Below are positions 1-64,000 of a stretch of DNA of 64,000 bases, piece after piece. The first letter of the stretch is position 1; each line of letters begins with the position of its first letter. Where the stretch lies: contig AP021858.1 in the NCBI GenBank assembly GCA_017347465.1, forward strand, positions 1,506,472-1,570,471, read 5' to 3'. Source of the stretch: Candidatus Nitrosymbiomonas proteolyticus. GTDB taxonomy: Bacteria; Armatimonadota; Fimbriimonadia; Fimbriimonadales; Fimbriimonadaceae. Made by a program: the position numbers and the translations under genes. The notes under the pieces are model-generated. The model was not told the DNA's origin, did not search any database, and was given only the letters and a program-made list of their open reading frames with translations.

Positions 1-840
1 TCTGGCGGTATGGCGGCCGTCGACCCACGTTTCTTCAAACTCCACAACGTCCATGCCTTCCAGCAACCGGGGCAACTCGCCGAGTTCAAGAACGTACCGA
101 TCGGAAGAGGGCTTGCCGTGACGTTCGCGATGGAGCGTCGTGAAGGTCTCCCCCACGACGCTCGCCCCCATTTTGAGCGATTGGGGCAGGCTCCTCAGCA
201 GGTTGCGGTCGAGGAACCGCGCAAAGCAAACGAGATCGACGGGTTCTTCGAAGGCAGGGAGCCCGCCGGACAGATCCCACTGCACCCACCGCACGGAATC
301 GCTCCTTCGGTGGGCCGGGTCCAGTCCCGCGTCGAGTTGGCGATACCGCGCATCCAGGTCTGCGGCCCGTTCGAGGGCCTCGGGGAGCACGTCGAGTCCC
401 CAAACCCTCCATCCGCTTGCAGCCAGTAGCACTGCGTCCCTTCCACTTCCACAACCGAGATCGACCGCCCTACCTGGCGCCATTCGCGCCGCACAGCTTT
501 CGAGGAATTGCGAAGGCGACCACAGCCTTCCCACCGTTCTTCGCCCAGGGCGACCTTCGACGAGCGACGCCTGCCGTCCCATGCCCGCGAGAACCGTTTG
601 GGCCTCCTCGCTCCACGGCGGACACTCGATCACCTCGATCGAATGATCCGAAGACGGAAGTTCGTGCGTTCGGCTTGGGATCTCTGAGGATGGGATGCAA
701 GCGGAGTCGGCGAAGGGTTGGAGGTTCGCCAGTTCGGACGGTCGGGGGTCGAGAGCCCGAACCCGCGGGCACAAATGCGATCGCACATCCCCAGTTTGGC
801 GGAAACAGCGACGCATCGTTTTGGGGTTAGCTATTCTCAT
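1..840 (-). CDS. Rhodanese-like/class I SAM-dependent methyltransferase, 3' end cut by the window edge
   Basis: The minus-strand frame is open from about 840 to position 1 and runs off the left edge. A SAM-binding motif I (VDLGCGSGRDAVLLA) is encoded near 430-470, followed by an acidic motif (VWGLDVLPEAL), as in TehB-like class I methyltransferases. The roughly 100 codons before it read like a degenerate rhodanese domain (LDPRPSEL, then IPSSEIPSR..HELP) with no obvious catalytic Cys. Rhodanese-methyltransferase fusions are known. The start is unsure: ATG at 840 overlaps the ATG of the divergent gene, and a later GTG or TTG is possible. The substrate cannot be inferred. I am confident of the methyltransferase fold and less so of the rhodanese part. 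Confidence 0.7.
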   Translation of the reverse strand, partial: MRIANPKTMRRCFRQTGDVRSHLCPRVRALDPRPSELANLQPFADSACIPSSEIPSRTHELPSSDHSIEVIECPPWSEEAQTVLAGMGRQASLVEGRPGRRTVGRLWSPSQFLESCAARMAPGRAVDLGCGSGRDAVLLAASGWRVWGLDVLPEALERAADLDARYRQLDAGLDPAHRRSDSVRWVQWDLSGGLPAFEEPVDLVCFARFLDRNLLRSLPQSLKMGASVVGETFTTLHRERHGKPSSDRYVLELGELPRLLEGMDVVEFEETWVDGRHTAR

Positions 841-2743
841 GGTTTCGTTGCTTCTTGCGGTAGCCGCGTCGCTCCAGGCTCAACCACCGTCACTCGTTAT
901 GATCTCGTGGGACGGCGCGCCCGACTGGGTGATCGACCGGCTTGTGGAAGAAGGCCGGCTTCCGACTTTGGGGCGAATTCGGAAGGAGGGAGCCTGCGCG
1001 GAATACGTGGTCCCCAGCTTCCCCTCGAAAACCGCCGTCGGGCATTCGGCCGTGTTTACGGCGGCCTGGCCCGAGGTGAGCGGGATCGTGGGAAACTCGG
1101 TACCGGCGGGCACCGCGAGTCAGACTACGCTGACCGAGTCCCTCAGGGGGTTCGATTCGCGCGCGCTTACGGCTGAGCCGGTTTTTGTCACGGCAGCCAA
1201 GGCCGGGTTCCAGGTTGCCGTGCTTTCGGCGACTCAGTCCTACCCTGCGGAACCTCACCTCGCAGCGATTCGCGCCTCGGGGGCCGACCCCGGCAAGTTT
1301 TGGTCGCTGAGCGGGTTCGAAACCACCTTGGCCGGAAGAGCCATGTTGACCGAAAAGGACTTCGGGGCCCTTGCGGGCGAATGGCCAGGGATTTCGACCT
1401 CGCCTTCCTTCAAAGAAGCCGAGTTCGAGGTTGCCGGAACGAAGTTCTTTGCGCTCGCCTACGACGACCCTTCCGACCCCACAAAGGGCCTCGATACGGT
1501 CGCCATCCGGCAAGGCTCGCGGAGCGGCTCGGGGACCAGCGAAGCCAAGCTCAGGCCCTCAAGTGCGCGGGATGACTCAGGGTTCTGGAGCCGGCCGTTT
1601 CGGGTCGGGACCGGCGAGCGCTCCGGGGGCCTGGCGTTTCGCCTCTTTACGCTCAGCCCCGACGGAAGCCAGATCGAGCTGTACCGGTCCTCCGCCAACG
1701 CCCTCTTAGGAGCGGCCTCCGGAGCATCGAAAGCCTCGTACGAAGGGAGTTACCCCTGTTTCCACGACGACGCGTTTGGGAACTACAAGTCGGGGCTGTT
1801 CGGTCCGACGCTCGTCGAGGGAGGATCGGGCGAGGCGGAGCGCCGCATCGTCGAAATCGTGAGGCGAGATTGCGAACTCCTGTATGCGGGGACGCGTTGG
1901 GCATGGGAGAACCTGCGTCCTCGGCTGCTGACCCACTACACGCCGATGTCCGACAGCGCAGGTCACACCTGGATCGGCCTTCTCGATCCCGACCTGCCTG
2001 GGCATGACCCCGATCTGGCCGCCAAGATTTGGCCGCATTACATCAAGCTATTCCAACTCCAGGACGAATGGCTGGGGAAGGTCATCGACCTAGTGGGCAA
2101 CGATGCCGTCGTGGCCCTTTTCAGCGACCACGGAATGGAGGGGATCTCGAAGTACCTGAACGTTCAGGGAGTCCTCGAACAGGCGGGACTCGCGGCTCAG
2201 AGCGGCAGGAACATCGACCTCACGAAGACCCAGATCGCCTGCGCGGCATGGGAGGACTTTTCGCTCACGGTTAACCGGGCGGATCGCAAAGGCGGGATCG
2301 TTGCTCCCGGCGAGGTCGAGTCCGTCCTTACCCAGGCAACCGCGGCGCTTCTGAGCGTACGCGACCCGGAAACGAACCTTCCCGTGGTGACTTCCGTTTG
2401 GAGGGCGAGAGACGTTCCGGGGCTGGGGGTCTCGGGCGGAGCTTGCGGTGATCTTTACTTCGACCTCGCTCCGGGCTATTACCCTCGCAGGAGCTTCGGC
2501 GCGCCGGTCACGAAGGTGACGTCCGAATGGAGGGAGGGAGTCCACGGCTTTTATCCAGAACGAAGGAAGATGCACTCGATCCTGTATGTGAGGGGACCAG
2601 GGATTCGGCCGGGATTGGTAGGGCCCTCGCTCCGGCAGATCGACATCGTTCCGACCCTGTGCAGCGGCGTGGGTTTGCCGATCCCTCCTCAAGCGCAGGG
2701 CCATGCCGTTGGGCAGTTCTGGACTTCGAAAAGCCAGGGGTGA
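839..2743 (+). CDS. Secreted alkaline-phosphatase-superfamily phosphodiesterase/nucleotide pyrophosphatase
   Basis: Type I phosphodiesterase/nucleotide pyrophosphatase family, about 634 residues from the chosen start. The first metal ligand lies in MISWDGAP. The nucleophile region is PSFPSKTAVGHSA, with Thr as the likely nucleophile. Further metal ligands sit in DSAGHTW and FSDHGM, so the active site looks complete. The ATG at 839 gives a signal peptide (VSLLLAVAASLQAQ). Upstream in-frame starts would prepend a basic, non-membrane stretch and overlap the divergent gene. The protein probably hydrolyses phosphodiester or phosphate-ester substrates outside the cytoplasm; the substrate is unknown. 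The next gene follows within 8 nt. Confidence 0.8.
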   Translation: MVSLLLAVAASLQAQPPSLVMISWDGAPDWVIDRLVEEGRLPTLGRIRKEGACAEYVVPSFPSKTAVGHSAVFTAAWPEVSGIVGNSVPAGTASQTTLTESLRGFDSRALTAEPVFVTAAKAGFQVAVLSATQSYPAEPHLAAIRASGADPGKFWSLSGFETTLAGRAMLTEKDFGALAGEWPGISTSPSFKEAEFEVAGTKFFALAYDDPSDPTKGLDTVAIRQGSRSGSGTSEAKLRPSSARDDSGFWSRPFRVGTGERSGGLAFRLFTLSPDGSQIELYRSSANALLGAASGASKASYEGSYPCFHDDAFGNYKSGLFGPTLVEGGSGEAERRIVEIVRRDCELLYAGTRWAWENLRPRLLTHYTPMSDSAGHTWIGLLDPDLPGHDPDLAAKIWPHYIKLFQLQDEWLGKVIDLVGNDAVVALFSDHGMEGISKYLNVQGVLEQAGLAAQSGRNIDLTKTQIACAAWEDFSLTVNRADRKGGIVAPGEVESVLTQATAALLSVRDPETNLPVVTSVWRARDVPGLGVSGGACGDLYFDLAPGYYPRRSFGAPVTKVTSEWREGVHGFYPERRKMHSILYVRGPGIRPGLVGPSLRQIDIVPTLCSGVGLPIPPQAQGHAVGQFWTSKSQG

Positions 2744-2750
2744 ATGTCCC

Positions 2751-3344
2751 GTGAACCCAGTCCCTTCGAAGGATCGAGTTCTCAGGCTGTTCGTCGGGGC
2801 GTGGCCACCCAGCGAGGTCGTTGCCAAGTTGAGTGAAGTCAGATTCCTCGTTCCCGACCCAAGCCGGGCGCTGAGGTGGACCGAGCCGGAGAAGCTCCAT
2901 CTGACCCTTTGCTTTTTGGGCGCCTTAGACGAGGGGCGCGTGAGCCTTGTCGAGAGCGCGCTTCGCGAGTCCGCGCGTGAGTTCCCTCCGATCCGGGCGC
3001 GAGTTGCCCAAATCGGGGGCTTCCCCAGTGCCCTTCGGGCGCGCGTGGTGTGGGCCGGGGTCGATGCGGAGGGCGACGCGATTCGCCTCTTGGCGCAATC
3101 CCTCCGCATCCGGCTTCAGGAGCGGGAAATCGCGTTCGACCCGAAGCCGATTTCGCCCCACATCACGCTGGCCCGCGTCTCGCGCAACGGAAGAAGCCTT
3201 GGGCTCCGGTTGCCAGAAGGAAGCAAGACCGATTTCGGCTCCTGGACCCTCGGCATAATTCGACTCACTCAGAGCCTTCAGGGACGCGAGGGCTCCGAAT
3301 ACGAGTCCCTATTCGAGTTTCCGCTCACGGGGGCCGAGTCTTGA
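2751..3344 (+). CDS. thpR: RNA 2',3'-cyclic phosphodiesterase (LigT/ThpR family)
   Basis: 2H phosphoesterase of about 197 residues, the usual family size. Both catalytic HxTx motifs are present (HLTLCFLG and HITLARV). The family opens 2',3'-cyclic phosphates on RNA ends and was first described as a 2'-5' RNA ligase. GTG at 2751 was chosen as start: it lies 8 nt after the previous stop with a purine-rich AGGGG upstream, whereas an earlier ATG would lie inside the previous gene. The stop codon overlaps the TTG start of the next gene, so translation is probably coupled. Confidence 0.85.
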   Translation: MNPVPSKDRVLRLFVGAWPPSEVVAKLSEVRFLVPDPSRALRWTEPEKLHLTLCFLGALDEGRVSLVESALRESAREFPPIRARVAQIGGFPSALRARVVWAGVDAEGDAIRLLAQSLRIRLQEREIAFDPKPISPHITLARVSRNGRSLGLRLPEGSKTDFGSWTLGIIRLTQSLQGREGSEYESLFEFPLTGAES

Positions 3345-3817
3345 AGCGTCTCATCGCCGTCATCGGCCCCGGCTCGTGCTCCGAGGAAGAGTGGGGGAGG
3401 GCGTTCGACGTAGGAGCGGAGATCGCCCGCCGTGGACTCGGCGTTGTCTGCGGAGGGCTTGGAGGGGCGATGGAAGCGGCGTGCAGGGGGTGCTCCGAAT
3501 TCGGCGGAGAGTGTGTAGGGATCCTTCCGGGAACAGATCCGAGCGAAGGCAACGCTTACTTGAGCCTTGCGATCCCGACCGGAATGGGAGAGGGCCGAAA
3601 CGTGCTGGTCGTTCGGGCCGGCGCGGGCGCGGTCGCCGTCGGCGGGGAGTACGGGACGCTCTCGGAGATCGCTCTCGCGCTGAAGCTCGGCAAGCCAGTC
3701 GTGACTCTGGGCGGGTGGTCGCTCCAGCACCCATCCGGGCTCGGCGAGAGGCTGTTGCGAGCGGATTCGGCGGCTGAAGCGGTGGAGCTTCTGCTGGGCG
3801 CTCTCGAAGGCTCCTGA
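3341..3817 (+). CDS. TIGR00725-type LOG/DprA-like nucleotide-binding-fold protein
   Basis: About 158 residues with a Rossmann-like SLOG fold: VIGPGSC at the N-terminus, VCGGLGGAMEAACRG, and a GGEYGTLSE loop. This is the arrangement of the TIGR00725 and lysine-decarboxylase-like LOG families. LOG relatives cleave cytokinin ribotides, but the exact PGGxGT(x)2E signature is altered here, so the reaction is not assigned. TTG at 3341 overlaps the preceding TGA (TTGA). It is the only sensible start because earlier in-frame codons lie inside the previous gene. Confidence 0.75.
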   Translation: MKRLIAVIGPGSCSEEEWGRAFDVGAEIARRGLGVVCGGLGGAMEAACRGCSEFGGECVGILPGTDPSEGNAYLSLAIPTGMGEGRNVLVVRAGAGAVAVGGEYGTLSEIALALKLGKPVVTLGGWSLQHPSGLGERLLRADSAAEAVELLLGALEGS

Positions 3818-3839
3818 CAGTCCTACCGTCGGGAGCTTT
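3810..3839 (+). terminator. Possible hairpin terminator overlapping the stop codon
   Basis: GCTCC-T-GAC pairs with GTC-G-GGAGC around a 9-nt loop, followed by only TTTG. The stem spans the TGA of the preceding gene. The short T-run makes this a weak candidate. Confidence 0.3.
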
Positions 3840-3967
3840 GCCAGCCGAAGGAATTGCCTGTTTGAACCCAAGCACCGAAGAATACGGGTCCTCCGCCTGC
3901 CCGAAGACGGAAATTCCAAGGCAGGAGGTATCGCCCCAGCCAACGGGCGAAGGGGCGGACTAAGGCG

Positions 3968-4357
3968 ATGTACTTACTTTCACTGCATGAGGATCGGAGT
4001 CTGATCGAGGCCAGTCTGGGAGGGCGCGTCACCGCTGACGAGGTTTCCGTTCTGCTGGATGAGATCGATGAGATCGTCGACCAATTCGAGAGCCAGGGGT
4101 TTTCCTTGCTCATCGACCACTCTCTCGCCAAAACGATGGACCAACATGCTCGCGCCCAATTGGCCGACTTGAAGGACGCGTGCCTCAGCCGAGGGGCGAT
4201 GAAGATTGTGACGGTTGTTGCTTCAGATGAAGAGGTTGCGCGAAACGTAAACGAGCGGTTCCACTGGGCGATGGAAGGGAGGGAGCAGTACGTTCTCGAT
4301 TCTTCCCGCATCGAGTGGCCCGCGACGAAAATCGCCAGGACTTCGCTCGCAGCTTAA
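3968..4357 (+). CDS. STAS/SpoIIAA-like domain protein
   Basis: 129 residues forming one alternating beta/alpha domain: an N-terminal strand pair (MYLLSLHEDRSLIEASLGG), an acidic helix (DEVSVLLDEIDEIVDQF), then FSLLIDHSLA, and MKIVTVVASDEEVARNVNERF. This resembles SpoIIAA-like proteins of the STAS fold. No phosphorylatable Ser motif of anti-anti-sigma factors is evident, so a sigma-control role is not claimed. It appears monocistronic, with a 150-nt upstream gap and a strong terminator downstream. Confidence 0.6.
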   Translation: MYLLSLHEDRSLIEASLGGRVTADEVSVLLDEIDEIVDQFESQGFSLLIDHSLAKTMDQHARAQLADLKDACLSRGAMKIVTVVASDEEVARNVNERFHWAMEGREQYVLDSSRIEWPATKIARTSLAA

Positions 4358-4440
4358 GAGCGAAGCGCCTTTGCGAGTCCATTGGGGCTGCAGCCGGGCA
4401 ACAGACTGCCTGGACTGCGCCCGTTCCTCCCTGATCGAGG

Positions 4441-4485
4441 GCCGGCAGCACGACACCTGTGCGTGACTGCCGGCTTGCTTTTTTT
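4441..4485 (+). terminator. Intrinsic terminator
   Basis: An 8-bp stem GCCGGCAG/CTGCCGGC (4441-4448 with 4467-4474), with inner pairing CACG/CGTG, is followed by ttgc and seven T residues (4479-4485). It ends transcription of the STAS-like gene and insulates it from the convergent isomerase gene. Confidence 0.85.
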
Positions 4486-4504
4486 GGGTCCCGCCCCCAA
4501 ACGT

Positions 4505-5083
4505 TCAGTTCGCCTCTTCGATGTCGGTTTCGAGCCAGAAGGAGGGAAGCTCGTCCTCCTCGATTTCAGGCTTCTTGCGGACGTCGGGGTTCACAAACAC
4601 CGTGTCGTCCTCAGAACCGTCCCCGTGGAGGAGGGTCAGGATGCACTCCGGGCTTGCGGGGGAGTATTCATGGATGACTCCGGGTTCGAGCGTCATCCTT
4701 TCCCCAGCTTCGAGCGCGATCGGGTCGCCCGCCGTGGCCTCATAGATGTCCCCGTCGATCTTGACCGGGACCTTCGCGCCACTCGTCTGAACCGGGTCGC
4801 CGGGCCAGAGTTGGATCGCGAGCACCCCGTAACGACACAACAGCTCCTTTTTCAGGTGGGGTTCGAAGTGCGCCGGCACCACCATCCCCTCGCGGAGGTA
4901 AGCGAGGTCTTCGGCGTATTCGGGCTCCTGCACCTGCCGAAGCAAAACCAGTCCCCAGAGCTTGAGCCTCCCCAGGCCGAAGTCCGTGACGCGCCAGCGA
5001 GGCTCGGGCGGAAGCGCCCAGCCATGTTCTTCAAAGCATTGCGCCGCGCTCCGAACCAGCGCATTCACCTCGCTGCGCCTCAT
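4505..5083 (-). CDS. D-lyxose ketol-isomerase family (cupin)
   Basis: 192 residues matching the D-lyxose/D-mannose isomerase family (DUF1498). The typical N-terminus is present (MRRSEVNALVRSA), then WRVTDFGLG, the Mn-ligand region GMVVPAHFEPH, and a second cupin box (ERMTLEPGVIHEYSP). The family interconverts D-lyxose and D-xylulose, and often D-mannose and D-fructose, in the cytoplasm. It is somewhat shorter than the usual 220-230 residues. The gene is monocistronic, and TAGACT lies exactly 6 nt before the ATG, suggesting a leaderless transcript. Confidence 0.8.
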   Translation of the reverse strand: MRRSEVNALVRSAAQCFEEHGWALPPEPRWRVTDFGLGRLKLWGLVLLRQVQEPEYAEDLAYLREGMVVPAHFEPHLKKELLCRYGVLAIQLWPGDPVQTSGAKVPVKIDGDIYEATAGDPIALEAGERMTLEPGVIHEYSPASPECILTLLHGDGSEDDTVFVNPDVRKKPEIEEDELPSFWLETDIEEAN

Positions 5084-5089
5084 GCGAAG

Positions 5090-5095
5090 AGTCTA
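5090..5095 (-). promoter_or_regulatory. -10 element for a leaderless mRNA (D-lyxose isomerase)
   Basis: TAGACT ends 6 nt before the ATG at 5083, placing the start site at or next to the start codon. The same TAnnnT-N6/7-ATG layout recurs at seven other genes in this window. Confidence 0.55.
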
Positions 5096-5190
5096 ACGCG
5101 AACTGGCCCCTTTGGCGACCCAAGAATGCGCAATCGCGAGGCCCATCCTTCTTCGAGGCGGCGCGCGCCATCGGGTATCTTGACCTCGAC

Positions 5191-5266
5191 GCGGCTGTAG
5201 CTCAGTGGATAGAGCGCTTCCCTCCGGAGGAAGAAGTCGGGGGTTCGAATCCCTTCAGCCGCGCCA
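5191..5266 (+). tRNA. tRNA-Arg (anticodon CCG), CCA encoded
   Basis: The 7-bp acceptor stem GCGGCTG/CAGCCGC is complete. The D arm has GCTC/GAGC. The anticodon stem CTTCC/GGAAG holds a 7-nt loop CTCCGGA with anticodon CCG. The T arm carries GGTTCGAAT. Discriminator G and an encoded CCA (5264-5266) follow. Confidence 0.95.
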
Positions 5267-5286
5267 TTTTGTTGGTGTCCATACCG

Positions 5287-5325
5287 GACACATAGGTGAC
5301 AGATCGTTCCGGAGACATAGGTGTC
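5287..5325. repeat. Paired GACACATAGGTG/GAGACATAGGTG motif, possible IS481-type end remnant
   Basis: Two near-identical 12-mers sit about 24 bp apart, immediately 3' of the tRNA, around GACAGATCGTTCCGG. This wording resembles terminal sequences I associate with IS481-family elements, but no transposase frame remains and the match is from memory only. Confidence 0.3.
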
Positions 5326-5404
5326 CCTACCGGCGTCAGGGGCTGCTGCCCGAGGCTGCGTAACCCGACTGGGCCTGAGGGCAGATTCAGGGCCGGTTCG
5401 ACTT

Positions 5405-5449
5405 CCCCCTCTCCTCGCCGGGGGAGAGGGGGACCAAGGGGGTGAGGGG
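5405..5449. repeat. Single copy of the C-rich palindromic element, inverted
   Basis: This has the same layout as the tandem copies at 5764-6105 but in the opposite orientation (a G-rich run ending GGGGGTGAGGGG), with an internal CCCCCTCTCC/GGGGAGAGGGGG hairpin. Dispersed copies in both orientations suggest a REP- or MITE-like element. Confidence 0.55.
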
Positions 5450-5615
5450 TTCATTGGCTTGGGCATCGGCGAGAAGATGTCGCCCATTCAGGGCTCGATC
5501 CTGAGGGTGGCCCGAGTTCTGCTTCCCACCTCGGCCACCGGCCGCTGCACCCTTGGAATATTTTCCTCAGTCCTCTCCAGCGGGGCTCAGGGGAACCTGT
5601 TGTGGCTATCGGCCC

Positions 5616-5698
5616 TAGACATGGCGCTCCTACGGAGCTTGGGAAAAACCTGGTATGGGTTGTGACTATAGACATGGCGCTCCTACGGAGCTTGGGAA
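5616..5698. repeat. Two direct copies of a 30-bp motif, 53 bp apart
   Basis: The motif beginning TAGACATGGCGCTCCTACGG occurs at 5616-5645 and again at 5669-5698, essentially identical. It contains an AGCTCC-type inverted repeat (GCTCCTACGGAGC). No coding function is evident. Confidence 0.7.
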
Positions 5699-5763
5699 GC
5701 CGCTGCGAGGGGTCCGAACGCAAATCCCTCTGGTGACTGACAAGGTCTGGACTGGCGCGTGCA

Positions 5764-6105
5764 TCCCGGTCGGCTCTGCGAGTCAGACGCGGGCACCCCG
5801 GAGAGTTTCCCTCACCCCCTGGCCCCCTCTCCCTCGGACGGGCGAGGGGGGATTTCCTTCATTGTCCCGGTCGGCTCTACGAGTCGGACGCGGGCACCCG
5901 GCACCCGGATCCCTCACCCCCTGGCCCCCTCTCCCTCGGACGGGCGAGGGGGGATTTCCTTCATTGTCCCGGTGTCGTCTACGAGTCGGACGCGGGCACC
6001 CGGTACCTGGAGTCCCTCACCCCCTGGCCCCCTCTCCCTCGGACGGGCGAGGGGGAAATTCCCTCGTTTTTCCCGGCCTGCTCTGCGAGTCAGACCTGGG
6101 CACCC
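5764..6105. repeat. Tandem array of about 3.3 units, period 101-104 bp
   Basis: Units begin at 5764, 5865 and 5967, with a partial fourth at 6071-6105. Each starts TCCCGGTCGGCTCT, carries GAGTCGGACGCGGGCACCC, and then a strong palindrome (CCCCCTC.CCC/GGG.GAGGGGG around TCGGAC). Units 1 and 2 end in the same GATTTCCTTCATTG. The hairpin inside each unit resembles REP elements. These are not CRISPR repeats: the whole unit is conserved and there is no variable spacer. Confidence 0.8.
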
Positions 6106-6131
6106 GGCGCCAAACTGTATGTGTCCATACG

Positions 6132-8036
6132 CTATCGCTGCGAGGAACCTGACGGTAGGACACCCACGGCGAGGTGGCTGGGATTCGCGGCATCGAAATG
6201 CACCTTATGGGTCGCTTTCTGGAAGTCGCTGTCTTTGGCCTGATAGATGTTGAGGAACCGGTGCGGGTTGCGGTCGATCAGCGGGAACCATGAGCTATGC
6301 ACCTGCACCATGATCTTGTGGCCCTTTCGGAACGTGTGGAGGATGTCGGGCAGCACAAAGGAGACCTTTTCGACTCGGTTAGGGGTGAGCGGGGTCGGGT
6401 TCGACCAACTCGTGCGGTACTTCGCGCGCATCGGCTCGCCGCGGATCAGCATCTGGTATCCGCCCATGCGCACGCTCGTTCGAGGCGAATTGTTGGGCGC
6501 GTCGTTGGGATATACGTCGATCAGCTTGACGATGAAGTCGGCGTCGGTGCCCGTCGTCGAAATGAACAAAGTCGCGGTGAGGGGGCCTGCCAGCGTCGTG
6601 TCCTCCTCCAAGACCGGCGTCTCGAACGACAGCACGTCGGGCCGGTTCCACACGAACCGCTGATCCTCGATCATGTAGCTTCTTGGCATCCCCACGCTGA
6701 TCTCCGCTGAACAAGGCACGGGCCGATTGGGGTCGCTCATGTATTCGGCAAAGAGGTTTCTCGTGCTTGCGGCAGGAGGCGTGAGCGAAAGCAGTTCGCC
6801 CGCCCGCAGGTAAAGATTCTTCGACAGCGCCGCTTTCGGGGGCCAAGAATCGAACTCGAACCACTTGTCTGCGCCCACGTCGAACATCATCGCGTCGCTC
6901 AGTTCAAAGGTACCGGCGTCCTTGAGGAAGTGCCGGAAGAAAGGCATTTGCATCTTCTCCCGGAAGTCCTCGCCGGTGTTGGTTGTCCAGACGATATCGT
7001 GAAGGTTGTTGCCTGGACCGAAGTTCCACGAGCCGTGGTACCACGGTCCCATCACCAGGTGGTTGGTTGCGCCCGGGTTGTTGGATTCGATGGACCTGTA
7101 AATCGCGAGCGGGCCGAAGAGGTCCTCGGCGTCCCACCACCCGCCGACCGTCAGCACCGCCACCTTGCCGACCTGCTTGAGGTGTTGGGGGACGTTCTGC
7201 GCCTGCCAGTACGCGTCGTAATCGCCGTGCTCCATCCACTCGTTCCAGATTCGAATCTGGTCCCTGAGGTAGAGGCGGTTGGCGTTGGGCAGCGCGCCCA
7301 TTTCGAGGAAGAACCTGTAGCCGTCGGGCGTCCCGTGCTGGAAAACGCCTCGTCCATAGTCGGTGGTGGGTCCCTCGCGCTTCTTCCCAAACCCGGCAAT
7401 GAAGTTCATAGCGTGGGGAAGGAAGAACGCCCCGTTGTGGTGCATGTCGTCGCCGAGCCAGTTGTCGGCCATGGGCGCTTGCGGTGAGACGGCGCGCAGA
7501 GCGGGGTGCGGCTGGGTCAGAGTCTGCGCGGCGTAGTGGCCCGGGTAAGAAGTCCCGTAGACTCCGACCCTGCCGTTGTGGTTGGGCACGGTCTTGAGGA
7601 GGAATTCGATCGTGTCCCACGTGTCGGTGGATTCGTCCGTATCGAGGCCGCTCTTGGTGGGTTTGTAAGGCCGCATCCACTCGAAGTCCCCTTCCGACAT
7701 GTACCTGCCCCTAACGTCCTGGTACACGAAAATGAACTTCTCTTCCGCATATCCCGAAGTCGGTCCTAACGACCCCCTCATCTGATCCTTTTCGTAGGGC
7801 CTCACGCTGTAAGGGGTGCGCATCATCAGGAACGGGTAGCGCGCCGACTGCTCTTTGGGGGCATAGACGACCGTATAGAGCCTGACCCCGTCTCTCATGG
7901 GGATTTGGTAGTCGAAACGGTCGTAGTTCAAGCGCACATAAACCGCGCCTTGCGGGTGCGCCAACGCAGAGGCCAAGCTGAGAGCGACGATCGGGAGCGG
8001 AAGCGTCCAAGAGCGGATTCGGCCAGCGAGTCTCAT
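6132..8036 (-). CDS. Secreted CocE/NonD-family alpha/beta hydrolase (X-Pro dipeptidyl-peptidase-like, S15)
   Basis: 634 residues with a signal peptide (hydrophobic LPLPIVALSLASALA). The N-terminal S15 domain contains the nucleophile elbow GVYGTSYPG (Ser), preceded by VYQDVRGRYMSEG, and the conserved MGPWYHGSW segment with a probable catalytic His nearby. The C-terminal jelly-roll (XPP C-terminal domain) includes LAGPLTATLFIST and SVRMGGYQMLIRGE. The family includes cocaine esterase, glutaryl-7-ACA acylase and X-prolyl peptidases; the true substrate is unknown. It lies 27 nt downstream of the GNAT gene, probably in one transcript. The frame is intact across its full length. Confidence 0.82.
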   Translation of the reverse strand: MRLAGRIRSWTLPLPIVALSLASALAHPQGAVYVRLNYDRFDYQIPMRDGVRLYTVVYAPKEQSARYPFLMMRTPYSVRPYEKDQMRGSLGPTSGYAEEKFIFVYQDVRGRYMSEGDFEWMRPYKPTKSGLDTDESTDTWDTIEFLLKTVPNHNGRVGVYGTSYPGHYAAQTLTQPHPALRAVSPQAPMADNWLGDDMHHNGAFFLPHAMNFIAGFGKKREGPTTDYGRGVFQHGTPDGYRFFLEMGALPNANRLYLRDQIRIWNEWMEHGDYDAYWQAQNVPQHLKQVGKVAVLTVGGWWDAEDLFGPLAIYRSIESNNPGATNHLVMGPWYHGSWNFGPGNNLHDIVWTTNTGEDFREKMQMPFFRHFLKDAGTFELSDAMMFDVGADKWFEFDSWPPKAALSKNLYLRAGELLSLTPPAASTRNLFAEYMSDPNRPVPCSAEISVGMPRSYMIEDQRFVWNRPDVLSFETPVLEEDTTLAGPLTATLFISTTGTDADFIVKLIDVYPNDAPNNSPRTSVRMGGYQMLIRGEPMRAKYRTSWSNPTPLTPNRVEKVSFVLPDILHTFRKGHKIMVQVHSSWFPLIDRNPHRFLNIYQAKDSDFQKATHKVHFDAANPSHLAVGVLPSGSSQR

Positions 8037-8063
8037 GTTCGCTGCATTCGAGAAGTTCGGCCG

Positions 8064-8606
8064 CTACTCCTGCAAGGGAGGGACCAAAGACTTCGACATC
8101 ACAACGCTCCGGTAGTTGACGTTGCCACCCCACTGATGAAACGCGACGAATCGGAAGCCCCAGCGCTCGTACAATCGAATCAGGTCCGTGGCCTTCTCGC
8201 TCGTGTCGAGGGCGAGCGTGGCCGCTCCCAGTCGGATCGCCTCGGACTCGACTTTCGCCAGCAGCGCCTTCCCGATCCCTGTTCCCTGCATCCGGGGTTC
8301 GACGGCGAATTGGCTGAGGACGCAGACGCTGGTATCGCGGTACAAAGGCGGGTCGTCGGGATCGTCGTCACCGGGACCTTCGAGCATCGCCGTGCCTACG
8401 ATGTCTTGCTCCCGTTCGGCGATCCAGCATGTGCCCCTTGCGATTCTTCGGGAGGTGTGTTCGGGGGGCTGCGTCGCGGCCACGAAGTTGAGATTGGCTT
8501 CGAGGTGCTTTCTGTAAGCGCGATGCAGCAGTTCGGTCAGGGCGCCCACGTCGTCCGAGTCGCTCCAGCACCGAATGAGCAACCTGGCGCATTTCGTGCC
8601 TTCCAT
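8064..8606 (-). CDS. GNAT family N-acetyltransferase
   Basis: 180 residues with the GNAT core: a central strand QFAVEPRMQGTGIGKALL carrying the acetyl-CoA pyrophosphate loop (RMQGTGIG), then LALDTSEKATDLIRLYERWGF, the usual C-terminal motif B with a Tyr. The substrate cannot be predicted. It is first of a probable two-gene operon with the hydrolase downstream. TAGAAT lies 9 nt before the ATG on the coding strand, giving a very short leader. Confidence 0.82.
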   Translation of the reverse strand: MEGTKCARLLIRCWSDSDDVGALTELLHRAYRKHLEANLNFVAATQPPEHTSRRIARGTCWIAEREQDIVGTAMLEGPGDDDPDDPPLYRDTSVCVLSQFAVEPRMQGTGIGKALLAKVESEAIRLGAATLALDTSEKATDLIRLYERWGFRFVAFHQWGGNVNYRSVVMSKSLVPPLQE

Positions 8607-8646
8607 GAACCCTCTATTCTAGCGGGTCGCTGGGTGTGGAAGCGGG

Positions 8647-8652
8647 TAACTT
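8647..8652 (+). promoter_or_regulatory. -10 element for a leaderless mRNA (DinB-family gene)
   Basis: TAACTT is followed by 6 nt and then the ATG at 8659, the spacing expected if transcription starts at the start codon. Confidence 0.45.
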
Positions 8653-8658
8653 GACCCA

Positions 8659-9141
8659 ATGAGCGACTTTGCAGCTTCGTGGACCCTCTCTCGATCTCGA
8701 TTCGACGCCGCGATCGAGGGGCTCAACCATGAGCAACTCAATTGGAGGCTCCAGGACGGAGTATTGACGCTCGCGCAAATGGCGGTTCATGTGGCGGGGG
8801 TCGAGGTGTGGTTCGCTTCGCAAATGCTGGGTGAGTCGCTCGGCTCCGAGGATTCTCGGCTGACTCTCGCCGCGACTGACGGCGTTGTGAACGAAAAGCC
8901 GTTCCCCTATGTCGACGCCGAACTCACCCCCGAATTCGTCGCCAAGGCGCTTCAGAAGGGGCGCGATTGGGTCGAGCGGGTTGTCTGGAACCCGCCAGAG
9001 GAAGTTCGGCGACGTACTGTTCAAAGTGCGCTTGGGCCCGTGATCGACGGCGAAGGCGCGCTGGCGCGGCTGGGGTTCCATGCAGGCTATCACCAGGGGC
9101 AGGCTCATATCCTCGTGACGGCCCCAGGCTTTCCTCGGTGA
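8659..9141 (+). CDS. DinB-family (DUF664-like) four-helix protein
   Basis: 160 residues. A first metal-site His lies in LAQMAVHVAGVEVWF and a paired HxxxH in RLGFHAGYHQGQ, as in the DinB/YfiT metal-binding four-helix bundle. Members include thiol S-transferases such as bacillithiol transferase; many have no known function. The protein is cytoplasmic with no signal peptide. It is monocistronic and convergent with the M28 peptidase gene, 14 nt away. Confidence 0.75.
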   Translation: MSDFAASWTLSRSRFDAAIEGLNHEQLNWRLQDGVLTLAQMAVHVAGVEVWFASQMLGESLGSEDSRLTLAATDGVVNEKPFPYVDAELTPEFVAKALQKGRDWVERVVWNPPEEVRRRTVQSALGPVIDGEGALARLGFHAGYHQGQAHILVTAPGFPR

Positions 9142-9155
9142 TGCATGACTGAGAC

Positions 9156-10706
9156 TCAGCTGCGAACGACCGACCGCGCGAGCCTAGGGAGTTCTCTCAA
9201 GAACCTGTCCCACCAGTAGGCCGCGAAGTCATCGTCGTGGTCGCATTCCGGCCCGTGCTCTTCGAGCGGATCGAAAATGCGCCAGCCTCCGAACTCAGGA
9301 ACGCTGGGAAGGGGGCGATCGGCCACCGGCGTCGCCGGACGTGGCAAGAGTGAGGCCGCGTTCGCAAAGTAAAGCGACATCGCCGCGTGATCGACCGAGG
9401 ATTGAACAAGGTACTCCGGGATCGAGTACTCCGGTCGGTCGTTTTGGGTGTGCCACACGTGGCCGTAATCCGCTCGCCCGGCTTCGATCGTATAAAACCC
9501 AGGTACCCCGACCATGTTGAACGATGCGTGGTCGCTGCTTCCTCCTCGGGGCATTTGCGCGACGATCTCGATGCGTTGCGGCAGGTCGGGAAAGGCCTCG
9601 GAAACCGGCGCAATCGCTTGCCGGAACATTTCGGCCATCGACTCGATCACGTGATAACCGCCGTGGTAGTTCGTGCCTCCGTCGTCGTTGAGCACCAGAG
9701 AAATCTTTTCCCAGTCGTCCTTGTGCTTCTGGACGTACCCACGGGAACCCAGTAGGCCTTGCTCTTCGCCGGTCCAGAGAGCGAATCGGATCGTTCGTTT
9801 GGGCTTGACGCCGGACTTCATGAGAATCCGCGCGGCCTCCATCGCCGAGACGACGCCCGTGCCGTTGTCGTTGGCGCCGACCGAACCTGGGCCATCCCAA
9901 CTGTCGAGATGAGCGCAGACGATCACCATTTCGTCGGGCCGCTCGGTTCCCACGATGTCGGCGATGACGTTGTAGAGCTTGATGGGTCCGGGCACGAACG
10001 TGTTCTCCATGTCGAACTCGAGCTCGACCTTCTCAGCCCGTTCGAGCCGCTCGCGAATCGCGTCCATGTCCGACTTTCGGACCGTGATGCGGCGCTCCGT
10101 CGGGAGGTTGTCGAAACTCAGTCCTGTGAATCTGCCCCCGGTGGTGACCCGCTCGCTCCCCGAAGATGTGATGCGGCCGAGGATGCCGAGTTCGTAAAGC
10201 TTGCGCTGCAATTGCGCCGGCGCTGCTCGACGCCCTTCCGACGCCGGTGGGGCTACGACCCAAGCGCCACTCAACTTCGCGGAAACGGCCGCTAACTCTT
10301 CTTCGGTCGTCGGCTCCAAAACAGCGGGCCCGCGCAAGGGGCCCTCGGTTCCGGGTGACCAGGACGGGGTCGTAAACTCCAGTTCGCGCACCACAGGAGC
10401 GACCATTCTTGCGGACTGCCGCGGGCCGCGCTGGAACCCGACCGGCATCTCGCCCCACTCCTCGATTCGGGCGTTTTCGATTCCGAAGGACTTGAACTTC
10501 TCAACCGCCCAAAGGCAGGCGCGCTGAGCGTTCGGCGAACCTGTAAGTCGCGGGCCGATCCTTGCCAGTTCTTGAAGCAAAGCAAACGCCTGGTTGTCTC
10601 GTTTGCCGAGTTCGATGACCTTACCGACCGCTACGTCGCTGGCCGGCAATGCAAACGTCGTGGCCGAGAAGGCGAAGAGAATCGCTGTCGAAAGAAACGG
10701 TCGCAT
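9156..10706 (-). CDS. Secreted M28-family zinc aminopeptidase/carboxypeptidase
   Basis: 516 residues from the ATG at 10706, which gives a clear signal peptide (STAILFAFSATTFA). The longer open frame upstream overlaps pyrG antisense and is not real. The M28 zinc-site series is complete: HLDSWDG, ANDNGTG (bridging Asp), TGEEQGLLGS (catalytic Glu pair), LNDDGG and SDHASF. A protease-associated-type insert lies between the N-terminal strand and the first ligand. It probably removes amino acids from peptides outside the cytoplasm. Its promoter has TACACT exactly 6 nt before the ATG. Confidence 0.87.
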   Translation of the reverse strand: MRPFLSTAILFAFSATTFALPASDVAVGKVIELGKRDNQAFALLQELARIGPRLTGSPNAQRACLWAVEKFKSFGIENARIEEWGEMPVGFQRGPRQSARMVAPVVRELEFTTPSWSPGTEGPLRGPAVLEPTTEEELAAVSAKLSGAWVVAPPASEGRRAAPAQLQRKLYELGILGRITSSGSERVTTGGRFTGLSFDNLPTERRITVRKSDMDAIRERLERAEKVELEFDMENTFVPGPIKLYNVIADIVGTERPDEMVIVCAHLDSWDGPGSVGANDNGTGVVSAMEAARILMKSGVKPKRTIRFALWTGEEQGLLGSRGYVQKHKDDWEKISLVLNDDGGTNYHGGYHVIESMAEMFRQAIAPVSEAFPDLPQRIEIVAQMPRGGSSDHASFNMVGVPGFYTIEAGRADYGHVWHTQNDRPEYSIPEYLVQSSVDHAAMSLYFANAASLLPRPATPVADRPLPSVPEFGGWRIFDPLEEHGPECDHDDDFAAYWWDRFLRELPRLARSVVRS

Positions 10707-10712
10707 TACGAT

Positions 10713-10718
10713 AGTGTA
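10713..10718 (-). promoter_or_regulatory. -10 element for a leaderless mRNA (M28 peptidase)
   Basis: TACACT ends 6 nt before the ATG at 10706. The hexamer is the same as the last six bases of the CRISPR repeat. Confidence 0.55.
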
Positions 10719-10764
10719 CGAGCGAAGGCCCCATTTTTGCGCCCCGAAACGCCCTCCTGTCCCG

Positions 10765-10770
10765 TATAAT
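10765..10770 (+). promoter_or_regulatory. Consensus -10 TATAAT upstream of pyrG
   Basis: A perfect TATAAT lies 74 nt before the pyrG ATG. No good -35 stands 16-18 nt upstream, so only the -10 is supported. It implies a leader of about 68 nt. Confidence 0.4.
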
Positions 10771-10844
10771 GGTTCGGGCGTTCCCACTTGGAGCCGTTGG
10801 CAGGGCAGCCGGCGGCATCCCTTAGCACGTCCGGGGCAGGTTCG

Positions 10845-12470
10845 ATGGGGCAGACAAAGTACATATTCGTGACGGGTGGGGTCGTTAGCTCGATCGGAAA
10901 AGGGATCGCGACCGCAAGTCTCGGTCGCTTGCTCCGGAACCGCGGCTTCACCGTCGCCCCGATGAAACTCGATCCCTACATCAACGTCGATGCGGGCACC
11001 ATGAACCCCTACCAGCACGGCGAGGTCTTCGTCACCGACGACGGCGCGGAGACCGACCTCGACCTCGGCCATTACGAGCGCTTCATCGACGTCAACTGCA
11101 CGGAAGGCTCCTCGGTCACGACGGGAAAGGTGTATCTGAACGTCATCCAAGCCGAGCGAAAAGGGGACTACTTGGGGGCTACGGTCCAGGTGATCCCGCA
11201 CGTCACAAACGCGATCAAGAACAGCATTTATCAGTTGGGTGCAGAGCACGAGGCGGACATCGTGATCGCTGAGATCGGCGGAACGGTCGGCGACATCGAA
11301 AGCCTGCCCTTCCTCGAAGCGATTCGACAGGTCCGTAAGGACGTAGGCGCTGAAAACACCATGTACGTTCACGTCACGCTCATCCCGACTGTGGGACCCT
11401 GGGACGAGATCAAGACCAAACCGACCCAGCACAGCGTGATCAAGTTACGAGAAATCGGCATCACGCCCGATGTGCTCATCTGCCGAACGGAGATCCCGCT
11501 TAGCCAAGACGTCAAGGACAAGATCAGCCTCTTTACGGACGTTCCTGCTGAGGCCGTGATCGAATCCTTGGACGTGCGGACCATTTATGAGGTCCCGCTG
11601 AAGTACGAGGAGTCCGGCTTGGGCGACTTCGTCAGCCGCAGACTCGGCCTGGAGGTTAGGGAACCGAAAATCGGGGACTGGCAGCGGATTGTCAAGACGC
11701 TGAAAGATCCCCAGAAAAGCTGCCATGTCGCGGTCGTGGGGAAGTACACCGGGAACGGCGACGCCTACCTTTCGATCGGCGAGGCGCTCATCCACGCTGG
11801 CATCCCGAACGATGCGTCCGTCGAAGTTTCTTGGATCGAAAGCGACCTCTTTGAGAACGGCAAGCCGGCCGCCGAATTGCTCTCCGGCATGGACGCTTTG
11901 GTCGTAGCTCCCGGCTTCGGCGATCGGGGGATCGAAGGGAAAATCGAGGCCGTTCGCTACGCGAGGGAAAATCAGGTTCCCTTCCTTGGCATTTGCTTGG
12001 GGCTCCAAGTGGCGGTGATCGAGTTCTGCCGGAATGTCTGCAAGCTCGAAGGCGCCAACAGCGAAGAGATCGAAAATGACCCGGCCTATCCGGTCATTCA
12101 CCTCTTGCCCGAACAAAGGGACGTGAAGGACAAAGGCGCGACGATGCGCCTGGGGACGTATCCGTGCAACGTCGTTCACGGGACTCTCGCACACCGGCTT
12201 TACAAGAGCAGCCGCATCTCCGAACGGCACCGCCATCGCTACGAAGTGAACAACGACTTTCGGGAGTTGCTCGCTGAAAAGGGAGTGACGATCTCCGGAG
12301 TGTCGCCGGATTACAGGCTCGTCGAGATGATCGAGATCAAGGACCATCCGTTCTTCATCGCAACTCAGGCTCATCCGGAGTTTCGGTCGCGTCCCAACCG
12401 TCCCCATCCGCTGTTTCAGGGCCTAGTCAAGGCTGCGATCGACCGAAAGAGCCGCGTCGCGCTGCAGTAA
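10845..12470 (+). CDS. pyrG: CTP synthase
   Basis: 541 residues. It converts UTP to CTP using ATP and glutamine, the last step of pyrimidine nucleotide synthesis. The synthetase domain has the P-loop-like [10 protein letters not shown] near residue 15 and [13 protein letters not shown]. The C-terminal glutamine amidotransferase domain has the nucleophile Cys in LGICLGLQ and a catalytic His-Glu in AHPEF. ATG at 10845 is the family start; GGGGCAGG lies 4 nt upstream, and the longer frame upstream is not conserved. Length is normal. Confidence 0.97.
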
Positions 12471-12527
12471 GTGCGCCCCAATTCGCAAGGAACGGGCTCT
12501 CCCCGACCTTGTGACCGCGCGCATGAA

Positions 12528-12555
12528 CCCCGAAGATTAACTTGTGGGTTTTTTT
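12528..12555 (+). terminator. Probable terminator of pyrG
   Basis: CCCGAAG pairs with CTT(G)TGGG around ATTAA (7 pairs with one bulge), then seven T residues at 12549-12555. It covers the GTG at 12544, which argues that the following pilin-like gene starts later, at 12580. Confidence 0.55.
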
Positions 12556-12579
12556 GCAAGCCTGAGGAACCTTCTTGGT

Positions 12580-13074
12580 ATGGGACGTTTGCCCGCCACC
12601 ACCTACGTCTCTCGCCAAGCGCGTCGCGGCAAGCGATCAGGCTCGATCCTGATAGATGCGATCGTCGGCGTGTTCGTTCTGGCCCTCGCCGCATCCGCGT
12701 TCTTTTCGATGATGCCGGTGATCGATCGCGCCCAACGAATCGCTCACGAGCAATCGACAGCGAGCAACATGGCGGCGCGCATGGTCGAACACCTTCAATT
12801 GCTCAACGCCAAAGATCTGAACGTCGAGGCTCTGACGAGTCTGGAGTTGATCGACGCGGGCCAAGACGGCCTTCCGTATCGGTTTGACAACGTCCCTCTC
12901 GATGACTCCACAGGCTTCAGCCCCGCCCAGGCGTTTCGCAACGGTACCGGTAGCCTTGATATTGTCGATCTTTCGGCTGGAGCAAGAAAAGCCGTCGTCA
13001 CGATCGGTTGGGTCAGCGACAGCGGGAAGTCGAAGTCCTTTGTAACCGCGACGGTCCTGGGTGGATACAAATGA
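12580..13074 (+). CDS. Type IV pilin-like/pseudopilin protein
   Basis: About 164 residues. A basic leader (RQARRGKRSG) is followed by a hydrophobic helix SILIDAIVGVFVLALAAS, the arrangement of prepilins with cleavage after Gly, although the residue after Gly is Ser and the usual Glu5 is replaced by Asp. The rest has minor-pilin character (AHEQSTASNMAARMVEHL). ATG at 12580 is preferred over an earlier GTG that lies in the pyrG terminator. It is first of three overlapping genes: its TGA overlaps the ATG of the next (ATGA). It probably forms part of a type IV pilus or secretion pseudopilus. Confidence 0.65.
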   Translation: MGRLPATTYVSRQARRGKRSGSILIDAIVGVFVLALAASAFFSMMPVIDRAQRIAHEQSTASNMAARMVEHLQLLNAKDLNVEALTSLELIDAGQDGLPYRFDNVPLDDSTGFSPAQAFRNGTGSLDIVDLSAGARKAVVTIGWVSDSGKSKSFVTATVLGGYK

Positions 13075-13634
13075 GGCGGCGAGGATTCTCCCTTGTCGAA
13101 GTGAGCATTGGGCTCGTCATCCTCATGATGGGGATGCTTGGGCTATTGAACTTATACTTATACGGCGCAAAGTCGATCACGAGAACCACGATCGATACGA
13201 ACCTGTCTCAGCGCAACGCTCAGGGCCTTCGCCGGATGTCGGAGCAGCTTAGGATGGCCATGTCCGTGGAACTCAATGAAGAGGGCACCACGGTCACTTA
13301 CCAACTTCCCGCGATGTCCGATTCCGTCGATCCCTTTACGGGCGAGCACGAAGTCGCGGTCCCCCGAGCCTGGGATGGCGTGACGCGGTCGTTCTCTATC
13401 GAGGGGGGGATTCTGAGCGACGACCAGACTGGCCAAGTCTTGGTAGAGGGCATTTCGCTCACCGACCCTGACCCGGACAGCTCTCAGTATGGCCAAACCT
13501 ATACTCCGTTCGCTTTCTCGACGATTGGTTCCTCACGAGCTTTGTCGATTCAGTTGATCACTTCGCAATTCATGGGTGTGCAGACGCGTTTCGTTCGCTT
13601 GAAAACTACCGTTATGTTGAGGAATATGCCTTGA
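13071..13634 (+). CDS. Prepilin with canonical N-methylation site (PilV-like)
   Basis: 187 residues. Short leader MRRRG, then FSLVEVSIGLVILMMGMLGL, the textbook class III signal (G^FSLVE with Glu5) processed by PilD-type peptidases. The following segment (LSQRNAQGLRRMSEQLR) resembles PilV/PilW minor pilins. ATG at 13071 overlaps the previous stop (ATGA), and its own stop overlaps the TTG of the next gene, so all three are probably translated in a coupled manner. It sits in the inner membrane before assembly. Confidence 0.82.
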   Translation: MRRRGFSLVEVSIGLVILMMGMLGLLNLYLYGAKSITRTTIDTNLSQRNAQGLRRMSEQLRMAMSVELNEEGTTVTYQLPAMSDSVDPFTGEHEVAVPRAWDGVTRSFSIEGGILSDDQTGQVLVEGISLTDPDPDSSQYGQTYTPFAFSTIGSSRALSIQLITSQFMGVQTRFVRLKTTVMLRNMP

Positions 13635-15334
13635 AAAATAGCAAGAAGCGAGGTTGGATCGCCCTGACCATGCTGTTGGGACTCTCCGTCTTGGTGCTGT
13701 CCACGATGGGGGTGCTCATGATGTCGACCCAAAGCATGCACCGCGCCGAACGGGATTCGCGCGCCGTCGTCGCGTTTCAAACGGCCCAAGCAGCCCTTGA
13801 ATCGACTCTGAGTAAGGCCTTTGCCGCGCTCCCCTCGAACAACGGTGGCTTTGTAGAAGGAACGGATTACGCGACCGAAGTTCTCGCTGGACTGGGTGGA
13901 GACCTCTCGGCTCTGGTCGAGGTTCAGCCAACCTCGGATCCTCGAACCGCATGGTTCACGTCGACCGTCGAATACAACTCGGTCGAGTCGAGCGTTCGGG
14001 TGTATGTCGACAGTCGCAACGTTGGTATCTGGAACAACGCGATCTTCGCTGGCGCGGGCGCGGCAGGGCAGGCGATCAACGGCAACGTGGATATTCGGGG
14101 TTCGGTACATATTCTGGGTGAAGGCGAGCCCTATTCGGATCTGAACGGAAACGGCGTATGGGACGCGGCTGAACCCTATACGGATCTAAATAGCAACGGC
14201 GCATGGGACCCAGGCGAGCCCTTCACGGATATTAACGGAGATAGCGTTAGAAATCCTGCGGAACCCTATAATGATCTAAATCGCAATGGCCAGTACGACC
14301 CGCCGCTGACGCAAACCGACCTCAACACAACCCTTTCAGGTACGGCCTACATCGGTAATCACTACAGCGGAATGCCGACCGAACTCGAAGCGATGGTACC
14401 GGATGCTCCCCGCGTGAGTGGCATTGAGACTTTGAGTGCAGAGGTGCGCGTCAAACATGGACGCATCTCGATTAGCGGAAACGCAATGGTCGGAACGAGT
14501 TCGATCGTGGACGGAGGCTCGAGCAAGGGCACGATCGACGGTTCGTACGTGAGCGACGGGTACACGGGCAGCGCGGGCGCAGGCGCGGTGTTTAGCGACA
14601 ATGGCGCGAGCAACGTGTACGATCTGGGCAACCTCGGAATCCAGTTCCCTGTGGTGGCGGGAATCGGAGCGCAAACCTATATCGACAGCTCTCAAAACAC
14701 CTGGCAAACCCAAGAGCACTTCCTCGAAGCGCGCAGCCTGACCGTACCTTTGACCGAGATCAAAGCCGGGACGGCAGCATTCAGCTACGGACCGGACGCT
14801 TACGGAAACAGCATTTCGTTCACGCCCGAGGTCAAGCAGAACAACAAAGTGGTGCAGCCTGCGACGCTCGACGTTTCTGGGGTCATTCGGTTTGCCGGCA
14901 ACTTGCAGATTGGTGGGAGCAAAGAGACGATTCGGTACACCGGCAACGGTACGCTGTACTCTCGCGAGTCGGTTTCCATCAGCGCGAACTTCCTGCCCGC
15001 CTCGGGCACGGTGTTTCCGACAACGGCGCGTATTGGAGTCATTGCCCTCCGGGACTTGAACCTCGCAACCGGAAACGGCGATGCCCAACTCTCCATGGCC
15101 GGCGCATTTTATGCGCAGGGGAAGATCGTCAGCCGCAAACAGAATCAAATCGCCGGGACCTTCGTGGCAGCCTATTACGACATGGGCACCAACGTCCCCA
15201 ACATCTATCAGGTCCCACCGCTGGTTTACAACATGCCCCCTGCGATGCCCGGCGACAAGAACTACTTCTCGCTCCGCGTGAGGACTTGGAGGGACCGGCC
15301 CGTCTCAACCAGCACAAACATGACGGGCTCCTAA
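13631..15334 (+). CDS. PilX-like pilus-associated protein with four Ca-binding-type repeats
   Basis: 567 residues beginning at TTG (TTGA overlap with the previous stop). The N-terminus (KRGWIALTMLLGLSVLVLSTMGVLMM) is the PilX_N type: a transmembrane helix without a classic cleavage site. Four tandem 15-residue units of the type EPYxDLNxNGxWDxx follow at about residues 166-225, each with a DxNxNG calcium-loop spacing; the third is degenerate. The remainder is beta-rich and repetitive (long Ser/Gly/Thr/Asn stretches, SGNAMVGTSSIVDGG), suggesting an exposed adhesin-like domain. With the two upstream pseudopilins it probably forms a pilus-tip or minor-pilin complex. The downstream gene is convergent. 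Confidence 0.68.
   Translation: MKNSKKRGWIALTMLLGLSVLVLSTMGVLMMSTQSMHRAERDSRAVVAFQTAQAALESTLSKAFAALPSNNGGFVEGTDYATEVLAGLGGDLSALVEVQPTSDPRTAWFTSTVEYNSVESSVRVYVDSRNVGIWNNAIFAGAGAAGQAINGNVDIRGSVHILGEGEPYSDLNGNGVWDAAEPYTDLNSNGAWDPGEPFTDINGDSVRNPAEPYNDLNRNGQYDPPLTQTDLNTTLSGTAYIGNHYSGMPTELEAMVPDAPRVSGIETLSAEVRVKHGRISISGNAMVGTSSIVDGGSSKGTIDGSYVSDGYTGSAGAGAVFSDNGASNVYDLGNLGIQFPVVAGIGAQTYIDSSQNTWQTQEHFLEARSLTVPLTEIKAGTAAFSYGPDAYGNSISFTPEVKQNNKVVQPATLDVSGVIRFAGNLQIGGSKETIRYTGNGTLYSRESVSISANFLPASGTVFPTTARIGVIALRDLNLATGNGDAQLSMAGAFYAQGKIVSRKQNQIAGTFVAAYYDMGTNVPNIYQVPPLVYNMPPAMPGDKNYFSLRVRTWRDRPVSTSTNMTGS
14126..14305 (+). repeat. Four tandem 45-bp coding repeats (Ca-binding loop type)
   Basis: Four units of 15 codons start with GAG/GAA-CCC (Glu-Pro) and carry D-L-N-x-N-G. 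Units 1, 2 and 4 keep the DxNxNG loop; unit 3 reads DINGDSVRN. At the DNA level the units are diverged, so this is an old duplication under protein-level constraint. Confidence 0.8.
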
Positions 15335-15352
15335 TCCCGAGCTTCAGGTGGG

Positions 15353-16444
15353 TTAGGAGTGCGCTTCGGCGGCAGGTTGCTTTCCGCCCATCATTTCGCG
15401 GACCACGTCATGCAGCATGAGGAGCAGGGCAAGGAGCATGGGCCCCGCCATCAGCCCGATCGGACCCATCGACAGGACGCCGCCCAGCAGAGCGAAGAAC
15501 ACCGCCATCGGGTGCATGAGAAGCCGCGCTCCGATCACCCACGGCTTGAGCAAGTTGTCGATCTGACTGACCACCAAGAAGCCAGCGGCAAGCAGCGCCA
15601 CGCCCTCCCAGGTCTTGCCGTTGGCGAGAAGGATGAGGGCCATGGGGACGTAGACGATCGGCGCTCCAAGGAGCGGAATCATGCAGAGCATGATGGTCAA
15701 CGCCCCCCAAAGTAGCGCGTTCGGAACACCGGTGAATACGTAGGCAAGGGTCGCAAGGAGGCCCTGCGCAATGGCAACGAGAATGACTCCGACAAACACG
15801 CCGTGGATGGTGTTCGACATCCTCGCAAGGACTTGGGTCGTTCGGTCGGGCGGAAGCGGGCTGAGCGCAACCACATAGGGGCTAAGCCTCGCCCCGTCGC
15901 GGAGAAGAAAGAACAGGGTCAGAAAAGCGAAGACCAGCGTGAGCAGTGACTGAACGCCCTGTACGGCCAGCGAGGACAAGGGCTTCGTGAGCGATTGGGC
16001 GATTTGATCCTTGTTGGACTCGACCCAAGGGCCGATTTGGAAGTTCGGCGCGAGGCGATCGGTGACCGGCTCGATCATGCGGTCGATTTCGTGTCCGATG
16101 CTTTCGAGGGTGACGACGCCCGTACCGTCGGTCGCGCCCTCGGCGAACTCCCTTAGGAGGCCACCAGCCTGGACCGTCACCGCCAAGCCTAAGAACACGA
16201 GAGGCAGGCCCACTATGGCTAGGGCGAGGAGGGTCGAGGCCAAAGCTCCGACGTTGCCTCCCAGCCTCTTACTAAACTTCTTATGAATGGGCCACATCAG
16301 GACGGCCATCACGCTCGCCCACAGGATCGCGGGGACGAACGGCCACAATACGACGATCCCTCCGACGACCGCGGCGATCACCAACAACCAAAAGCCGAAG
16401 TGCTTGTACTTCGATTCAAAAGTGGGCTGGGGAGACGAGTCCAT
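15353..16444 (-). CDS. AI-2E family transporter (PerM/YdiK type permease)
   Basis: 363 residues with about 8 predicted membrane helices in the family pattern: paired helices at the N-terminus (FGFWLLVIAAVVGGIVVLW and FVPAILWASVMAVLMWP), a soluble loop, FLTLFFLLRDG, then helices including ALLWGALTIMLCMIPLLGAP and a conserved VISQ/VVSQIDN-type segment. Members export autoinducer-2 or act as Na+/H+ antiporters; the substrate here is open. It is convergent with the pilin operon. No leaderless -10 is seen before its ATG. Confidence 0.82.
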   Translation of the reverse strand: MDSSPQPTFESKYKHFGFWLLVIAAVVGGIVVLWPFVPAILWASVMAVLMWPIHKKFSKRLGGNVGALASTLLALAIVGLPLVFLGLAVTVQAGGLLREFAEGATDGTGVVTLESIGHEIDRMIEPVTDRLAPNFQIGPWVESNKDQIAQSLTKPLSSLAVQGVQSLLTLVFAFLTLFFLLRDGARLSPYVVALSPLPPDRTTQVLARMSNTIHGVFVGVILVAIAQGLLATLAYVFTGVPNALLWGALTIMLCMIPLLGAPIVYVPMALILLANGKTWEGVALLAAGFLVVSQIDNLLKPWVIGARLLMHPMAVFFALLGGVLSMGPIGLMAGPMLLALLLMLHDVVREMMGGKQPAAEAHS

Positions 16445-16522
16445 TCGATCGATCCTGCGAATGCGTATTTCTCGAACAGCTACGGACGAAGGACGGTTGG
16501 CGTTGCGGCGCGTCGCTCGAAG

Positions 16523-16595
16523 TGAGCCGGCTGGGACTCGAACCCAGGACCCACGCCTTAAAAGGGCGTTGCTCTACCGACTGAGCTACCGGCTC
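16523..16595 (-). tRNA. tRNA-Lys (anticodon TTT)
   Basis: Read on the minus strand, the acceptor stem is GAGCCGG/CCGGCTC, the D arm contains AGCTCAGTCGGTAGAGC, and the anticodon stem ACGCC/GGCGT holds the loop CTTTTAA (anticodon TTT). The T arm has GGGTTCGAGTCCC. CCA is not encoded, unlike tRNA-Arg at 5191. Confidence 0.95.
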
Positions 16596-16646
16596 GCTGA
16601 GGGATGATGGTACCTGAGGTTCGGCTGGCCGGTCGGCTGGTTTGGG

Positions 16647-16652
16647 TACGCT
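16647..16652 (+). promoter_or_regulatory. -10 element for a leaderless mRNA (purM)
   Basis: TACGCT, then 6 nt, then the ATG at 16659. It matches the TAnnnT-N6-ATG pattern seen at other first genes in this window. Confidence 0.45.
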
Positions 16653-16658
16653 TGCCCC

Positions 16659-17699
16659 ATGCCGGACGAATCCCTCACGTACCTGTCAGCGGGCGTCAAT
16701 ATCGACGAAGCTCAAAGAGCGTTGAGGGGCGTTCTGCCAGACGTGCAAGCGACCTACACCGAGAACGTGGTCGCGGGAGTCGGGGGCTTTGGCGGGCTAT
16801 TCCACGCGAGCTTCCCCGGAATCGATCAGCCCGTGCTGGTGGCGAGCATCGACGGGGTCGGAACTAAGACGCGGGTTGCCTCGATGGTGGGCGATTACAC
16901 CGGCTTGGGCAAGGACATCGTGAACCACTGCATCAACGATATCCTGTGCCAAGGCGCGCGGCCGCTCTTCTTCTTGGATTACTTCGCGGCCTCAAGGCTC
17001 TCTGGCCAGATTCTGGAGGAGGTCTTGCGAGGGGCATCGGAGGCTTGCAGAGCGGTGGGTTGCGCTCTGCTAGGGGGTGAGACCGCCGAAATGCCGGGCG
17101 TCTATGCCGAGGACGAGATCGACGTTGTGGGCTCGATCGTCGGGGTCGTCGAATACGCGCGTCGGCTTCCCCGCCCGACGATCAGGCCCGGCGACACCCT
17201 CATCGGCATCGCAAGCGACGGGCTCCACACGAACGGTTTCTCGCTCGCGAGAAAGTCGCTCTTCGAGATCGGGGGGCTGTCCGTTCGCCAGCCCGTTCCG
17301 GGGCTGAACACCACCATCGGCGAGGAGCTATTGCGCCCCCATCGCTGCTATTTCAACGCGCTGTATCCGCTGCTCCAAGAAGAAGTTGGCATCAAGTCGC
17401 TCGCCCACATCACCGGGGGCGGACTCCACGACAACGTACCGAGGGCGTTGCCCCCCGATACTCAGGCGATCGTCGAGCGGAGAACGTGGACGCCCCAACC
17501 GCTTTTCATGCTGATCCAGGAACTCGGAGGCGTGCCCGACTACGAAATGTACCGCACGTTCAACATGGGGATTGGAATGGTGGTCGTGGTCGACAGCGAC
17601 GCTGCGCCGGCGGTTGTGCAGCGCCTCTCCGAGTCCGGGGAGTCAGCGGCGGTCATCGGCTCCGTGCAGCACGGTGCGCACGACGTGCAGTTCGTGTAG
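16659..17699 (+). CDS. purM: Phosphoribosylformylglycinamidine cyclo-ligase (AIR synthetase)
   Basis: 346 residues, family-typical. It makes aminoimidazole ribonucleotide from FGAM with ATP in purine synthesis. Landmarks: YLSAGVNID near the start, VASIDGVGTKTRVA (substrate loop), DIVNHCINDILCQGARPLFFLDY, LLGGETAEMPG, GIASDGLHTNGFSLAR, and ITGGGLHDNVPRALP. purL is found 6 kb away in the same orientation but not in an operon with it. The gene appears leaderless and monocistronic. Confidence 0.96.
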   Translation: MPDESLTYLSAGVNIDEAQRALRGVLPDVQATYTENVVAGVGGFGGLFHASFPGIDQPVLVASIDGVGTKTRVASMVGDYTGLGKDIVNHCINDILCQGARPLFFLDYFAASRLSGQILEEVLRGASEACRAVGCALLGGETAEMPGVYAEDEIDVVGSIVGVVEYARRLPRPTIRPGDTLIGIASDGLHTNGFSLARKSLFEIGGLSVRQPVPGLNTTIGEELLRPHRCYFNALYPLLQEEVGIKSLAHITGGGLHDNVPRALPPDTQAIVERRTWTPQPLFMLIQELGGVPDYEMYRTFNMGIGMVVVVDSDAAPAVVQRLSESGESAAVIGSVQHGAHDVQFV

Positions 17700-17773
17700 G
17701 CTGACGCGCCTGCTGTGCGGATATACTGGGCCGGAATCCGGCGGCCTGCCGGACTCCATTCCGAGGTAACGAT

Positions 17774-18499
17774 ATGAGAGTTGCGCTGTTCCTTTTGCCA
17801 TTGCTCCTGCTCTTGGCAGGCTGCGAAGAACCTGCCAAACCCCGAGAGACCGCCACGAAACCTGCGGCGAACACGCCCGACCCTGCCCCCGTTCTGAAAG
17901 AGATGGATATCGATCAAGTGCCCGATGAGGCCCACAAGCCCCTCACGAACCCGAAAGACGGCGAGGAAGTGGCTGTTATCGAAACCAACCTCGGCAAGAT
18001 CGTGGTGCGATTCTTCCCCGACGTCGCGCCCAAGCATGTCGAGAACTTTCTGAAACTCGCGAAGGAAGGCTATTACGACGGTACGAAGTTCCACAGGGTG
18101 ATCCCCGGGTTTATGATTCAGGGAGGGGACCCGAACAGCAAAGACGATGACCGGATGAACGACGGCGCAGGCGGCCCCGGGTATACGGTCAAGGGCGAGT
18201 TCAACAGGGTTCCTCACGTTCGCGGGATTCTTTCTACGGCGCGTACGATGGACCCCGACAGCGCGGGAAGTCAGTTTTTCGTCGTCGTTGCGGATTCCCA
18301 CTTCCTCAACCCGAAGTTTTATGAGGACGGCAAGGTCGTTCCGGGCAAGGAGGGTTACACCGTTTTCGGAGCGGTGGTCTCGGGAATCGAGGTGGCCGAT
18401 AAGATCGTGAACCTGCCCCGCGACGCGAACGACAACCCGCTTCCCGATAACCCCGCGGTCCTCAAGAAGGTCAAGATCGCGAAGTGGCCGGTGAAATAG
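17774..18499 (+). CDS. Cyclophilin-type peptidyl-prolyl cis-trans isomerase, lipoprotein
   Basis: 241 residues. The signal peptide ends in a lipobox (LLLAGC), so the mature protein is lipid-anchored outside the cytoplasm. After a Pro/Ala-rich linker comes the cyclophilin domain: FHRVIPGFMIQGGDP (catalytic Arg), AGSQFFVVVADSHFLN, and VFGAVVSGIEVADKI. It catalyses prolyl isomerisation in periplasmic folding. CCGAGGTAACGAT upstream gives a moderate ribosome-binding site. TATACT at about 17723 could be its -10. Confidence 0.9.
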   Translation: MRVALFLLPLLLLLAGCEEPAKPRETATKPAANTPDPAPVLKEMDIDQVPDEAHKPLTNPKDGEEVAVIETNLGKIVVRFFPDVAPKHVENFLKLAKEGYYDGTKFHRVIPGFMIQGGDPNSKDDDRMNDGAGGPGYTVKGEFNRVPHVRGILSTARTMDPDSAGSQFFVVVADSHFLNPKFYEDGKVVPGKEGYTVFGAVVSGIEVADKIVNLPRDANDNPLPDNPAVLKKVKIAKWPVK

Positions 18500-18739
18500 G
18501 CGCTATCCACGTCCGCCGGCCAAGGCCGAACGCGACTTCGAGATCGAAGCGAAGCCCGAGATCGCGTGGATCGCGACGGTGAGTCCGAAGATCCGCTTCC
18601 TCGAGTTTCGAACGCATCCGAGTCGACTCGTTCCCACGGCGACGGGGGCGGTGTCGCTGCCGTTTGAGGACTCACGCTGTGCTCTTCTCACCTTTTCCGG
18701 AACTCCATTCCGACACCTTTCGGCGATCTCCACGTAATC

Positions 18740-19423
18740 ATGGTTGCGACGTTTCGTCGCCGCTGGGAGGGCTGGGCGTTGGCTGTGGCCGACGAATTGA
18801 GCCAATCGGACCGCCGGCGGGCATTCGCAGGGGAAGGTGGCAGGCAAGGTCAGCTTGATGGACTAGGAACGGTGATCGAAAGGGAGGCTCCAGCGGGTGA
18901 CGGGTGGAGTAAGGCCGACGTGCATCGCGCACGGCTGATGAGGCTGGCGTTGCGTCTCTGTAACGGGGACAGGGACGCCGCCAGCGACCTCGCCCAACAA
19001 GCGATCGCGAACGCCTGCTGTCGGCTAGGCTTGGATGGAGACCGCGATCTTTGGCCTTATCTGCGGACCTCGTTGCTTCATCTCTACATCGACCGCGCGA
19101 GGTTGCTCAAGAGGGAATTGCCGTTGGATGCTCTCGGTGAGTACCGAAGCAAGAACGCGTTCCTGTACGGGTCCGGACACGAATCCGACTCCGATAGGGA
19201 GTTACGGCTGAACTTTCTCCGGAAGAGCGTCAAGAGCGTGCTCGCTGAAATGCCCGACTCGCAGGTCGCGCTCTTGCTGCTGATCTATGCCGAGGGCCAT
19301 TCGCTGGAAGAAGCCGGGACGCGCCTGGGGCTGTCTGCCGAGGCCGTCAAACAACGACTGAAGCGGGCGCGAGAACGATTCCGAAAGACAAGTCTGCGGC
19401 TTCAGGTGGAGTTTGAATTATGA
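18740..19423 (+). CDS. ECF-type RNA polymerase sigma factor
   Basis: Up to 227 residues. Region 2 is recognisable (LMRLALRLCNGDRDAASDLAQQAIANACCRL, then DLWPYLRTSLLHLYIDRARLL), and region 4 has a helix-turn-helix (YAEGHSLEEAGTRLGLSAEAVKQRLKRARERF). The first 50 residues are not typical; the true start may be a GTG near 18870. Its stop overlaps the start of the next gene, a ZAS-domain anti-sigma candidate (ATGA), the standard pairing for ECF control. About 240 nt lie upstream without another gene. Confidence 0.78.
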   Translation: MVATFRRRWEGWALAVADELSQSDRRRAFAGEGGRQGQLDGLGTVIEREAPAGDGWSKADVHRARLMRLALRLCNGDRDAASDLAQQAIANACCRLGLDGDRDLWPYLRTSLLHLYIDRARLLKRELPLDALGEYRSKNAFLYGSGHESDSDRELRLNFLRKSVKSVLAEMPDSQVALLLLIYAEGHSLEEAGTRLGLSAEAVKQRLKRARERFRKTSLRLQVEFEL

Positions 19424-20616
19424 CGTGCGAACAGTTGCGAAGGGCCCTGCAAGAGAGCGACCCCGAAGAGTTGACTCAGGATCAGTGGGCGGAGATCGAC
19501 GTCCATGCATCGGGATGCGAGCCATGCCGGACGTTCGTCGCCGAGTGGCGATCGTGTGAGGAGTCGATGACCTTGCTGCTCGGTCTTGCTTCGCGGGAGG
19601 AGCCTACTCCCGCACAACCGGCAGCGAGTCTCCTGCGGACCCCCGTCGTGGCCGCTTTGCGATGGAACTGGCGCACCGCCCTGGGGACCGGCGGCCTGTT
19701 CCTGGGTTTTGGGGCAGTCCTTGGGGGATTGGCAGCGGTAACGCTTCTCAGTCCCCGGGTCCGAGCGGGGCCGTTCAATGAGTTGCTCGACGTCCCGTTC
19801 TTCAACGAGGCCTTTGTGAGCGGGGCTGGGTTCATCGAGAGCTTCGAAGAGGGGCTGGAGGAGTGGGACAAGCGAGGGATCGGGCCCAACCACGCGTACC
19901 TGGACCCCTCAGTCTCTCACACCGGGCGGTATTCGCTGAGGCTCCTGCACCGCAGTCATGGAGGGGGAATTCAAAAGGAGTTTCGGACTCCAATCCCTGC
20001 GAACTCGACCGTACGGTTTGGGGCTTGGATACGTTCGCCCAGAGGTGGATCGCCCTCGAACAAGTGGTTGAGCCTTGGCCTGAGTGTCGGCGCGACGAGC
20101 GCGGGCCACGATGTGATGCTCGTGGACGGGAGGTGGCAGCCGATCACGTTTACTTTGCAGGTCGATCAACCCACGGACCGCCTGCGTGTGGACCTAACGA
20201 CCCAGGCGGGCCACGGCCGATACACAGGCATGGACTGGGCGTCGTGGATCGACGACGTTCGGCTCTACCTCACCTCGAACCCGTCGCATTGGGAGTGGCG
20301 CGTCGAGGGTGACCGGATCACGGTGCGAATGGAGCTGCCAGAACCCTACGAGCCGACTTCGGTGAGTCTGTCGGAAATCTATCTGCGAGCGGTCCCTCAA
20401 AGCGTGCCTTACCTGAGGAGCAGCCGTTCGTACATCGAGGGTCGGCAAGTCGTTGCCGAGTTCGTCTCGGAGCGTCACGTGAGCTTCCTTCGTACGGGCA
20501 GTGTTGGGTCGAGCGACTCTCCCTCGCTGGATGTGGTGATGACGGCGCGCGAAGGCGACCTTCCGTGCATCTTTAGCGCGGGCGTTCGTGGGCTTTCCGG
20601 CATCAGGTCGCCGTAG
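19420..20616 (+). CDS. ZAS-type anti-sigma factor fused to an exported carbohydrate-binding-like domain
   Basis: 398 residues. The N-terminal zinc-binding anti-sigma motif HxxxCxxC (VHASGCEPC) is followed by one transmembrane helix (ALGTGGLFLGFGAVLGGLAAVTLL, about residues 87-110). A large outer domain follows with jelly-roll wording (FIESFEEGLEEWDKRG, HTGRYSLRLLHRS, NSTVRFGAWIRSP) like CBM4/9-type modules. Overlap with the sigma gene (ATGA) suggests it sequesters that sigma at the membrane and responds to an extracellular ligand. The ligand is unknown; a carbohydrate is a guess from the fold. Confidence 0.68.
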   Translation: MTCEQLRRALQESDPEELTQDQWAEIDVHASGCEPCRTFVAEWRSCEESMTLLLGLASREEPTPAQPAASLLRTPVVAALRWNWRTALGTGGLFLGFGAVLGGLAAVTLLSPRVRAGPFNELLDVPFFNEAFVSGAGFIESFEEGLEEWDKRGIGPNHAYLDPSVSHTGRYSLRLLHRSHGGGIQKEFRTPIPANSTVRFGAWIRSPRGGSPSNKWLSLGLSVGATSAGHDVMLVDGRWQPITFTLQVDQPTDRLRVDLTTQAGHGRYTGMDWASWIDDVRLYLTSNPSHWEWRVEGDRITVRMELPEPYEPTSVSLSEIYLRAVPQSVPYLRSSRSYIEGRQVVAEFVSERHVSFLRTGSVGSSDSPSLDVVMTAREGDLPCIFSAGVRGLSGIRSP

Positions 20617-20844
20617 TAGCGGCAGGGCATCACCCAGGCCCGGCATAGAGCATTGTTTTCCCAACGACTTGCCTTGTTCGCGCGACCGAAGAACGCAGGC
20701 TGGATGGGCCTTTTCACTTGCGGGTCTGGGAGCGCTGAGCTTCGAGCCCCTCGCAACCGTCATATTTGCTCGTCACATTATGTCCGCTCTTCGACAATGT
20801 ATGTTGAAGCAGTCGCGTTCGCGCTGTTTCTTGGAGGTTTCCGT

Positions 20845-21636
20845 ATGTACACCAAGCGTGGAATGGCACTGATACTCGCGGCGCTCGGGGCAACATCGGT
20901 GACGATGGGGTCCGTCGTCGCGACTTACCTGTTCGACGGCGATTTGAGCGCCTTCGAGTCGGGGCCGCCTAGCCTCACCGCAGTCGATCCCTATGGTTTG
21001 AATAGCTTTTCGACTGATTTCATCTACTCTGCAACCCGCACTACCTACGTCACCGAAGGGGACGCGGGGGACGATGGGTTTGGAGGTAGCTTGAACGCAG
21101 GCGTAACTCTCGATACCACGGGTCTCGCCGCCGCCGACGAGTATTCGGTCGATATGGTCGTCAAGTTCGACGAGACCGACGGAACCTGGAGAAAGCTGAT
21201 CGACGTGTACGGCATGGATGAAGACAATGGCTTCTACATCAGCCCCAGCGGGTACCTGCAACTCTGGAACTCAGGGACAAACCCCTCCGGAACATCCTAC
21301 TTGAGCCCCGACACCTACTACCACCTTGCGCTGACGGTGGCGAGCAACGGGACGGTCAAGGCGTACCTCGACGGCGGGGAGGAAGTGTCGCTGACGGGAA
21401 GCTCGGCGTTCGTGCGCTCCGACCCGACAATGACGTTCTTCTTGGATGAAGTTAACACGGGCCATCTTGAATACACCGATGTGACGGTGGGACTGATCCG
21501 TTTCTGGGATCACGCTCTGTCGAGCGGAGAAGTGGCATCGCTCGCAGCGGACCCCTATGCGATCGTTCCCGAACCCGCTTCCTTGCTAGCCTTGGGGCTG
21601 GGTGCGGCCGCCCTACTCCGACGCAAGCGGCGATAG
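20845..21636 (+). CDS. PEP-CTERM surface protein with LamG-like domain
   Basis: 263 residues. Signal peptide (GMALILAALGATSVTMGSVVA), then a concanavalin/LamG-type fold (ATYLFDGDLS, DEYSVDMVVKFD, GFYISPSGYLQLW, DTYYHLALTVASNG, GLIRFWDHALSSGEV), and a C-terminal VPEPASLLALGLGAAALLRRKRR sorting tag processed by exosortase. GGAGG lies 8 nt before the ATG at 20845, which decides against the longer frame. The preceding sigma/anti-sigma pair may control it. Confidence 0.88.
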   Translation: MYTKRGMALILAALGATSVTMGSVVATYLFDGDLSAFESGPPSLTAVDPYGLNSFSTDFIYSATRTTYVTEGDAGDDGFGGSLNAGVTLDTTGLAAADEYSVDMVVKFDETDGTWRKLIDVYGMDEDNGFYISPSGYLQLWNSGTNPSGTSYLSPDTYYHLALTVASNGTVKAYLDGGEEVSLTGSSAFVRSDPTMTFFLDEVNTGHLEYTDVTVGLIRFWDHALSSGEVASLAADPYAIVPEPASLLALGLGAAALLRRKRR

Positions 21637-21662
21637 TCTCGAAGCGTTGGCCAAAGAAGGTA

Positions 21663-21696
21663 CAGGAGCCCGCCTTCTACGGAAAGCGGGCTCCTG
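21663..21696. terminator. Bidirectional hairpin terminator
   Basis: An 11-bp perfect stem CAGGAGCCCGC/GCGGGCTCCTG encloses a 12-nt loop, between the convergent PEP-CTERM and lemA genes. Flanks are T/A-rich but lack a long T-run. Confidence 0.65.
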
Positions 21697-21723
21697 TTCC
21701 ATTTCGTAACTAGCTCTTCGGGG

Positions 21724-22278
21724 TCAGAACTTCACCTTCACGGGCTCGCGGGCCGCCGGCTCCTCCAATTCAAAGAGCTCCTTCGGCTCGAACTTACCCA
21801 TGTTGGCAAAGATGTTCGTAGGAAAAGCCTCGATTTTGGTGTTGTAAGCCGTGACGATGTCGTTGTAGTATTGGCGCGCGAAAGCGATCTTGTTCTCGGT
21901 GCCCCTCAGCTCTTCTTGGAGTTGGATCATGTTCTCGTTGGACTTGAGGTCGGGGTAGGCCTCCGCCAAGCCGAAAATCCCCGTAAGAGCCGCGCCGACC
22001 GCCTTCTCGGCTGTCGCTTTTTCTCCGACGGTCGTTGCGGCCAGGGCCATGTTGCGGGCCTTGATGACCTTTTCGAGCGTGTCCTGCTCGTGCTTCATGT
22101 ACCCCTTCACCGTCTCAACAAGGTTCGGGATAAGGTCATATCGACGCTTGAGCTGAACGTCGATCTGCGCCCATGCGTTGCCCGTCTGCTGCCGTAGCGA
22201 CACTAAGCTGTTGTAGGCGCTGATGGCGACGATCAGCAGGACGACGAGAATTCCGATCAGAGTCAGGAAGACCCACAT
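21724..22278 (-). CDS. lemA: LemA family protein
   Basis: 184 residues. An N-terminal membrane helix (FLTLIGILVVLLIVAIS) is followed by the LemA core: YNSLVSLRQQTGNAWAQIDVQLKRRYDLIPNLVETVKGY, then ENKIAFARQYYNDIVTAYNTKIEAFP near the C-terminus. This is a coiled, membrane-anchored protein with most of its mass outside the cytoplasm. Its function is not established; partners such as TPM-domain proteins or HtpX are often adjacent but are absent here. Confidence 0.92.
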   Translation of the reverse strand: MWVFLTLIGILVVLLIVAISAYNSLVSLRQQTGNAWAQIDVQLKRRYDLIPNLVETVKGYMKHEQDTLEKVIKARNMALAATTVGEKATAEKAVGAALTGIFGLAEAYPDLKSNENMIQLQEELRGTENKIAFARQYYNDIVTAYNTKIEAFPTNIFANMGKFEPKELFELEEPAAREPVKVKF

Positions 22279-22331
22279 AGGTTGTTCACATACTCCTCTT
22301 TGGTCTGGCTTGAATCCAGAATACGAAGGAT

Positions 22332-22769
22332 TCAGCCTGAGGGTTGCGTCTTCCGACGCAAAACCACGGGCTCAGGATAGAAACCCGCCGGGTCTCTCAA
22401 CTCGATGGAATTCAGGTCGACGGGCCGCAGTTCGAGGGCGCGATTGTGTCTCACGACGGGTTCGCCCATCTCCTTCACGGCTTCGCCGAGAATTGACTTG
22501 ATCTCCAGGAACGCCCGATCCGATTCGTAGCGCACCGTCCCCGTTTTCGGCAGGCCCTCGTGGAGCATTTCGAACCTACCGTTCGCCAAGATGGCCAGCT
22601 CGATCTTTCCGAGAGTCCGTGCAACGGCCGGATTGCCTCCTTCCGGAACAGGCAGGTCCCGATCGCCGGTCCAAGTTCCCACATAGTCGAAGCGCGGGCC
22701 GCAACTCGCCGAACCGGCGAGCGCAAGCCCTACGGATAGGGTCACTCCGAACGCTATAATGAGCCTCAT
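22332..22769 (-). CDS. Hypothetical exported protein
   Basis: 145 residues with a signal peptide that may end in a lipobox-like GSASC. The mature part begins YVGTWTGDRDLPVP and looks like a small beta-barrel (lipocalin-like wording 'GTW' followed by FEMLHEGLPKTGTVRYE). No catalytic motif is seen and I do not recognise the family. Its ATG at 22769 overlaps the divergent purL start by two bases, so the two genes share a very short control region. Confidence 0.6.
   Translation of the reverse strand: MRLIIAFGVTLSVGLALAGSASCGPRFDYVGTWTGDRDLPVPEGGNPAVARTLGKIELAILANGRFEMLHEGLPKTGTVRYESDRAFLEIKSILGEAVKEMGEPVVRHNRALELRPVDLNSIELRDPAGFYPEPVVLRRKTQPSG
22755..22760 (+). promoter_or_regulatory. Consensus -10 for a leaderless purL mRNA
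   Basis: A perfect TATAAT is followed by 7 nt and then the ATG at 22768. The alternative ATG at 22759 lies inside the -10, so 22768 is the better start. Confidence 0.6.
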
Positions 22770-25062
22770 GGCGGCGATCTCTTCTGAAGTCTACACGTCG
22801 CTGGGCCTCAACGAGTCGGAATATGCCCGAATCGTCCGACTGATGGGCCGCGATCCGAATGCCGTGGAACTCGCGATGTTCTCGGTGATGTGGAGCGAGC
22901 ACTGCGGCTATAAGTACTCGCGGCAGGTTTTGTCCCGGTTCGGCAAATACAAAGAGGCTCTGGAAGGCAAGGGCCTTGAGAACGCGGGCATCGTCGATAT
23001 CGGGGACGGGTTGGGCGTGACGATGAAGGTCGAATCGCACAACCACCCCTCCGCGGTCGAGCCGTATCAGGGCGCAGCCACCGGGGTCGGAGGGATCATC
23101 CGCGATATCTTGACCATGGGCGCTCGCCCGGTCGCATTGCTCAATTCGCTGAGGTTCGGCCCCGTGATCTCAGGACAGGATTCGCCCGATCACGTTCAAC
23201 GCAACCGCTACCTCTTTTCCCACGTGGTCGAGGGCATCGGCGGGTATGGCAATTGTGTGGGAGTCCCGACGGTGGCCGGCGAAGTGGGCTTTCACAAGAG
23301 GTACAGCGGAAACCCGCTCGTGAATGCGATGTGCGTGGGAGTCCTCGATCTTCGAGCCATTGCGACCGCGGCGGCGAGGGGTGTCGGAAACCCGGTCCTT
23401 TACTTGGGATCGGCCACGGGCAAAGACGGCATCCACGGCGCGACGTTTGCGAGCGACGCGCTGGACGAGGGGAGCGAAGCCAAGCGCCCGAACGTGCAGA
23501 TCGGCGATCCGTTTGCGGGCAAGCTCTTAATCGAAGCCACGCTCGAAGCGCTCAAAACCGGCGCGATCGTGGCGATCCAAGACATGGGCGCAGCGGGGTT
23601 GACGTGCAGCACGATCGAGATGTCGGCCAAGGGCCAAGTCGGAATGGAGATCGAACTGGACCTCGTCCCCACACGAGAGGCCGGGATGACCCCCGTCGAG
23701 TTGATGCTGAGCGAAAGTCAAGAGCGGATGCTGGCTGTCGCCCAGGCCGGACGAGAACTAGAGGTGATCGCCGTTTTCAGGAAGTGGGGACTCCACGCCG
23801 TGGTCATCGGCAACGTGACTTCGGAGAGGAATGTGGTGGTTCGCCAGAATGGGGAGGTCGTCGCAACCCTCGACCCCCTTTGGTTGGCGAACGAGTGCCC
23901 GACCTATTCGACGGACGCCGAAGCCCCGGATTACCACGCGCAAGCACGGTCGTGGGCGCCCCAAGACCTCAACTCCGTGAACCTGCCCGGCGCTTTGCTC
24001 CAGCTACTCTCCAGCCCCAACCTTTCCAGCAAGAAGTGGGTGTTCCAGCAATACGATCAGCAGGTGCAAACTCAGACCCAAACTCCGGCCGGGAAGGGGG
24101 ATGCGGCCGTCATCGACCTGCGCGGTACCAAGAAAGCGCTGGCTCTCAAGATCGACGGAAACGCGCGCCAGGTGTACTTCGACCCTCGCGTGGGCGGACA
24201 TCTCGCCGTCTGCGAGGCGGCCAGGAACGTTGCTTGTGTGGGAGCGCGGCCCGTCGCCGTAACCGATGGGCTCAACTTCGGCAACCCCCAACGGCCCCAT
24301 GTGTTTTGGCAGTTCCGAGAGGCCGTCGAGGGAATCGCGGAAGCCTGCGAGGTCTTCGGCACCCCGGTAATCAGCGGAAACGTCAGCTTCTACAACGAGA
24401 GCGATTTGGGAGAGGTGCTTCCAACTCCCTTGATCGGAATGCTCGGCGTAATCGACGATGCGGCAGCTTCGATCAGCATGGTCCCAAGGAACTCCACCGG
24501 TTTTGTGGTGATGCTGCAGGTTCCTCATAGCAACCTCCCGCAACAGGGTCTCGGCGCGAGCGAGTTCCTCGCTGCCGTCTTGGGAGTCGAAAACGGTTGC
24601 CCCGAACCCCCCAACTTGGCGGCCGAAAAGACCCTCTGCGAAGTGCTTGCGGGCGTGATCGGGCAAGGGTGGCTCGAATGGGCGCACGACCTCAGCGAAG
24701 GGGGGCTGCTGGTCGCGGCGGCCGAGGTCTGTGCGGTCGGCGGGTGCGGGATGGAATTGGATTTCGGCAACGTCGCGTTTTCGGGTTCGGGATATACGCC
24801 CCTTGGAAGGTTCGCGTCCCCGGCTTCTGCGCTGTTTGGAGAGGTGTCGGGGAGGGTGCTTGCCGGGATCGACCTCTCCAAGCGGCACATCGTCGAGCAG
24901 CTCGACAAGCAGGCGCGCGAAAACGGGCTCGAACTCGTCGTGCTGGGCATGTACGCTCGGGCCGCCAAGAGGCTTCAGGTGAAGCAAATGGGGCAGATGC
25001 TCGTCGATGTCAGTACCGACGAAATCTCAAGGGCTTACGAAGCCACGTTGGCACTGGACTGA
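22768..25062 (+). CDS. purL: Phosphoribosylformylglycinamidine synthase subunit II
   Basis: 764 residues, the length of the small (PurLQS-type) PurL. It converts FGAR to FGAM using ATP and ammonia delivered by PurQ. Landmarks: FSVMWSEHCGYKYSR (His/Tyr active-site region), MKVESHNHPSAVEPYQGAATGVGGIIRDILTMGARP, IQDMGAAGLTCSTIEM, LSESQERML, and VAVTDGLNFGNPQRP in the second half. purS and purQ are not in the window. The gene appears to be transcribed alone from a leaderless promoter. Confidence 0.96.
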   Translation: MAAISSEVYTSLGLNESEYARIVRLMGRDPNAVELAMFSVMWSEHCGYKYSRQVLSRFGKYKEALEGKGLENAGIVDIGDGLGVTMKVESHNHPSAVEPYQGAATGVGGIIRDILTMGARPVALLNSLRFGPVISGQDSPDHVQRNRYLFSHVVEGIGGYGNCVGVPTVAGEVGFHKRYSGNPLVNAMCVGVLDLRAIATAAARGVGNPVLYLGSATGKDGIHGATFASDALDEGSEAKRPNVQIGDPFAGKLLIEATLEALKTGAIVAIQDMGAAGLTCSTIEMSAKGQVGMEIELDLVPTREAGMTPVELMLSESQERMLAVAQAGRELEVIAVFRKWGLHAVVIGNVTSERNVVVRQNGEVVATLDPLWLANECPTYSTDAEAPDYHAQARSWAPQDLNSVNLPGALLQLLSSPNLSSKKWVFQQYDQQVQTQTQTPAGKGDAAVIDLRGTKKALALKIDGNARQVYFDPRVGGHLAVCEAARNVACVGARPVAVTDGLNFGNPQRPHVFWQFREAVEGIAEACEVFGTPVISGNVSFYNESDLGEVLPTPLIGMLGVIDDAAASISMVPRNSTGFVVMLQVPHSNLPQQGLGASEFLAAVLGVENGCPEPPNLAAEKTLCEVLAGVIGQGWLEWAHDLSEGGLLVAAAEVCAVGGCGMELDFGNVAFSGSGYTPLGRFASPASALFGEVSGRVLAGIDLSKRHIVEQLDKQARENGLELVVLGMYARAAKRLQVKQMGQMLVDVSTDEISRAYEATLALD

Positions 25063-25163
25063 CCTCCGGGGCCGCACAAGGGCCGCCCAGCGGAGGGGCC
25101 GAGTTCGATTTGAGGTTTTCGCCCGTCATCGGTAGAATAGTTGTTCGGGGGTGAAGGCACACC

Positions 25164-26621
25164 ATGAAGTATGCGATCGCTGCAATTGTTGGACTGTTGC
25201 TCGTTTTGGGGCCGGTTGCGTCCCCAGCGCAGACACAGGCTGACCGCCAATTCCAAGAGCAAGTCCACAAGGCGGTCGAACTCTACAACGGGGGGAAGAC
25301 CGGCGAGGCGATCGAACTCCTCGAAAAGCTGGTCGCGGAGCGCCCGGACCACGCCGACGCGCTCCAATGGCTTGGTTTCCTTTACCTTCGCACGGACCGC
25401 GCCAAGGAGGCCATCCCTCTGCTCGAGCGCGCTGAAGCCAAGGCGCCCGACAGCGCGACGATCCTGAACAACCTGGGCACGGCGTATATGGAGGCTCAGG
25501 AGTACGGCAAGGCGCTGGTTCGATACAACAAGCTCGTTGCGATGAACCCGAATGACGGCGTGGCTTGGTACAACGTCGGCACGATCCACCTCAAGCAGCG
25601 CTCGTACAGCCCTGCGATCGACGCGCTCTCGAAAGCGACCCGGCTACGCCCCGACGACGCATTCGCCTTCAACAACCTCGCGGCAGCGGAGGAGGCCGCA
25701 GGCCAGGGCGCCAACGCCACCACGCATTACGCCAAGGCGTCGAACCTCAGGCCCGACGTGGCGGCTTTTGCGTTGAACGCGGGAATGTCGTTGCTTCGGG
25801 CTCGGAAGAACAACGAGGCCGTCCCGTACTTGGAGCGCGCCTATGGCCTCGATCCCCAAAACGGGCAGTTGGTGGTTGCCTTGGCGAGCGAATACACGCG
25901 GCTCGACAAGCGCAGGGAAGCCCTCGAAATGTGCGAGAAGGCGATCCCGTTCGCCGGGGATTCGCCCGAGCTGTGGCACAACCTCGGCGTGCTGAGGGAG
26001 TGGACCGGGAACAAGCCCGGCGCGGAGGAGGCCTATCGAAAGGCGCTCGAATTGAAGCCGAACGACCTCGACGTCTTGAACAACCTCGGGGTGTTGCTCT
26101 TTGAGCGGGGCGAGTTCGGAGAAGCTCGAACGGTTTTCGAGAAGCTGATCGGGCTCAACCCTCAGGGCATCGAGGCGCGAATCAGTCTGGGTTCGGTTTA
26201 TGCGAAGTTAGGTGAGCTTCCTAAGGCGATCGACGTTTGGCGGCCCGCAGTTCACGCTCAGACCGAGAACCTCAAGTTGCGGCTGAACTTTGCGACCGTG
26301 CTTTGGCAGCTCAACGACTACGACGGCGCTCGATTCCACTACAATCAGATTCTGCTTCGGCAAAAGAACCACGCAGAGGCCCATCTCGGAATGGGGCTTT
26401 GGCATCTGGTCAACAACCGCCTTCCTGAAGCGGAAGCGTCGTTCAAGGCTGCTCTTGCTTCGAACCCCCGGCTCGTCCATGCCCTCAATAACCTCGCGAT
26501 CGTTTACGAGCGGTCCAATCGAAAGGCGGAGGCGATCCGGGCTTTGGAGCGGGCGCTCGACATCGATCCGACCTTCGAAGAAGCCCGAAAGAACCTGGAG
26601 CGACTGAAGGGCCAAGGCTGA
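25164..26621 (+). CDS. Exported tetratricopeptide-repeat protein
   Basis: 485 residues. Signal peptide (IAAIVGLLLVLGPVASPAQ), then roughly a dozen TPR units, many with the ...NNLG.....A...Y.KAL...P signature (ILNNLGTAYMEAQEYGKAL, VLNNLGVLLFERGEFGEA, HALNNLAIVYERSNRKAEA). It acts as a scaffold for protein-protein contacts outside the cytoplasm. nadK begins 4 nt after its stop. TAGAAT at about 25134 may be the -10. Confidence 0.88.
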   Translation: MKYAIAAIVGLLLVLGPVASPAQTQADRQFQEQVHKAVELYNGGKTGEAIELLEKLVAERPDHADALQWLGFLYLRTDRAKEAIPLLERAEAKAPDSATILNNLGTAYMEAQEYGKALVRYNKLVAMNPNDGVAWYNVGTIHLKQRSYSPAIDALSKATRLRPDDAFAFNNLAAAEEAAGQGANATTHYAKASNLRPDVAAFALNAGMSLLRARKNNEAVPYLERAYGLDPQNGQLVVALASEYTRLDKRREALEMCEKAIPFAGDSPELWHNLGVLREWTGNKPGAEEAYRKALELKPNDLDVLNNLGVLLFERGEFGEARTVFEKLIGLNPQGIEARISLGSVYAKLGELPKAIDVWRPAVHAQTENLKLRLNFATVLWQLNDYDGARFHYNQILLRQKNHAEAHLGMGLWHLVNNRLPEAEASFKAALASNPRLVHALNNLAIVYERSNRKAEAIRALERALDIDPTFEEARKNLERLKGQG

Positions 26622-26625
26622 CCTC

Positions 26626-27489
26626 GTGCGGATTCACTTGTTCGTCAACAAGAACCGCGGCGATGCGTTGGCTTGCGCCCAGGAGGCGGCGACTTGGCTT
26701 GAGAACCACGGTGTGGACTTCGCCGCGGATAAGGAGTCTGCGGCCCGTCTGGGCATGAACGAGGTAGCCGATTGCGAAATGCAGAACGCCGACTTCGTCG
26801 TTTGCTTCGGCGGAGACGGCACCGTGATTCGCGCGTCTCATCTTTGTTCGGAGCGCGGGACCCCGATCTTGGGCGTCCATTTTGGGAGGTTCGGGTTCGT
26901 GACGCAGTGCGCGGGCTCCGAAGTTCAGATGTGCCTCTCGGCCATGGCCGATGGCAAGGTCGAGATCGAACCCCGGATGATGCTCCAAGCGGAACTCCTG
27001 CGGGGCGATGCGACCATCGCGACCATGCACGCCCTGAACGAAATCTCGCTGCAACGGGCGGTCACGGCGAGGATGCTGGTGTTTCAGGTGGTGATCGACG
27101 ACCAGGAGATCACCCGGTATCCAGCCGACGGCATCGTCGTGGCGACGCCCACGGGCTCGACGGCTTATAACCTTTCCGCTGGGGGCCCGATCGTCGATCC
27201 GAGCCTGAACGCGGTGATCCTAACTGCGGTCGCTCCCCACACACTGAGCGCGAGGCCCCTCGTTTTGCCTCCCGCCAGCACGGTGCTGCTGCGCGTCGAA
27301 ACCGAAGGCGACGCCGTCCTCTCAGCCGATTCTCAAACCCGGCTTCACTTGCTCAGTGGCGACCAAGTGAAGGTTCGGAGATCGCCGCGAGTCACCAATC
27401 TTGTGAGGGTGGACCCCAAGGACTTTCTCATCAAGCTCAACGAGCGACTGCTTTGGGGGCAGTGGAAGGTCCCAGGAGACGCCCAGTGA
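26626..27489 (+). CDS. nadK: NAD kinase
   Basis: 287 residues. It phosphorylates NAD to NADP with ATP or polyphosphate. The GGDGT motif is in VVCFGGDGTVIRA (about residue 65), and the NAD site includes NEISLQRA and PTGSTAYNLSAGGPIVDP. The start is GTG at 26626, 4 nt after the TPR gene. Its stop overlaps the GTG of the next gene (GTGA). Confidence 0.94.
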   Translation: MRIHLFVNKNRGDALACAQEAATWLENHGVDFAADKESAARLGMNEVADCEMQNADFVVCFGGDGTVIRASHLCSERGTPILGVHFGRFGFVTQCAGSEVQMCLSAMADGKVEIEPRMMLQAELLRGDATIATMHALNEISLQRAVTARMLVFQVVIDDQEITRYPADGIVVATPTGSTAYNLSAGGPIVDPSLNAVILTAVAPHTLSARPLVLPPASTVLLRVETEGDAVLSADSQTRLHLLSGDQVKVRRSPRVTNLVRVDPKDFLIKLNERLLWGQWKVPGDAQ

Positions 27490-28436
27490 GCGACGCCCCG
27501 CTACTCAGGGTTTCGGACGTTGCCGTGGAGTTTCCGGTGCCCGGTGGGGTCGTTCGGGCCGTCGATGGCGTTTCGGTCGAGGTGCTACCGGGGGAAACGG
27601 TCGCCATAGTGGGTGAATCGGGATGTGGCAAGACCACCCTCGCTCGGGCTGTGTTGGGGTTGCAACCTGTGGTGCAGGGAACCATCGATCTGCTGGGCCA
27701 GCCGATCGAGCAGCAGCGGAGCCGAATCGCCGAACGCGTTGGGATGATCTGGCAGGACCCGTTCGCCAGCCTCGATCCGCGGTGGCCCGTGGGGAAGTCG
27801 ATTCGAGAACCCGCGGCGATTTGCAGGCAAACGGTGGACGTGCCCAGTCTCCTTCTGGAAGCCGGCCTCGATCCGTCCCACGAAAGTCGGTATCCCCACG
27901 AACTGAGCGGCGGGCAGCGGCAACGGGTCGCCATCGCCCGGGCCCTTGCCCTCAAGCCCCCCTTGGTGATCTGCGACGAGCCGACGGCCGCCCTCGATCT
28001 GAGCATCCGCGCGCAGATTCTCAACCTGCTGAAGTCGATCCAGGCGAAGTCCAAGTGCGCGTTTCTTTACATCTCGCACGACCTCTCCACCGTCCGTTTT
28101 CTCGCCGACCGGGTGTGTGTGATGTACTTAGGGCGGTTCGTCGAGACCGGGCCGATCCAGCGGGTCTTCGGGCAGCCGAAGCACCCCTACACCAAGGCCC
28201 TCCTCGACTCGGCCCCGACGCTCGAGAAACTCCAGCGCCTACCGCAACCTCTGCCCGGCGAACTGCCCGATCCGCGCGAGCGGTTCGTGGGCTGCCGGTT
28301 CGCCGCCCGGTGCGCGAACGTCCTCGACGTTTGCAGGAAGAGCGACCCCTCGCCACGGGAGGAGGGAGGCGTAACGTATTACTGTCACAACCCCGTCGCC
28401 GCAGTCGAATCAAACGCGAGCGCGGGCGTGTCCTAA
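27486..28436 (+). CDS. Oligopeptide/dipeptide ABC transporter ATP-binding protein (OppF/DppF type)
   Basis: 316 residues. Walker A GESGCGKTTL, signature LSGGQRQRVAIARAL, Walker B LVICDEPTAALDL and an H-loop region (YISHDLS). The Cys-rich C-terminal oligopeptide domain is present (CRFAARCANVLDVC...YYCHNPV). It energises uptake of peptides or nickel together with two permeases, a second ATPase and a binding protein, none of which is nearby. GTG at 27486 overlaps the nadK stop, so it appears co-transcribed with nadK. It is an orphan subunit here. Confidence 0.88.
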   Translation: MSDAPLLRVSDVAVEFPVPGGVVRAVDGVSVEVLPGETVAIVGESGCGKTTLARAVLGLQPVVQGTIDLLGQPIEQQRSRIAERVGMIWQDPFASLDPRWPVGKSIREPAAICRQTVDVPSLLLEAGLDPSHESRYPHELSGGQRQRVAIARALALKPPLVICDEPTAALDLSIRAQILNLLKSIQAKSKCAFLYISHDLSTVRFLADRVCVMYLGRFVETGPIQRVFGQPKHPYTKALLDSAPTLEKLQRLPQPLPGELPDPRERFVGCRFAARCANVLDVCRKSDPSPREEGGVTYYCHNPVAAVESNASAGVS

Positions 28437-28449
28437 GAGTAAGACCCTC

Positions 28450-29154
28450 ATGCACAGCGACGATCTTGCGTCAGAACCCTACGGCCACTTGCGTCACGCC
28501 TTCAGCCTCGAGCTTCAAGCGCTCGAACGCGACGTCTTGGAGATGGCGAGCATGGCCGAATCGATGGTCGAAGAGGCCGTCGAGTCGCTGGCCGACCTCG
28601 ACGCCGAACGAGCCCTCAGGACCCTTCCCAAGGACGATGAGATCGACGAGCGAGATATTCGAATCGAAGACAAGTGTTTGCGTTTGATCGCGCTCCAGCA
28701 TCCCACGGCGACCGACTTGAGGATCATCGGCACGGTGATGAAGATGATCACCGACATCGAGCGGATCGGCGACCTAGCGGTGGACATCGCGAAGTGCGGC
28801 ATGAAGATCGAACAACTCTTCGGCAACGTGAGCTATGTCGATGTGCATCGGATCGCCAACTTGGCCCGTGAGATGCTTCGAGACGCGCTGCAGGCGTTTG
28901 TGCGCAGGGATCTCGACCTTGTGGTGAAGGTGTGTGAGACCGACGACGAAGTCGACGCACTCTATCGGGAGCTCCGAGAACAGATTCATAGCCGGATGAC
29001 CGAGAAGCCGGAAGAGGTCGTCAGCGCTTCGTGGCTCCTGCTTGCGATTCATCACGTCGAACGCATCGCCGACCACGCAGTGAACATCGCCGAGCGCGTC
29101 CATTTCATGGTGAAGGGCCAGTTGATTCAGATCGCCAAGTCGCACAAGACGTAG
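28450..29154 (+). CDS. phoU: Phosphate-signalling regulator PhoU
   Basis: 234 residues with two PhoU three-helix repeats, each carrying the metal-binding E/DxxxD motif (TDIERIGDLAVDIAK and HVERIADHAVNIAERV). PhoU damps the PhoR kinase and controls the Pst phosphate importer; neither is in the window. It lies 14 nt after the ATPase gene, so it may be last in that operon. Confidence 0.93.
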   Translation: MHSDDLASEPYGHLRHAFSLELQALERDVLEMASMAESMVEEAVESLADLDAERALRTLPKDDEIDERDIRIEDKCLRLIALQHPTATDLRIIGTVMKMITDIERIGDLAVDIAKCGMKIEQLFGNVSYVDVHRIANLAREMLRDALQAFVRRDLDLVVKVCETDDEVDALYRELREQIHSRMTEKPEEVVSASWLLLAIHHVERIADHAVNIAERVHFMVKGQLIQIAKSHKT

Positions 29155-29161
29155 GCCCGTC

Positions 29162-29182
29162 GAGCGCGGTTCGCTCCGTTTT
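29162..29182 (+). terminator. Possible weak terminator after phoU
   Basis: A 5-bp stem GAGCG/CGCTC with a 5-nt loop, then CGTTTT. It is short and the T-run is only four bases. Confidence 0.3.
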
Positions 29183-29210
29183 CCAGCCGGGTAACGTCTG
29201 ATAGTCGGTG

Positions 29211-29633
29211 ATGTCAGACCTCTCGGCAGCGGTTCAGATCGGCGCAGCGATGCTCCTCTCGTCGACGCCTGGGGCGTCCGCGCCAGACGGTATCGGCGGC
29301 GTTCGCGATGCGAAGCCCGCAGTCCCGGCGCGGCAGGGCGACCTGGTGACCTTCCATTTCGTCGTGGTAGACCCCTCAGGCAAAGAGATCGCCAACACCG
29401 AGCGCAGGGGGTTGCCCTATTCGATTGTGCTGGGTGACCGACCCGCGTCGGCCGTCTGGGCGGAAGCCCTCTTGGGGCTCAAGCCGGGTGAAGAGCGCGT
29501 GGTGATGCTGGACTCCTCACGATTCGGCCCTGCGGGAGTCCCTCCGATCGTTGCCCCTTCGGTAGCGCTCACCGCAAGGGTCAAGGTGCTTTCGATCAGT
29601 GCGGTCGCGGGGAGCGGTCCGGGCTCGAAGTAG
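29211..29633 (+). CDS. FKBP-like protein
   Basis: 140 residues. After a mildly hydrophobic N-terminus the FKBP-type half-barrel is recognisable: GDLVTFHFVVVDPSGKEIANTE, LPYSIVLGD, WAEALLGLKPGEERVVMLDSSRFGP, then a closing strand. The family isomerises prolyl bonds, but several aromatic pocket residues appear missing, so activity is uncertain. GTG at 29208 is an alternative start. The gene lies between phoU and the exporter genes with its own short gaps. Confidence 0.65.
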   Translation: MSDLSAAVQIGAAMLLSSTPGASAPDGIGGVRDAKPAVPARQGDLVTFHFVVVDPSGKEIANTERRGLPYSIVLGDRPASAVWAEALLGLKPGEERVVMLDSSRFGPAGVPPIVAPSVALTARVKVLSISAVAGSGPGSK

Positions 29634-29634
29634 G

Positions 29635-29640
29635 TACACT
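29635..29640 (+). promoter_or_regulatory. -10 element for a leaderless mRNA (wzm)
   Basis: TACACT, 6 nt, then the ATG at 29647. It is identical in hexamer and spacing to the M28 peptidase promoter, and the hexamer is also that of the CRISPR repeat end. Confidence 0.5.
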
Positions 29641-29646
29641 CGATCC

Positions 29647-30504
29647 ATGCTTGCTGAGCTTCGCGAACTGTGGCGGTTTCGCGAGCTACTCTTCAGCCTT
29701 GTCGAGCGCGAACTTCGAATCCGATATAAGAATAGCTTCTTCGGCTTTCTTTGGTCATTGCTCAACCCGCTTATCACAGTAGTCGTGATTACGCTGGTAT
29801 TCAAGAACTTCCTGCGGAACGACACCCCCAACCTAAGCGCGTACATCCTCGCCGCCTATCTGCCGTTCCTGTTCTTTCAGATGGCGGTGATGGACTCGTC
29901 TCAGTCGGTCCTGCTCTCGTTGCAGCTCGTCAAAAAGATATACTTTCCTCGTGAAATCCTTCCGTTAGCGTCGATTCTGAGCAACCTGATCCACCTCTTG
30001 CTCGCGCTGCTGGTATTCGTCGCATACCTCATCGTCATCTACATCGGTGACCCCAGAATCCCCTCGATCCAACCTACGATTCTGCTGCTTCCGATCGTGA
30101 TCTTGATCAACTTGACCTTGGTCGTGGGCATCGGTTTCATCGTCAGCGCGCTTAATACGTTTTATGAGGACGTGAAGTACATCGTGGGCGTGCTGATGTA
30201 TCTCCTCTTCTTTGGCTGCCCTATCTTCTATTTCAGCGAGAACGTGTGGGCGCACTCCTTAAGCCGTGGCGATGGAGGATGGAGTTATTACCTGTATCAC
30301 CTCAATCCGGTCGCGATGCTTTGCACGGCGTACCGCAAGGTGCTGGTCGCGCCGCAGCCCGTCAAAATCGGCGACTCGGTTTATGACCCTCTTCCGTTGG
30401 ATTGGGGCCTGCTTGGGATTGCGGCGGCCCTGTCGTTGGCGCTGATGGTCTTCGGGTACTGGCTTTTCATTCGGCTCAAGTGGAGGTTCGTCGAACGTCC
30501 ATGA
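29647..30504 (+). CDS. wzm: ABC-2 type polysaccharide export permease (Wzm-like)
   Basis: 285 residues, about six membrane helices. The N-terminal amphipathic stretch LVERELRIRYKNSFFGFLWSLLNPL is the hallmark of O-antigen/teichoic-acid export permeases (Wzm/TagG). With the ATPase encoded immediately downstream (ATGA overlap) it forms an exporter of undecaprenyl-linked polysaccharide across the inner membrane. The longer upstream frame is rejected in favour of the ATG at 29647. Confidence 0.9.
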   Translation: MLAELRELWRFRELLFSLVERELRIRYKNSFFGFLWSLLNPLITVVVITLVFKNFLRNDTPNLSAYILAAYLPFLFFQMAVMDSSQSVLLSLQLVKKIYFPREILPLASILSNLIHLLLALLVFVAYLIVIYIGDPRIPSIQPTILLLPIVILINLTLVVGIGFIVSALNTFYEDVKYIVGVLMYLLFFGCPIFYFSENVWAHSLSRGDGGWSYYLYHLNPVAMLCTAYRKVLVAPQPVKIGDSVYDPLPLDWGLLGIAAALSLALMVFGYWLFIRLKWRFVERP

Positions 30505-31253
30505 GCCAGCAGCCCCTCATCGAGATGCGGGACGTTCACAAGGAGTTCTTGCTGAGCCACTCGGGCGTCGGCTCGATCAAGACCCTCCTGCTCTGGTGGC
30601 GAAGGCGAAGGCTCGAGCACTTCAAGGTGCTGAAGGGGGTGTCGTTGTCGGTGGGCAGGGGCGAGGCTGTGGCCGTCATCGGCCGCAACGGAAGCGGAAA
30701 GAGCACGCTGCTCTCGCTGATCGCCCGCGTCTACCGGCCGACCTCAGGCGAGATTCAAGTCAACGGTCGGGTTGCGCCCTTGCTCGAACTCGGCGCGGGC
30801 TTCCACCCCGACCTCACGGGGATTGAGAACGTGTTCTTCAACGGCGTGATCTTGGGCCTGACGAGAAAACAGGTCGCCGAGAGGCTCGACCGGATCATCG
30901 AGTTCTCGGAGCTTGGGGGGCACATCGACGCGCCCGTTCGCACCTACTCCAGCGGGATGCTCGCCCGATTGGGCTTTGCGGTCGCGGTCCACGTCGACGC
31001 CGACGCTCTGTTGGTCGATGAGGTCCTTGCGGTCGGCGACTATGCGTTCGAAGAAAAATGCTACGACCGAATCGAGCGATTCAAGAAGGAACAGGGTGGA
31101 ATCCTATTCGTATCGCACGACATGGACGCGGTCCGTAGGGTCGCCGACCGGTGTATATGGCTCCACGAAGGGGTCATACGGGCCGAGGGCGTACCCGACG
31201 GGGTCATTGCTCAGTATCTCGAGGCGTTCGGGGACCGCGAACGGGCGCGCTGA
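30501..31253 (+). CDS. wzt: Polysaccharide export ABC transporter ATP-binding protein (Wzt-like)
   Basis: 250 residues. Walker A VIGRNGSGKSTLL, the family-typical NGRVAPLLELGAGFHPDLTG segment, signature TYSSGMLARLGFA, and Walker B ALLVDEVLAVGD. It has no long C-terminal carbohydrate-binding domain, so export is probably not chain-end-specific as in Wzt(N-C) proteins. ATG at 30501 overlaps the permease stop. The 3' end overlaps the convergent glycosyltransferase gene by 50 bp. Confidence 0.92.
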   Translation: MSQQPLIEMRDVHKEFLLSHSGVGSIKTLLLWWRRRRLEHFKVLKGVSLSVGRGEAVAVIGRNGSGKSTLLSLIARVYRPTSGEIQVNGRVAPLLELGAGFHPDLTGIENVFFNGVILGLTRKQVAERLDRIIEFSELGGHIDAPVRTYSSGMLARLGFAVAVHVDADALLVDEVLAVGDYAFEEKCYDRIERFKKEQGGILFVSHDMDAVRRVADRCIWLHEGVIRAEGVPDGVIAQYLEAFGDRERAR

Positions 31254-32142
31254 GTACTTTCACCCAAAGAGCGGCCCTTTTGCGAAGCCCTGTCAGAGCG
31301 AATAGGGTCAGGAGACTCGCCAAGCCAAACGCAACGAACCGTGCGAGTGCGCCCAGCCGATCGATCAGCCAGCACAGCAGCGCCGCAAAGGGGCCGTGGT
31401 GGAGTGAAAAGTAGAGCTCCTTGCCCCTGTTATAGAGCGAAACCGCCCGCGCGCGGTTGTCTGCGCTGCTCGCTCCTAGCGAATGGCGAAATTTCGCATT
31501 TGGGACGTAGAGAATCTTGCCCTGCTGCCGAAGGCGGTGGCAAAGTTCGGTGTCTTCGCAATATAGGAAGAATCGCTCGTCGAATCGGGCGGCGCCGGTT
31601 CGGAGCATCAGGCACGCCCCCATCACCTGCTCGACCTCAGACATTTCGGTGAGCCGCCTTGTCGTCCAGTAGGGGGACAAGACTCGCGAGTTAGGGAAGA
31701 GTTTTTCCAGCCCGAGTTGCTCGCAAAAAACGGCCCAGAGTGTGAGGCGGTTTGCGGTCGAGTTCTGTACGTTCCCGTTTGGATCGAGCAGCCTCCCTCC
31801 GGCTGCAGTAACGTCCGGGTCTTGGAAGACCGAAGCGAGTTCTTCGATCGCGCCGGGTTCGGGGGCCGCGTCCGCGTTGAGGATGAGGGTCAGCGAGGTT
31901 GCGGAGGCGTCGAGTCCTTGATTGCAGGCTGTTCCAAACCCCACGTTCTGCGAGTTCGCAATGAGTTGGACCTCGGGATGAGTTTCCGCGACCCAACTCG
32001 CCGATCCATCTTGCGAGTCGTTGTCCACGACGACCACCCTCTGGTCCTTCCCGACCGCCGTCAAACATCGCTCCAACTCGGCCCGCGTGTTGTAGTTGAC
32101 GATCACAACCGTAACGTCGGGTCGGTCGGAAGCGGAACGCAT
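31204..32142 (-). CDS. Family 2 glycosyltransferase (rhamnosyltransferase-like)
   Basis: About 312 residues. GT-A fold: VTVVIVNYNTRAELERCL, VVVVDNDSQDGSASWV, GFGTACNQGLDA, and LILNADAAPEPGA (divalent-metal site, DxA variant). MGACLMLRTGAARFDERFF and FLYCEDTELCHRL follow. It probably adds sugars to the glycan exported by the neighbouring Wzm/Wzt. The ATG at 32142 leaves only 17 nt to the divergent greA. The C-terminal end overlaps wzt by 50 bp. Confidence 0.88.
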   Translation of the reverse strand: MRSASDRPDVTVVIVNYNTRAELERCLTAVGKDQRVVVVDNDSQDGSASWVAETHPEVQLIANSQNVGFGTACNQGLDASATSLTLILNADAAPEPGAIEELASVFQDPDVTAAGGRLLDPNGNVQNSTANRLTLWAVFCEQLGLEKLFPNSRVLSPYWTTRRLTEMSEVEQVMGACLMLRTGAARFDERFFLYCEDTELCHRLRQQGKILYVPNAKFRHSLGASSADNRARAVSLYNRGKELYFSLHHGPFAALLCWLIDRLGALARFVAFGLASLLTLFALTGLRKRAALWVKVLSAPVRGPRTPRDTEQ

Positions 32143-32150
32143 GATACAAT
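32142..32150 (+). promoter_or_regulatory. Extended -10 promoter of greA
   Basis: TGATACAAT matches the extended -10 (TGnTATAAT) with no -35, ending 9 nt before the greA ATG, so the leader is only 2-4 nt. It differs by one base from TGATACACT, the end of the CRISPR repeat. Confidence 0.6.
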
Positions 32151-32159
32151 ATTGGCTCA

Positions 32160-32630
32160 ATGGGGAATTCGGTATTGCTAACGCAGGAGGGTTTTGAGCG
32201 CCTTAAGCAGGAACTCGAGGAGCTCAAGACGGCCGGGCGCCGAAAGGTGGCAGAAGCGATCAAGGAGGCGAAGTCTCACGGCGACCTCAAGGAGAACGCC
32301 GCCTACCACGAGGCCAAGCTCAATCAGGAGCGGCTCGAAGGGAGGATCGCCGACCTGGAGAAGATCCTCCAAATCGGCCGAATCATCGAGCGACCCGACG
32401 ACGCCCACGACTGCGCGCACCTGGGTTCGAAGGTCACGCTTCGAGATGAGGAGTTTGGCGACACTCTGACCGTCGAACTCGTCGGGTCGTTCGAGGCCGA
32501 CCCCGACCACGACAAAATTTCCCTGACATCGCCCCTGGGGGAAGCGCTGGTGGGTCGCATCGCCGGCGACACGGTCGAAGTGGAAACTCCCGAGGGGCTC
32601 AGCCGATACACGATTCAAAGGTTGGACTGA
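32160..32630 (+). CDS. greA: Transcription elongation factor GreA
   Basis: 156 residues. The N-terminal antiparallel coiled coil carries the acidic tip GDLKENAAYHEAK (Asp and Glu that coordinate the catalytic Mg in backtracked RNA polymerase). The C-terminal FKBP-like domain contains SPLGEALVGRIAGDTVEV. It stimulates transcript cleavage in arrested complexes. A lipoprotein gene overlaps its stop (TGATG). A second, diverged GreA-like gene lies at 50898-51419. Confidence 0.95.
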   Translation: MGNSVLLTQEGFERLKQELEELKTAGRRKVAEAIKEAKSHGDLKENAAYHEAKLNQERLEGRIADLEKILQIGRIIERPDDAHDCAHLGSKVTLRDEEFGDTLTVELVGSFEADPDHDKISLTSPLGEALVGRIAGDTVEVETPEGLSRYTIQRLD

Positions 32631-33265
32631 TGAGGCCCCTTTCGTTTGCGCTGATTTCGGTCGCACTCAGCTTCTTGTGCGGGTGCGAGGGGGGCAACGG
32701 CGCGACGCCCGTGCCTGAGTTGGCCGTCGACGTGGGCGCCCCCGCGCAGCGGCCCGATCTTTCATTCAGGTCGCGTCTTGCCCTGCTCGACAACGGCAGG
32801 CGGCTCGGAGTCGGCGATCCCGTGCAGGAAGCGTTGGAGTTCCTTCCCGCTCCTCGCAAGGCGTACGCGTTTCGGGAGCTTCCGCCTGGCTTCGAGGAGC
32901 CTTATCGCGCGGAGGGCTGGGAGACCGATGCCGAAGGGTTCGGCGTGATTTCGCTCGATGGAAAGGTGGTTCTCACTCTCCGAACGCAGGAAGACGCGAG
33001 CCAAACGCTGATCGAGGAAACGGTCCGAACCTACACCCGCGACAACCGCTCACTGCCCCCCGAGCGCGTGACGGGCCAGGCGGCGGAGTATTGGTTCTTT
33101 GAGCGCGAAAGCCACCGACTGATGATTGCGGCCGTGAAAGACCCCAATGGCAAACGGTCGCTCACCCTCGCTCTGGGGGACGTTTCGGTCATGGATGCGC
33201 TAAGAATGTCACCTGCGAAGGCTTTGCAGGATCGCGACGGATCGCCCCCAGAGGCCGAAAGCTAA
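32630..33265 (+). CDS. Hypothetical lipoprotein
   Basis: 211 residues with a signal peptide ending in a lipobox (LSFLCGC), so lipid-anchored. The body has no recognised motif; a central strand-rich part (EGFGVISLDGKVVLTLRTQED) and a YWFFERESHRLMIAAVKD segment suggest a small alpha/beta domain. Its ATG overlaps the greA stop, so it is translationally coupled to greA. I do not recognise the family. Confidence 0.7.
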   Translation: MRPLSFALISVALSFLCGCEGGNGATPVPELAVDVGAPAQRPDLSFRSRLALLDNGRRLGVGDPVQEALEFLPAPRKAYAFRELPPGFEEPYRAEGWETDAEGFGVISLDGKVVLTLRTQEDASQTLIEETVRTYTRDNRSLPPERVTGQAAEYWFFERESHRLMIAAVKDPNGKRSLTLALGDVSVMDALRMSPAKALQDRDGSPPEAES

Positions 33266-33279
33266 ACGAGTGTTGGGCT

Positions 33280-33615
33280 CTACCGCGACGGCAAACCGTT
33301 CTCTTCGACGAATCTCTTAGCTCGATCTAAAGGAACGCGCACCTTTCGGTTCTCGCGATCTTCCCAAGCGTAGGCTTGCTCAAGTCGCGCGTCGCGGTCG
33401 CGGATCTCTTGGAGAGCGACCTGAGGGGGGACCTTCTGTGCGTCGGTCGGGGGCGCGCCGATCTGAGCTGCGAGCTTCTGCTGCGGGACGTCCGGGGCGG
33501 TCGAAACTACCAGCCCAAAGAGGTACGGAGCGATGGCGCTGATTCCGAGGAAGAGCAGGCCGAGGAAGATCGCCAAGCCGATCTTGCGCGGGGTGTTGTT
33601 TCCGTTTTCAGGCAT
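33280..33615 (-). CDS. Small single-helix membrane protein of the complex III operon
   Basis: 111 residues from the ATG at 33615, which overlaps the end of actF. One membrane helix (IGLAIFLGLLFLGISAIAPYLFGLVV) is followed by a soluble tail ending in EQAYAWEDRENRKVRVPLDRAKRF. That 'Y.W.D...g..ripIdrAm..v' tail resembles C-terminal peptides of small proteins found near cytochrome oxidase and complex III genes. It is probably an accessory subunit, last gene of the operon. Confidence 0.65.
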   Translation of the reverse strand: MPENGNNTPRKIGLAIFLGLLFLGISAIAPYLFGLVVSTAPDVPQQKLAAQIGAPPTDAQKVPPQVALQEIRDRDARLEQAYAWEDRENRKVRVPLDRAKRFVEENGLPSR

Positions 33616-34768
33616 GTTCTTGCTCCATTTGCCGAAGGGCATAGACCGGAGGACTGGGTTCCTTCGCATATTGCCAGAGCAGCACGAACAGCCAGATCCC
33701 GCCGACACCGAGAATGGCGGCGAAGTCGACCCAGTTGAGCATCGGTCCCTCTCGATGCAGCGACGGCGTCACGAACCAAAACATCTCGACGACGCGCATA
33801 ACGAGGATGAACACCGCGATCCCGCCGACGAACGCCGCCGTGCGCTTGACCTTGGCCGAAAGCAGAATGAGGAATGGCGCGAGGAAGTGCAGGAACACGA
33901 TTGCGCCCCCGATCGCGCTCCAAGGCCCTTCGTTGCGGTCAGCGAAGTACGTGATCTCTTCGGGAAGGTCGGCGGACCAAATGATCAGGAACTGCGAGAA
34001 GGCGAGATAGGCCCAGAAAACGACCAGAGTGAAAAGAAGGGTGCCCAAGTCGTGGAAGTGCTTAGGCTTGACGAGGACGGCTACCTTGCTGTTTTTCGCG
34101 AACGCGAGATAAGCGACGGCTATGGCGAGCGCGGTGAGCATTTGGGCCGCCACGAGAAGCAGCCCGAAGATCGTCGAGTACCAGTGCGGTTCAAGGGACA
34201 TCACCCAGTCGGTGGCGGCAAGTGTAACCGTGAGCACAAAGGCCACCGCCGCGCCCGCCGCAAAGGAGGAGCGCTTGCCTTCCCACTGGGACTCACCCGA
34301 TTGGTCTTGTCGCTTCGACCAACTGCTGAGCAGGAAGGCGATCCCAACCCAGACCGCAAAGTAGATCACGGCGCGGATTCCAAACCCCATCGGGTTAAGG
34401 AAAGCCACGCGTAGCTGCAAGACCGGGTTCTGAGCGACTTCGTCGGGCCGAGCCCAAGGATAGACGTCGGGCAAGAAGAACAGAATCGGGAGGAACAGGA
34501 TCGCCATTGCGGGGAGCAGTCTCGCTCCGGCCTGAGAAATCCCGAGGATCGGGTAGCCGAACCTGCCGCGAACGAGGTTCACCAAGATCACGATCCCGAG
34601 GAAGCCCAGAGTCGGCATGAGCCACATCAGGTAACCCAACAGGTAGGACTGAAACACGTTGGGCATCCCTTGGGCCTTGCCGACAAACACACCGACCAAG
34701 CCAAGCACGCCGACCACGGCGGCTGCGGCTCCTAAACCGGAGTTGGACTTCTTTGGACTATCGTTCAC
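33608..34768 (-). CDS. actF: Alternative complex III subunit ActF (quinol:cytochrome c oxidoreductase membrane subunit)
   Basis: 386 residues, about ten membrane helices, NrfD/PsrC-related. Landmarks: LLGYLMWLMPTLGFLG, VLQLRVAFLNPMGFGIRAVIYF, TLAATDWVMSLEPHWYSTIFG, and FSQFLIIWSADLPEEITYF, all typical of ActF. It forms the second membrane core with ActC in the complex that oxidises quinol and reduces cytochrome c. Its start overlaps actE by 11 nt. Confidence 0.92.
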   Translation of the reverse strand: MNDSPKKSNSGLGAAAAVVGVLGLVGVFVGKAQGMPNVFQSYLLGYLMWLMPTLGFLGIVILVNLVRGRFGYPILGISQAGARLLPAMAILFLPILFFLPDVYPWARPDEVAQNPVLQLRVAFLNPMGFGIRAVIYFAVWVGIAFLLSSWSKRQDQSGESQWEGKRSSFAAGAAVAFVLTVTLAATDWVMSLEPHWYSTIFGLLLVAAQMLTALAIAVAYLAFAKNSKVAVLVKPKHFHDLGTLLFTLVVFWAYLAFSQFLIIWSADLPEEITYFADRNEGPWSAIGGAIVFLHFLAPFLILLSAKVKRTAAFVGGIAVFILVMRVVEMFWFVTPSLHREGPMLNWVDFAAILGVGGIWLFVLLWQYAKEPSPPVYALRQMEQEHA

Positions 34769-35423
34769 TCACATCGCTCCTTGTTGTTGTTTGCGATCCC
34801 AGCTTGAGTTGTTCGTCAGGCGTGAGCGAGTCGTAATCGAAGCTGCCGCTGAACTGAAGAACCCGAATCCACGCCAAGACCTCCCAGCGCTCTTCGGGTT
34901 TGAGCTTTCGGCTCAGGACTGGGTGGACCACGTCGTCCAGCGAATACCCCGTACCTGCGAGGATGTCCGGTTGAGCTTGGGAGGTCTTTTGGACGCCGCT
35001 CACGAACTCCCGATAGAGTTCACCCACGGGCTTCGCGAGAACCTCGGGGTGATAGAGAGGGCGGGGCCGGGCGTAGCCTCGTTGCACGATGATGCCGTCG
35101 CCGTTGCCTAACTTGCCGTGACAGGGCATGCAGTGGATATCGAAGTTGACACGTCCCGCTTCGAGGATCTTCCTATCGACCGGGAAGGGGAACCTCTCAG
35201 CGGGCTTTCCGTCCTCCAAGCCTTCGTGAAGCAGCGTGTCCTCACTGAACGACCCACGTGGGACGGTGCCTTCCACGGGCATCCTGGCGGCTTGCCCGTC
35301 TTGGAAAAACGCGGTCTCGCCGAGCCTCGGCGCCTTCGCTTGAATCCACATGTCGTCCTTGCTGCATCCGATCGCAAGAACGAGGAACACCGCGGACCCC
35401 AGAACCTTCGTATGAATCTTCAT
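34758..35423 (-). CDS. actE: Alternative complex III monoheme cytochrome c subunit ActE (lipoprotein)
   Basis: 221 residues. The signal peptide ends in a lipobox-like AIGC, so the protein is lipid-anchored. One heme-c motif, CMPCH, in FDIHCMPCHGKLGNGDG. The C-terminal helix (LKPEERWEVLAWIRVLQ) matches the family. The segment that normally supplies the axial Met (MPSYA-type) reads VVHPVLSRK here, so the sixth ligand may be His or absent. The ATG at 35423 overlaps the actD stop. It passes electrons from the complex to a soluble acceptor. Confidence 0.88.
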   Translation of the reverse strand: MKIHTKVLGSAVFLVLAIGCSKDDMWIQAKAPRLGETAFFQDGQAARMPVEGTVPRGSFSEDTLLHEGLEDGKPAERFPFPVDRKILEAGRVNFDIHCMPCHGKLGNGDGIIVQRGYARPRPLYHPEVLAKPVGELYREFVSGVQKTSQAQPDILAGTGYSLDDVVHPVLSRKLKPEERWEVLAWIRVLQFSGSFDYDSLTPDEQLKLGSQTTTRSDVSER

Positions 35424-35974
35424 TCGATCGGCACCTCGACGACGGCTTCCGCCCCCAGCCCTTCGAGAAACTTGCGGGTCGATTCCGACTCGAATTTCGG
35501 ATCGGAAGCCTCCACGCACAGGAAGAACCGATCATCCGTGGCGCGGTCGAACCCTTCAGCCGAGAAAACGGGATGATGGAACCTGGGCAGACCGTTCATA
35601 GCGAGCATTCCAAAAACCGCTCCGAGCGCGGCGCAAAGGACGCCCGTCTCAAACGTGATTGGGATGAACGAAGGCCAAGAGAAATCGGGCCGTCCCCCAA
35701 TGTTGAGCGGATAGTCGATCACGGCCGCGTAGGTTTGCAGCCCGAAGCCCAAAAGCGCGCCCAACATTCCAAACGCGAACACAAGCTTTGGAACCCGGTC
35801 GTCCCTGGTTCCTAGGTCGTCGACGAGGCCCTCGACGACGAACGGAGTGTAGGCTTCAACTTTGCTGTAGCCTTCGGCCTTGGCCTTGCGAGCCGCTTCC
35901 CGAATCTCTTCGGGCTCGGCAAACTGCGCCATCAGGCCGTAGAGCAACAATGGGCTTTGAGCGTTATCCTTCAT
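35420..35974 (-). CDS. actD: Alternative complex III subunit ActD (DUF3341)
   Basis: 184 residues, two central membrane helices (VFAFGMLGALLGFGLQTYAAV and FETGVLCAALGAVFGML). The typical N-terminal GLMAQFAEPEEIREAARKAKAEGYSKVEAYTPF and the C-terminal RFHHPVF...DRFFLCVEASDPKF identify DUF3341. It is a non-redox scaffold subunit. The ATG at 35974 lies 11 nt inside actC. Confidence 0.92.
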   Translation of the reverse strand: MKDNAQSPLLLYGLMAQFAEPEEIREAARKAKAEGYSKVEAYTPFVVEGLVDDLGTRDDRVPKLVFAFGMLGALLGFGLQTYAAVIDYPLNIGGRPDFSWPSFIPITFETGVLCAALGAVFGMLAMNGLPRFHHPVFSAEGFDRATDDRFFLCVEASDPKFESESTRKFLEGLGAEAVVEVPIE

Positions 35975-37358
35975 GCTTACCCTCGCTCGACGCATGCTTT
36001 TCGTGGTGGAGCAAGTGCCGGATTTCGGACATCGGGATCATGGGCAGGAACCTTACGAACAGCACCATGCCGCCGATGAAGATCGCGAACGTGCCCACGA
36101 AGATTCCGATGTCCCAAACGGTCGGGTTGTACATGCCCCACGACGACGGCAAGAAGTCGCGGTGCAGGCTGATGGGAACGATGACGAACCGTTCGAGCCA
36201 CATTCCGACGCTGACGGCCAGACTGACAAGGAAGAGAGGAACGACCTTGTGTCGCACCTTCGGGAACCACAGTGCCTGAGTGATGACTCCGTTGCAAAGG
36301 ATCAGCGCCCAGTAATACGGGGCGTACGGGCCGACCCAGCGGTTCTTCATCATCATGTATTCGTAGAAGTTGCCGCTGTACCAGGCGAAGAACGCTTCCA
36401 CGAGGTACCCGTAAAACACGATCAGGCCGGTGGTGAGCATGATCTTCGCGCACCAGTCGATATGCTTGTCGGTGATGAGGTCTTTCAGGTTGTACCAAGA
36501 CCGAAGCGGCAGGACGAGGGTGAGCACCATCGCAAACCCCGCAAAGACCGCGCCCGCGACGAAGTACGGCGGGAAGATCGTAGTATGCCAGCCGGGAATG
36601 ATCGAAACGGCGAAGTCGAGGCTCACGATCGAGTGGACTGAGAGAACCAGCGGGGTCGAGATTCCCGCGAGGACGAGATACGCCGCTTCGTAGCGGTGCC
36701 AGTGCGACGAGGTTCCGTTCCATCCCCAGGAAGTGAGGGCAAAGACATACTTCGAAAGCCCGCGTTTCCTCTTGTCGCGGAGGGTAGCGAGGTCTGGGAT
36801 CAGCCCCACGTACCAGAAGAGCGCGGAAACCGTCAGGTAGGTGGAGACAGCGAACACGTCCCAAACGAGCGGGCTGCGGAAGTTAGGCCACATCCCAAGC
36901 GCATTCGGGTAGGGAAGAATCCAGTAGAACGCCCAAGGCCGCCCGAGGTGGGCCAATGGAAACAGCCCGGCGCACATGACCGCGAACAGGGTCATCGTCT
37001 CCGCGAGGCGGTTGATCGAGGTTCGCCATCGCTGGCGCATCAAAAGAAGGATCGCCGAGATGAGCGTGCCCGCGTGGCCGATACCGATCCACCAAACGAA
37101 GTTGATGATGTCCAGTCCCCAGCCGACCGGTTGGTTGACGCCCCAGATTCCCACGCCGACCATCAGCAGGTACGTCAGCGAGATCAGGAACGCCAGAAGG
37201 CAGACGAATGCGAACCCGAACGCGATGTACCACTGGTAAGGAATCCTCGGCACGAGCGGGATCCCCGCGACCTTTTCGGTAATCGTGCCGTAAGCGTGTC
37301 CACCCTGAACGAGGGGCTCTTCGACGGGATCGGGATGCTTAGGTGCGGTAGTAGGCAT
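35964..37358 (-). CDS. actC: Alternative complex III subunit ActC (NrfD/PsrC-type)
   Basis: 464 residues, about ten membrane helices. Landmarks: YQWYIAFGFAFVCLLAFLIS, WGLDIINFVWWIGIGHAGTLISAILLL (quinone-site His in GIGHAG), FAVMCAGLFPLAHLGRPW, and ILPYPNALGMWPNFRSPLVWD. This is the quinol-oxidising membrane core. The ATG at 37358 lies 8 nt after the actB stop; the longer upstream frame reads through actB out of frame. Confidence 0.94.
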   Translation of the reverse strand: MPTTAPKHPDPVEEPLVQGGHAYGTITEKVAGIPLVPRIPYQWYIAFGFAFVCLLAFLISLTYLLMVGVGIWGVNQPVGWGLDIINFVWWIGIGHAGTLISAILLLMRQRWRTSINRLAETMTLFAVMCAGLFPLAHLGRPWAFYWILPYPNALGMWPNFRSPLVWDVFAVSTYLTVSALFWYVGLIPDLATLRDKRKRGLSKYVFALTSWGWNGTSSHWHRYEAAYLVLAGISTPLVLSVHSIVSLDFAVSIIPGWHTTIFPPYFVAGAVFAGFAMVLTLVLPLRSWYNLKDLITDKHIDWCAKIMLTTGLIVFYGYLVEAFFAWYSGNFYEYMMMKNRWVGPYAPYYWALILCNGVITQALWFPKVRHKVVPLFLVSLAVSVGMWLERFVIVPISLHRDFLPSSWGMYNPTVWDIGIFVGTFAIFIGGMVLFVRFLPMIPMSEIRHLLHHEKHASSEGKHEG

Positions 37359-37366
37359 GGGCGATC

Positions 37367-40342
37367 TCACTGAGTCGTTGAATGGAATTCCTCGAGGGCC
37401 GACACGAGGGTCGTGTTCCGGTTCTTGTAGCGAGCGAGGTACGTCGTTCTGGGCCGTGTGTTGAGTTCTTCGAGGAGCGTATAGTGATGCGGCTCCGTCC
37501 TCAATTGCGCGACGGCGCTCGCGGGGTCGTTCAAGTTGCCGAAGACGATGCCACCTGCGGGGCAAGCGGCTTGGCACGCGGTCATGATCTCCCCATCGCG
37601 GATGGGCCGATTCTCCTTCTTGGCGGTCTTGCGCGCCGAGTTGATGCGCTGCACGCAATAGGTGCACTTCTCCATCACGCCGCGTCCCCGAACCGTCACG
37701 TCCGGATTCCGCATCAGTTTCAGCACGGGCGTGTGCTTGTCGGTAAACTGCCGGAAGTTGAACCTCCTTGCCTTATACGGGCAGTTGTTCGAGCAGTACC
37801 GCGTGCCGACGCAGCGGTTATAGACCATCTCATTGAGGCCTTCGGAGCTATGGACGGTCGCCGCCACCGGGCAAACCACTTCGCAAGGCGCCTTCTCGCA
37901 ATGCATGCAGTTGACCGGCATGTGGTGGACCTCGCTCGAATCCGCGCCCAGGTAGTAACGGTCGATGCGAATCCAGTGCATGTCCCTTCCCCGAAGGACG
38001 TCGGTCTTGCCCACTGTCGGGATGTTGTTCTCCGCTTGGCAGGCCACGATGCAAGCGTTGCATCCGGTACAGACGTTGGTGTCGAACACCATCGCCCAGG
38101 CGTAGCCTTCATACGGCCGATCGGGATAGAGCGAGATCGGCCCGTGCGCTTCACCGTGGGCCTCCTCATGTCCGAATTCCTCCGCATCGAAGATCGTGAG
38201 CTCCTTGCGCCCTTCGGTGTACGAGTGAACTTGGTTTGTCGCGAGCGAGTATCTCTCCGATCTCGCCGTAACCTTCGCCCCGTCCTCGAACCCAGGAGCG
38301 GCCGCGACTCGAAGCGCGTACGCGTTGAACCCAACGCTGCTGCCGACCTTACCGGCTCTTAACCTTCCATACCCAAGGTGGATCGTGATCGAATCGTCTG
38401 GCTGGCCGGCCTGAATCCAAACCGGGACTCGGGTCAGGGTTCGGCCTCTGTACGTCACGTCACAAAGCGAGACCAACAGTTCTTTGCCCGTCGGCCCGAC
38501 TCGGTTCCAGAGTCCGAACTTCTCGGCAGTCGCTTGGCTCATGACGGCCACGTTGTCCCAGCAGACCTTGGTGATCGGCTTGAAAAGCTCTTGGAGCCAG
38601 GCGTTGTTGGCGAATCGCCCGTCGTAGATGCACGGGTCGGGGCGGAAGTTGATCTCGACCCCAGTCACGACAGCGGGCTTGAGTCCGGGGGCGCCCGCAA
38701 ACCATCCCGCTTTCACTTGAGGGACGGTCGAGGGGGGCGCGCTTCCTGAAACGAATCCATCGTTGAGGGACTTCGTCCAAAACGTATCGAAGTTCTGCCG
38801 GTCGCGGTTCCAGAACGACCTCACGATCTCCCTGCCGTCGGTGGGTCGGCCTCGGAACGCGCTCAGCACTTCGAGGCAACTCCGGCCACCATAAAGCGGC
38901 TCGATCAAGGGCTGCTGAATCGCCGCCGTCCCGTCGAACGCCTTGGCGTCGCCCCACGCCTCAAGTTCATGGGCCATCGGGATATGCCACTGGCTGGCGT
39001 CGTAGGTCTCGTCCGCATAGAGGCCAACGTGAACGGTGAAGCGGGCCTTGGCGACGGCCTCCGTAAACGGCACATCGGCTGGGGCCGAGAACGCCGGATT
39101 GCCACCGAGGATCAGAAGCGATTCCACCGCGCCGGAATCCAATGCGGCGACAAGGGACTTGAGTGAGGCCGTTTGATACAGGTCGCCGTAGGGCACCGGG
39201 TCGATAAACTCGACGGTCTTGCCGAACGCGCCCAAAGCCTCATTGATCGCATGGGCGAGCGCGTGAACTTGAGCTGGCTGCGTCTCCCCGGGAACGACCA
39301 CGCATCGGCCGCGATGGGCTTGCAGGTCCTCCGCCATGGCCTTTACCCAGGCCGCGATTTCGGCTCCGACGCCACCCGAAGCAGGGCCGGGAACGCCCAG
39401 CGCTTCCGCGAGGGCCGCCGCGATCCGCCCGATCTCGCCTGCCTTCACGCTCAGGCGGTGGTCTGCGAAAGCGCCACTGACAGTCGGAGTGCTCTCGACG
39501 GCGTAGAGGCGATTGAGGTCCTGCTTCGCCTTGCGAATCTTCCTGCGCGCGGCGAACTGCTTGGTGTACGGCGTTCGCCCTGGCGAAATGTAAAGGAAGT
39601 CTGAATCGAGAAGAACGATGACGTCGGCGTTTTCCAGGCGGTACAGGGGCTCCTTCTCGACTCCCAAAGCCAGTTTCGCGCCTGCGAATACGACTTCGCG
39701 GTTGAAGGGCTCGTAGCAGTACCACTTCGCCTCAGGCAACTCCGCCAGGAGGCTTTGGATTTCCGCGTCAAAGGTGGGTGAGGTGACCGTTTCGGTAAGG
39801 ATCGCAAGCCCCTTGCCCTGCTGGCTCTTCAGCCTCGCGAACTCCTTCTGCGCCGCCGCGACGAACACGGACCAGTTGGACTTCTGGCCATTCAGCCGCA
39901 CCTCTTGAGATCGGTCGGGGTCGTAGAGGCCCAGAATCGCCGCTTGAGCGAACACGTCGGTCGCGCCGAGACTCCCTGGGTGGTCGGGGTTGCCCTCCAC
40001 CTTGATCGGCCTGCCCGTTTCCGACTTCACGAGGACGCCCGTCGCGTACCCGCTCAAGGTGAGAGCGGTGGCGTAAAACACGGGGTCGCCAGGCAGGATT
40101 TCTTCGGGCGCCTTGACGTAGGGAACGATCCTCTCGGCGAGTTTGGGTCGACACCCCGCGAGTCCCGCCATCGCCATCGAGGCTCCCACGATCTGAAGAA
40201 AGCGTCTTCGGTCGAACGGAGCGCTCCAGGGCGCCTCGAACGGGCTGAATTCGGGACCCGAGGCCGGACTCGGAGACGAACCTTGAGCGTCGAGGCCCTG
40301 ATTCGCGCCTTCCAGATCGATGCTGCTTTTGTTCGTTCCCAT
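37367..40342 (-). CDS. actB: Alternative complex III subunit ActB (molybdopterin-fold plus ferredoxin domains)
   Basis: 991 residues. A twin-arginine-like leader (DRRRFLQIVGASMAMAGLAGC) marks export, the Cys perhaps lipid-modified. The B1 part has the molybdopterin-oxidoreductase fold but, as in known ActB, no evident cofactor or Fe-S ligands. The B2 part has four Fe-S clusters: CTGCNACIVACQAENNIP, HCEKAPCEVVCPVAA, CVGTRYCSNNCPYKARR, CTYCVQ...CQAACPAG. It relays electrons to the heme subunits on the periplasmic face. The gene starts 15 nt after actA. Confidence 0.94.
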   Translation of the reverse strand: MGTNKSSIDLEGANQGLDAQGSSPSPASGPEFSPFEAPWSAPFDRRRFLQIVGASMAMAGLAGCRPKLAERIVPYVKAPEEILPGDPVFYATALTLSGYATGVLVKSETGRPIKVEGNPDHPGSLGATDVFAQAAILGLYDPDRSQEVRLNGQKSNWSVFVAAAQKEFARLKSQQGKGLAILTETVTSPTFDAEIQSLLAELPEAKWYCYEPFNREVVFAGAKLALGVEKEPLYRLENADVIVLLDSDFLYISPGRTPYTKQFAARRKIRKAKQDLNRLYAVESTPTVSGAFADHRLSVKAGEIGRIAAALAEALGVPGPASGGVGAEIAAWVKAMAEDLQAHRGRCVVVPGETQPAQVHALAHAINEALGAFGKTVEFIDPVPYGDLYQTASLKSLVAALDSGAVESLLILGGNPAFSAPADVPFTEAVAKARFTVHVGLYADETYDASQWHIPMAHELEAWGDAKAFDGTAAIQQPLIEPLYGGRSCLEVLSAFRGRPTDGREIVRSFWNRDRQNFDTFWTKSLNDGFVSGSAPPSTVPQVKAGWFAGAPGLKPAVVTGVEINFRPDPCIYDGRFANNAWLQELFKPITKVCWDNVAVMSQATAEKFGLWNRVGPTGKELLVSLCDVTYRGRTLTRVPVWIQAGQPDDSITIHLGYGRLRAGKVGSSVGFNAYALRVAAAPGFEDGAKVTARSERYSLATNQVHSYTEGRKELTIFDAEEFGHEEAHGEAHGPISLYPDRPYEGYAWAMVFDTNVCTGCNACIVACQAENNIPTVGKTDVLRGRDMHWIRIDRYYLGADSSEVHHMPVNCMHCEKAPCEVVCPVAATVHSSEGLNEMVYNRCVGTRYCSNNCPYKARRFNFRQFTDKHTPVLKLMRNPDVTVRGRGVMEKCTYCVQRINSARKTAKKENRPIRDGEIMTACQAACPAGGIVFGNLNDPASAVAQLRTEPHHYTLLEELNTRPRTTYLARYKNRNTTLVSALEEFHSTTQ

Positions 40343-40357
40343 GGTTGTAGTAAGTGT

Positions 40358-41002
40358 CTACCTATGACAAATCGAGCAGTTGGCAAGCTGGCCCTTCTGA
40401 ATCCCGTAACTTTCGACTAGTTTTGTGCCAGTCTCTTTGCCTTGAGGCTTAAACTCAGGGTTATAAATCTCGCTTGCGTCGCGCACGAACTCTTCGGGGT
40501 TCCTGTGACAGTTCAAACAGAACTTCATTTCGAACGCGTTGGGCTTGGAGGTAAGCGTCATCTTGTCTACACGGCCGTGACACGTGTAACACGATACTCC
40601 CTTGCTTATGTGTATGCTGTGGTCGAAATATACGAAATCCGGGAGCTTGTTGACTCGGTTCCAGCGGATCGGCTCGCCGGTCGCGTAGCTGTCTCTCACA
40701 GGCGCGACGAGCGGGCTGTTGGGCCAAATCTGCGAGTGGCACATGAAGCACGTGTCCGTCGCCGGGATGCCCGCGAAGGAGGTCTTTTCGACCCCGCTGT
40801 GGCAGAGTCGGCAGTCAAGCCCCATGTCGTCCACGTGGCGCTTGTGGCTGAATGCCGCAGGCTGCTCGGGAGCGACGTCCACGGCGTGGGTCCAGGGCGT
40901 CGTGTGCATGATCGCCCACGCGCCGAGAAACGGCAGCGCGCCGATGTAGAGCGGCAACGTCTTCGAGAGGATATTGGCTCGCGGCGAAAACAGTTGTGGC
41001 AT
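40358..41002 (-). CDS. actA: Alternative complex III pentaheme cytochrome c subunit ActA
   Basis: 214 residues, an N-terminal membrane anchor (LPLYIGALPFLGAWAIM) and five CxxCH motifs in order: CRLCH, CFMCH, CYTCH, CLNCH, CSICH. Extra His residues (FSHKRH, YFDHSIH) provide distal ligands. It receives electrons from ActB. First gene of the minus-strand act operon, facing the nxr-like operon across 303 nt. Confidence 0.94.
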   Translation of the reverse strand: MPQLFSPRANILSKTLPLYIGALPFLGAWAIMHTTPWTHAVDVAPEQPAAFSHKRHVDDMGLDCRLCHSGVEKTSFAGIPATDTCFMCHSQIWPNSPLVAPVRDSYATGEPIRWNRVNKLPDFVYFDHSIHISKGVSCYTCHGRVDKMTLTSKPNAFEMKFCLNCHRNPEEFVRDASEIYNPEFKPQGKETGTKLVESYGIQKGQLANCSICHR

Positions 41003-41305
41003 CGACTTCCCTTATCGTGAAACTGCAATGGCGTCGGCGGATAGTTTACGTTTCCGTAATGGATAATCTGGTGCGGTGCGCCGCGTTGGATGCGCGCGAA
41101 GGTCGCTCTCGCCACATCCGGTCGGCAACTCCATCGAGAACACAAAGCGCTGTCGGCGTTTTCGCAAGATGCTCGGACTTTAACAACGTAGAAATCCGAC
41201 CGAGTATGACCGGCATCATAGTCTCCGTTTTTTTTGTGTTCAATAAAGCTGAAGTACTGTCGGGTCCAGGCCTCTGGGCTCGCAGGATTCGAAGGAGGCA
41301 ACGGG
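41003..41305. promoter_or_regulatory. Divergent control region between the act and nxr-like operons
   Basis: 303 nt without a gene. It holds an inverted repeat TTACG-TTTC-CGTAA at 41046-41059, close to actA, and an A/T-rich stretch at 41170-41245 (TTTAACAACGTAGAAAT, then TTTTTTTTGTGTTCAATAAAG) on the nxr side. No canonical FNR box (TTGAT-N4-ATCAA) is seen. Both operons must be started from here. Confidence 0.55.
41046..41059. promoter_or_regulatory. Inverted repeat, candidate operator
   Basis: TTACG-TTTC-CGTAA has perfect 5-nt arms with a 4-nt centre, 44 nt upstream of the actA ATG. The size and spacing suit a dimeric helix-turn-helix regulator; no regulator gene is nearby. Confidence 0.35.
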
Positions 41306-44300
41306 TTGAACAAGGTCAGCCGACGAGAGTTTCTTATCGTTACAGGCGCTGCAGCAGGAGCCGGAATATGGGCCGGCCGGTCATTCTCGTTACTCAAGGC
41401 TGTAGAGGGCGTCAAGAACCCCCTCGATTACTATCCGAACCGCGGTTGGGAGCACATTTATCGCGATCAGTACGCGTACGACGATTCTTTCACCTACGTG
41501 TGCTCGCCCAACGACACCCACGCCTGCCGGATGAGGGCGTTCACCCGGAACGGAGTCGTCGTCCGGACCGAGCAGAACTACGACGTCGATCGCTACGCCG
41601 ACCTGCAAGGGAACACGTCCACCGCCCACTGGCATCCCCGAGGCTGTTCCAAGGGGTTCACGCTGCATCGCCGAGTCTATGGCCCGTATCGGCTCAAGTA
41701 CCCGATGGTGCGCCAGGGCTGGAAGCGGTGGGCCGACGACGGGTTCCCCTACCTGACCAAGGAGCTTCGCAAGAAGTACAACTTCACCACTCGCGGGCTC
41801 GACACCTTCGTCCGGCTGAGTTGGGACGAGACATTTGATTACGCCGCGCGCGGCATGGTCGCCATCGCGAAAACCTACAGCGGCGACGTCGGCCACCAGA
41901 GGCTCGCTGCGGAGGGCTATCCGCCGGAGATGCTCGAGGCGATGCACCATGCCGGGACGAAGTGCTTCAAGCACCGAGGCGGCATGGGTTTGCTTGGCGT
42001 CATCGGAAAGTACGGCATGTATCGTTTTAGCCAGATGCTCGCTCTTCTGGACAGCCACGTTCGAGGAGTCGGACCCGAAGAAGCCCAAGGCGGCCGCAAG
42101 TGGTCGAATTACACTTGGCATGGCGACCAAGCCCCTGGACATCCCTATGTCCACGGTCTTCAGGCAGCGGACGGCGACTTTAACGATCTTCGACTGTCTC
42201 GGCTCCACATTCAGTGCGGCAAGAATCTCGTCGAGAACAAAATGCCGGAGTCGCACTTCTTCAATGAGCTCATGGAGAGGGGCGGCAAGATCGTCGTCAT
42301 CACGCCCGAATACGGCCCGCCGGCGACTCGCGCGGACTACTGGCTCCCCGTCCGTCCCGGATGCACCGACACCGCGCTGTTCCTCGGTATCACCAAGGTC
42401 TTGATGGACGAAGGCAAATACGACGCGGAGTTCGTCAAGCAGTTCACGGACTTCCCGCTGCTCGTTCGCACCGACAACCTCAAGCGCCTCCATGCCAAAG
42501 AGGTCTTTCCTGGCTACAAGCCCAGCCTCAACAAGGACGGCTATAGCTTCAAGACGCAAGGACTGAAGGATGACCAGTACGCCAAGCTCGGCGACTATGT
42601 GGTGTTCGACAAGAAGTCGAATTCGCTCAAGGCGATCAACCGCGATCAGGTCGGGAAGGTCATGGCCGAAGCGGGGCTCGACCCGAACCTCGAATTTAAG
42701 GGCAAGATCAAGCTCGTTTCAGGGGAAGAGGTCGAGGTCCAGACGCTCTGGGAGCTTTACAAGGTCAATCTCCGAGACTACGACTTGCAGACCGTCTCGG
42801 AAATCACTTCGACGCCGAAAGAACTGATCAAGAGGTTGGCCGACGACATCGGCAACCCCGAGAACTGGCCGGTCGCGATTCACATCGGCGAGGGCATCAA
42901 CCACTGGTTCCATGCGACGCTCGGTAACCGGGCCATGTATCTGCCGCTGATGCTGACCGGCAACATCGGCAAGCCGGGAGGTGGCCAGTACACCTGGGCC
43001 GGGAACTATAAGGCGGCGCTCTTCCAAGGATCGCAGTGGACCGGACCCGGGTTCTTGGGTTGGATATCGGAGGACCCGTTTAATCCGAACCTCGATCCGA
43101 ACGCGCGAGCGAAGGACATCAAATTGGCCAAGTATGCCAAGGACGAAGAGCCTGCGTATTGGAATCGCGGAGACCGGCCGCTGATTGTGAACACCCCTGG
43201 AGCGGGACGCAAGGTGTTTACGGGTGACACTCACATGCCCACGCCCACGAAGGTACTGTGGTTCACCAACGTCAACCTCTTCAACAACGCCAAACATGCC
43301 TACGACATGCTGTTCAACGTGAACCCCGGCATCGACCTGATCATGTCGCAGGACATCGAGATGACATCGACCTGCGAATACTCGGACTTTATCCTGCCGG
43401 CAAACTCATGGATGGAGTTTGAAACGTATGAGATCACGGCATCGTGCTCCAATCCCTTCCTTCAGATTTGGAAGGGCGGGATCAAGCCCGTCTACGATAC
43501 AAAAGACGACGTGGCGATCATGGCCGGCGTGGCGAAAAGGATGGGCGAGATTCTGGAGGACGAGAGGTTTGCCAGTTTCTGGAAGTTCGCTCTGGAGGGC
43601 CGGACGGAAGTGTACATCGATCGCCTCATGGACGGCTCGACGCCCATGCATGGCTATACGACCAAGGACATCATGGACGGCAAGTACGGGGAGCCTGGCG
43701 CAGCGCTGCTCATGTTCCGAACCTACCCTCGCATTCCGCTGTACGAGATGGTTCACGACCACGTGCCTTGCTGGACCGACACTGGTCGACTCAACGCGTA
43801 TTGCGACATCCCCGAAGCGATCGAACACGGAGAGAACTTCATCGTTCACCGCGAGGGGCCGGAGGCAACGCCCTATCTGCCGAACGTAATCGTCAGTTCG
43901 AATCCGTTCATCCGCCCGAACAACTTTGGCATCACCCCCTCGATGCTCCAAGCGAACGTTCTCGATGCCGACCTGCGTACCGTTGCGAACAACAAACTTT
44001 CTTGGGCGGAAGTCAAGGGCACCCAGAACCCGCTCTGGAAGCAGGGGTTCCGGTTCTTCTGCCTGACGCCGAAGACGCGACATCGCGTCCACTCCCAATG
44101 GTCGTCGGTCGACTGGCATATGCTTTGGGACTCGAACTTCACGGACGCCTATCGAAAAGACAAGCGCAACCCCCACTTCGGCGAGCACCAGATGCATATG
44201 AACCCCGAAGCCGCAAAGGCAATGGGGATTCAGGACGGGGACTACGTGTACGTCGACGCCAACCCAGCAGACCGGCCTTATCGCCCCCGCCCCACCTACG

Positions 44301-44827
44301 GCGCGGAGCAAGCTCTTCCTCCTGAGGGCCAGTCGTATCGCACGGAGCCGGAAGCGCACTACCGCAAGGTGACGCGGCTGCTCCTGCGCGTGAAGTACAA
44401 CGCGGCCTATCCCTATGGGGTCGTGATGATGAAGCACGCGCCGAACTTGGCGACTGAGAAGACCGTTCACGCGCACGAGACCCGGTCGGACGGAAGGGCC
44501 ATTTCCCACGATACCGGCTACCAGTCGAACCTTAGGTACGGGTGCCAGCAGAGCTTGACCCGCGACTGGTCGATGCCGATGCACCAGACCGACACGCTTT
44601 TCCATAAGGCGAAGGTCGCGATGGCGTTCATGTTCGGAGGCGAGGCCGACAACCACGCGGTCAACACGGTTCCGAAGGAGACGCTGGTGAGGGTCGTTCG
44701 GGCCGAACCCGGAGGAATGGGCGGAGTCGGAATATGGCAGCCCGCGACGACCGGATACACGCCTGCCAACGAAAACGAGTTCATGAAATCCTATCTGTCC
44801 GGAGACATCGTCGAGGTGAAGAAGTGA
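41306..44827 (+). CDS. Nitrite oxidoreductase/nitrate reductase-like molybdenum catalytic subunit (periplasmic Nxr clade)
   Basis: 1173 residues, type II DMSO-reductase family. TTG at 41306 has AAGGAGG 7 nt upstream and opens directly with a twin-arginine signal (SRREFLIVTGAAAGAG), so the enzyme is exported folded. The FS0 region is Cys66, Asp70, Cys74, Cys114 (YVCSPNDTHACRMRAF, RGCSKGF). The likely Mo ligand is Asp274 in SNYTWHGDQ. Wording such as NPLDYYPNRGWEHIYRDQY and EEAQGGRKWSNYTWHGDQ closely follows NxrA of Nitrospira and anammox bacteria as I know it. It interconverts nitrite and nitrate; direction cannot be read from sequence. First gene of a plus-strand operon. Confidence 0.85.
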   Translation: MNKVSRREFLIVTGAAAGAGIWAGRSFSLLKAVEGVKNPLDYYPNRGWEHIYRDQYAYDDSFTYVCSPNDTHACRMRAFTRNGVVVRTEQNYDVDRYADLQGNTSTAHWHPRGCSKGFTLHRRVYGPYRLKYPMVRQGWKRWADDGFPYLTKELRKKYNFTTRGLDTFVRLSWDETFDYAARGMVAIAKTYSGDVGHQRLAAEGYPPEMLEAMHHAGTKCFKHRGGMGLLGVIGKYGMYRFSQMLALLDSHVRGVGPEEAQGGRKWSNYTWHGDQAPGHPYVHGLQAADGDFNDLRLSRLHIQCGKNLVENKMPESHFFNELMERGGKIVVITPEYGPPATRADYWLPVRPGCTDTALFLGITKVLMDEGKYDAEFVKQFTDFPLLVRTDNLKRLHAKEVFPGYKPSLNKDGYSFKTQGLKDDQYAKLGDYVVFDKKSNSLKAINRDQVGKVMAEAGLDPNLEFKGKIKLVSGEEVEVQTLWELYKVNLRDYDLQTVSEITSTPKELIKRLADDIGNPENWPVAIHIGEGINHWFHATLGNRAMYLPLMLTGNIGKPGGGQYTWAGNYKAALFQGSQWTGPGFLGWISEDPFNPNLDPNARAKDIKLAKYAKDEEPAYWNRGDRPLIVNTPGAGRKVFTGDTHMPTPTKVLWFTNVNLFNNAKHAYDMLFNVNPGIDLIMSQDIEMTSTCEYSDFILPANSWMEFETYEITASCSNPFLQIWKGGIKPVYDTKDDVAIMAGVAKRMGEILEDERFASFWKFALEGRTEVYIDRLMDGSTPMHGYTTKDIMDGKYGEPGAALLMFRTYPRIPLYEMVHDHVPCWTDTGRLNAYCDIPEAIEHGENFIVHREGPEATPYLPNVIVSSNPFIRPNNFGITPSMLQANVLDADLRTVANNKLSWAEVKGTQNPLWKQGFRFFCLTPKTRHRVHSQWSSVDWHMLWDSNFTDAYRKDKRNPHFGEHQMHMNPEAAKAMGIQDGDYVYVDANPADRPYRPRPTYGAEQALPPEGQSYRTEPEAHYRKVTRLLLRVKYNAAYPYGVVMMKHAPNLATEKTVHAHETRSDGRAISHDTGYQSNLRYGCQQSLTRDWSMPMHQTDTLFHKAKVAMAFMFGGEADNHAVNTVPKETLVRVVRAEPGGMGGVGIWQPATTGYTPANENEFMKSYLSGDIVEVKK

Positions 44828-45246
44828 GCAGGGAGGTTGCCGAGGACCTGATGGACCCCACAGAACGGCCGCTTGGACCTGCTCCTGTGAAGTCGGAAGT
44901 GGAGGAGGACGACCCGTACGACGCCACGGCAGTTATGCTTCCCTCGCCCCCCGGATTCGATTCGCTCGGTTCGATGGCAAGATGCATGGCCGAGGAGTAC
45001 GCGATGATGGGGTTTTCCGGACCGCTCCTCCTTAAGATGTTCCGAAATCCCTTCTATCAGGCGCTGCACGGAGTCTGGCAAGCGCGGGGCGACGCCTACG
45101 TCGTCGATTTGCTGCGGGGGGTCTTTGGAGACGAAGCGCTTTCTGACGAGGTCGTGAGTTCGATTCCGCAACCTCCGCGGACTCCGCTCGCAACCACGAT
45201 CCCCGTCGTTTCCGCGAACACCGACAGGAGCAACCCCCATGCCTAA
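44824..45246 (+). CDS. Unrecognised small protein inserted between the alpha and beta genes
   Basis: 140 residues from GTG 44824, which overlaps the alpha stop (GTGA); its own stop lies 8 nt inside the beta gene. The protein has an acidic, Pro-rich N-terminus, then a compact helical stretch (MARCMAEEYAMMGFSGPLLLKMF, FYQALHGVWQARGDAYVVDLL), and a Pro/Thr-rich tail. It has no signal peptide, no Cys pairs and no heme motif. The tight overlaps suggest fixed stoichiometry with the enzyme, for example as an assembly helper or soluble partner. I do not recognise the family. Confidence 0.7.
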   Translation: MSREVAEDLMDPTERPLGPAPVKSEVEEDDPYDATAVMLPSPPGFDSLGSMARCMAEEYAMMGFSGPLLLKMFRNPFYQALHGVWQARGDAYVVDLLRGVFGDEALSDEVVSSIPQPPRTPLATTIPVVSANTDRSNPHA

Positions 45247-46486
45247 GGTCAAGAACTGGCAGCTCGGCCGCGAAATGGATTACCGCTACGACGAAGCCCA
45301 CCCCGAGTGGCAGTTCGCAGCGGTGTTCAACATCAACCGATGCATCGCCTGTCAAACCTGTACGATGGCCTGCAAGTCCACGTGGACCTTCTCGCGAGGC
45401 CAAGAATACATGTGGTGGAACAACGTCGAGACCAAGCCGTATGGCGGCTATCCGAAGTTCTGGGACGTAAAGACCCTCGAACTCATGGAGCAGGCGAATC
45501 CGAACGGACAAAGGTGGAACACAGCTACGTCGGACAAAGAGGCCCCGTACGGGGTGTACGAAGGCAAAACGGTCTTCGAGCTTTCGCCTAAGGATAGGTT
45601 CGCCCTTGGCTATCTGCCGACCGACGACGAATGGCAGGTGCCGAACCTCTATGAGGACAACGCGGTGGGGCCGCGGGGCGAGGAGAACAAGTATCCCAAG
45701 GGCGGCGGGCTCGACGAACACGGGACGTGGTTCTTCTACCTGGCGCGAATCTGCAATCACTGCACCTATCCGGCCTGCCTCGCGGCCTGCCCGCGTCAAG
45801 CGCCTTATAAGAGGCCTGAGGACGGCATCGTTCTGATCGACCAACAGAGGTGTTGGGGCTACCGAAGGTGCGTCGAGGCCTGTCCCTACAAGAAGGCGAT
45901 GTATCGCCCAGAAACCAAGACCAGCGAAAAGTGCATCGCTTGCTACCCCCGTATCGAGGGAAAGGATCCGCTGGGCGGCGGAGTGCCGATCGAGACTCGC
46001 TGCATGAGCGTTTGCGTGGGCAAGATCCGCCTTCAGGGGCTCGTGAAGGTCGATGGCAACGGCGAGTGGGCGCACGACCCCGAAAACCCGCTCTACTACC
46101 TCGTTCGAGAGGAGAAGGTCGGATTGCCGCTTTACCCGCAGTTCGGGACGGAGCCCAACATCTATTACATCCCGCCGCGATGGGTTCCGAGGTCCTACCT
46201 TCACCAGATGTTCGGACCCGGCGCCGACCACGCCATCGAGCGCTATGTCATGCCTTCTCGCAAGCTCCTTGCCGTGCTGCAACTCTTCCGCGCCACTCGC
46301 ACGATCATCTTCAGGTTCGAGGTGATCGAAGGCAAGAAGATCGGCGAAGCCAATGTGAACGGCAAGACCCTCGAGCTATTCGACGACACGGTGGTCGGAT
46401 ATGACAAGAACGGCAAGGAGGCGATTCGCATGAACGTCCTGGAACCGTTCCACCTTCGAGACGAGAAGTACCCGAACTCGATTTAG
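45239..46486 (+). CDS. Nitrite oxidoreductase/nitrate reductase-like Fe-S (beta) subunit
   Basis: 415 residues with four cluster motifs: CIACQTCTMACKSTW, ICNHCTYPACLAACPRQAP, CWGYRRCVEACPYKKA (Trp in place of one Cys, typical of a [3Fe-4S] cluster), and CIACYPR...CMSVCVGKIR. The segment GQEYMWWNNVETKPYGGYP is characteristic of NxrB of the Nitrospira/anammox type. No signal peptide; it is presumably carried out with the TAT-tagged alpha subunit. It transfers electrons between the Mo site and the heme subunit. Confidence 0.88.
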   Translation: MPKVKNWQLGREMDYRYDEAHPEWQFAAVFNINRCIACQTCTMACKSTWTFSRGQEYMWWNNVETKPYGGYPKFWDVKTLELMEQANPNGQRWNTATSDKEAPYGVYEGKTVFELSPKDRFALGYLPTDDEWQVPNLYEDNAVGPRGEENKYPKGGGLDEHGTWFFYLARICNHCTYPACLAACPRQAPYKRPEDGIVLIDQQRCWGYRRCVEACPYKKAMYRPETKTSEKCIACYPRIEGKDPLGGGVPIETRCMSVCVGKIRLQGLVKVDGNGEWAHDPENPLYYLVREEKVGLPLYPQFGTEPNIYYIPPRWVPRSYLHQMFGPGADHAIERYVMPSRKLLAVLQLFRATRTIIFRFEVIEGKKIGEANVNGKTLELFDDTVVGYDKNGKEAIRMNVLEPFHLRDEKYPNSI

Positions 46487-46496
46487 GGAGTCGACG

Positions 46497-47423
46497 ATGC
46501 AGTCCACAGAATCGAACGTGCGACAAGAGCCTTCCTCGGGGAAGATTCTGGGAATCAACCCGGACGCCAAGGGCGGCCGCAAGAGCAGGCCACGCCGAAA
46601 GGGGCGGAACCTCTCACCCGAACGGCAGGCCTCGCTCGCCTTGGCTCGATCGAGAATGTACTTGCTGCTGTCGCTGGGCTTTCGGTATCCGTCCGAAGAG
46701 ACCTTCGAGTGCCTCAAGATTGAGTGCGAAGCGGTCCGAGAGGCGATTCGGAAGGGCTTCCTTCCCGCGGCGACGGCCGACGGCAGCCTCCAGGAAGAGG
46801 TGGAGCGCCTTGCAGCCTTCCTTGAGGACCTCGACTTTCCGAAATTCGAGGCCGAGTACCTGCGGGTCTTCACTCATGTGATCACCTCGGATTGTCACCC
46901 TTGCGAGACCGCTTACACCGCCACGCACCTCTTCCAGCAGGCGAACAAGCTCTCGGACCTCAACGGCTTCTACCGAGCGTTTGGAGTTACACCCGGAACT
47001 GAGCGCCCCGACCATATCAGCGTCGAGGCCGAGTTCATGGCCTATCTCGCGCAAAAGGAAGCTCGGGCCGCCTCGACGGGACGCCCGCGACGAGCTTCGG
47101 CGATGTACCGGACCCAAGTCGCCTTCCTGGAAACCCATTTGGGGCCCTGGGTACGGGTGTTTGCGAAGTTCGTAGCCATCAAGGCGCCGAGCGGTCCGCA
47201 CCATTGCCTAGCCAACCTAGTGAGTAGGTTCTTCCCCTGGGAGTTTGCGGAGCAAGGGGCTCGGGTCCATGAGATTTCCGGCCCGCCGAAACCGCTCCCT
47301 TTGATGCAGCAAAAAGAGATGGAAACGGAGGACGACGAGTGTCCCGTGTTCGAGTTGGCCTGTTCGCGCCAAGGAGTGCTGGGCACTCATGCAGACACCT
47401 TTGGGTTGGGAGGAGATGACTAA
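46497..47423 (+). CDS. TorD/NarJ-family chaperone of the molybdoenzyme
   Basis: 308 residues. After a basic, probably disordered N-terminus (about 45 residues, GGRKSRPRRKGRN) comes the all-helical TorD fold: ARSRMYLLLSLGFRYPSEETF, FEAEYLRVFTHVITSDCHPCETAYTA (the family-typical Y..LF signature region), and PDHISVEAEFMAYLAQKEA. It is cytoplasmic; it binds the alpha subunit during cofactor insertion and holds back TAT export. It lies 10 nt after the beta gene. Confidence 0.85.
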   Translation: MQSTESNVRQEPSSGKILGINPDAKGGRKSRPRRKGRNLSPERQASLALARSRMYLLLSLGFRYPSEETFECLKIECEAVREAIRKGFLPAATADGSLQEEVERLAAFLEDLDFPKFEAEYLRVFTHVITSDCHPCETAYTATHLFQQANKLSDLNGFYRAFGVTPGTERPDHISVEAEFMAYLAQKEARAASTGRPRRASAMYRTQVAFLETHLGPWVRVFAKFVAIKAPSGPHHCLANLVSRFFPWEFAEQGARVHEISGPPKPLPLMQQKEMETEDDECPVFELACSRQGVLGTHADTFGLGGDD

Positions 47424-47426
47424 ACC

Positions 47427-48371
47427 ATGTTGTTCGATCGAAACACGACGGCGATCCTAGTTCTCTGTTTGATCGCTACGGTGGTTCTGACCGCAACGCG
47501 AACTCGAATCAGTTCCTCGGCCGTTCCCGCGCTCGTGGCCCGAACGGTCGATTCCGCGTCGGCCTCAGACCCGGATTCGCCGGCTTGGGACGAGGCGAAA
47601 GGGATGCGGATCGCGCTCAGTTCGGGTGGCGCGGGTTTGGTGCGAACCGCCACGGTCCGGACCTTGAGCGATGGGGAACTGCTCTACATCCTGCTCGAAT
47701 GGACCGACGAATCTCCGGACCTCAGCTTCAAGGGACCCTATGAGTTCATCGAACGAGGCGAGACCTTGCGCGACGCCGCGCAGATCGCGTTTTCTGCGGG
47801 GAAGGTCGAGCCGATGCCGCTTTTCGCCTTGGCCGGATCGACGGGAGCCGTGACGCTCTGGCAGTGGAACTCTCACTGGCAAAGGGCCTTCGAGACCGCC
47901 CAGGCCGGGGTCATCGGAGACCGTACGCCCGACAACATTGCCGATATGTACCCCTATGAGGGCGAAATCCTCTACTACCCTGCTCGGGCTGCTGGCAACG
48001 AAAACGCTCGCGAGAGTCGGTCTGAGCCCGCCGAGGCCATGATTGCAGCCCGCAACTCAGGGCTCAAGCTGCACCCGGACGCCCGGCTTGTGGGCCGAGG
48101 CTCTTGGTCGGGGGGCAAGTGGCGTGTTCACTTCGTCCGGCCTCTGGTAACGCCCGGCGACCCGGGCCCCATCTTCAGCAATTCACGAACTACGTTCGCA
48201 GTCTCGCTGTGGGATGGCGGCCAAGGGGACCGAGGGGCGTCGCGAGCGGTTTCGACTCCGATTCTCTTATATGCGGACGTGCCTATGGCGGCAAACACCC
48301 TTCGCGTTGCGGCCAACTGGCCCCAGGATGCAACGGCGGCGTCTGAGACGCGTGCGACGAGAGGAAACTAA
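47427..48371 (+). CDS. Ethylbenzene-dehydrogenase-type heme b (gamma) subunit
   Basis: 314 residues. An N-terminal helix (TTAILVLCLIATVVLTA) acts as signal or anchor, followed by a DOMON-like beta-sandwich as in EbdC/DdhC/PcrC/NxrC: AWDEAKGMRIALSS, LLYILLEWTDES, DAAQIAFS..KVEPMPLFA (Met as possible heme ligand), and GGKWRVHFVRPL. It would carry electrons out of the Fe-S subunit to a periplasmic or membrane acceptor. It lies 3 nt after the chaperone gene. Confidence 0.82.
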   Translation: MLFDRNTTAILVLCLIATVVLTATRTRISSSAVPALVARTVDSASASDPDSPAWDEAKGMRIALSSGGAGLVRTATVRTLSDGELLYILLEWTDESPDLSFKGPYEFIERGETLRDAAQIAFSAGKVEPMPLFALAGSTGAVTLWQWNSHWQRAFETAQAGVIGDRTPDNIADMYPYEGEILYYPARAAGNENARESRSEPAEAMIAARNSGLKLHPDARLVGRGSWSGGKWRVHFVRPLVTPGDPGPIFSNSRTTFAVSLWDGGQGDRGASRAVSTPILLYADVPMAANTLRVAANWPQDATAASETRATRGN

Positions 48372-49312
48372 TGGCGGTCCAACAACCCTTGTCACCGACA
48401 TCCGGAGTTCACCCACTCAGGCCGATCTTGGCGCTGGCGGCCCTTTTCGGATTGGGAGAACTCGCGCTCCTTCGCTTCGTTGGGGCTCTGAGCTTTGACA
48501 GGACGATCGCCACGGGCGCGGTTGCTGGGGGCTGGGCTTCGACCGTCGGCAGCTTCTTTCTCGACTTCGCCACGATCCTGGTGTTCGTGAGCCTTGTGGT
48601 CTTTGCCTTGACTCCTTTGCGCTGGCGAAGCGGCTGGAGCTTTACCCTTGTGGGGTACGTGCTCCTCGCCGCGATCCTGCCTTGGGCTTCGGCGATGGGA
48701 CCGTGGGTTCCGGCTACTTTTGGGTTCATCAGCGCGGCGCTGACGCTCGTGGTGGGATTGGTGGCTCTCGTCCGGCCCAATGCGGAAGGCAAGTTCGCCA
48801 TTGGGCTCTTGCTGCTGGCCTTCGTCTGCGCTTACGTCTACGCCCTCTCGCCCGCCTTCCTCAGTCCGTCGAACATCGTTGCTCCGGGAGGACCGGGAAC
48901 TCTGGGCTTCGGCGAGGTCTTGTACGTCGTAGCCGGAGGGTTCGCGTTCTACGCTTGGGGATGGCGGCGCATTCAGGAAAACCGCGCCGGGCTGTATGCC
49001 GGCCTCGCCGCGGCGTTGGCGTTGGCGCTCTATTTTGGAGTGGGCGGGCCTTCCGCTGTGGCCGCACTCACACAAGCCACAGGCCTGACCGTCTTTCTCC
49101 CAGTTTGGGTCTATGTCGTCAGCACGTTCTTCTTCGCGACGACGGCGTTCTCTTGTGTCCTTGACAAGAACTCGTTTGCGACGGGGGCTGCGTTCCTCCT
49201 CTTCCTCATTGCGGGGCTTCTGCCGGTCACCAGCTACCAGCAGGCGCTAGTCGTCATGGGGATGGTGTTGCTGGCTCATGGGCAAGACGCGTTTCGAATG
49301 GGTGCCGAGTAG
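48371..49312 (+). CDS. Multi-helix membrane protein of unknown role, last in the nxr-like operon
   Basis: 313 residues with about 9 hydrophobic helices (for example ILALAALFGLGELALLRFVG, FVSLVVFALTPL, AFLLFLIAGLLPVTSY). It shares one base with the gamma stop/start, so it is in the operon. No heme-His pairs typical of NarI or NrfD are evident. It could anchor the complex, or be an unrelated transporter or a cytochrome-like protein; I do not recognise the family. Confidence 0.6.
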   Translation: MAVQQPLSPTSGVHPLRPILALAALFGLGELALLRFVGALSFDRTIATGAVAGGWASTVGSFFLDFATILVFVSLVVFALTPLRWRSGWSFTLVGYVLLAAILPWASAMGPWVPATFGFISAALTLVVGLVALVRPNAEGKFAIGLLLLAFVCAYVYALSPAFLSPSNIVAPGGPGTLGFGEVLYVVAGGFAFYAWGWRRIQENRAGLYAGLAAALALALYFGVGGPSAVAALTQATGLTVFLPVWVYVVSTFFFATTAFSCVLDKNSFATGAAFLLFLIAGLLPVTSYQQALVVMGMVLLAHGQDAFRMGAE

Positions 49313-49357
49313 GGGTCCTTCGGGCGCGGCAAGAGGACTCGGCGGCCTCGTATCTCG

Positions 49358-49363
49358 TAGACT
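49358..49363 (+). promoter_or_regulatory. -10 element for a leaderless mRNA (ubiX)
   Basis: TAGACT, 6 nt, then the ATG at 49370. Same hexamer and spacing as upstream of the D-lyxose isomerase gene on the other strand. Confidence 0.5.
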
Positions 49364-49369
49364 TACGCC

Positions 49370-49969
49370 ATGTCGACTGGTACCCTCATTGTGGGCGTCA
49401 CAGGCGCGAGTGGAGCCATCTACGCGCAACGGTTCCTGCGGGAGGCTTCCCGCCTCTACGACCGGATATACCTCATCCTCTCCGAGCAGGCTTGCCAGGT
49501 GGCCGAACATGAGTTGGGAGTGAGGCTCGACAAGGCGGCGTTCGACCCCGAATCGTGGTTGGGAAAACCCCTAGATAACCTAGTTTTATTGGGGGATCGC
49601 GACTATTTCACACCGCCCGCGAGCGGCTCATTTCGGCATGAGGGCATGGTCATCGTTCCGTGTTCGATGGGCACGGCCGGCCGCATCGCAAACGGGGTGA
49701 GCGACGACCTCTTGACGCGCTGCGCGGACGTTTGCCTGAAGGAGAGACGCAAGCTCGTTGTCGTTCCCCGCGAGATGCCCTGGAACTTGATCATGCTGCG
49801 GAATCTGACTTCGATTACCGAAGCCGGCGGGATCGTCGTGCCCGCTTCCCCCGCGTGGTACGGCCGTCCCAAATCGCTAGAGGACCTAGCGGATACGGTC
49901 GTGGCGCGCGTCCTGCAAGCATTGGGACACGATTCCGACCTTATTCGCCCTTGGATGGCCGATGAGTAG
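49370..49969 (+). CDS. ubiX: Flavin prenyltransferase UbiX
   Basis: 199 residues. It attaches a dimethylallyl group to FMN to make prenylated FMN for UbiD-type decarboxylases. Landmarks: LIVGVTGASGAIYAQRFL, VIVPCSMGTAGRIANGVSDDLLTRCADVCLKERRKLVVVPREMPW, and VPASPAWYGRP. No ubiD gene is in the window. The 3' end overlaps the next start by 8 nt. Confidence 0.93.
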   Translation: MSTGTLIVGVTGASGAIYAQRFLREASRLYDRIYLILSEQACQVAEHELGVRLDKAAFDPESWLGKPLDNLVLLGDRDYFTPPASGSFRHEGMVIVPCSMGTAGRIANGVSDDLLTRCADVCLKERRKLVVVPREMPWNLIMLRNLTSITEAGGIVVPASPAWYGRPKSLEDLADTVVARVLQALGHDSDLIRPWMADE

Positions 49970-50876
49970 GGTCGTGGTTGCGGGAGGGAGCGGTTTTCTG
50001 GGAAGCGCGCTTTTGGCCGCCCTGAAGCTGCGCGGGGTTCAAACGGTCGTCCTCTCGCGCTCCGGCTCTCCCATCTGCAACGCCGACGAAGTGGTCGTGT
50101 GGGACGCCAAGTCGCTGGGGGCTTGGACGGACGCGCTGGTGGGCGCCGATTGCGTTGTCAATCTCTGCGGTTCACCGATCGACCGGAAGTGGACGGACGA
50201 AGAGAAACGCCGGATCGTTTCCAGCCGCGTCGAGCCCACGCGAACCCTGGGGCATGCGCTTTCCACCCTGAATCGCCGGCCCGCGCAGTGGGTCAACATC
50301 AGCGCCATCGGATATTATGGGAACCTAGCGACTGGACTTGCCGCAGAGGATAGCCCTCCGGGCGACGACTTCCTCGGCCAGGCCTGCGCTTCATGGGAGG
50401 CGGCCCAGAGGGAAACGGTCCCGGAGCGCGTCCGAGCTTGCCGGATTCGTCTTGGCGTCGTTATGGGGAAGCAGGCCGGGTTCTTACCCATCGTCGCATC
50501 CCTCGCGCGCTGGTTTCTCGGCGGTGCGGCGGGTTTGGGGAAGCAATGGGTGAGCTGGATTCATCTCGAAGATGCAGTGGCGTTGATGCTTTGGGCCATC
50601 GAAAATCGGCTGGAGGGAGCGTGGAATGCCGTCGCTCCCCATCCGCTTCCCAACGCCGAACTCATGGCGAAGGTGCGCAAGGCCCTCGGCCGTCCGTGGT
50701 GTCCGCCCGCTCCTGCGTTCCTCATTCAATCGATAGCTGGATGGATCGGCAAGGAGGGCGCCGTGATTCTGGGCGGGCAACGAGTCTCAGCCGAGAAGTG
50801 CCTTTCCGAGGGATTCGAGTTCCGATACCCTGACGCCGAGTCCGCCTTGGACAATCTGCTTCGGGAAAACAAGTGA
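49962..50876 (+). CDS. TIGR01777-family NAD(P)-binding epimerase (YfcH/SDR39U1-like)
   Basis: 304 residues. The Rossmann GGSGFLGSALL glycine motif is at the very N-terminus, then VVNLCGSPIDRKWTDEEKRRIVSSRVEPTRTL, WVNISAIGYYGN (Ser/Tyr of the SDR active site), RIRLGVVMGKQAGFLPI, and the C-terminal DUF1731 helix region (PAFLIQSIAGWIGKEGAVILGGQRV). The reaction is unknown. Coupled to ubiX by an 8-nt overlap. Confidence 0.9.
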   Translation: MSRVVVAGGSGFLGSALLAALKLRGVQTVVLSRSGSPICNADEVVVWDAKSLGAWTDALVGADCVVNLCGSPIDRKWTDEEKRRIVSSRVEPTRTLGHALSTLNRRPAQWVNISAIGYYGNLATGLAAEDSPPGDDFLGQACASWEAAQRETVPERVRACRIRLGVVMGKQAGFLPIVASLARWFLGGAAGLGKQWVSWIHLEDAVALMLWAIENRLEGAWNAVAPHPLPNAELMAKVRKALGRPWCPPAPAFLIQSIAGWIGKEGAVILGGQRVSAEKCLSEGFEFRYPDAESALDNLLRENK

Positions 50877-50897
50877 ACCCAGGCGGCTTCTGTCTGC

Positions 50898-51419
50898 CTA
50901 CCTAGCGATCTTGGTGACCGAGTACGTAAGCGGCCCGTCCGGGGCGTCCACGCTGATCGTGTCCCCGGTCTTGCTGCCGAGCAGCGCCGAACCCATCGGG
51001 GACTCGTTGCTGATGTAGTCTCGGTTCGGATCCGCTTCTATGCTCGATACCACGCGGACCGTAAAGCTTTCTCCAAGCGAGGAATCGCTTAGGGTGACTA
51101 GCGATCCGATCCCGACGAACGAGGTGGGAATGTCCTCCTCGTTCAGGACCTGCGCCGTACCAAAAATCGACTTGAGTTCGGCGATCCGGTTTTCGACGAT
51201 CGCCTGTTCGAACTTCACTTCGTCGAGCTCGCTGTTGTCTTCGCTGAACTCGCCGTGCTCTTGGCTCTCTCTAATCCGTTCAGCGATCTCAGGCCGCTTT
51301 TCCAGCGTGAGGTATTCGAGCTCCTTCTTGAGCTCCTCGTGGCCCTCAGGCGTCAACCACACGATCGTGCCGCTTACCTCGGTCTGACCGTTCCCCGCGA
51401 TGCTGTTGATTTCTTCCAT
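50898..51419 (-). CDS. Second GreA-like transcript cleavage factor homologue
   Basis: 173 residues from the ATG at 51419. Coiled-coil N-terminal domain with the tip GEFSEDNSELDEVK, in which the canonical Asp is Glu while the second acidic residue stays. The C-terminal FKBP-like domain carries SPMGSALLGSKTGDTISV. It is clearly paralogous to greA at 32160 but diverged, and has a 12-residue N-terminal extension. It may be a GreA/GreB/Gfh-like regulator with altered or no cleavage activity. TATAAT at 51436-51441 lies 16 nt before the ATG. Confidence 0.85.
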   Translation of the reverse strand: MEEINSIAGNGQTEVSGTIVWLTPEGHEELKKELEYLTLEKRPEIAERIRESQEHGEFSEDNSELDEVKFEQAIVENRIAELKSIFGTAQVLNEEDIPTSFVGIGSLVTLSDSSLGESFTVRVVSSIEADPNRDYISNESPMGSALLGSKTGDTISVDAPDGPLTYSVTKIAR

Positions 51420-51435
51420 AACTGATCGATCCGCA

Positions 51436-51441
51436 ATTATA
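51436..51441 (-). promoter_or_regulatory. Consensus -10 of the second greA-like gene
   Basis: TATAAT on the minus strand, 16 nt before the ATG at 51419, preceded by CCTTAG; no clear -35. Confidence 0.45.
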
Positions 51442-51560
51442 CTAAGGTTCCTATCCCATACGTCTCCACAAGACCTGATGTTTCGGTGTGTTGGACATAT
51501 CGGCAAGACGTTGCCCGCTCCTTATGGGTTCGCATCGAGTTATCGCATACCTCCAGAAGG

Positions 51561-51566
51561 TAGGCT
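51561..51566 (+). promoter_or_regulatory. -10 element for a leaderless mRNA (exported protein before pilT genes)
   Basis: TAGGCT, 7 nt, then the ATG at 51574, in line with the TAnnnT spacing rule seen elsewhere. Confidence 0.4.
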
Positions 51567-51573
51567 CGGCCTG

Positions 51574-52290
51574 ATGCGAATCGTCGCCTTGCCCCTCGTG
51601 GGCGCACTCGTCGGAATCTCGGCCGCGCAAGGGGGAAGCCCGTCCGGGCCGTTTGCGACGACGGGCCCCGACGTTTCGGTCGTCATCACGGAGCATGCGA
51701 CCGGCGCGGACATCGTCGAGATCACGGCCACCCGCGCCGAGTACCCCGCCGCACTCCTCTCGCAGCAGATTTCGGCGCTTGGCAAGTACTTGAATTCCGA
51801 GCCGCGAGTTCTGAGGGTCTTCGAACAGAGTCTCGACCCTGAAAACCAGCGCCTGAGCTTTCTGAAGGCGACTTTCGCGGTTGACGGATTGATCGACCGC
51901 AGATTGGGCGTCTTGCGGCTGGAACCGCTTGCGAGGGCTTTCGCCGGCGCGGCGTCGCCCAACACGGTCCAAGGCCTTAGCGTGATCTTCGACGGGGAAC
52001 TTCCTACCGCCTCGACTATTCAAAGCTTCGAAAGTACGGCGGTGTCGATCGCCGGCCGGGTGACACGCGACCCGACCGGAATCGAGTATCGCATCCGATT
52101 GAAGACGCAGAAGGCCGATGAAATCAGGATTCCCGAGTCTGCAAACGAACAAACGGAACCTCAAGCTCCGTCCAGTTCCACGGGAGGGCCACCTGCTTAC
52201 GCCTGGGTGTTTCTTGGGTTGGCAGGGATCGCTGCGGGTGCTTTGGTATACTTCGCCCTGCTCCGATCGCAAAGGGCAAAGCGGCCCTGA
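51574..52290 (+). CDS. Hypothetical exported protein with C-terminal membrane helix
   Basis: 238 residues. Signal peptide (IVALPLVGALVGISAAQG), a soluble alpha/beta middle with no known motif (ADIVEITATRAEYPAALLSQQ, TIQSFESTAVSIAGRVTRD), a Pro/Ser/Thr-rich linker (TEPQAPSSSTGGPP), and a C-terminal helix (AWVFLGLAGIAAGALVYFALL) followed by basic residues. This gives an outward-facing domain held in the membrane. It lies 30 nt before three pilus-retraction ATPase genes, so a pilus role is possible but unproven. Confidence 0.65.
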   Translation: MRIVALPLVGALVGISAAQGGSPSGPFATTGPDVSVVITEHATGADIVEITATRAEYPAALLSQQISALGKYLNSEPRVLRVFEQSLDPENQRLSFLKATFAVDGLIDRRLGVLRLEPLARAFAGAASPNTVQGLSVIFDGELPTASTIQSFESTAVSIAGRVTRDPTGIEYRIRLKTQKADEIRIPESANEQTEPQAPSSSTGGPPAYAWVFLGLAGIAAGALVYFALLRSQRAKRP

Positions 52291-52320
52291 GATTCGAAAC
52301 ATAGAACGAGCGTAACCGCC

Positions 52321-53400
52321 ATGCGAGATCCTGCGAGCATCAACATCCACGAACTGATCGACATTGGCTATCACGAGAGAGCTTCTGACGTTTTCGTCAA
52401 GGGAGGGTCTCCTCCCATGATGAGGCTCCACGCCAAGGTCCAGCCCCTTCCCGGCGAATGGCCCGTCATCGACCCCTACAACGCGCAGCGGATGATCGGC
52501 GGGATCATGACCGAGAAGCAGCGCAGGAAGTTCGAGGACCACATGGAGATGGACCTCGCCTTTAGCGTGGGGGAGACGTGCCGCGTTCGCGCGAACATCC
52601 ACATGCAGCGAGGGACTTGGGGCATCGTCTGCCGTATCATCCCCACCGACATCCTGAACATCGAGCAGTTGGGTCTACCGCCCGTGTTGCAGGAGTTCGC
52701 CAAGATTCGGCAAGGACTGGTCCTTTTCACCGGCCCTACGGGATCGGGCAAGACCACTTCGCTCGCCGCGATCATCGACGTGATCAACTGCACGAGACCG
52801 GTGCATATCGTCACGATCGAAGACCCGCTGGAGTTCGTTCACAGGGACAAAGCCTCTTATATCACGCAACGCGAGGTTGGGATCGACACCGAGGACTTCC
52901 AACCCGCGCTTCGCGCTGTGGTTCGAGAGGCGCCTGACGTGATCTTGATCGGTGAAATGCGCGACGTCGCTACTTTTAACGTCGCTATGCAGGCCGGTGA
53001 AACGGGCCACTTGGTGTTCTCGACCGTCCACACATCGAGCGCTTACGAGACCATGGACCGTATCGTCAACATGTTTCCGCCTCACGAAAAGAACCACTTG
53101 TGCATTCGACTTGCCTCAGCCTTGCGGGCGATCGTCGCGCAGAAGCTGGTTCCGCGAGCGGACGGACTGGGCCGTGTTGCAGCTTGTGAGATACTCGTCG
53201 TAACGCCCACGGTGCAGAAGATCATCGAAGACGGACACTTCAGCGACCTTTACCACGCGATCAACGAAGGCGAGTTCTGGGGAATGCAGACGATGAACCA
53301 GAGCCTGCTGCGGTACGTCAAGGCCGGGGTGATCAGCGAGGAGATTGCGCTGAACTACGCGGGAATTGCTTCTGAACTGAAGCAGATGTTGCGCCGATAA
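52321..53400 (+). CDS. pilT: PilT/PilU-type pilus retraction ATPase, copy 1
   Basis: 359 residues. Walker A FTGPTGSGKTTSLAAII, Asp box VTIEDPLEFVH, Walker B VILIGEMRD, His box AGETGHLVFSTVHTSSAYETMDRI. A cytoplasmic hexameric motor that depolymerises type IV pili. Compared with copies 2 and 3 it has GE rather than AAE before the His box and a KEKNHLCIRLASALRAIVAQKL-type segment. It is first of three adjacent paralogues, separated from the next by only 12 nt. Confidence 0.92.
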   Translation: MRDPASINIHELIDIGYHERASDVFVKGGSPPMMRLHAKVQPLPGEWPVIDPYNAQRMIGGIMTEKQRRKFEDHMEMDLAFSVGETCRVRANIHMQRGTWGIVCRIIPTDILNIEQLGLPPVLQEFAKIRQGLVLFTGPTGSGKTTSLAAIIDVINCTRPVHIVTIEDPLEFVHRDKASYITQREVGIDTEDFQPALRAVVREAPDVILIGEMRDVATFNVAMQAGETGHLVFSTVHTSSAYETMDRIVNMFPPHEKNHLCIRLASALRAIVAQKLVPRADGLGRVAACEILVVTPTVQKIIEDGHFSDLYHAINEGEFWGMQTMNQSLLRYVKAGVISEEIALNYAGIASELKQMLRR

Positions 53401-53412
53401 TTGAGGAGTCCG

Positions 53413-54507
53413 TTGAACCTCAACATCGACGATCTGCTGCGAGACCTGGTGAGCAAGGAGGCCAGCGACCTGCATATCAAGGCAGGCGAGCCGCCCTTCA
53501 TGCGGATTCATGGCGACTTGCAGAGGGTGAACTACCCGGCGCTGTCCGAGGAGGATTCGCGTCAACTCCTCCTTAGCATCTTGAACGAAGAGCGCCGAGA
53601 GCGTCTTTACAGCTTCAAGGAACTGGACATGTCCTATCACGTGTCAGGACTTGCGAGGTTCCGCGTGAATATGTTTTGGCATCGGCATAGCCTTGGAGCG
53701 GTGTTTCGGGTCATTCCGTTTCAGATTCGAACCATCGACGAGCTCATGATGCCGCCGGTCAGCAAGCAACTCGCTCTCTTGCCGCGCGGGCTCATCCTCG
53801 TCACAGGTCCCACCGGTTCGGGGAAGTCCACTTCGCTGGCGGCGATGATCCACCACATCAACACGCACAAGCGATGCCATATCATGACCGTCGAAGACCC
53901 GATCGAATACGTGCATGAGGACTTGGAGAGCATCATCAACCAAAGGGAACTCGGGACCGATACGCACACCTTTGCCGATGCCCTTCGCCACGTCATGCGG
54001 CAGAACCCGGACGTGATCCTCGTAGGAGAGATGCGCGACCTCGAGACGATTCAATTGGCCATCACCGCCGCAGAAACCGGCCACCTCGTGCTCTCGACGC
54101 TGCACACCGTCGATGCCGCCCAGACGATCGACCGGATCGTGGACGTTTTTACTCCAGAGCAGCAGGCGCAGATCCGAACCCAGTTGAGCGTCACGCTGCA
54201 AGCCGTAATCTCGCAGACCCTCGTCCCCACGAAAGACGGCAAGGGACGCGTCGCGGCCTTTGAGGTCATGGTGGCGACCCCTTCGGTTCGGACTCTGATC
54301 CGCGAGGGAAAGACGCACCAGGTGTATCTCGACATCCAGACCGGCGGGAGCTTGGGAATGCAGACGCTCGACGGCTCGCTGATCGAGTTGCTGAAGAAGG
54401 GGCTGATCGACTACGAGCACGCGCTCGCCAAGACTTCCAACCCCGCCGACTTTCAACGACGCTGCATGAATCTTGGGCTTGTGGAGGTGTCCAGTGCTAC
54501 GGCTTGA
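53413..54507 (+). CDS. pilT: PilT-type ATPase, copy 2
   Basis: 364 residues from TTG 53413, chosen because GAGGAG lies 4 nt upstream. An N-terminal PAS-like domain begins DDLLRDLVSKEASDLHIKAG. Walker A VTGPTGSGKSTSLAAMI, Asp box MTVEDPIEYVHED, Walker B VILVGEMRDLETI, His box AAETGHLVLSTLHTVDAAQTIDRIVDVF. The C-terminal part (LVPTKDGKGRVAAFEVMVATPSVRTLIREGK) is the closest of the three to classical PilT. Its stop lies 13 nt inside copy 3. Confidence 0.92.
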   Translation: MNLNIDDLLRDLVSKEASDLHIKAGEPPFMRIHGDLQRVNYPALSEEDSRQLLLSILNEERRERLYSFKELDMSYHVSGLARFRVNMFWHRHSLGAVFRVIPFQIRTIDELMMPPVSKQLALLPRGLILVTGPTGSGKSTSLAAMIHHINTHKRCHIMTVEDPIEYVHEDLESIINQRELGTDTHTFADALRHVMRQNPDVILVGEMRDLETIQLAITAAETGHLVLSTLHTVDAAQTIDRIVDVFTPEQQAQIRTQLSVTLQAVISQTLVPTKDGKGRVAAFEVMVATPSVRTLIREGKTHQVYLDIQTGGSLGMQTLDGSLIELLKKGLIDYEHALAKTSNPADFQRRCMNLGLVEVSSATA

Positions 54508-55702
54508 AGACTTCCTCCGAATGTGCGTCGAGAAGCAGGGCTCCGACGTTCACTTCAAGACCGACGCCGGGAAGATCTACTTGCGGGTCCACGGTGACCT
54601 TGAACTCGTGGAAGGGGTCGAAACGTACAGCAACGAGCAGTTCACCAAGGCGCTCTACGTGCTGCTGAACGACCACCAGATCGAGCGGTTCCAAAAGGAG
54701 CTTGAACTCGACTTCGCGCTCGAAATCGAAGGCGTCGCGCGGTTCCGAGGCAATGCCTACCAACAGCGAGGTTATGTGCAGGCCGCGTTCCGGGTGATCC
54801 CGTACGAAATTCAATCGATGGAAGAGCTCCACCTGCCGGAAGCCTGCTACGACTTCATCGACCGGCCGAGGGGGCTGGTGCTGGTCACCGGGCCTGCCGG
54901 CTCAGGGAAATCGACGACCCTCGCCGCAATGATCGACCGGATCAATCGACAGCAGCCGCTGCATATCGTAACCGTCGAAGACCCGATCGAGTTCGTCCAT
55001 GCCGACGCGAAGGCCCTGATCAACCAGCGGGAACTCGACGTGGACACCAACAGCTTCGCAAACGCCCTTAAGTACGTTTTGCGGCAAGACCCCGATGTCA
55101 TCCTTGTCGGCGAGATGCGCGACCTCGAAACGATTCACCTGGCAATCACGGCTGCCGAAACCGGCCACCTCGTATTTGGCACTCTCCACACCGTCGACGC
55201 GATCCAGACCGTTGACCGGATCGTCGACGTGTTTCCGACCTTCCAGCAGCAACAGATCCGAATGCAGCTTTCGGTCAACCTCGTGGGTGTCCTCTCGCAA
55301 ACCCTCGTGAAGCGCTCCGACAATCGGGGCCGCATCGCCGCGTTCGAAACGCTCGTGGCTACGTCCGCGGTTCGCAATCTGGTCAGGGAGAATAAGACCT
55401 ACCAGATCGGTTCGATGATTCAAACCGGCGCTAGGCAGAAAATGCACACGCTCGATCAATCGCTCGCCAGACTGGTCGAACAGGGCTTGGTCCGACATGA
55501 CGAGGCGCGGTCGCGAGCGAAGGACCCAGGCGAGTTCGACCGATTGGTCGCTCTGGCGCAGGGAAAATCCGCTCACTCGAAGGACAAGGCGCATCATTCA
55601 GGCGACTCCTCCGACGACGACGGCGATACTCAAGACAAGTCGAAGGCCAAAGGGGTGCGGGGCCAGCCTTTCCGTCCCGCCTTTAAGAAAGAGTCCTACT
55701 GA
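54494..55702 (+). CDS. pilT: PilT-type ATPase, copy 3, with charged C-terminal tail
   Basis: 402 residues from GTG 54494 (GGAGG 6 nt upstream). Walker A GPAGSGKSTTLAAMIDRI, Asp box VTVEDPIEFVHAD, Walker B VILVGEMRDLETI, His box AAETGHLVFGTLHTVDAIQTVDRI. It ends in a tail of about 45 residues rich in Lys, Asp, Ser and His (SGDSSDDDGDTQDKSKAKG), absent from copies 1 and 2 and probably disordered. Three functional-looking motors may act on different pili or as PilT/PilU pairs. Confidence 0.9.
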   Translation: MLRLEDFLRMCVEKQGSDVHFKTDAGKIYLRVHGDLELVEGVETYSNEQFTKALYVLLNDHQIERFQKELELDFALEIEGVARFRGNAYQQRGYVQAAFRVIPYEIQSMEELHLPEACYDFIDRPRGLVLVTGPAGSGKSTTLAAMIDRINRQQPLHIVTVEDPIEFVHADAKALINQRELDVDTNSFANALKYVLRQDPDVILVGEMRDLETIHLAITAAETGHLVFGTLHTVDAIQTVDRIVDVFPTFQQQQIRMQLSVNLVGVLSQTLVKRSDNRGRIAAFETLVATSAVRNLVRENKTYQIGSMIQTGARQKMHTLDQSLARLVEQGLVRHDEARSRAKDPGEFDRLVALAQGKSAHSKDKAHHSGDSSDDDGDTQDKSKAKGVRGQPFRPAFKKESY

Positions 55703-55729
55703 AAGGACCTCGGGTAGATTCGCCGAACG

Positions 55730-56809
55730 ATGTCCATCGAAGAGGGGCTGTTTCGAGAAAACGAGCGTACCAAGCCGCACGCCGACGCGCGGTCCTACCT
55801 CGATGTCGGCAGCCTCATCTGTGAATTGGGCGGCTCGCTGCCCCAAGTGACCGTCGCCTATGAGACGTGGGGCGAATTGAACGCCGACCGGAGCAACGCG
55901 GTCCTGGTCTTTCATGCCGTATCGAGCGATTCGCACGCCGTGGGGTGGTGGGACCGAATCGTCGGGCCCGGCAAGCCCATCGACACGGAGCGGTACTTTG
56001 TGATCTGCTCGAATTGTCTGGGGGCCTGCCAAGGGACGACCGGCCCCCCCACAGCCGCTGGCGATGGACGGCCCTACGGAACGAGGTTCCCCCAGATCAC
56101 CTTGGGCGACACGGTCGAGGTCGCTCGAAGGCTGGTCGAGTCGCTCGGAATCGGCCGACTCCATGCCGCTTGTGGGGGGAGCATGGGCGGTATGCAGGCG
56201 GTGGAAATGTCGCTGAGGTTTCCCGGCTCGGTGCAAAAGGTGTGGGCGACGGCGGCGTGCGCGGCGCATAGCGCGATGCAAATCGGGTTCAACGAGGCCG
56301 CACGGCAGGCTGTCATGCGCGACCCGAAGTGGCGAGGGGGAGAGTATCCCGCCGACGATCCTCCGGCAGAGGGGCTGGCGGTGGCCCGGATGATCGGCCA
56401 TCTGTCCTTTCTCAGTCGGGAGAGCTTCGAGCGGAAGTTCGGACGGCAGGTTCAAGAGGGGGCGAGGGACGTATCGTTTCCGCCTCAATTTCAGGTCGAG
56501 AGCTACCTTAACTATCAGGGGAGCCAGTTCACCAAGAGGTTCGACGCCAACAGCTTCCTCTATCTCACGCGGGCGATGAATCTCTTCGAGCGCAGGAGCT
56601 TTGCCGGCACGCAGTCGGAGTATCTCTTCACGTGCTTCGCGAGCGACTGGCTCTATCCTCCGTCGCAAAGCCGGGAACTCCATGAGCTTGCGCGAGCGGC
56701 GGGCGCGCCTTCGCGGGTCGTCGAACTGGACAGCCCTTGGGGACACGACTCGTTTCTCCTCGACGCCGAACATCAAGGCGGGGCGGCCCAGGAGTTCTTA
56801 AGAAGCTGA
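55730..56809 (+). CDS. metX: Homoserine O-acetyltransferase family (MetX)
   Basis: 359 residues, alpha/beta hydrolase. It acylates homoserine (acetyl or succinyl donor) in methionine synthesis. Landmarks: VTVAYETWGELNADRSNAVLVFHAVSSDSHA, FVICSNCLGACQGTTGP, nucleophile Ser in ACGGSMGGMQA, and Asp/His near the C-terminus (CFASDWLYPPSQS, GHDSFLLD). Donor choice cannot be told by eye. It sits between pilT copy 3 and a sulfur-transfer adenylyltransferase gene but appears to be transcribed alone. Confidence 0.92.
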   Translation: MSIEEGLFRENERTKPHADARSYLDVGSLICELGGSLPQVTVAYETWGELNADRSNAVLVFHAVSSDSHAVGWWDRIVGPGKPIDTERYFVICSNCLGACQGTTGPPTAAGDGRPYGTRFPQITLGDTVEVARRLVESLGIGRLHAACGGSMGGMQAVEMSLRFPGSVQKVWATAACAAHSAMQIGFNEAARQAVMRDPKWRGGEYPADDPPAEGLAVARMIGHLSFLSRESFERKFGRQVQEGARDVSFPPQFQVESYLNYQGSQFTKRFDANSFLYLTRAMNLFERRSFAGTQSEYLFTCFASDWLYPPSQSRELHELARAAGAPSRVVELDSPWGHDSFLLDAEHQGGAAQEFLRS

Positions 56810-56889
56810 TCGCCCGGCTGCCGGAGGGTAGACTCGCTGCTTGCGGCAACGCCGACCACTTGGCGGCGAAGGCGTAGTTCGAAGTAGGA

Positions 56890-58044
56890 ATGGACAACCT
56901 TCCGAACCTTTCCCCTGACGAAATCTTGCGCTACTCGCGCCATCTGATTCTGCCGGAAGTCGGGCTTTCAGGGCAGCGCAGACTCAAAGGCGCAAGCGTG
57001 CTGCTCGTCGGGGCAGGGGGACTGGGCTCGCCGGCCGCGCTGTATCTCGCGGCAGCGGGGATCGGCCGCATCGGCATCGTGGATTTCGACGCCGTTGATT
57101 TCACGAACCTGCAGCGTCAGGTGATTCATGGCGAGCCCGATGTGGGGCGATCCAAGCTCGAATCTGCCCAAGCGAAGATCGCCGCGATCAACCCAGGGGT
57201 CGAGGTCGAGCTGCATGAGACCCTCCTGACGAGCGATAACGCGCTGGAGATATTCAGGGCCTACGACGTGATCGCCGACGGAACGGACAACTTCCCGACG
57301 CGGTACCTGGTGAACGATGCCTGCGTGCTGCTCGACAAGCCCAACGCCTACGGATCGATCTTCAGATTCGAAGGGCAGGCAACCGTGTTTCACCATCAAG
57401 GCGGGCCTTGCTACAGGTGCCTCTATCCCGAGCCGCCCCCGCCCGGAACCGTGCCCTCGTGCGCCGAAGGGGGCGTCTTGGGCGTTTTGCCGGGCGTGAT
57501 CGGGCTGATCCAAGCCACCGAGGCGGTGAAGATCATTCTTGGAATCGGCGAGACGCTTTCGGGGAGGCTCCTGCTGTACGACGCCCTCAGCCTCAGGTTT
57601 CGTGAACTGAAAATCGCCCGCGATCCGGACTGCCCGGTGTGCGGCGACTCACCGACGGTCCGCCAGCTCATCGACTACCCCTCTTTCTGCGGCCTGCCTA
57701 ACTACGGCTCCGTCCCCTCCCACTTCGACGACGAGATCGAACCTGCCGAACTGAGGTCCCTGCTCGATTCGGGGGGCGGGTTCGTGCTGCTCGACGTTCG
57801 GGAGCCTCATGAGTTCGAGATCAACCGGATCAAGGGCTCGCGGTTGCTGCCTCTGGGCGATCTGCCCGCGAGGGTTCATGAACTGGATTCGGCGGACGAA
57901 ATCGTGGTTTATTGCCTGATGGGCTCGCGGAGCGCCGACGCGTGCAGGTTTCTCCGCGCGGCGGGTTTTCAGAAGGTGCGCAACCTCCGCGGCGGCATCC
58001 GCTCCTGGATCGACTCCATCGAACCGGGGATGGTGAAGTACTGA
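56890..58044 (+). CDS. MoeB/ThiF-type adenylyltransferase fused to a rhodanese domain (MoeZ/MOCS3-like)
   Basis: 384 residues. The adenylylating domain has GAGGLGSPAALYLAAAG, DFTNLQRQVIHGEPDVG (Arg finger region), IADGTDNFPTRYL, and two zinc CxxC pairs (CYRCLYP and CPVCGD). The C-terminal rhodanese domain has its active Cys in VVYCLMGSRSAD. Such fusions activate and sulfurate small carrier proteins (MoaD, ThiS, CysO). It could supply molybdopterin sulfur for the nxr-like enzyme, but that is inference. The CRISPR array begins 54 nt after its stop. Confidence 0.92.
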   Translation: MDNLPNLSPDEILRYSRHLILPEVGLSGQRRLKGASVLLVGAGGLGSPAALYLAAAGIGRIGIVDFDAVDFTNLQRQVIHGEPDVGRSKLESAQAKIAAINPGVEVELHETLLTSDNALEIFRAYDVIADGTDNFPTRYLVNDACVLLDKPNAYGSIFRFEGQATVFHHQGGPCYRCLYPEPPPPGTVPSCAEGGVLGVLPGVIGLIQATEAVKIILGIGETLSGRLLLYDALSLRFRELKIARDPDCPVCGDSPTVRQLIDYPSFCGLPNYGSVPSHFDDEIEPAELRSLLDSGGGFVLLDVREPHEFEINRIKGSRLLPLGDLPARVHELDSADEIVVYCLMGSRSADACRFLRAAGFQKVRNLRGGIRSWIDSIEPGMVKY

Positions 58045-58097
58045 TTCCCGTGCCCCACGTGGGCGGAGGGCGTTCCTGGCTTTAGCCGGGGACGGCC

Positions 58098-58792
58098 TCC
58101 GGAGGCGGTCCGCAGACTCTTTTCTGATACACTTGACACATCTGATACGCTGTCGTATCATAGTCGGAGGCGGTCCGCAGACTCTTTTCTGATACACTAA
58201 GCAAAACACAATCGACATCGACGCCCTCGTCGGAGGCGGTCCGCAGACTCTTTTCTGATACACTCAACTCGTGTGCCAATGACGTATTATTATGGTCGGA
58301 GGCGGTCCGCAGACTCTTTTCTGATACACTGGCGGGTTCCTCATCACGCCACAAATAGAAGTCGGAGGCGGTCCGCAGACTCTTTTCTGATACACTGGTC
58401 AACATCGCACACCTCGACGCGGCAGGGTCGGAGGCGGTCCGCAGACTCTTTTCTGATACACTTGAGCGATTGAAGCGTCCTCTCTCTGGGGTGTCGGAGG
58501 CGGTCCGCAGACTCTTTTCTGATACACTACAAGGAGGCGGTCGTCCGATTCGACTCCGGTCGGAGGCGGTCCGCAGACTCTTTTCTGATACACTCGCTTC
58601 TGCCGCAATGGCGTTTCGACATGAGTCGGAGGCGGTCCGCAGACTCTTTTCTGATACACTGGCGTGATCGACGCAGAGTTCACGGCAGAGGTCGGAGGCG
58701 GTCCGCAGACTCTTTTCTGATACACTGTCGCCGTCCGCCCACAGCCGCACGCGCAGGTCGGAGGCGGTCCGCAGACTCTTTTCTGATACACT
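58098..58792 (+). CRISPR. Type II-C CRISPR array: 11 repeats of 36 nt, 10 spacers
   Basis: Repeats start at 58098, 58163, 58229, 58295, 58361, 58427, 58493, 58559, 58625, 58691 and 58757. Each begins GTCGGAGGCGGTCC and ends TTTTCTGATACACT. Repeats 2-11 are identical; repeat 1 differs in its first two bases. Spacers 2-10 are exactly 30 nt; spacer 1 is 29 nt. Orientation + is set by the tracrRNA anti-repeat, whose changes keep pairing only if both RNAs are plus-strand. The repeat end TGATACACT is an extended -10-like element, as in Neisseria II-C arrays that start crRNAs inside each repeat. The degenerate repeat 1 marks the old end, so new spacers probably enter on the cas2 side. Confidence 0.97.
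58133..58161 (+). promoter_or_regulatory. Promoter-like element inside the first CRISPR spacer
   Basis: TTGACA (58133-58138, its first T being the last base of repeat 1), exactly 17 nt, then TATCAT (58156-58161). Predicted start is about 58168, inside repeat 2, reading through the array. The same spacer holds a perfect inverted repeat TGATACG-CTGT-CGTATCA. By sequence this 'spacer' looks more like a leader or promoter than captured DNA. Confidence 0.45.
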
Positions 58793-58805
58793 ATAAGAGA
58801 ATCAG

Positions 58806-58832
58806 CCCCGGCGAGAGCCGGGGTTCGATTTT
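58806..58832. terminator. Hairpin between array and cas2, probable terminator
   Basis: A 7-bp perfect stem CCCCGGC/GCCGGGG with a GAGA tetraloop (58806-58823) is followed by TTCGATTTT on the plus strand. It lies 13 nt after the last repeat and 23 nt after the cas2 stop read from the other side, so it may end both the array and cas transcripts. Confidence 0.6.
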
Positions 58833-58845
58833 CCGGGCGCCAGAA

Positions 58846-59211
58846 CTAGAAAAACGACAATTGGTCGGGCGGTTTGGGCTGCTCTTTGCGACTTTCCCCA
58901 AAGAACGTCTCGATCCGCGAGAATTGCTTGTCTGTGATCAGCCCGATGCTGACCTCGCCCTCGGGCGGGAGGTACTTTCGGATGCGCTCCTTGTGAACCT
59001 GGGCGTTCTCGTCGCTGTGGCAGGGACGCGCGTAAACGCTGTACTGAAGCTGGAGATAGCCGCGCTTCAGGAGTTGTTTTCGAAACTCCCGATAGTTGCG
59101 CTTGTCCTCCTTGGTCAAGACCGGGAGGTCGAACATCACCAGTACCCACATGAGCCGATAGGGACTTACGGGCGGCGGAGCGGTATGACGAGTTTTCTTC
59201 CTTCGCCGCAT
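58846..59211 (-). CDS. cas2: CRISPR-associated endonuclease Cas2
   Basis: 121 residues. The ferredoxin-like Cas2 core begins MWVLVMFDLPV (metal-binding Asp after the first strand) and continues YREFRKQLLKRGYLQLQYSVYARPC. It bridges two Cas1 dimers during spacer integration. The ATG at 59211 has AAGGA close upstream and adds a basic 20-residue N-terminal extension (MRRRKKTRH); an internal ATG at 59151 would remove it and the 46-nt overlap with cas1. Last of the cas operon. Confidence 0.93.
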   Translation of the reverse strand: MRRRKKTRHTAPPPVSPYRLMWVLVMFDLPVLTKEDKRNYREFRKQLLKRGYLQLQYSVYARPCHSDENAQVHKERIRKYLPPEGEVSIGLITDKQFSRIETFFGESRKEQPKPPDQLSFF

Positions 59212-60077
59212 ATTCCTTCTCTTAAGGATGCGGCATATCTTGCGAGCGCTGGTTCGATTCCCGCAGGTTTACCAGCTATATACAGGTCCAAAACTGTTAA
59301 CTTCAACAGGTCCGCCCTTGTTTCTTTCGCCAGCGACCCGTCTTCGGGCAAGTCGGGCGCCCTATCGAAGACGTATTGATCGACGACCGGGCGCAACGGT
59401 TCGATTGCGTCGTCGGCGAGGTTGAAAGGGTTTGCAGGACCCCGGTGCATTAGGCCGAGGGCGGGATGGAGTCCGGTGCCCACGATCGCGCGGGCCACCA
59501 TAGCCCTGACGATGGCATACCCGTAATTGAGCGCGGCGTTCACCCCCGGCAGGTCGCGATCTCGCATGAACCCTTGTCCAAAGAGAGCTGGGAAGTAGTC
59601 GGCCGCGGCGCGAGCTTCGGCGTTTTCCGAATCGCCGGACTTCACCTTCGCTGCCAGTTCGTCAAGGTACTTTGCGACCGACTTAGCCTCGCGGTCCTTG
59701 GGATTGCAGATTCGTAGGGTTTCCGCTTGCGCTTTGATCTTGGATTGCACGATCTGTTTCCAGAGTTGCTTTTTCTTGGGCACGGAGCACTCGGCCTGCT
59801 CCCGTACGATCTTGGCGTGGAGCGCATTGGCTTCGAACGGCATGACGCAACTCAAGGGGAGGTGGCGCTCATCGCAAAACACGACGGCGACGTTGGCCTT
59901 AGAGAGGGCGACGACCAACTCTTGCGTGAGGGCGGTCCCGTGCGACTCAAGGATGAGTACCGCAAGGTCCTCGATCGGTACACGCCCGACCTCTTGACCC
60001 TCCTGACTGATCGAAAGTTGCTCGAGGTCCTTCTTGAGCCAGGAGGGGTTGGAGACGGTTACGATTCTATGGGGCAT
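59166..60077 (-). CDS. cas1: CRISPR-associated integrase Cas1 (type II)
   Basis: 303 residues. N-terminal beta domain (HRIVTVSNPSWLKKDLEQLSI), then VLILESHGTALTQELVVALS. The catalytic helical domain has probable metal ligands Glu154, His204 (GTGLHPALG) and Asp222 (NLADDAIEPLRPVVD), as in type II Cas1. It integrates new spacers with Cas2. The start overlaps the cas9 end by 11 nt. Absence of csn2 and cas4 makes the locus type II-C. Confidence 0.96.
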   Translation of the reverse strand: MPHRIVTVSNPSWLKKDLEQLSISQEGQEVGRVPIEDLAVLILESHGTALTQELVVALSKANVAVVFCDERHLPLSCVMPFEANALHAKIVREQAECSVPKKKQLWKQIVQSKIKAQAETLRICNPKDREAKSVAKYLDELAAKVKSGDSENAEARAAADYFPALFGQGFMRDRDLPGVNAALNYGYAIVRAMVARAIVGTGLHPALGLMHRGPANPFNLADDAIEPLRPVVDQYVFDRAPDLPEDGSLAKETRADLLKLTVLDLYIAGKPAGIEPALARYAASLREGICGEGRKLVIPLRRP

Positions 60078-63000
60078 CCGTGGGTGTTAGCTCTCCAAGG
60101 GGGGAAGCTGAGAGTTTCCTTCCAAGCTTGGCGAGGGAATCTCCGCGAATCCTCAATGACTCGTGTTCATTAGCAGTACGGGCGTCGTTTGGAGGGCGGA
60201 GCCAGATGCAGTCAGACGTGGTCGAAGCGACCCGCATGGGTTGGTCGTTGAATTCAATACTTTCGTCTTTGGATATGCACATGAGTAGAGTTTCTCCCGA
60301 CCGAACTTTCAAGCCGTAGGGCGAGCCCTTGCCGTCTTCCCTGGATCGCAGAGCCCTTGCAGCGTCAATCATGGTCACAACACGATGAACCAATCTCCCT
60401 TTGGGCGACCGAATGATCTCCGCATGATGGTTGCTCTCCGGTGCCACATATCGGTGGCTTGAGTCCTTTTCTCCCGGAATGTCAATGTTGATTGTGGAGT
60501 CGTCGCTTCGTTTGGGATGACGAACTCGCACAGTCGCAACCTGCATTTTTTGCCCCCTCCCATTTAGGATTTGGACATTTCCCGAACCAAACGCCTCCTC
60601 CCAATCTCCCATGGAAAGTCGCTGAAGGAGAGCGCGCTTCAGGTCTGGGTCGTACACCCTCTCTTCGATCTGCTTCCGCGTTTCTTCGAGCTTCGGCTTC
60701 TTCGCTTCAGGCTTCAGTAGTTCCTTGACCGAGATCCTCCGCACGTAGAGAATCGTTCCATTGAGCTCCTTTCGCCCGTAGTAGCTTCCATCGTGAAGAG
60801 CCCCCCGAATCCCTTTATTTACGGCGTGAGAGGTGATCGCCTTGTTAATCACCGTTCGGATGAGCGCTTTGTCAGGCTTGTAGAGGTTGGCTTTACTCTT
60901 GGGCCGATGCTCCTTCGGTCCACGGTAAGCCTCGACCGCCGCCTTGAACCTCTTAGGGTTCGTCAATGCGACGACGATAGCGTCGATAGCATGATGCCGG
61001 TGGTCGTTGCGGTTCTTTCGCTTGATCTCCTCTGCTTCGGCCCCGTCCCCGTTTTCGTTCGCCTCCTCGATCGCCTTAACCTCCTTCTTTGTCAGAAGCG
61101 GAGGCAAGAGGTCGTTCAACTCCCACACACGCCGGAGAAACCCAGTTGCCTGTCCGTTCGTGGGCCAGACAGTCAGCTTGTCCTCGCCCCACTCGATACC
61201 CGCCATCTTGAGCTGCTTGAGGTACTTGACTGCTTCCTTCGTTATGTACCGCGTGTCCTGCAACTGTCGGGCAACGAAGTCGTCATCCACCTCTTCCATT
61301 TGGAACTTCCTCAGCAGGGCCCGGTTGCCCGTCTTCTTGATGACGGCAAGTCGGTCCTTAGCCTCCTTGGTTCCCGGTTTCCATACTTCCGCCGGTAGTC
61401 GATCACCCTTTCGAGCGTTACAGGCTCGGTGAGCGAGGACCTTGTTCGAAATCGAATCGTCGCCACTCCGTCGTATGGGGAGCACATGGTCGATGTCGGC
61501 GGTATCGTTGAGGAGGTCCGTGCTGCCGATGTTTTCGAGGCAATAAGGACATATCTCGCGCTGCTGTAGCCAGAGCCTGTACTTTATCTTGTCCTTTCGC
61601 GAGACCTGGCTGCCCGCTTGGCCTGGCTGCGCCCTGAACCACTCCTCGGCCTGTTTGTTGAGTTTCTTATTGTCGCTGGTGAGCTTCGAGACTCGATCTC
61701 GGTCGGCCTTGGACTCCTTGAGTTCAGTTGCCAACTCCAACCGAATAAGATCAGGCATCCCGTATTTCTTGATGAGGGCGTTGACGACCTTTCGCAGTTC
61801 CGTGAGAGCCCGATGGACCCTTGGATTCCGCAGGGGCGGGGGCGGGGGCAATTCCTCGCACTTGCCTTCTGGTTGCAATTCGGCTCGCTGTAGGTCCTTG
61901 GCCTCGTGAGGGAGCAGCCCGTTGAGCATGTCCTTGTGGAGCCGCCGCATGGCTTGGATCGAGAGGTTCGTCGTGCTGGTCGAAAACGACTCGCAGAGGA
62001 CGTCGAACGCCTGGCGTTTGGAAAGGGGATACAGGGGATTGTGCTTCGACTTTGGCTTTTGCAGTAGCTTGAAAAGGTGGATCGGATCGCCGAAGTACGT
62101 CTCGAGGTCCTGCATAAAATCCAGTTGAGCATGTTCGACATCTTTCGTCAGGTGGAGATCGGCACGCCACTTCTCCCCGAAGACCTTCTTCAGGGCGATT
62201 TCGGTGGTGTTGCCTTGAATGCCATTGGGGCTGCCTTTTGACCCCTCAATCGTGAACCTGCCAGCCCTGCCCACTCTGAGCCTCTCGCGAATCTTCGGCC
62301 ACGTAAGAAAGGGGGTCGATTGGAGTTCATCCGCCAGCGGGACAAACTCTTCGGGAGTCAGTTCCCGCACGTCATCTCCGACGACTAGTCTGAGGTTGCG
62401 TAGTGTTTCCAATATTCGGTAGCGATGGGAGACCCAATGCCCGCGCCGAGCAACGGGTTTCGCCGAACCCAAAAGTGAACAGGCGCGAAATTGCCTGAGA
62501 GCTTCGTTTGAACTTACTCCCGCAACGTATCCCCGCTTGGGTAGCAAGACTCGAAACGGCTTGAGGGGTCTCTGTTCGAACGCAGATCTGACGAGGGACT
62601 TGTTGGCGGTCGTGAGAATGTCGGGATAGAACTGGGACTGGAAGTCCCAAATCCTGTCGAACTCGTCCTCCAGCCACTCCCGCGAAAGCCGATTGACCTT
62701 GCGTTTTTTCTGACCTTCTGGCAACGAATGAAGGTAGCGTCCGATGGTTGAAAGGCCTGACCTCTCCCACCTTTCTTTAAGGGCATTGATCGCGTCAAGT
62801 GTCTTTCTGGGATCATCGCCAACGTCAACTTGCAAAGCTACATCAGACTCGTTTCCATCCACGACTTGGCTGGCACTCCGCGCATCCGTTCCTGCGATCT
62901 GAGCGCTCATGGTGTCTGTCTCTTCATCTACGTCGACGGATTCGTCGGTTTCCCGTACCCACTGGCGAAGCTCTTCGTCGCCCGCAAAGGGCGAACCGGG

Positions 63001-63459
63001 CGCGATCAGGTCTGCCAACTTGGCCTTACGGTTGCTACGGAAGCCCCGTCGCTGCAAGATGTGTTGGAGAGCCCGGCCGATTTCAAAGAGCTCGACCTGT
63101 TCACCGATAGCTCGGCTTCGAATTTCGTAGGGATTGAGGAATCTGCCTTCCTTCTTCGGGCTCCACCGCCCGAGTACCCGGTCACGCTCGACTGCATCTT
63201 CCGGTAGCAGTCCGATGATCGTCAACGCCCTTTCCACGTTCCGACGGCGTTTGGCGCTCCGGTCGATTGTGCGCCGCTGTCCCCGAAAACCACGACGCTT
63301 CGCGTTAAGCGTGATTTTGGACTTCTCATCGACGACCCCGCTGAACACCCGGCTGTTCGCCCAAAGGACTTCGAGGATTTCGTCGTCGTCATTTACTTCC
63401 AGAAGCGCGCCGCCCACCGAAGCTTCGCCCAGGTCCAATCCCAATACCAGTCTTGACAT
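60067..63459 (-). CDS. cas9: CRISPR-associated endonuclease Cas9 (type II-C, 1130 residues)
   Basis: RNA-guided DNA nuclease, compact II-C size. Order: RuvC-I with Asp9 (LVLGLDLGEASVGG); Arg-rich bridge helix about 52-76 (NAKRRGFRGQRRTIDRSAKR); REC lobe including LQHILQRRGFRSNRKAK and an acidic stretch at about 160-216; RuvC-II with Glu575 (IRLELATEL); HNH with Cys637/Cys640, His658 (ADIDHVLPI), Asn681 (HRACNARKGD); RuvC-III with His823 and Asp826 (NDHRHHAIDA); then a PAM-interacting C-terminus. All catalytic residues are present. GGGGGA lies 7 nt before the ATG, and TGATACGAT within the divergent anti-repeat could be its -10. First gene of cas9-cas1-cas2. Confidence 0.98.
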   Translation of the reverse strand: MSRLVLGLDLGEASVGGALLEVNDDDEILEVLWANSRVFSGVVDEKSKITLNAKRRGFRGQRRTIDRSAKRRRNVERALTIIGLLPEDAVERDRVLGRWSPKKEGRFLNPYEIRSRAIGEQVELFEIGRALQHILQRRGFRSNRKAKLADLIAPGSPFAGDEELRQWVRETDESVDVDEETDTMSAQIAGTDARSASQVVDGNESDVALQVDVGDDPRKTLDAINALKERWERSGLSTIGRYLHSLPEGQKKRKVNRLSREWLEDEFDRIWDFQSQFYPDILTTANKSLVRSAFEQRPLKPFRVLLPKRGYVAGVSSNEALRQFRACSLLGSAKPVARRGHWVSHRYRILETLRNLRLVVGDDVRELTPEEFVPLADELQSTPFLTWPKIRERLRVGRAGRFTIEGSKGSPNGIQGNTTEIALKKVFGEKWRADLHLTKDVEHAQLDFMQDLETYFGDPIHLFKLLQKPKSKHNPLYPLSKRQAFDVLCESFSTSTTNLSIQAMRRLHKDMLNGLLPHEAKDLQRAELQPEGKCEELPPPPPLRNPRVHRALTELRKVVNALIKKYGMPDLIRLELATELKESKADRDRVSKLTSDNKKLNKQAEEWFRAQPGQAGSQVSRKDKIKYRLWLQQREICPYCLENIGSTDLLNDTADIDHVLPIRRSGDDSISNKVLAHRACNARKGDRLPAEVWKPGTKEAKDRLAVIKKTGNRALLRKFQMEEVDDDFVARQLQDTRYITKEAVKYLKQLKMAGIEWGEDKLTVWPTNGQATGFLRRVWELNDLLPPLLTKKEVKAIEEANENGDGAEAEEIKRKNRNDHRHHAIDAIVVALTNPKRFKAAVEAYRGPKEHRPKSKANLYKPDKALIRTVINKAITSHAVNKGIRGALHDGSYYGRKELNGTILYVRRISVKELLKPEAKKPKLEETRKQIEERVYDPDLKRALLQRLSMGDWEEAFGSGNVQILNGRGQKMQVATVRVRHPKRSDDSTINIDIPGEKDSSHRYVAPESNHHAEIIRSPKGRLVHRVVTMIDAARALRSREDGKGSPYGLKVRSGETLLMCISKDESIEFNDQPMRVASTTSDCIWLRPPNDARTANEHESLRIRGDSLAKLGRKLSASPLGELTPTDAP

Positions 63460-63481
63460 TGCTGTTCCCCCGTGATATAGT
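63453..63481 (+). promoter_or_regulatory. Strong sigma-70-type promoter of the tracrRNA
   Basis: A perfect -35 TTGACA (63453-63458), exactly 17 nt, then TATAGT (63476-63481) preceded by TGA, giving an extended -10 as well. The start site is predicted at about 63488, one base before the anti-repeat. The -35 overlaps the cas9 start codon (63457-63459) on the opposite strand. Confidence 0.85.
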
Positions 63482-63487
63482 CTCTAT

Positions 63488-63627
63488 CGTATCAGAAAAG
63501 AGTCTGCGGGTTGCATTCGATAAGAGCTCTGATATGCGTATCGAAGCTCGCAGGCAATACGCGAAAGCGTAGCCAAGTCAATGGTCTATGGGCCGAACTA
63601 AAGCTCTTCCTTCGCGGAGGAGTTTTT
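63488..63627 (+). ncRNA. tracrRNA of the type II-C system (about 140 nt)
   Basis: The anti-repeat is 63489-63521: 21 bases from GTATCAGAAAAG on match the repeat complement exactly. The other 12 positions have six changes, five of which keep G-U pairing with the crRNA repeat and one of which is an A-G mismatch. Then come a hairpin at 63524-63549 (GAGCT/AGCTC and TGATA/TATCG arms, TGCG loop), a hairpin at 63558-63571 (TACGC-GAAA-GCGTA), a possible short hairpin at 63583-63594 (GGTC/GGCC), and a terminator at 63604-63627. It pairs with crRNA for processing and loads Cas9. Divergent from cas9. Confidence 0.93.
63604..63627 (+). terminator. Intrinsic terminator of the tracrRNA
   Basis: A 7-bp stem CTCTTCC/GGAGGAG (one G-U pair) with loop TTCGC is followed directly by five T residues (63623-63627). 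Confidence 0.85.
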
Positions 63628-63738
63628 AGTTTGTGATGGCCAGCCGATTTCCCCTAAACCCCCGCAGAGGAGGGCTGCTTTTTGCCCGGTGGGGTAAACA
63701 GCAAAGGAACGGTCGACGCTTGAAATCAGGAGGCGACG

Positions 63739-64000
63739 ATGAGGCGAGAGAGAACGATTCTGTACCTGTTGGCGGGTGGGTTTCTTCTGACCGCGATCGA
63801 GGTGCGATATCTGCACCGCGAGGTCTTGGGGGAGCACTGGCAAGCTTGGGTTCCTGTGGCGTACGGCGCGCTGGGGACGGCCGTAGCCGTCGTTGCGGCC
63901 GCTTCGGCCAAGGCGCGAAGGCTGGCTGCGGGCGTGTTCGCGCTCGGCGTGGTGGCGGGCCTGCTCGGTTTCTACCTTCACACCGAGGGCAACCCCGCGG
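63739..64000 (+). CDS. Small membrane protein, 3' end beyond the window
   Basis: Open from the ATG at 63739 to the window end (87 codons visible). AGGAGG at 63728-63733 lies 5 nt upstream, an ideal ribosome-binding site. Hydrophobic segments: ILYLLAGGFLLTAIEV, WVPVAYGALGTAVAVVAAA, and LAAGVFALGVVAGLLGFYL, separated by charged turns, so at least three membrane helices. The family is not recognised; the remainder is off the edge. Confidence 0.7.
   Translation, partial: MRRERTILYLLAGGFLLTAIEVRYLHREVLGEHWQAWVPVAYGALGTAVAVVAAASAKARRLAAGVFALGVVAGLLGFYLHTEGNPA

Follow-up and report, generated by a model that had tools for sequence, protein, structure and literature searches.

Does a type II-C CRISPR array draw its guide RNAs from one long precursor, or does each repeat start the guide that follows it? 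Spacers in II-C systems are added at the cas2-side end of the array, and each repeat has been reported to carry its own promoter (PMC12080349, PMC6008519), with further examples in F. columnare (PMC8092290) and in II-C systems in general (PMC12080349), and with experimental precedent in PMC3656092 and PMC8092290. Here, we consider this question for an array at positions 58098–58792 of a 64,000-nucleotide stretch of Candidatus Nitrosymbiomonas proteolyticus DNA (the window), and we conclude that each guide RNA is most likely started on its own, within its spacer, by the box that ends the preceding repeat.

A complete type II-C locus with an array transcribed opposite to its cas genes

The locus is a complete type II-C system, with cas9, cas1, and cas2 accompanied by a tracrRNA bearing an anti-repeat. 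By match to NCBIfam type II models, we identified cas2 (58846–59211; TIGR01573, E = 2.9e-18), a type II cas1 (59166–60077; TIGR03639, E = 1.4e-76), and a cas9 encoding 1130 aa (60067–63459; TIGR01865, E = 2.3e-144), all on the minus strand. The ORFs between 58846 and 63459 leave no room for a further cas gene such as csn2 or cas4, and the window holds the first 541 bases upstream of cas9. The tracrRNA lies upstream of cas9 on the plus strand (63489–63635, with the anti-repeat at 63489–63521 and a terminator hairpin at 63600–63626), preceded by a promoter of the form TTGACA-N17-TATAGT with TG before the −10 (63453–63481, plus strand). A search of positions 57000–64000 against Rfam gave no match, neither to tracrRNA nor to anything else. 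Elsewhere in the window, three adjacent ORFs at 52321–55702 resemble PilT-type ATPases by sequence (Walker motif GPTGSGKTT/GPTGSGKST).

The anti-repeat also fixes the strand of the array. It pairs with repeat nt 1–33 with one mismatch, scoring 70 against the plus strand of the repeat and 54 against the other; because its G–U pairs would be lost on the other strand, we take the crRNA strand to be plus, with transcription of the array (plus) running opposite to that of the cas genes (minus).

All 11 repeats close with an extended −10 box

On the plus strand, the array consists of 11 repeats of 36 nt (GTCGGAGGCGGTCCGCAGACTCTTTTCTGATACACT) separated by 10 spacers, of which spacer 1 has 29 nt and the other nine have 30 nt. 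Ten repeats are identical across all 36 nt, and the sole mutated one is the first (58098–58133), which deviates at nt 1–2 only (TC for GT) and has its 3′ end intact. As spacers join at the cas2-proximal end, this first repeat, at the transcription-upstream end, is the oldest (the "extra" repeat) and has no guide before it.

The preliminary description of this DNA held that the repeats end in an extended −10, and its coordinates prove exact: TGATACACT closes 11 of 11 repeats, at 58125–58133 in repeat 1; at 58190–58198, 58256–58264, 58322–58330, 58388–58396, and 58454–58462 in repeats 2–6; and at 58520–58528, 58586–58594, 58652–58660, 58718–58726, and 58784–58792 in repeats 7–11 (all plus strand). 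A chance match exactly at the repeat end is unlikely given the low density of such boxes in the host (per position, 1.2e-4 for TGNTANNNT and 3.0e-3 for TANNNT). No clear base preference is apparent at spacer nt 5–8 over 829 spacers, and we thus see no sign there of selected start bases.

The same box stands ahead of apparently leaderless host genes

A point against promoters in the repeats is that TACACT lies one or two changes away from the best −10 box and is not accompanied by a −35 element. The DNA ahead of host genes is informative here. The earlier claims that TACACT serves as a −10 at 10713–10718 and at 29635–29640 agree with what we find: between the first box (minus strand, 10718–10713) and the ATG of a peptidase gene stands ATCGTA, and between the second and the ATG of an ABC permease gene stands CGATCC, so that both have the layout of a leaderless gene, a feature the preliminary description did not point out, with the box exactly 6 nt before the ATG. 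Likewise, TGATACAAT is present at 32142–32150, as had been claimed, 9 nt ahead of the ATG of a greA-like gene.

To put these cases on a quantitative footing, we used 464 kb of host DNA (the window together with 20 stretches of 20 kb each). Counting from the first ATG of long ORFs, TANNNT-N6-ATG occurs 20 times, compared with about two cases per neighbouring distance, which places TANNNT exactly 6 nt before ATG roughly 10-fold above background without a −35. A wider count, allowing up to three start candidates per gene, yields 27 cases, with A at box position 4 in 17, G at −13 in 18, and G at −14 in 14, most of them without a TTGACA-like element. These boxes look like those of leaderless genes whose transcripts would start 7 nt after the box; indeed, many host genes appear leaderless in this sense, with TANNNT exactly 6 nt from the start codon and no −35 (e.g., 29635–29649 and 10718–10704).

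Since a TANNNT box without a −35 is enriched 6 nt before ATG in this host, such a box would be sufficient, and it predicts starts at spacer nt 7, leaving guides of 24 nt. The starts had previously been placed 6–7 nt into the spacer; the 6-nt interval between box and start in host leaderless genes favors the second of these positions over the first.

Repeat ends are conserved across type II-C systems

We compared 62 distinct 36-nt repeats at Cas9 loci of the same phylum and of other phyla, with orientation assigned from the 5′ end and a few boundaries fixed by hand. A TANNNT end is found in 61 of the 62 (the exception, L132, ends in TGATAT) and on the reverse strand in 1 of 62; the true share is slightly lower than 61/62, as the orientation rule left two arrays outside the set, L050 without the box and L122 with a 46-nt repeat ending in TACAAC. 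Within the set, T31 and T36 are invariant, A32 occurs in 61/62, A34 in 59/62, and G29 in 46/62, where G29 corresponds to the G at position −14 in an extended −10. The repeats differ freely in their middle part, and their ancestry is partly common, so that they do not represent 62 independent events. In L050 (4943–6177), a II-C array of the same phylum, 19 repeats end in TGACACAGC and the −10 box is absent.

The oldest repeat as a test of promoter function against pairing

The extra repeat offers a natural experiment in which promoter function can be told apart from tracrRNA pairing: serving neither crRNA nor integration, it would need its promoter for spacer 1 but not its 5′ half. Of 41 arrays for which the contig includes the start, 17 have a mutated first repeat, with about 107 mismatches in nt 1–18 and 6 in nt 19–36, and TANNNT is kept in 16 of these 17. 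In a search that treated both ends alike, 11 arrays have a 3′ remnant, placed one spacer ahead of the first repeat that is nearly intact, and two have a 5′ remnant, L082 (which has a 3′ remnant too) and L154. A remnant of the last 9 nt, sought one unit upstream of an intact first repeat, was found in a single array. Losses do occur: T31 is gone from the extra repeat of L119, and T36 is gone, together with other bases of the 3′ half, from an old repeat of L154. The block kept in extra repeats (nt 19–36) also exceeds the box (nt 28–36), so that elements other than the box may be retained as well.

Mutations in extra repeats of II-C arrays have been found to be biased to the first 15 nt and were read as silencing an extraneous crRNA (Feussner et al. 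2025, PMC12080349). The arrays described there resemble those considered here both in this bias and in having a hairpin upstream of the array; the difference lies in emphasis, with the extra repeat treated there as a block on the extraneous crRNA, and its unchanged 3′ half used here as a promoter test. Both views of the extra repeat can be true. In the present array, a hairpin predicted at 58064–58101 (plus strand; fold of 58060–58133, z −3.2) lies upstream of and touches repeat 1, and could block an extraneous crRNA. More broadly, predicted hairpins (58064–58111) join the upstream DNA to the start of the extra repeat, and in several relatives (L039, L042, and L058) strong inverted repeats likewise stand just ahead of the first repeat.

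Together, the boxes of host leaderless genes, the TANNNT ends of 61/62 repeats, and the retention of the 3′ half in extra repeats support the earlier reading that each repeat carries its own promoter. Because TAnAnT with G at −14 recurs across phyla and extra repeats keep the promoter half, we also think it rather probable that the repeat-end promoter is a near-universal, selected feature of type II-C rather than a peculiarity of a few pathogens.

Other accounts of array transcription and of the repeat end

Transcription might instead begin near 58168, driven by a promoter within spacer 1, and yield a long precursor cut by RNase III with the tracrRNA, leaving the repeat boxes weak or idle. The candidate, which the preliminary description had not mentioned, is TTGACA-N17-TATCAT at 58133–58161 (plus strand; the initial T also closes repeat 1). 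It matches 11 of 12 consensus bases and is the best sigma-70-like match in the region, where 0.2 would be expected in shuffles at a looser cut-off. The host does seem to use TTGACA: across the 464 kb, TTGACA-N16-18-TANNNT is present eight times, whereas words composed of the same letters average 1.1, and TTGACA occurs in the tracrRNA promoter as well. However, this promoter sits in a spacer and is therefore no inherited element of the system, spacer 1 itself cannot be transcribed from it, and it leaves unexplained both the TANNNT of 61/62 II-C repeats and the 3′ retention in extra repeats. We consider it unlikely that the guides arise in this way. The spacer-1 promoter and the repeat promoters may nevertheless work together, and a long precursor may coexist with separate starts; since the spacer-1 promoter could make one, finding some long precursor would not alone refute the repeat promoters. 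Spacer 1 also contains the palindrome TGATACG-CTGT-CGTATCA (58134–58162), inside the sigma-70-like promoter, perhaps a phage operator; a comparison of spacers 1 and 10 with viral contigs gave no exact match.

It is also possible to regard the TANNNT end as a recognition site of the Cas1–Cas2 integrase, with its likeness to a −10 secondary: II-C spacers enter 3′ of the last repeat, next to cas2 (PMC6008519, PMC12080349), and the DNA just downstream of that repeat has conserved features. In many of the 62 II-C arrays, as in the present one, the 45 nt that follow the last repeat form a more stable fold than their shuffled versions (mean z −3.1 over the 62, with 58% of values below −1.5; for nt 200–245 the mean is 0.1, with 10% below −1.5). 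At the loci from other phyla, counting from the end of the repeat, A prevails at both nt 12 and nt 13 (79% and 95%) and T at nt 34 (74%). We nonetheless judge this account of the repeat end quite improbable, as the first repeat, farthest from integration, keeps its 3′ half in 16 of the 17 arrays where it is mutated, and as G29 and the T-A-n-A-n-T pattern match −10 preferences, with the same box standing before host genes. The two roles can coexist; because spacer addition in II-C takes place at the 3′ side, Cas1–Cas2 could be a second constraint on the repeat end, though not on that of the first repeat.

In the present array, a strong hairpin directly follows the last repeat (58797–58833) and is itself followed by a T-rich stretch, an arrangement that is terminator-like and that in II-C stands on the side of spacer addition. 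Given that position, the hairpin after the last repeat (58793–58840 here, and common in II-C) could act as a leader signal, as a terminator, or in both ways.

Finally, conservation of the repeat end solely through pairing with the anti-repeat, which reaches repeat nt 33 here and includes nt 31–33 in about 90% of loci, is barely credible and we reject it: among 48 loci with a confident anti-repeat, T36 never varies though it is paired in only half, and the sequence of nt 16–29 varies despite pairing in at least 90%.

A model for guide production, and its relation to known systems

We regard as highly likely, on the strength of these sequence comparisons, the arrangement as a whole: a II-C array with a −10 box and upstream TG in every repeat, starts at about spacer nt 7, pairing with tracrRNA, and 3′ processing. 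The 3′ end of each repeat would supply the box and its TG (TGATACACT), from which RNA polymerase would start near nt 7 of the spacer that comes next; the primary transcript would then consist of a guide of about 24 nt and the next repeat, which would pair with the tracrRNA made from 63489 onward. The 3′ end of the crRNA would form thereafter, probably through RNase III, as in C. jejuni. New spacers would enter at the cas2-proximal end (58792). The preliminary description had further predicted RNase III-independent crRNAs, which does not necessarily follow: the 3′ ends of C. jejuni crRNAs are still produced by RNase III (PMC3656092).

The closest parallels are found in three II-C systems. That of C. 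jejuni (PMC3656092) shares an extended −10-like repeat end (GGTAAAAT there), one promoter per unit, a tracrRNA, and cas9-cas1-cas2; Dugar et al. (2013, PMC3656092) mapped its crRNA start to nt 5 of the spacer, in contrast to the nt 7 predicted here, where the box is TGATACACT, the host is GC-rich and of another phylum, and the evidence is genomic. In Neisseria meningitidis, as cited in PMC7038990 and PMC3656092, every repeat likewise initiates transcription internally, by means of an extended −10 located where the repeat ends; the middle of its repeat is unrelated to that of the present array, whose promoters are predicted from sequence. The last nine repeat bases of Clostridium cellulolyticum H10 also resemble an extended −10, and its array also runs opposite to the cas genes (PMC7038990); there, the evidence includes RNA sequenced in E. 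coli, and the crRNAs contain 23–26 nt of spacer (PMC7038990).

The arrangement is thus already known in II-C systems, and Candidatus Nitrosymbiomonas proteolyticus is a new example of it, which adds a member of the Fimbriimonadaceae to the hosts with promoters in their repeats. Judging from the comparison across phyla, the repeat end might reveal the direction in which II-C arrays are transcribed. If repeat-end promoters are indeed general, a II-C array would amount to a row of single-guide genes, in which every new spacer brings its own promoter.
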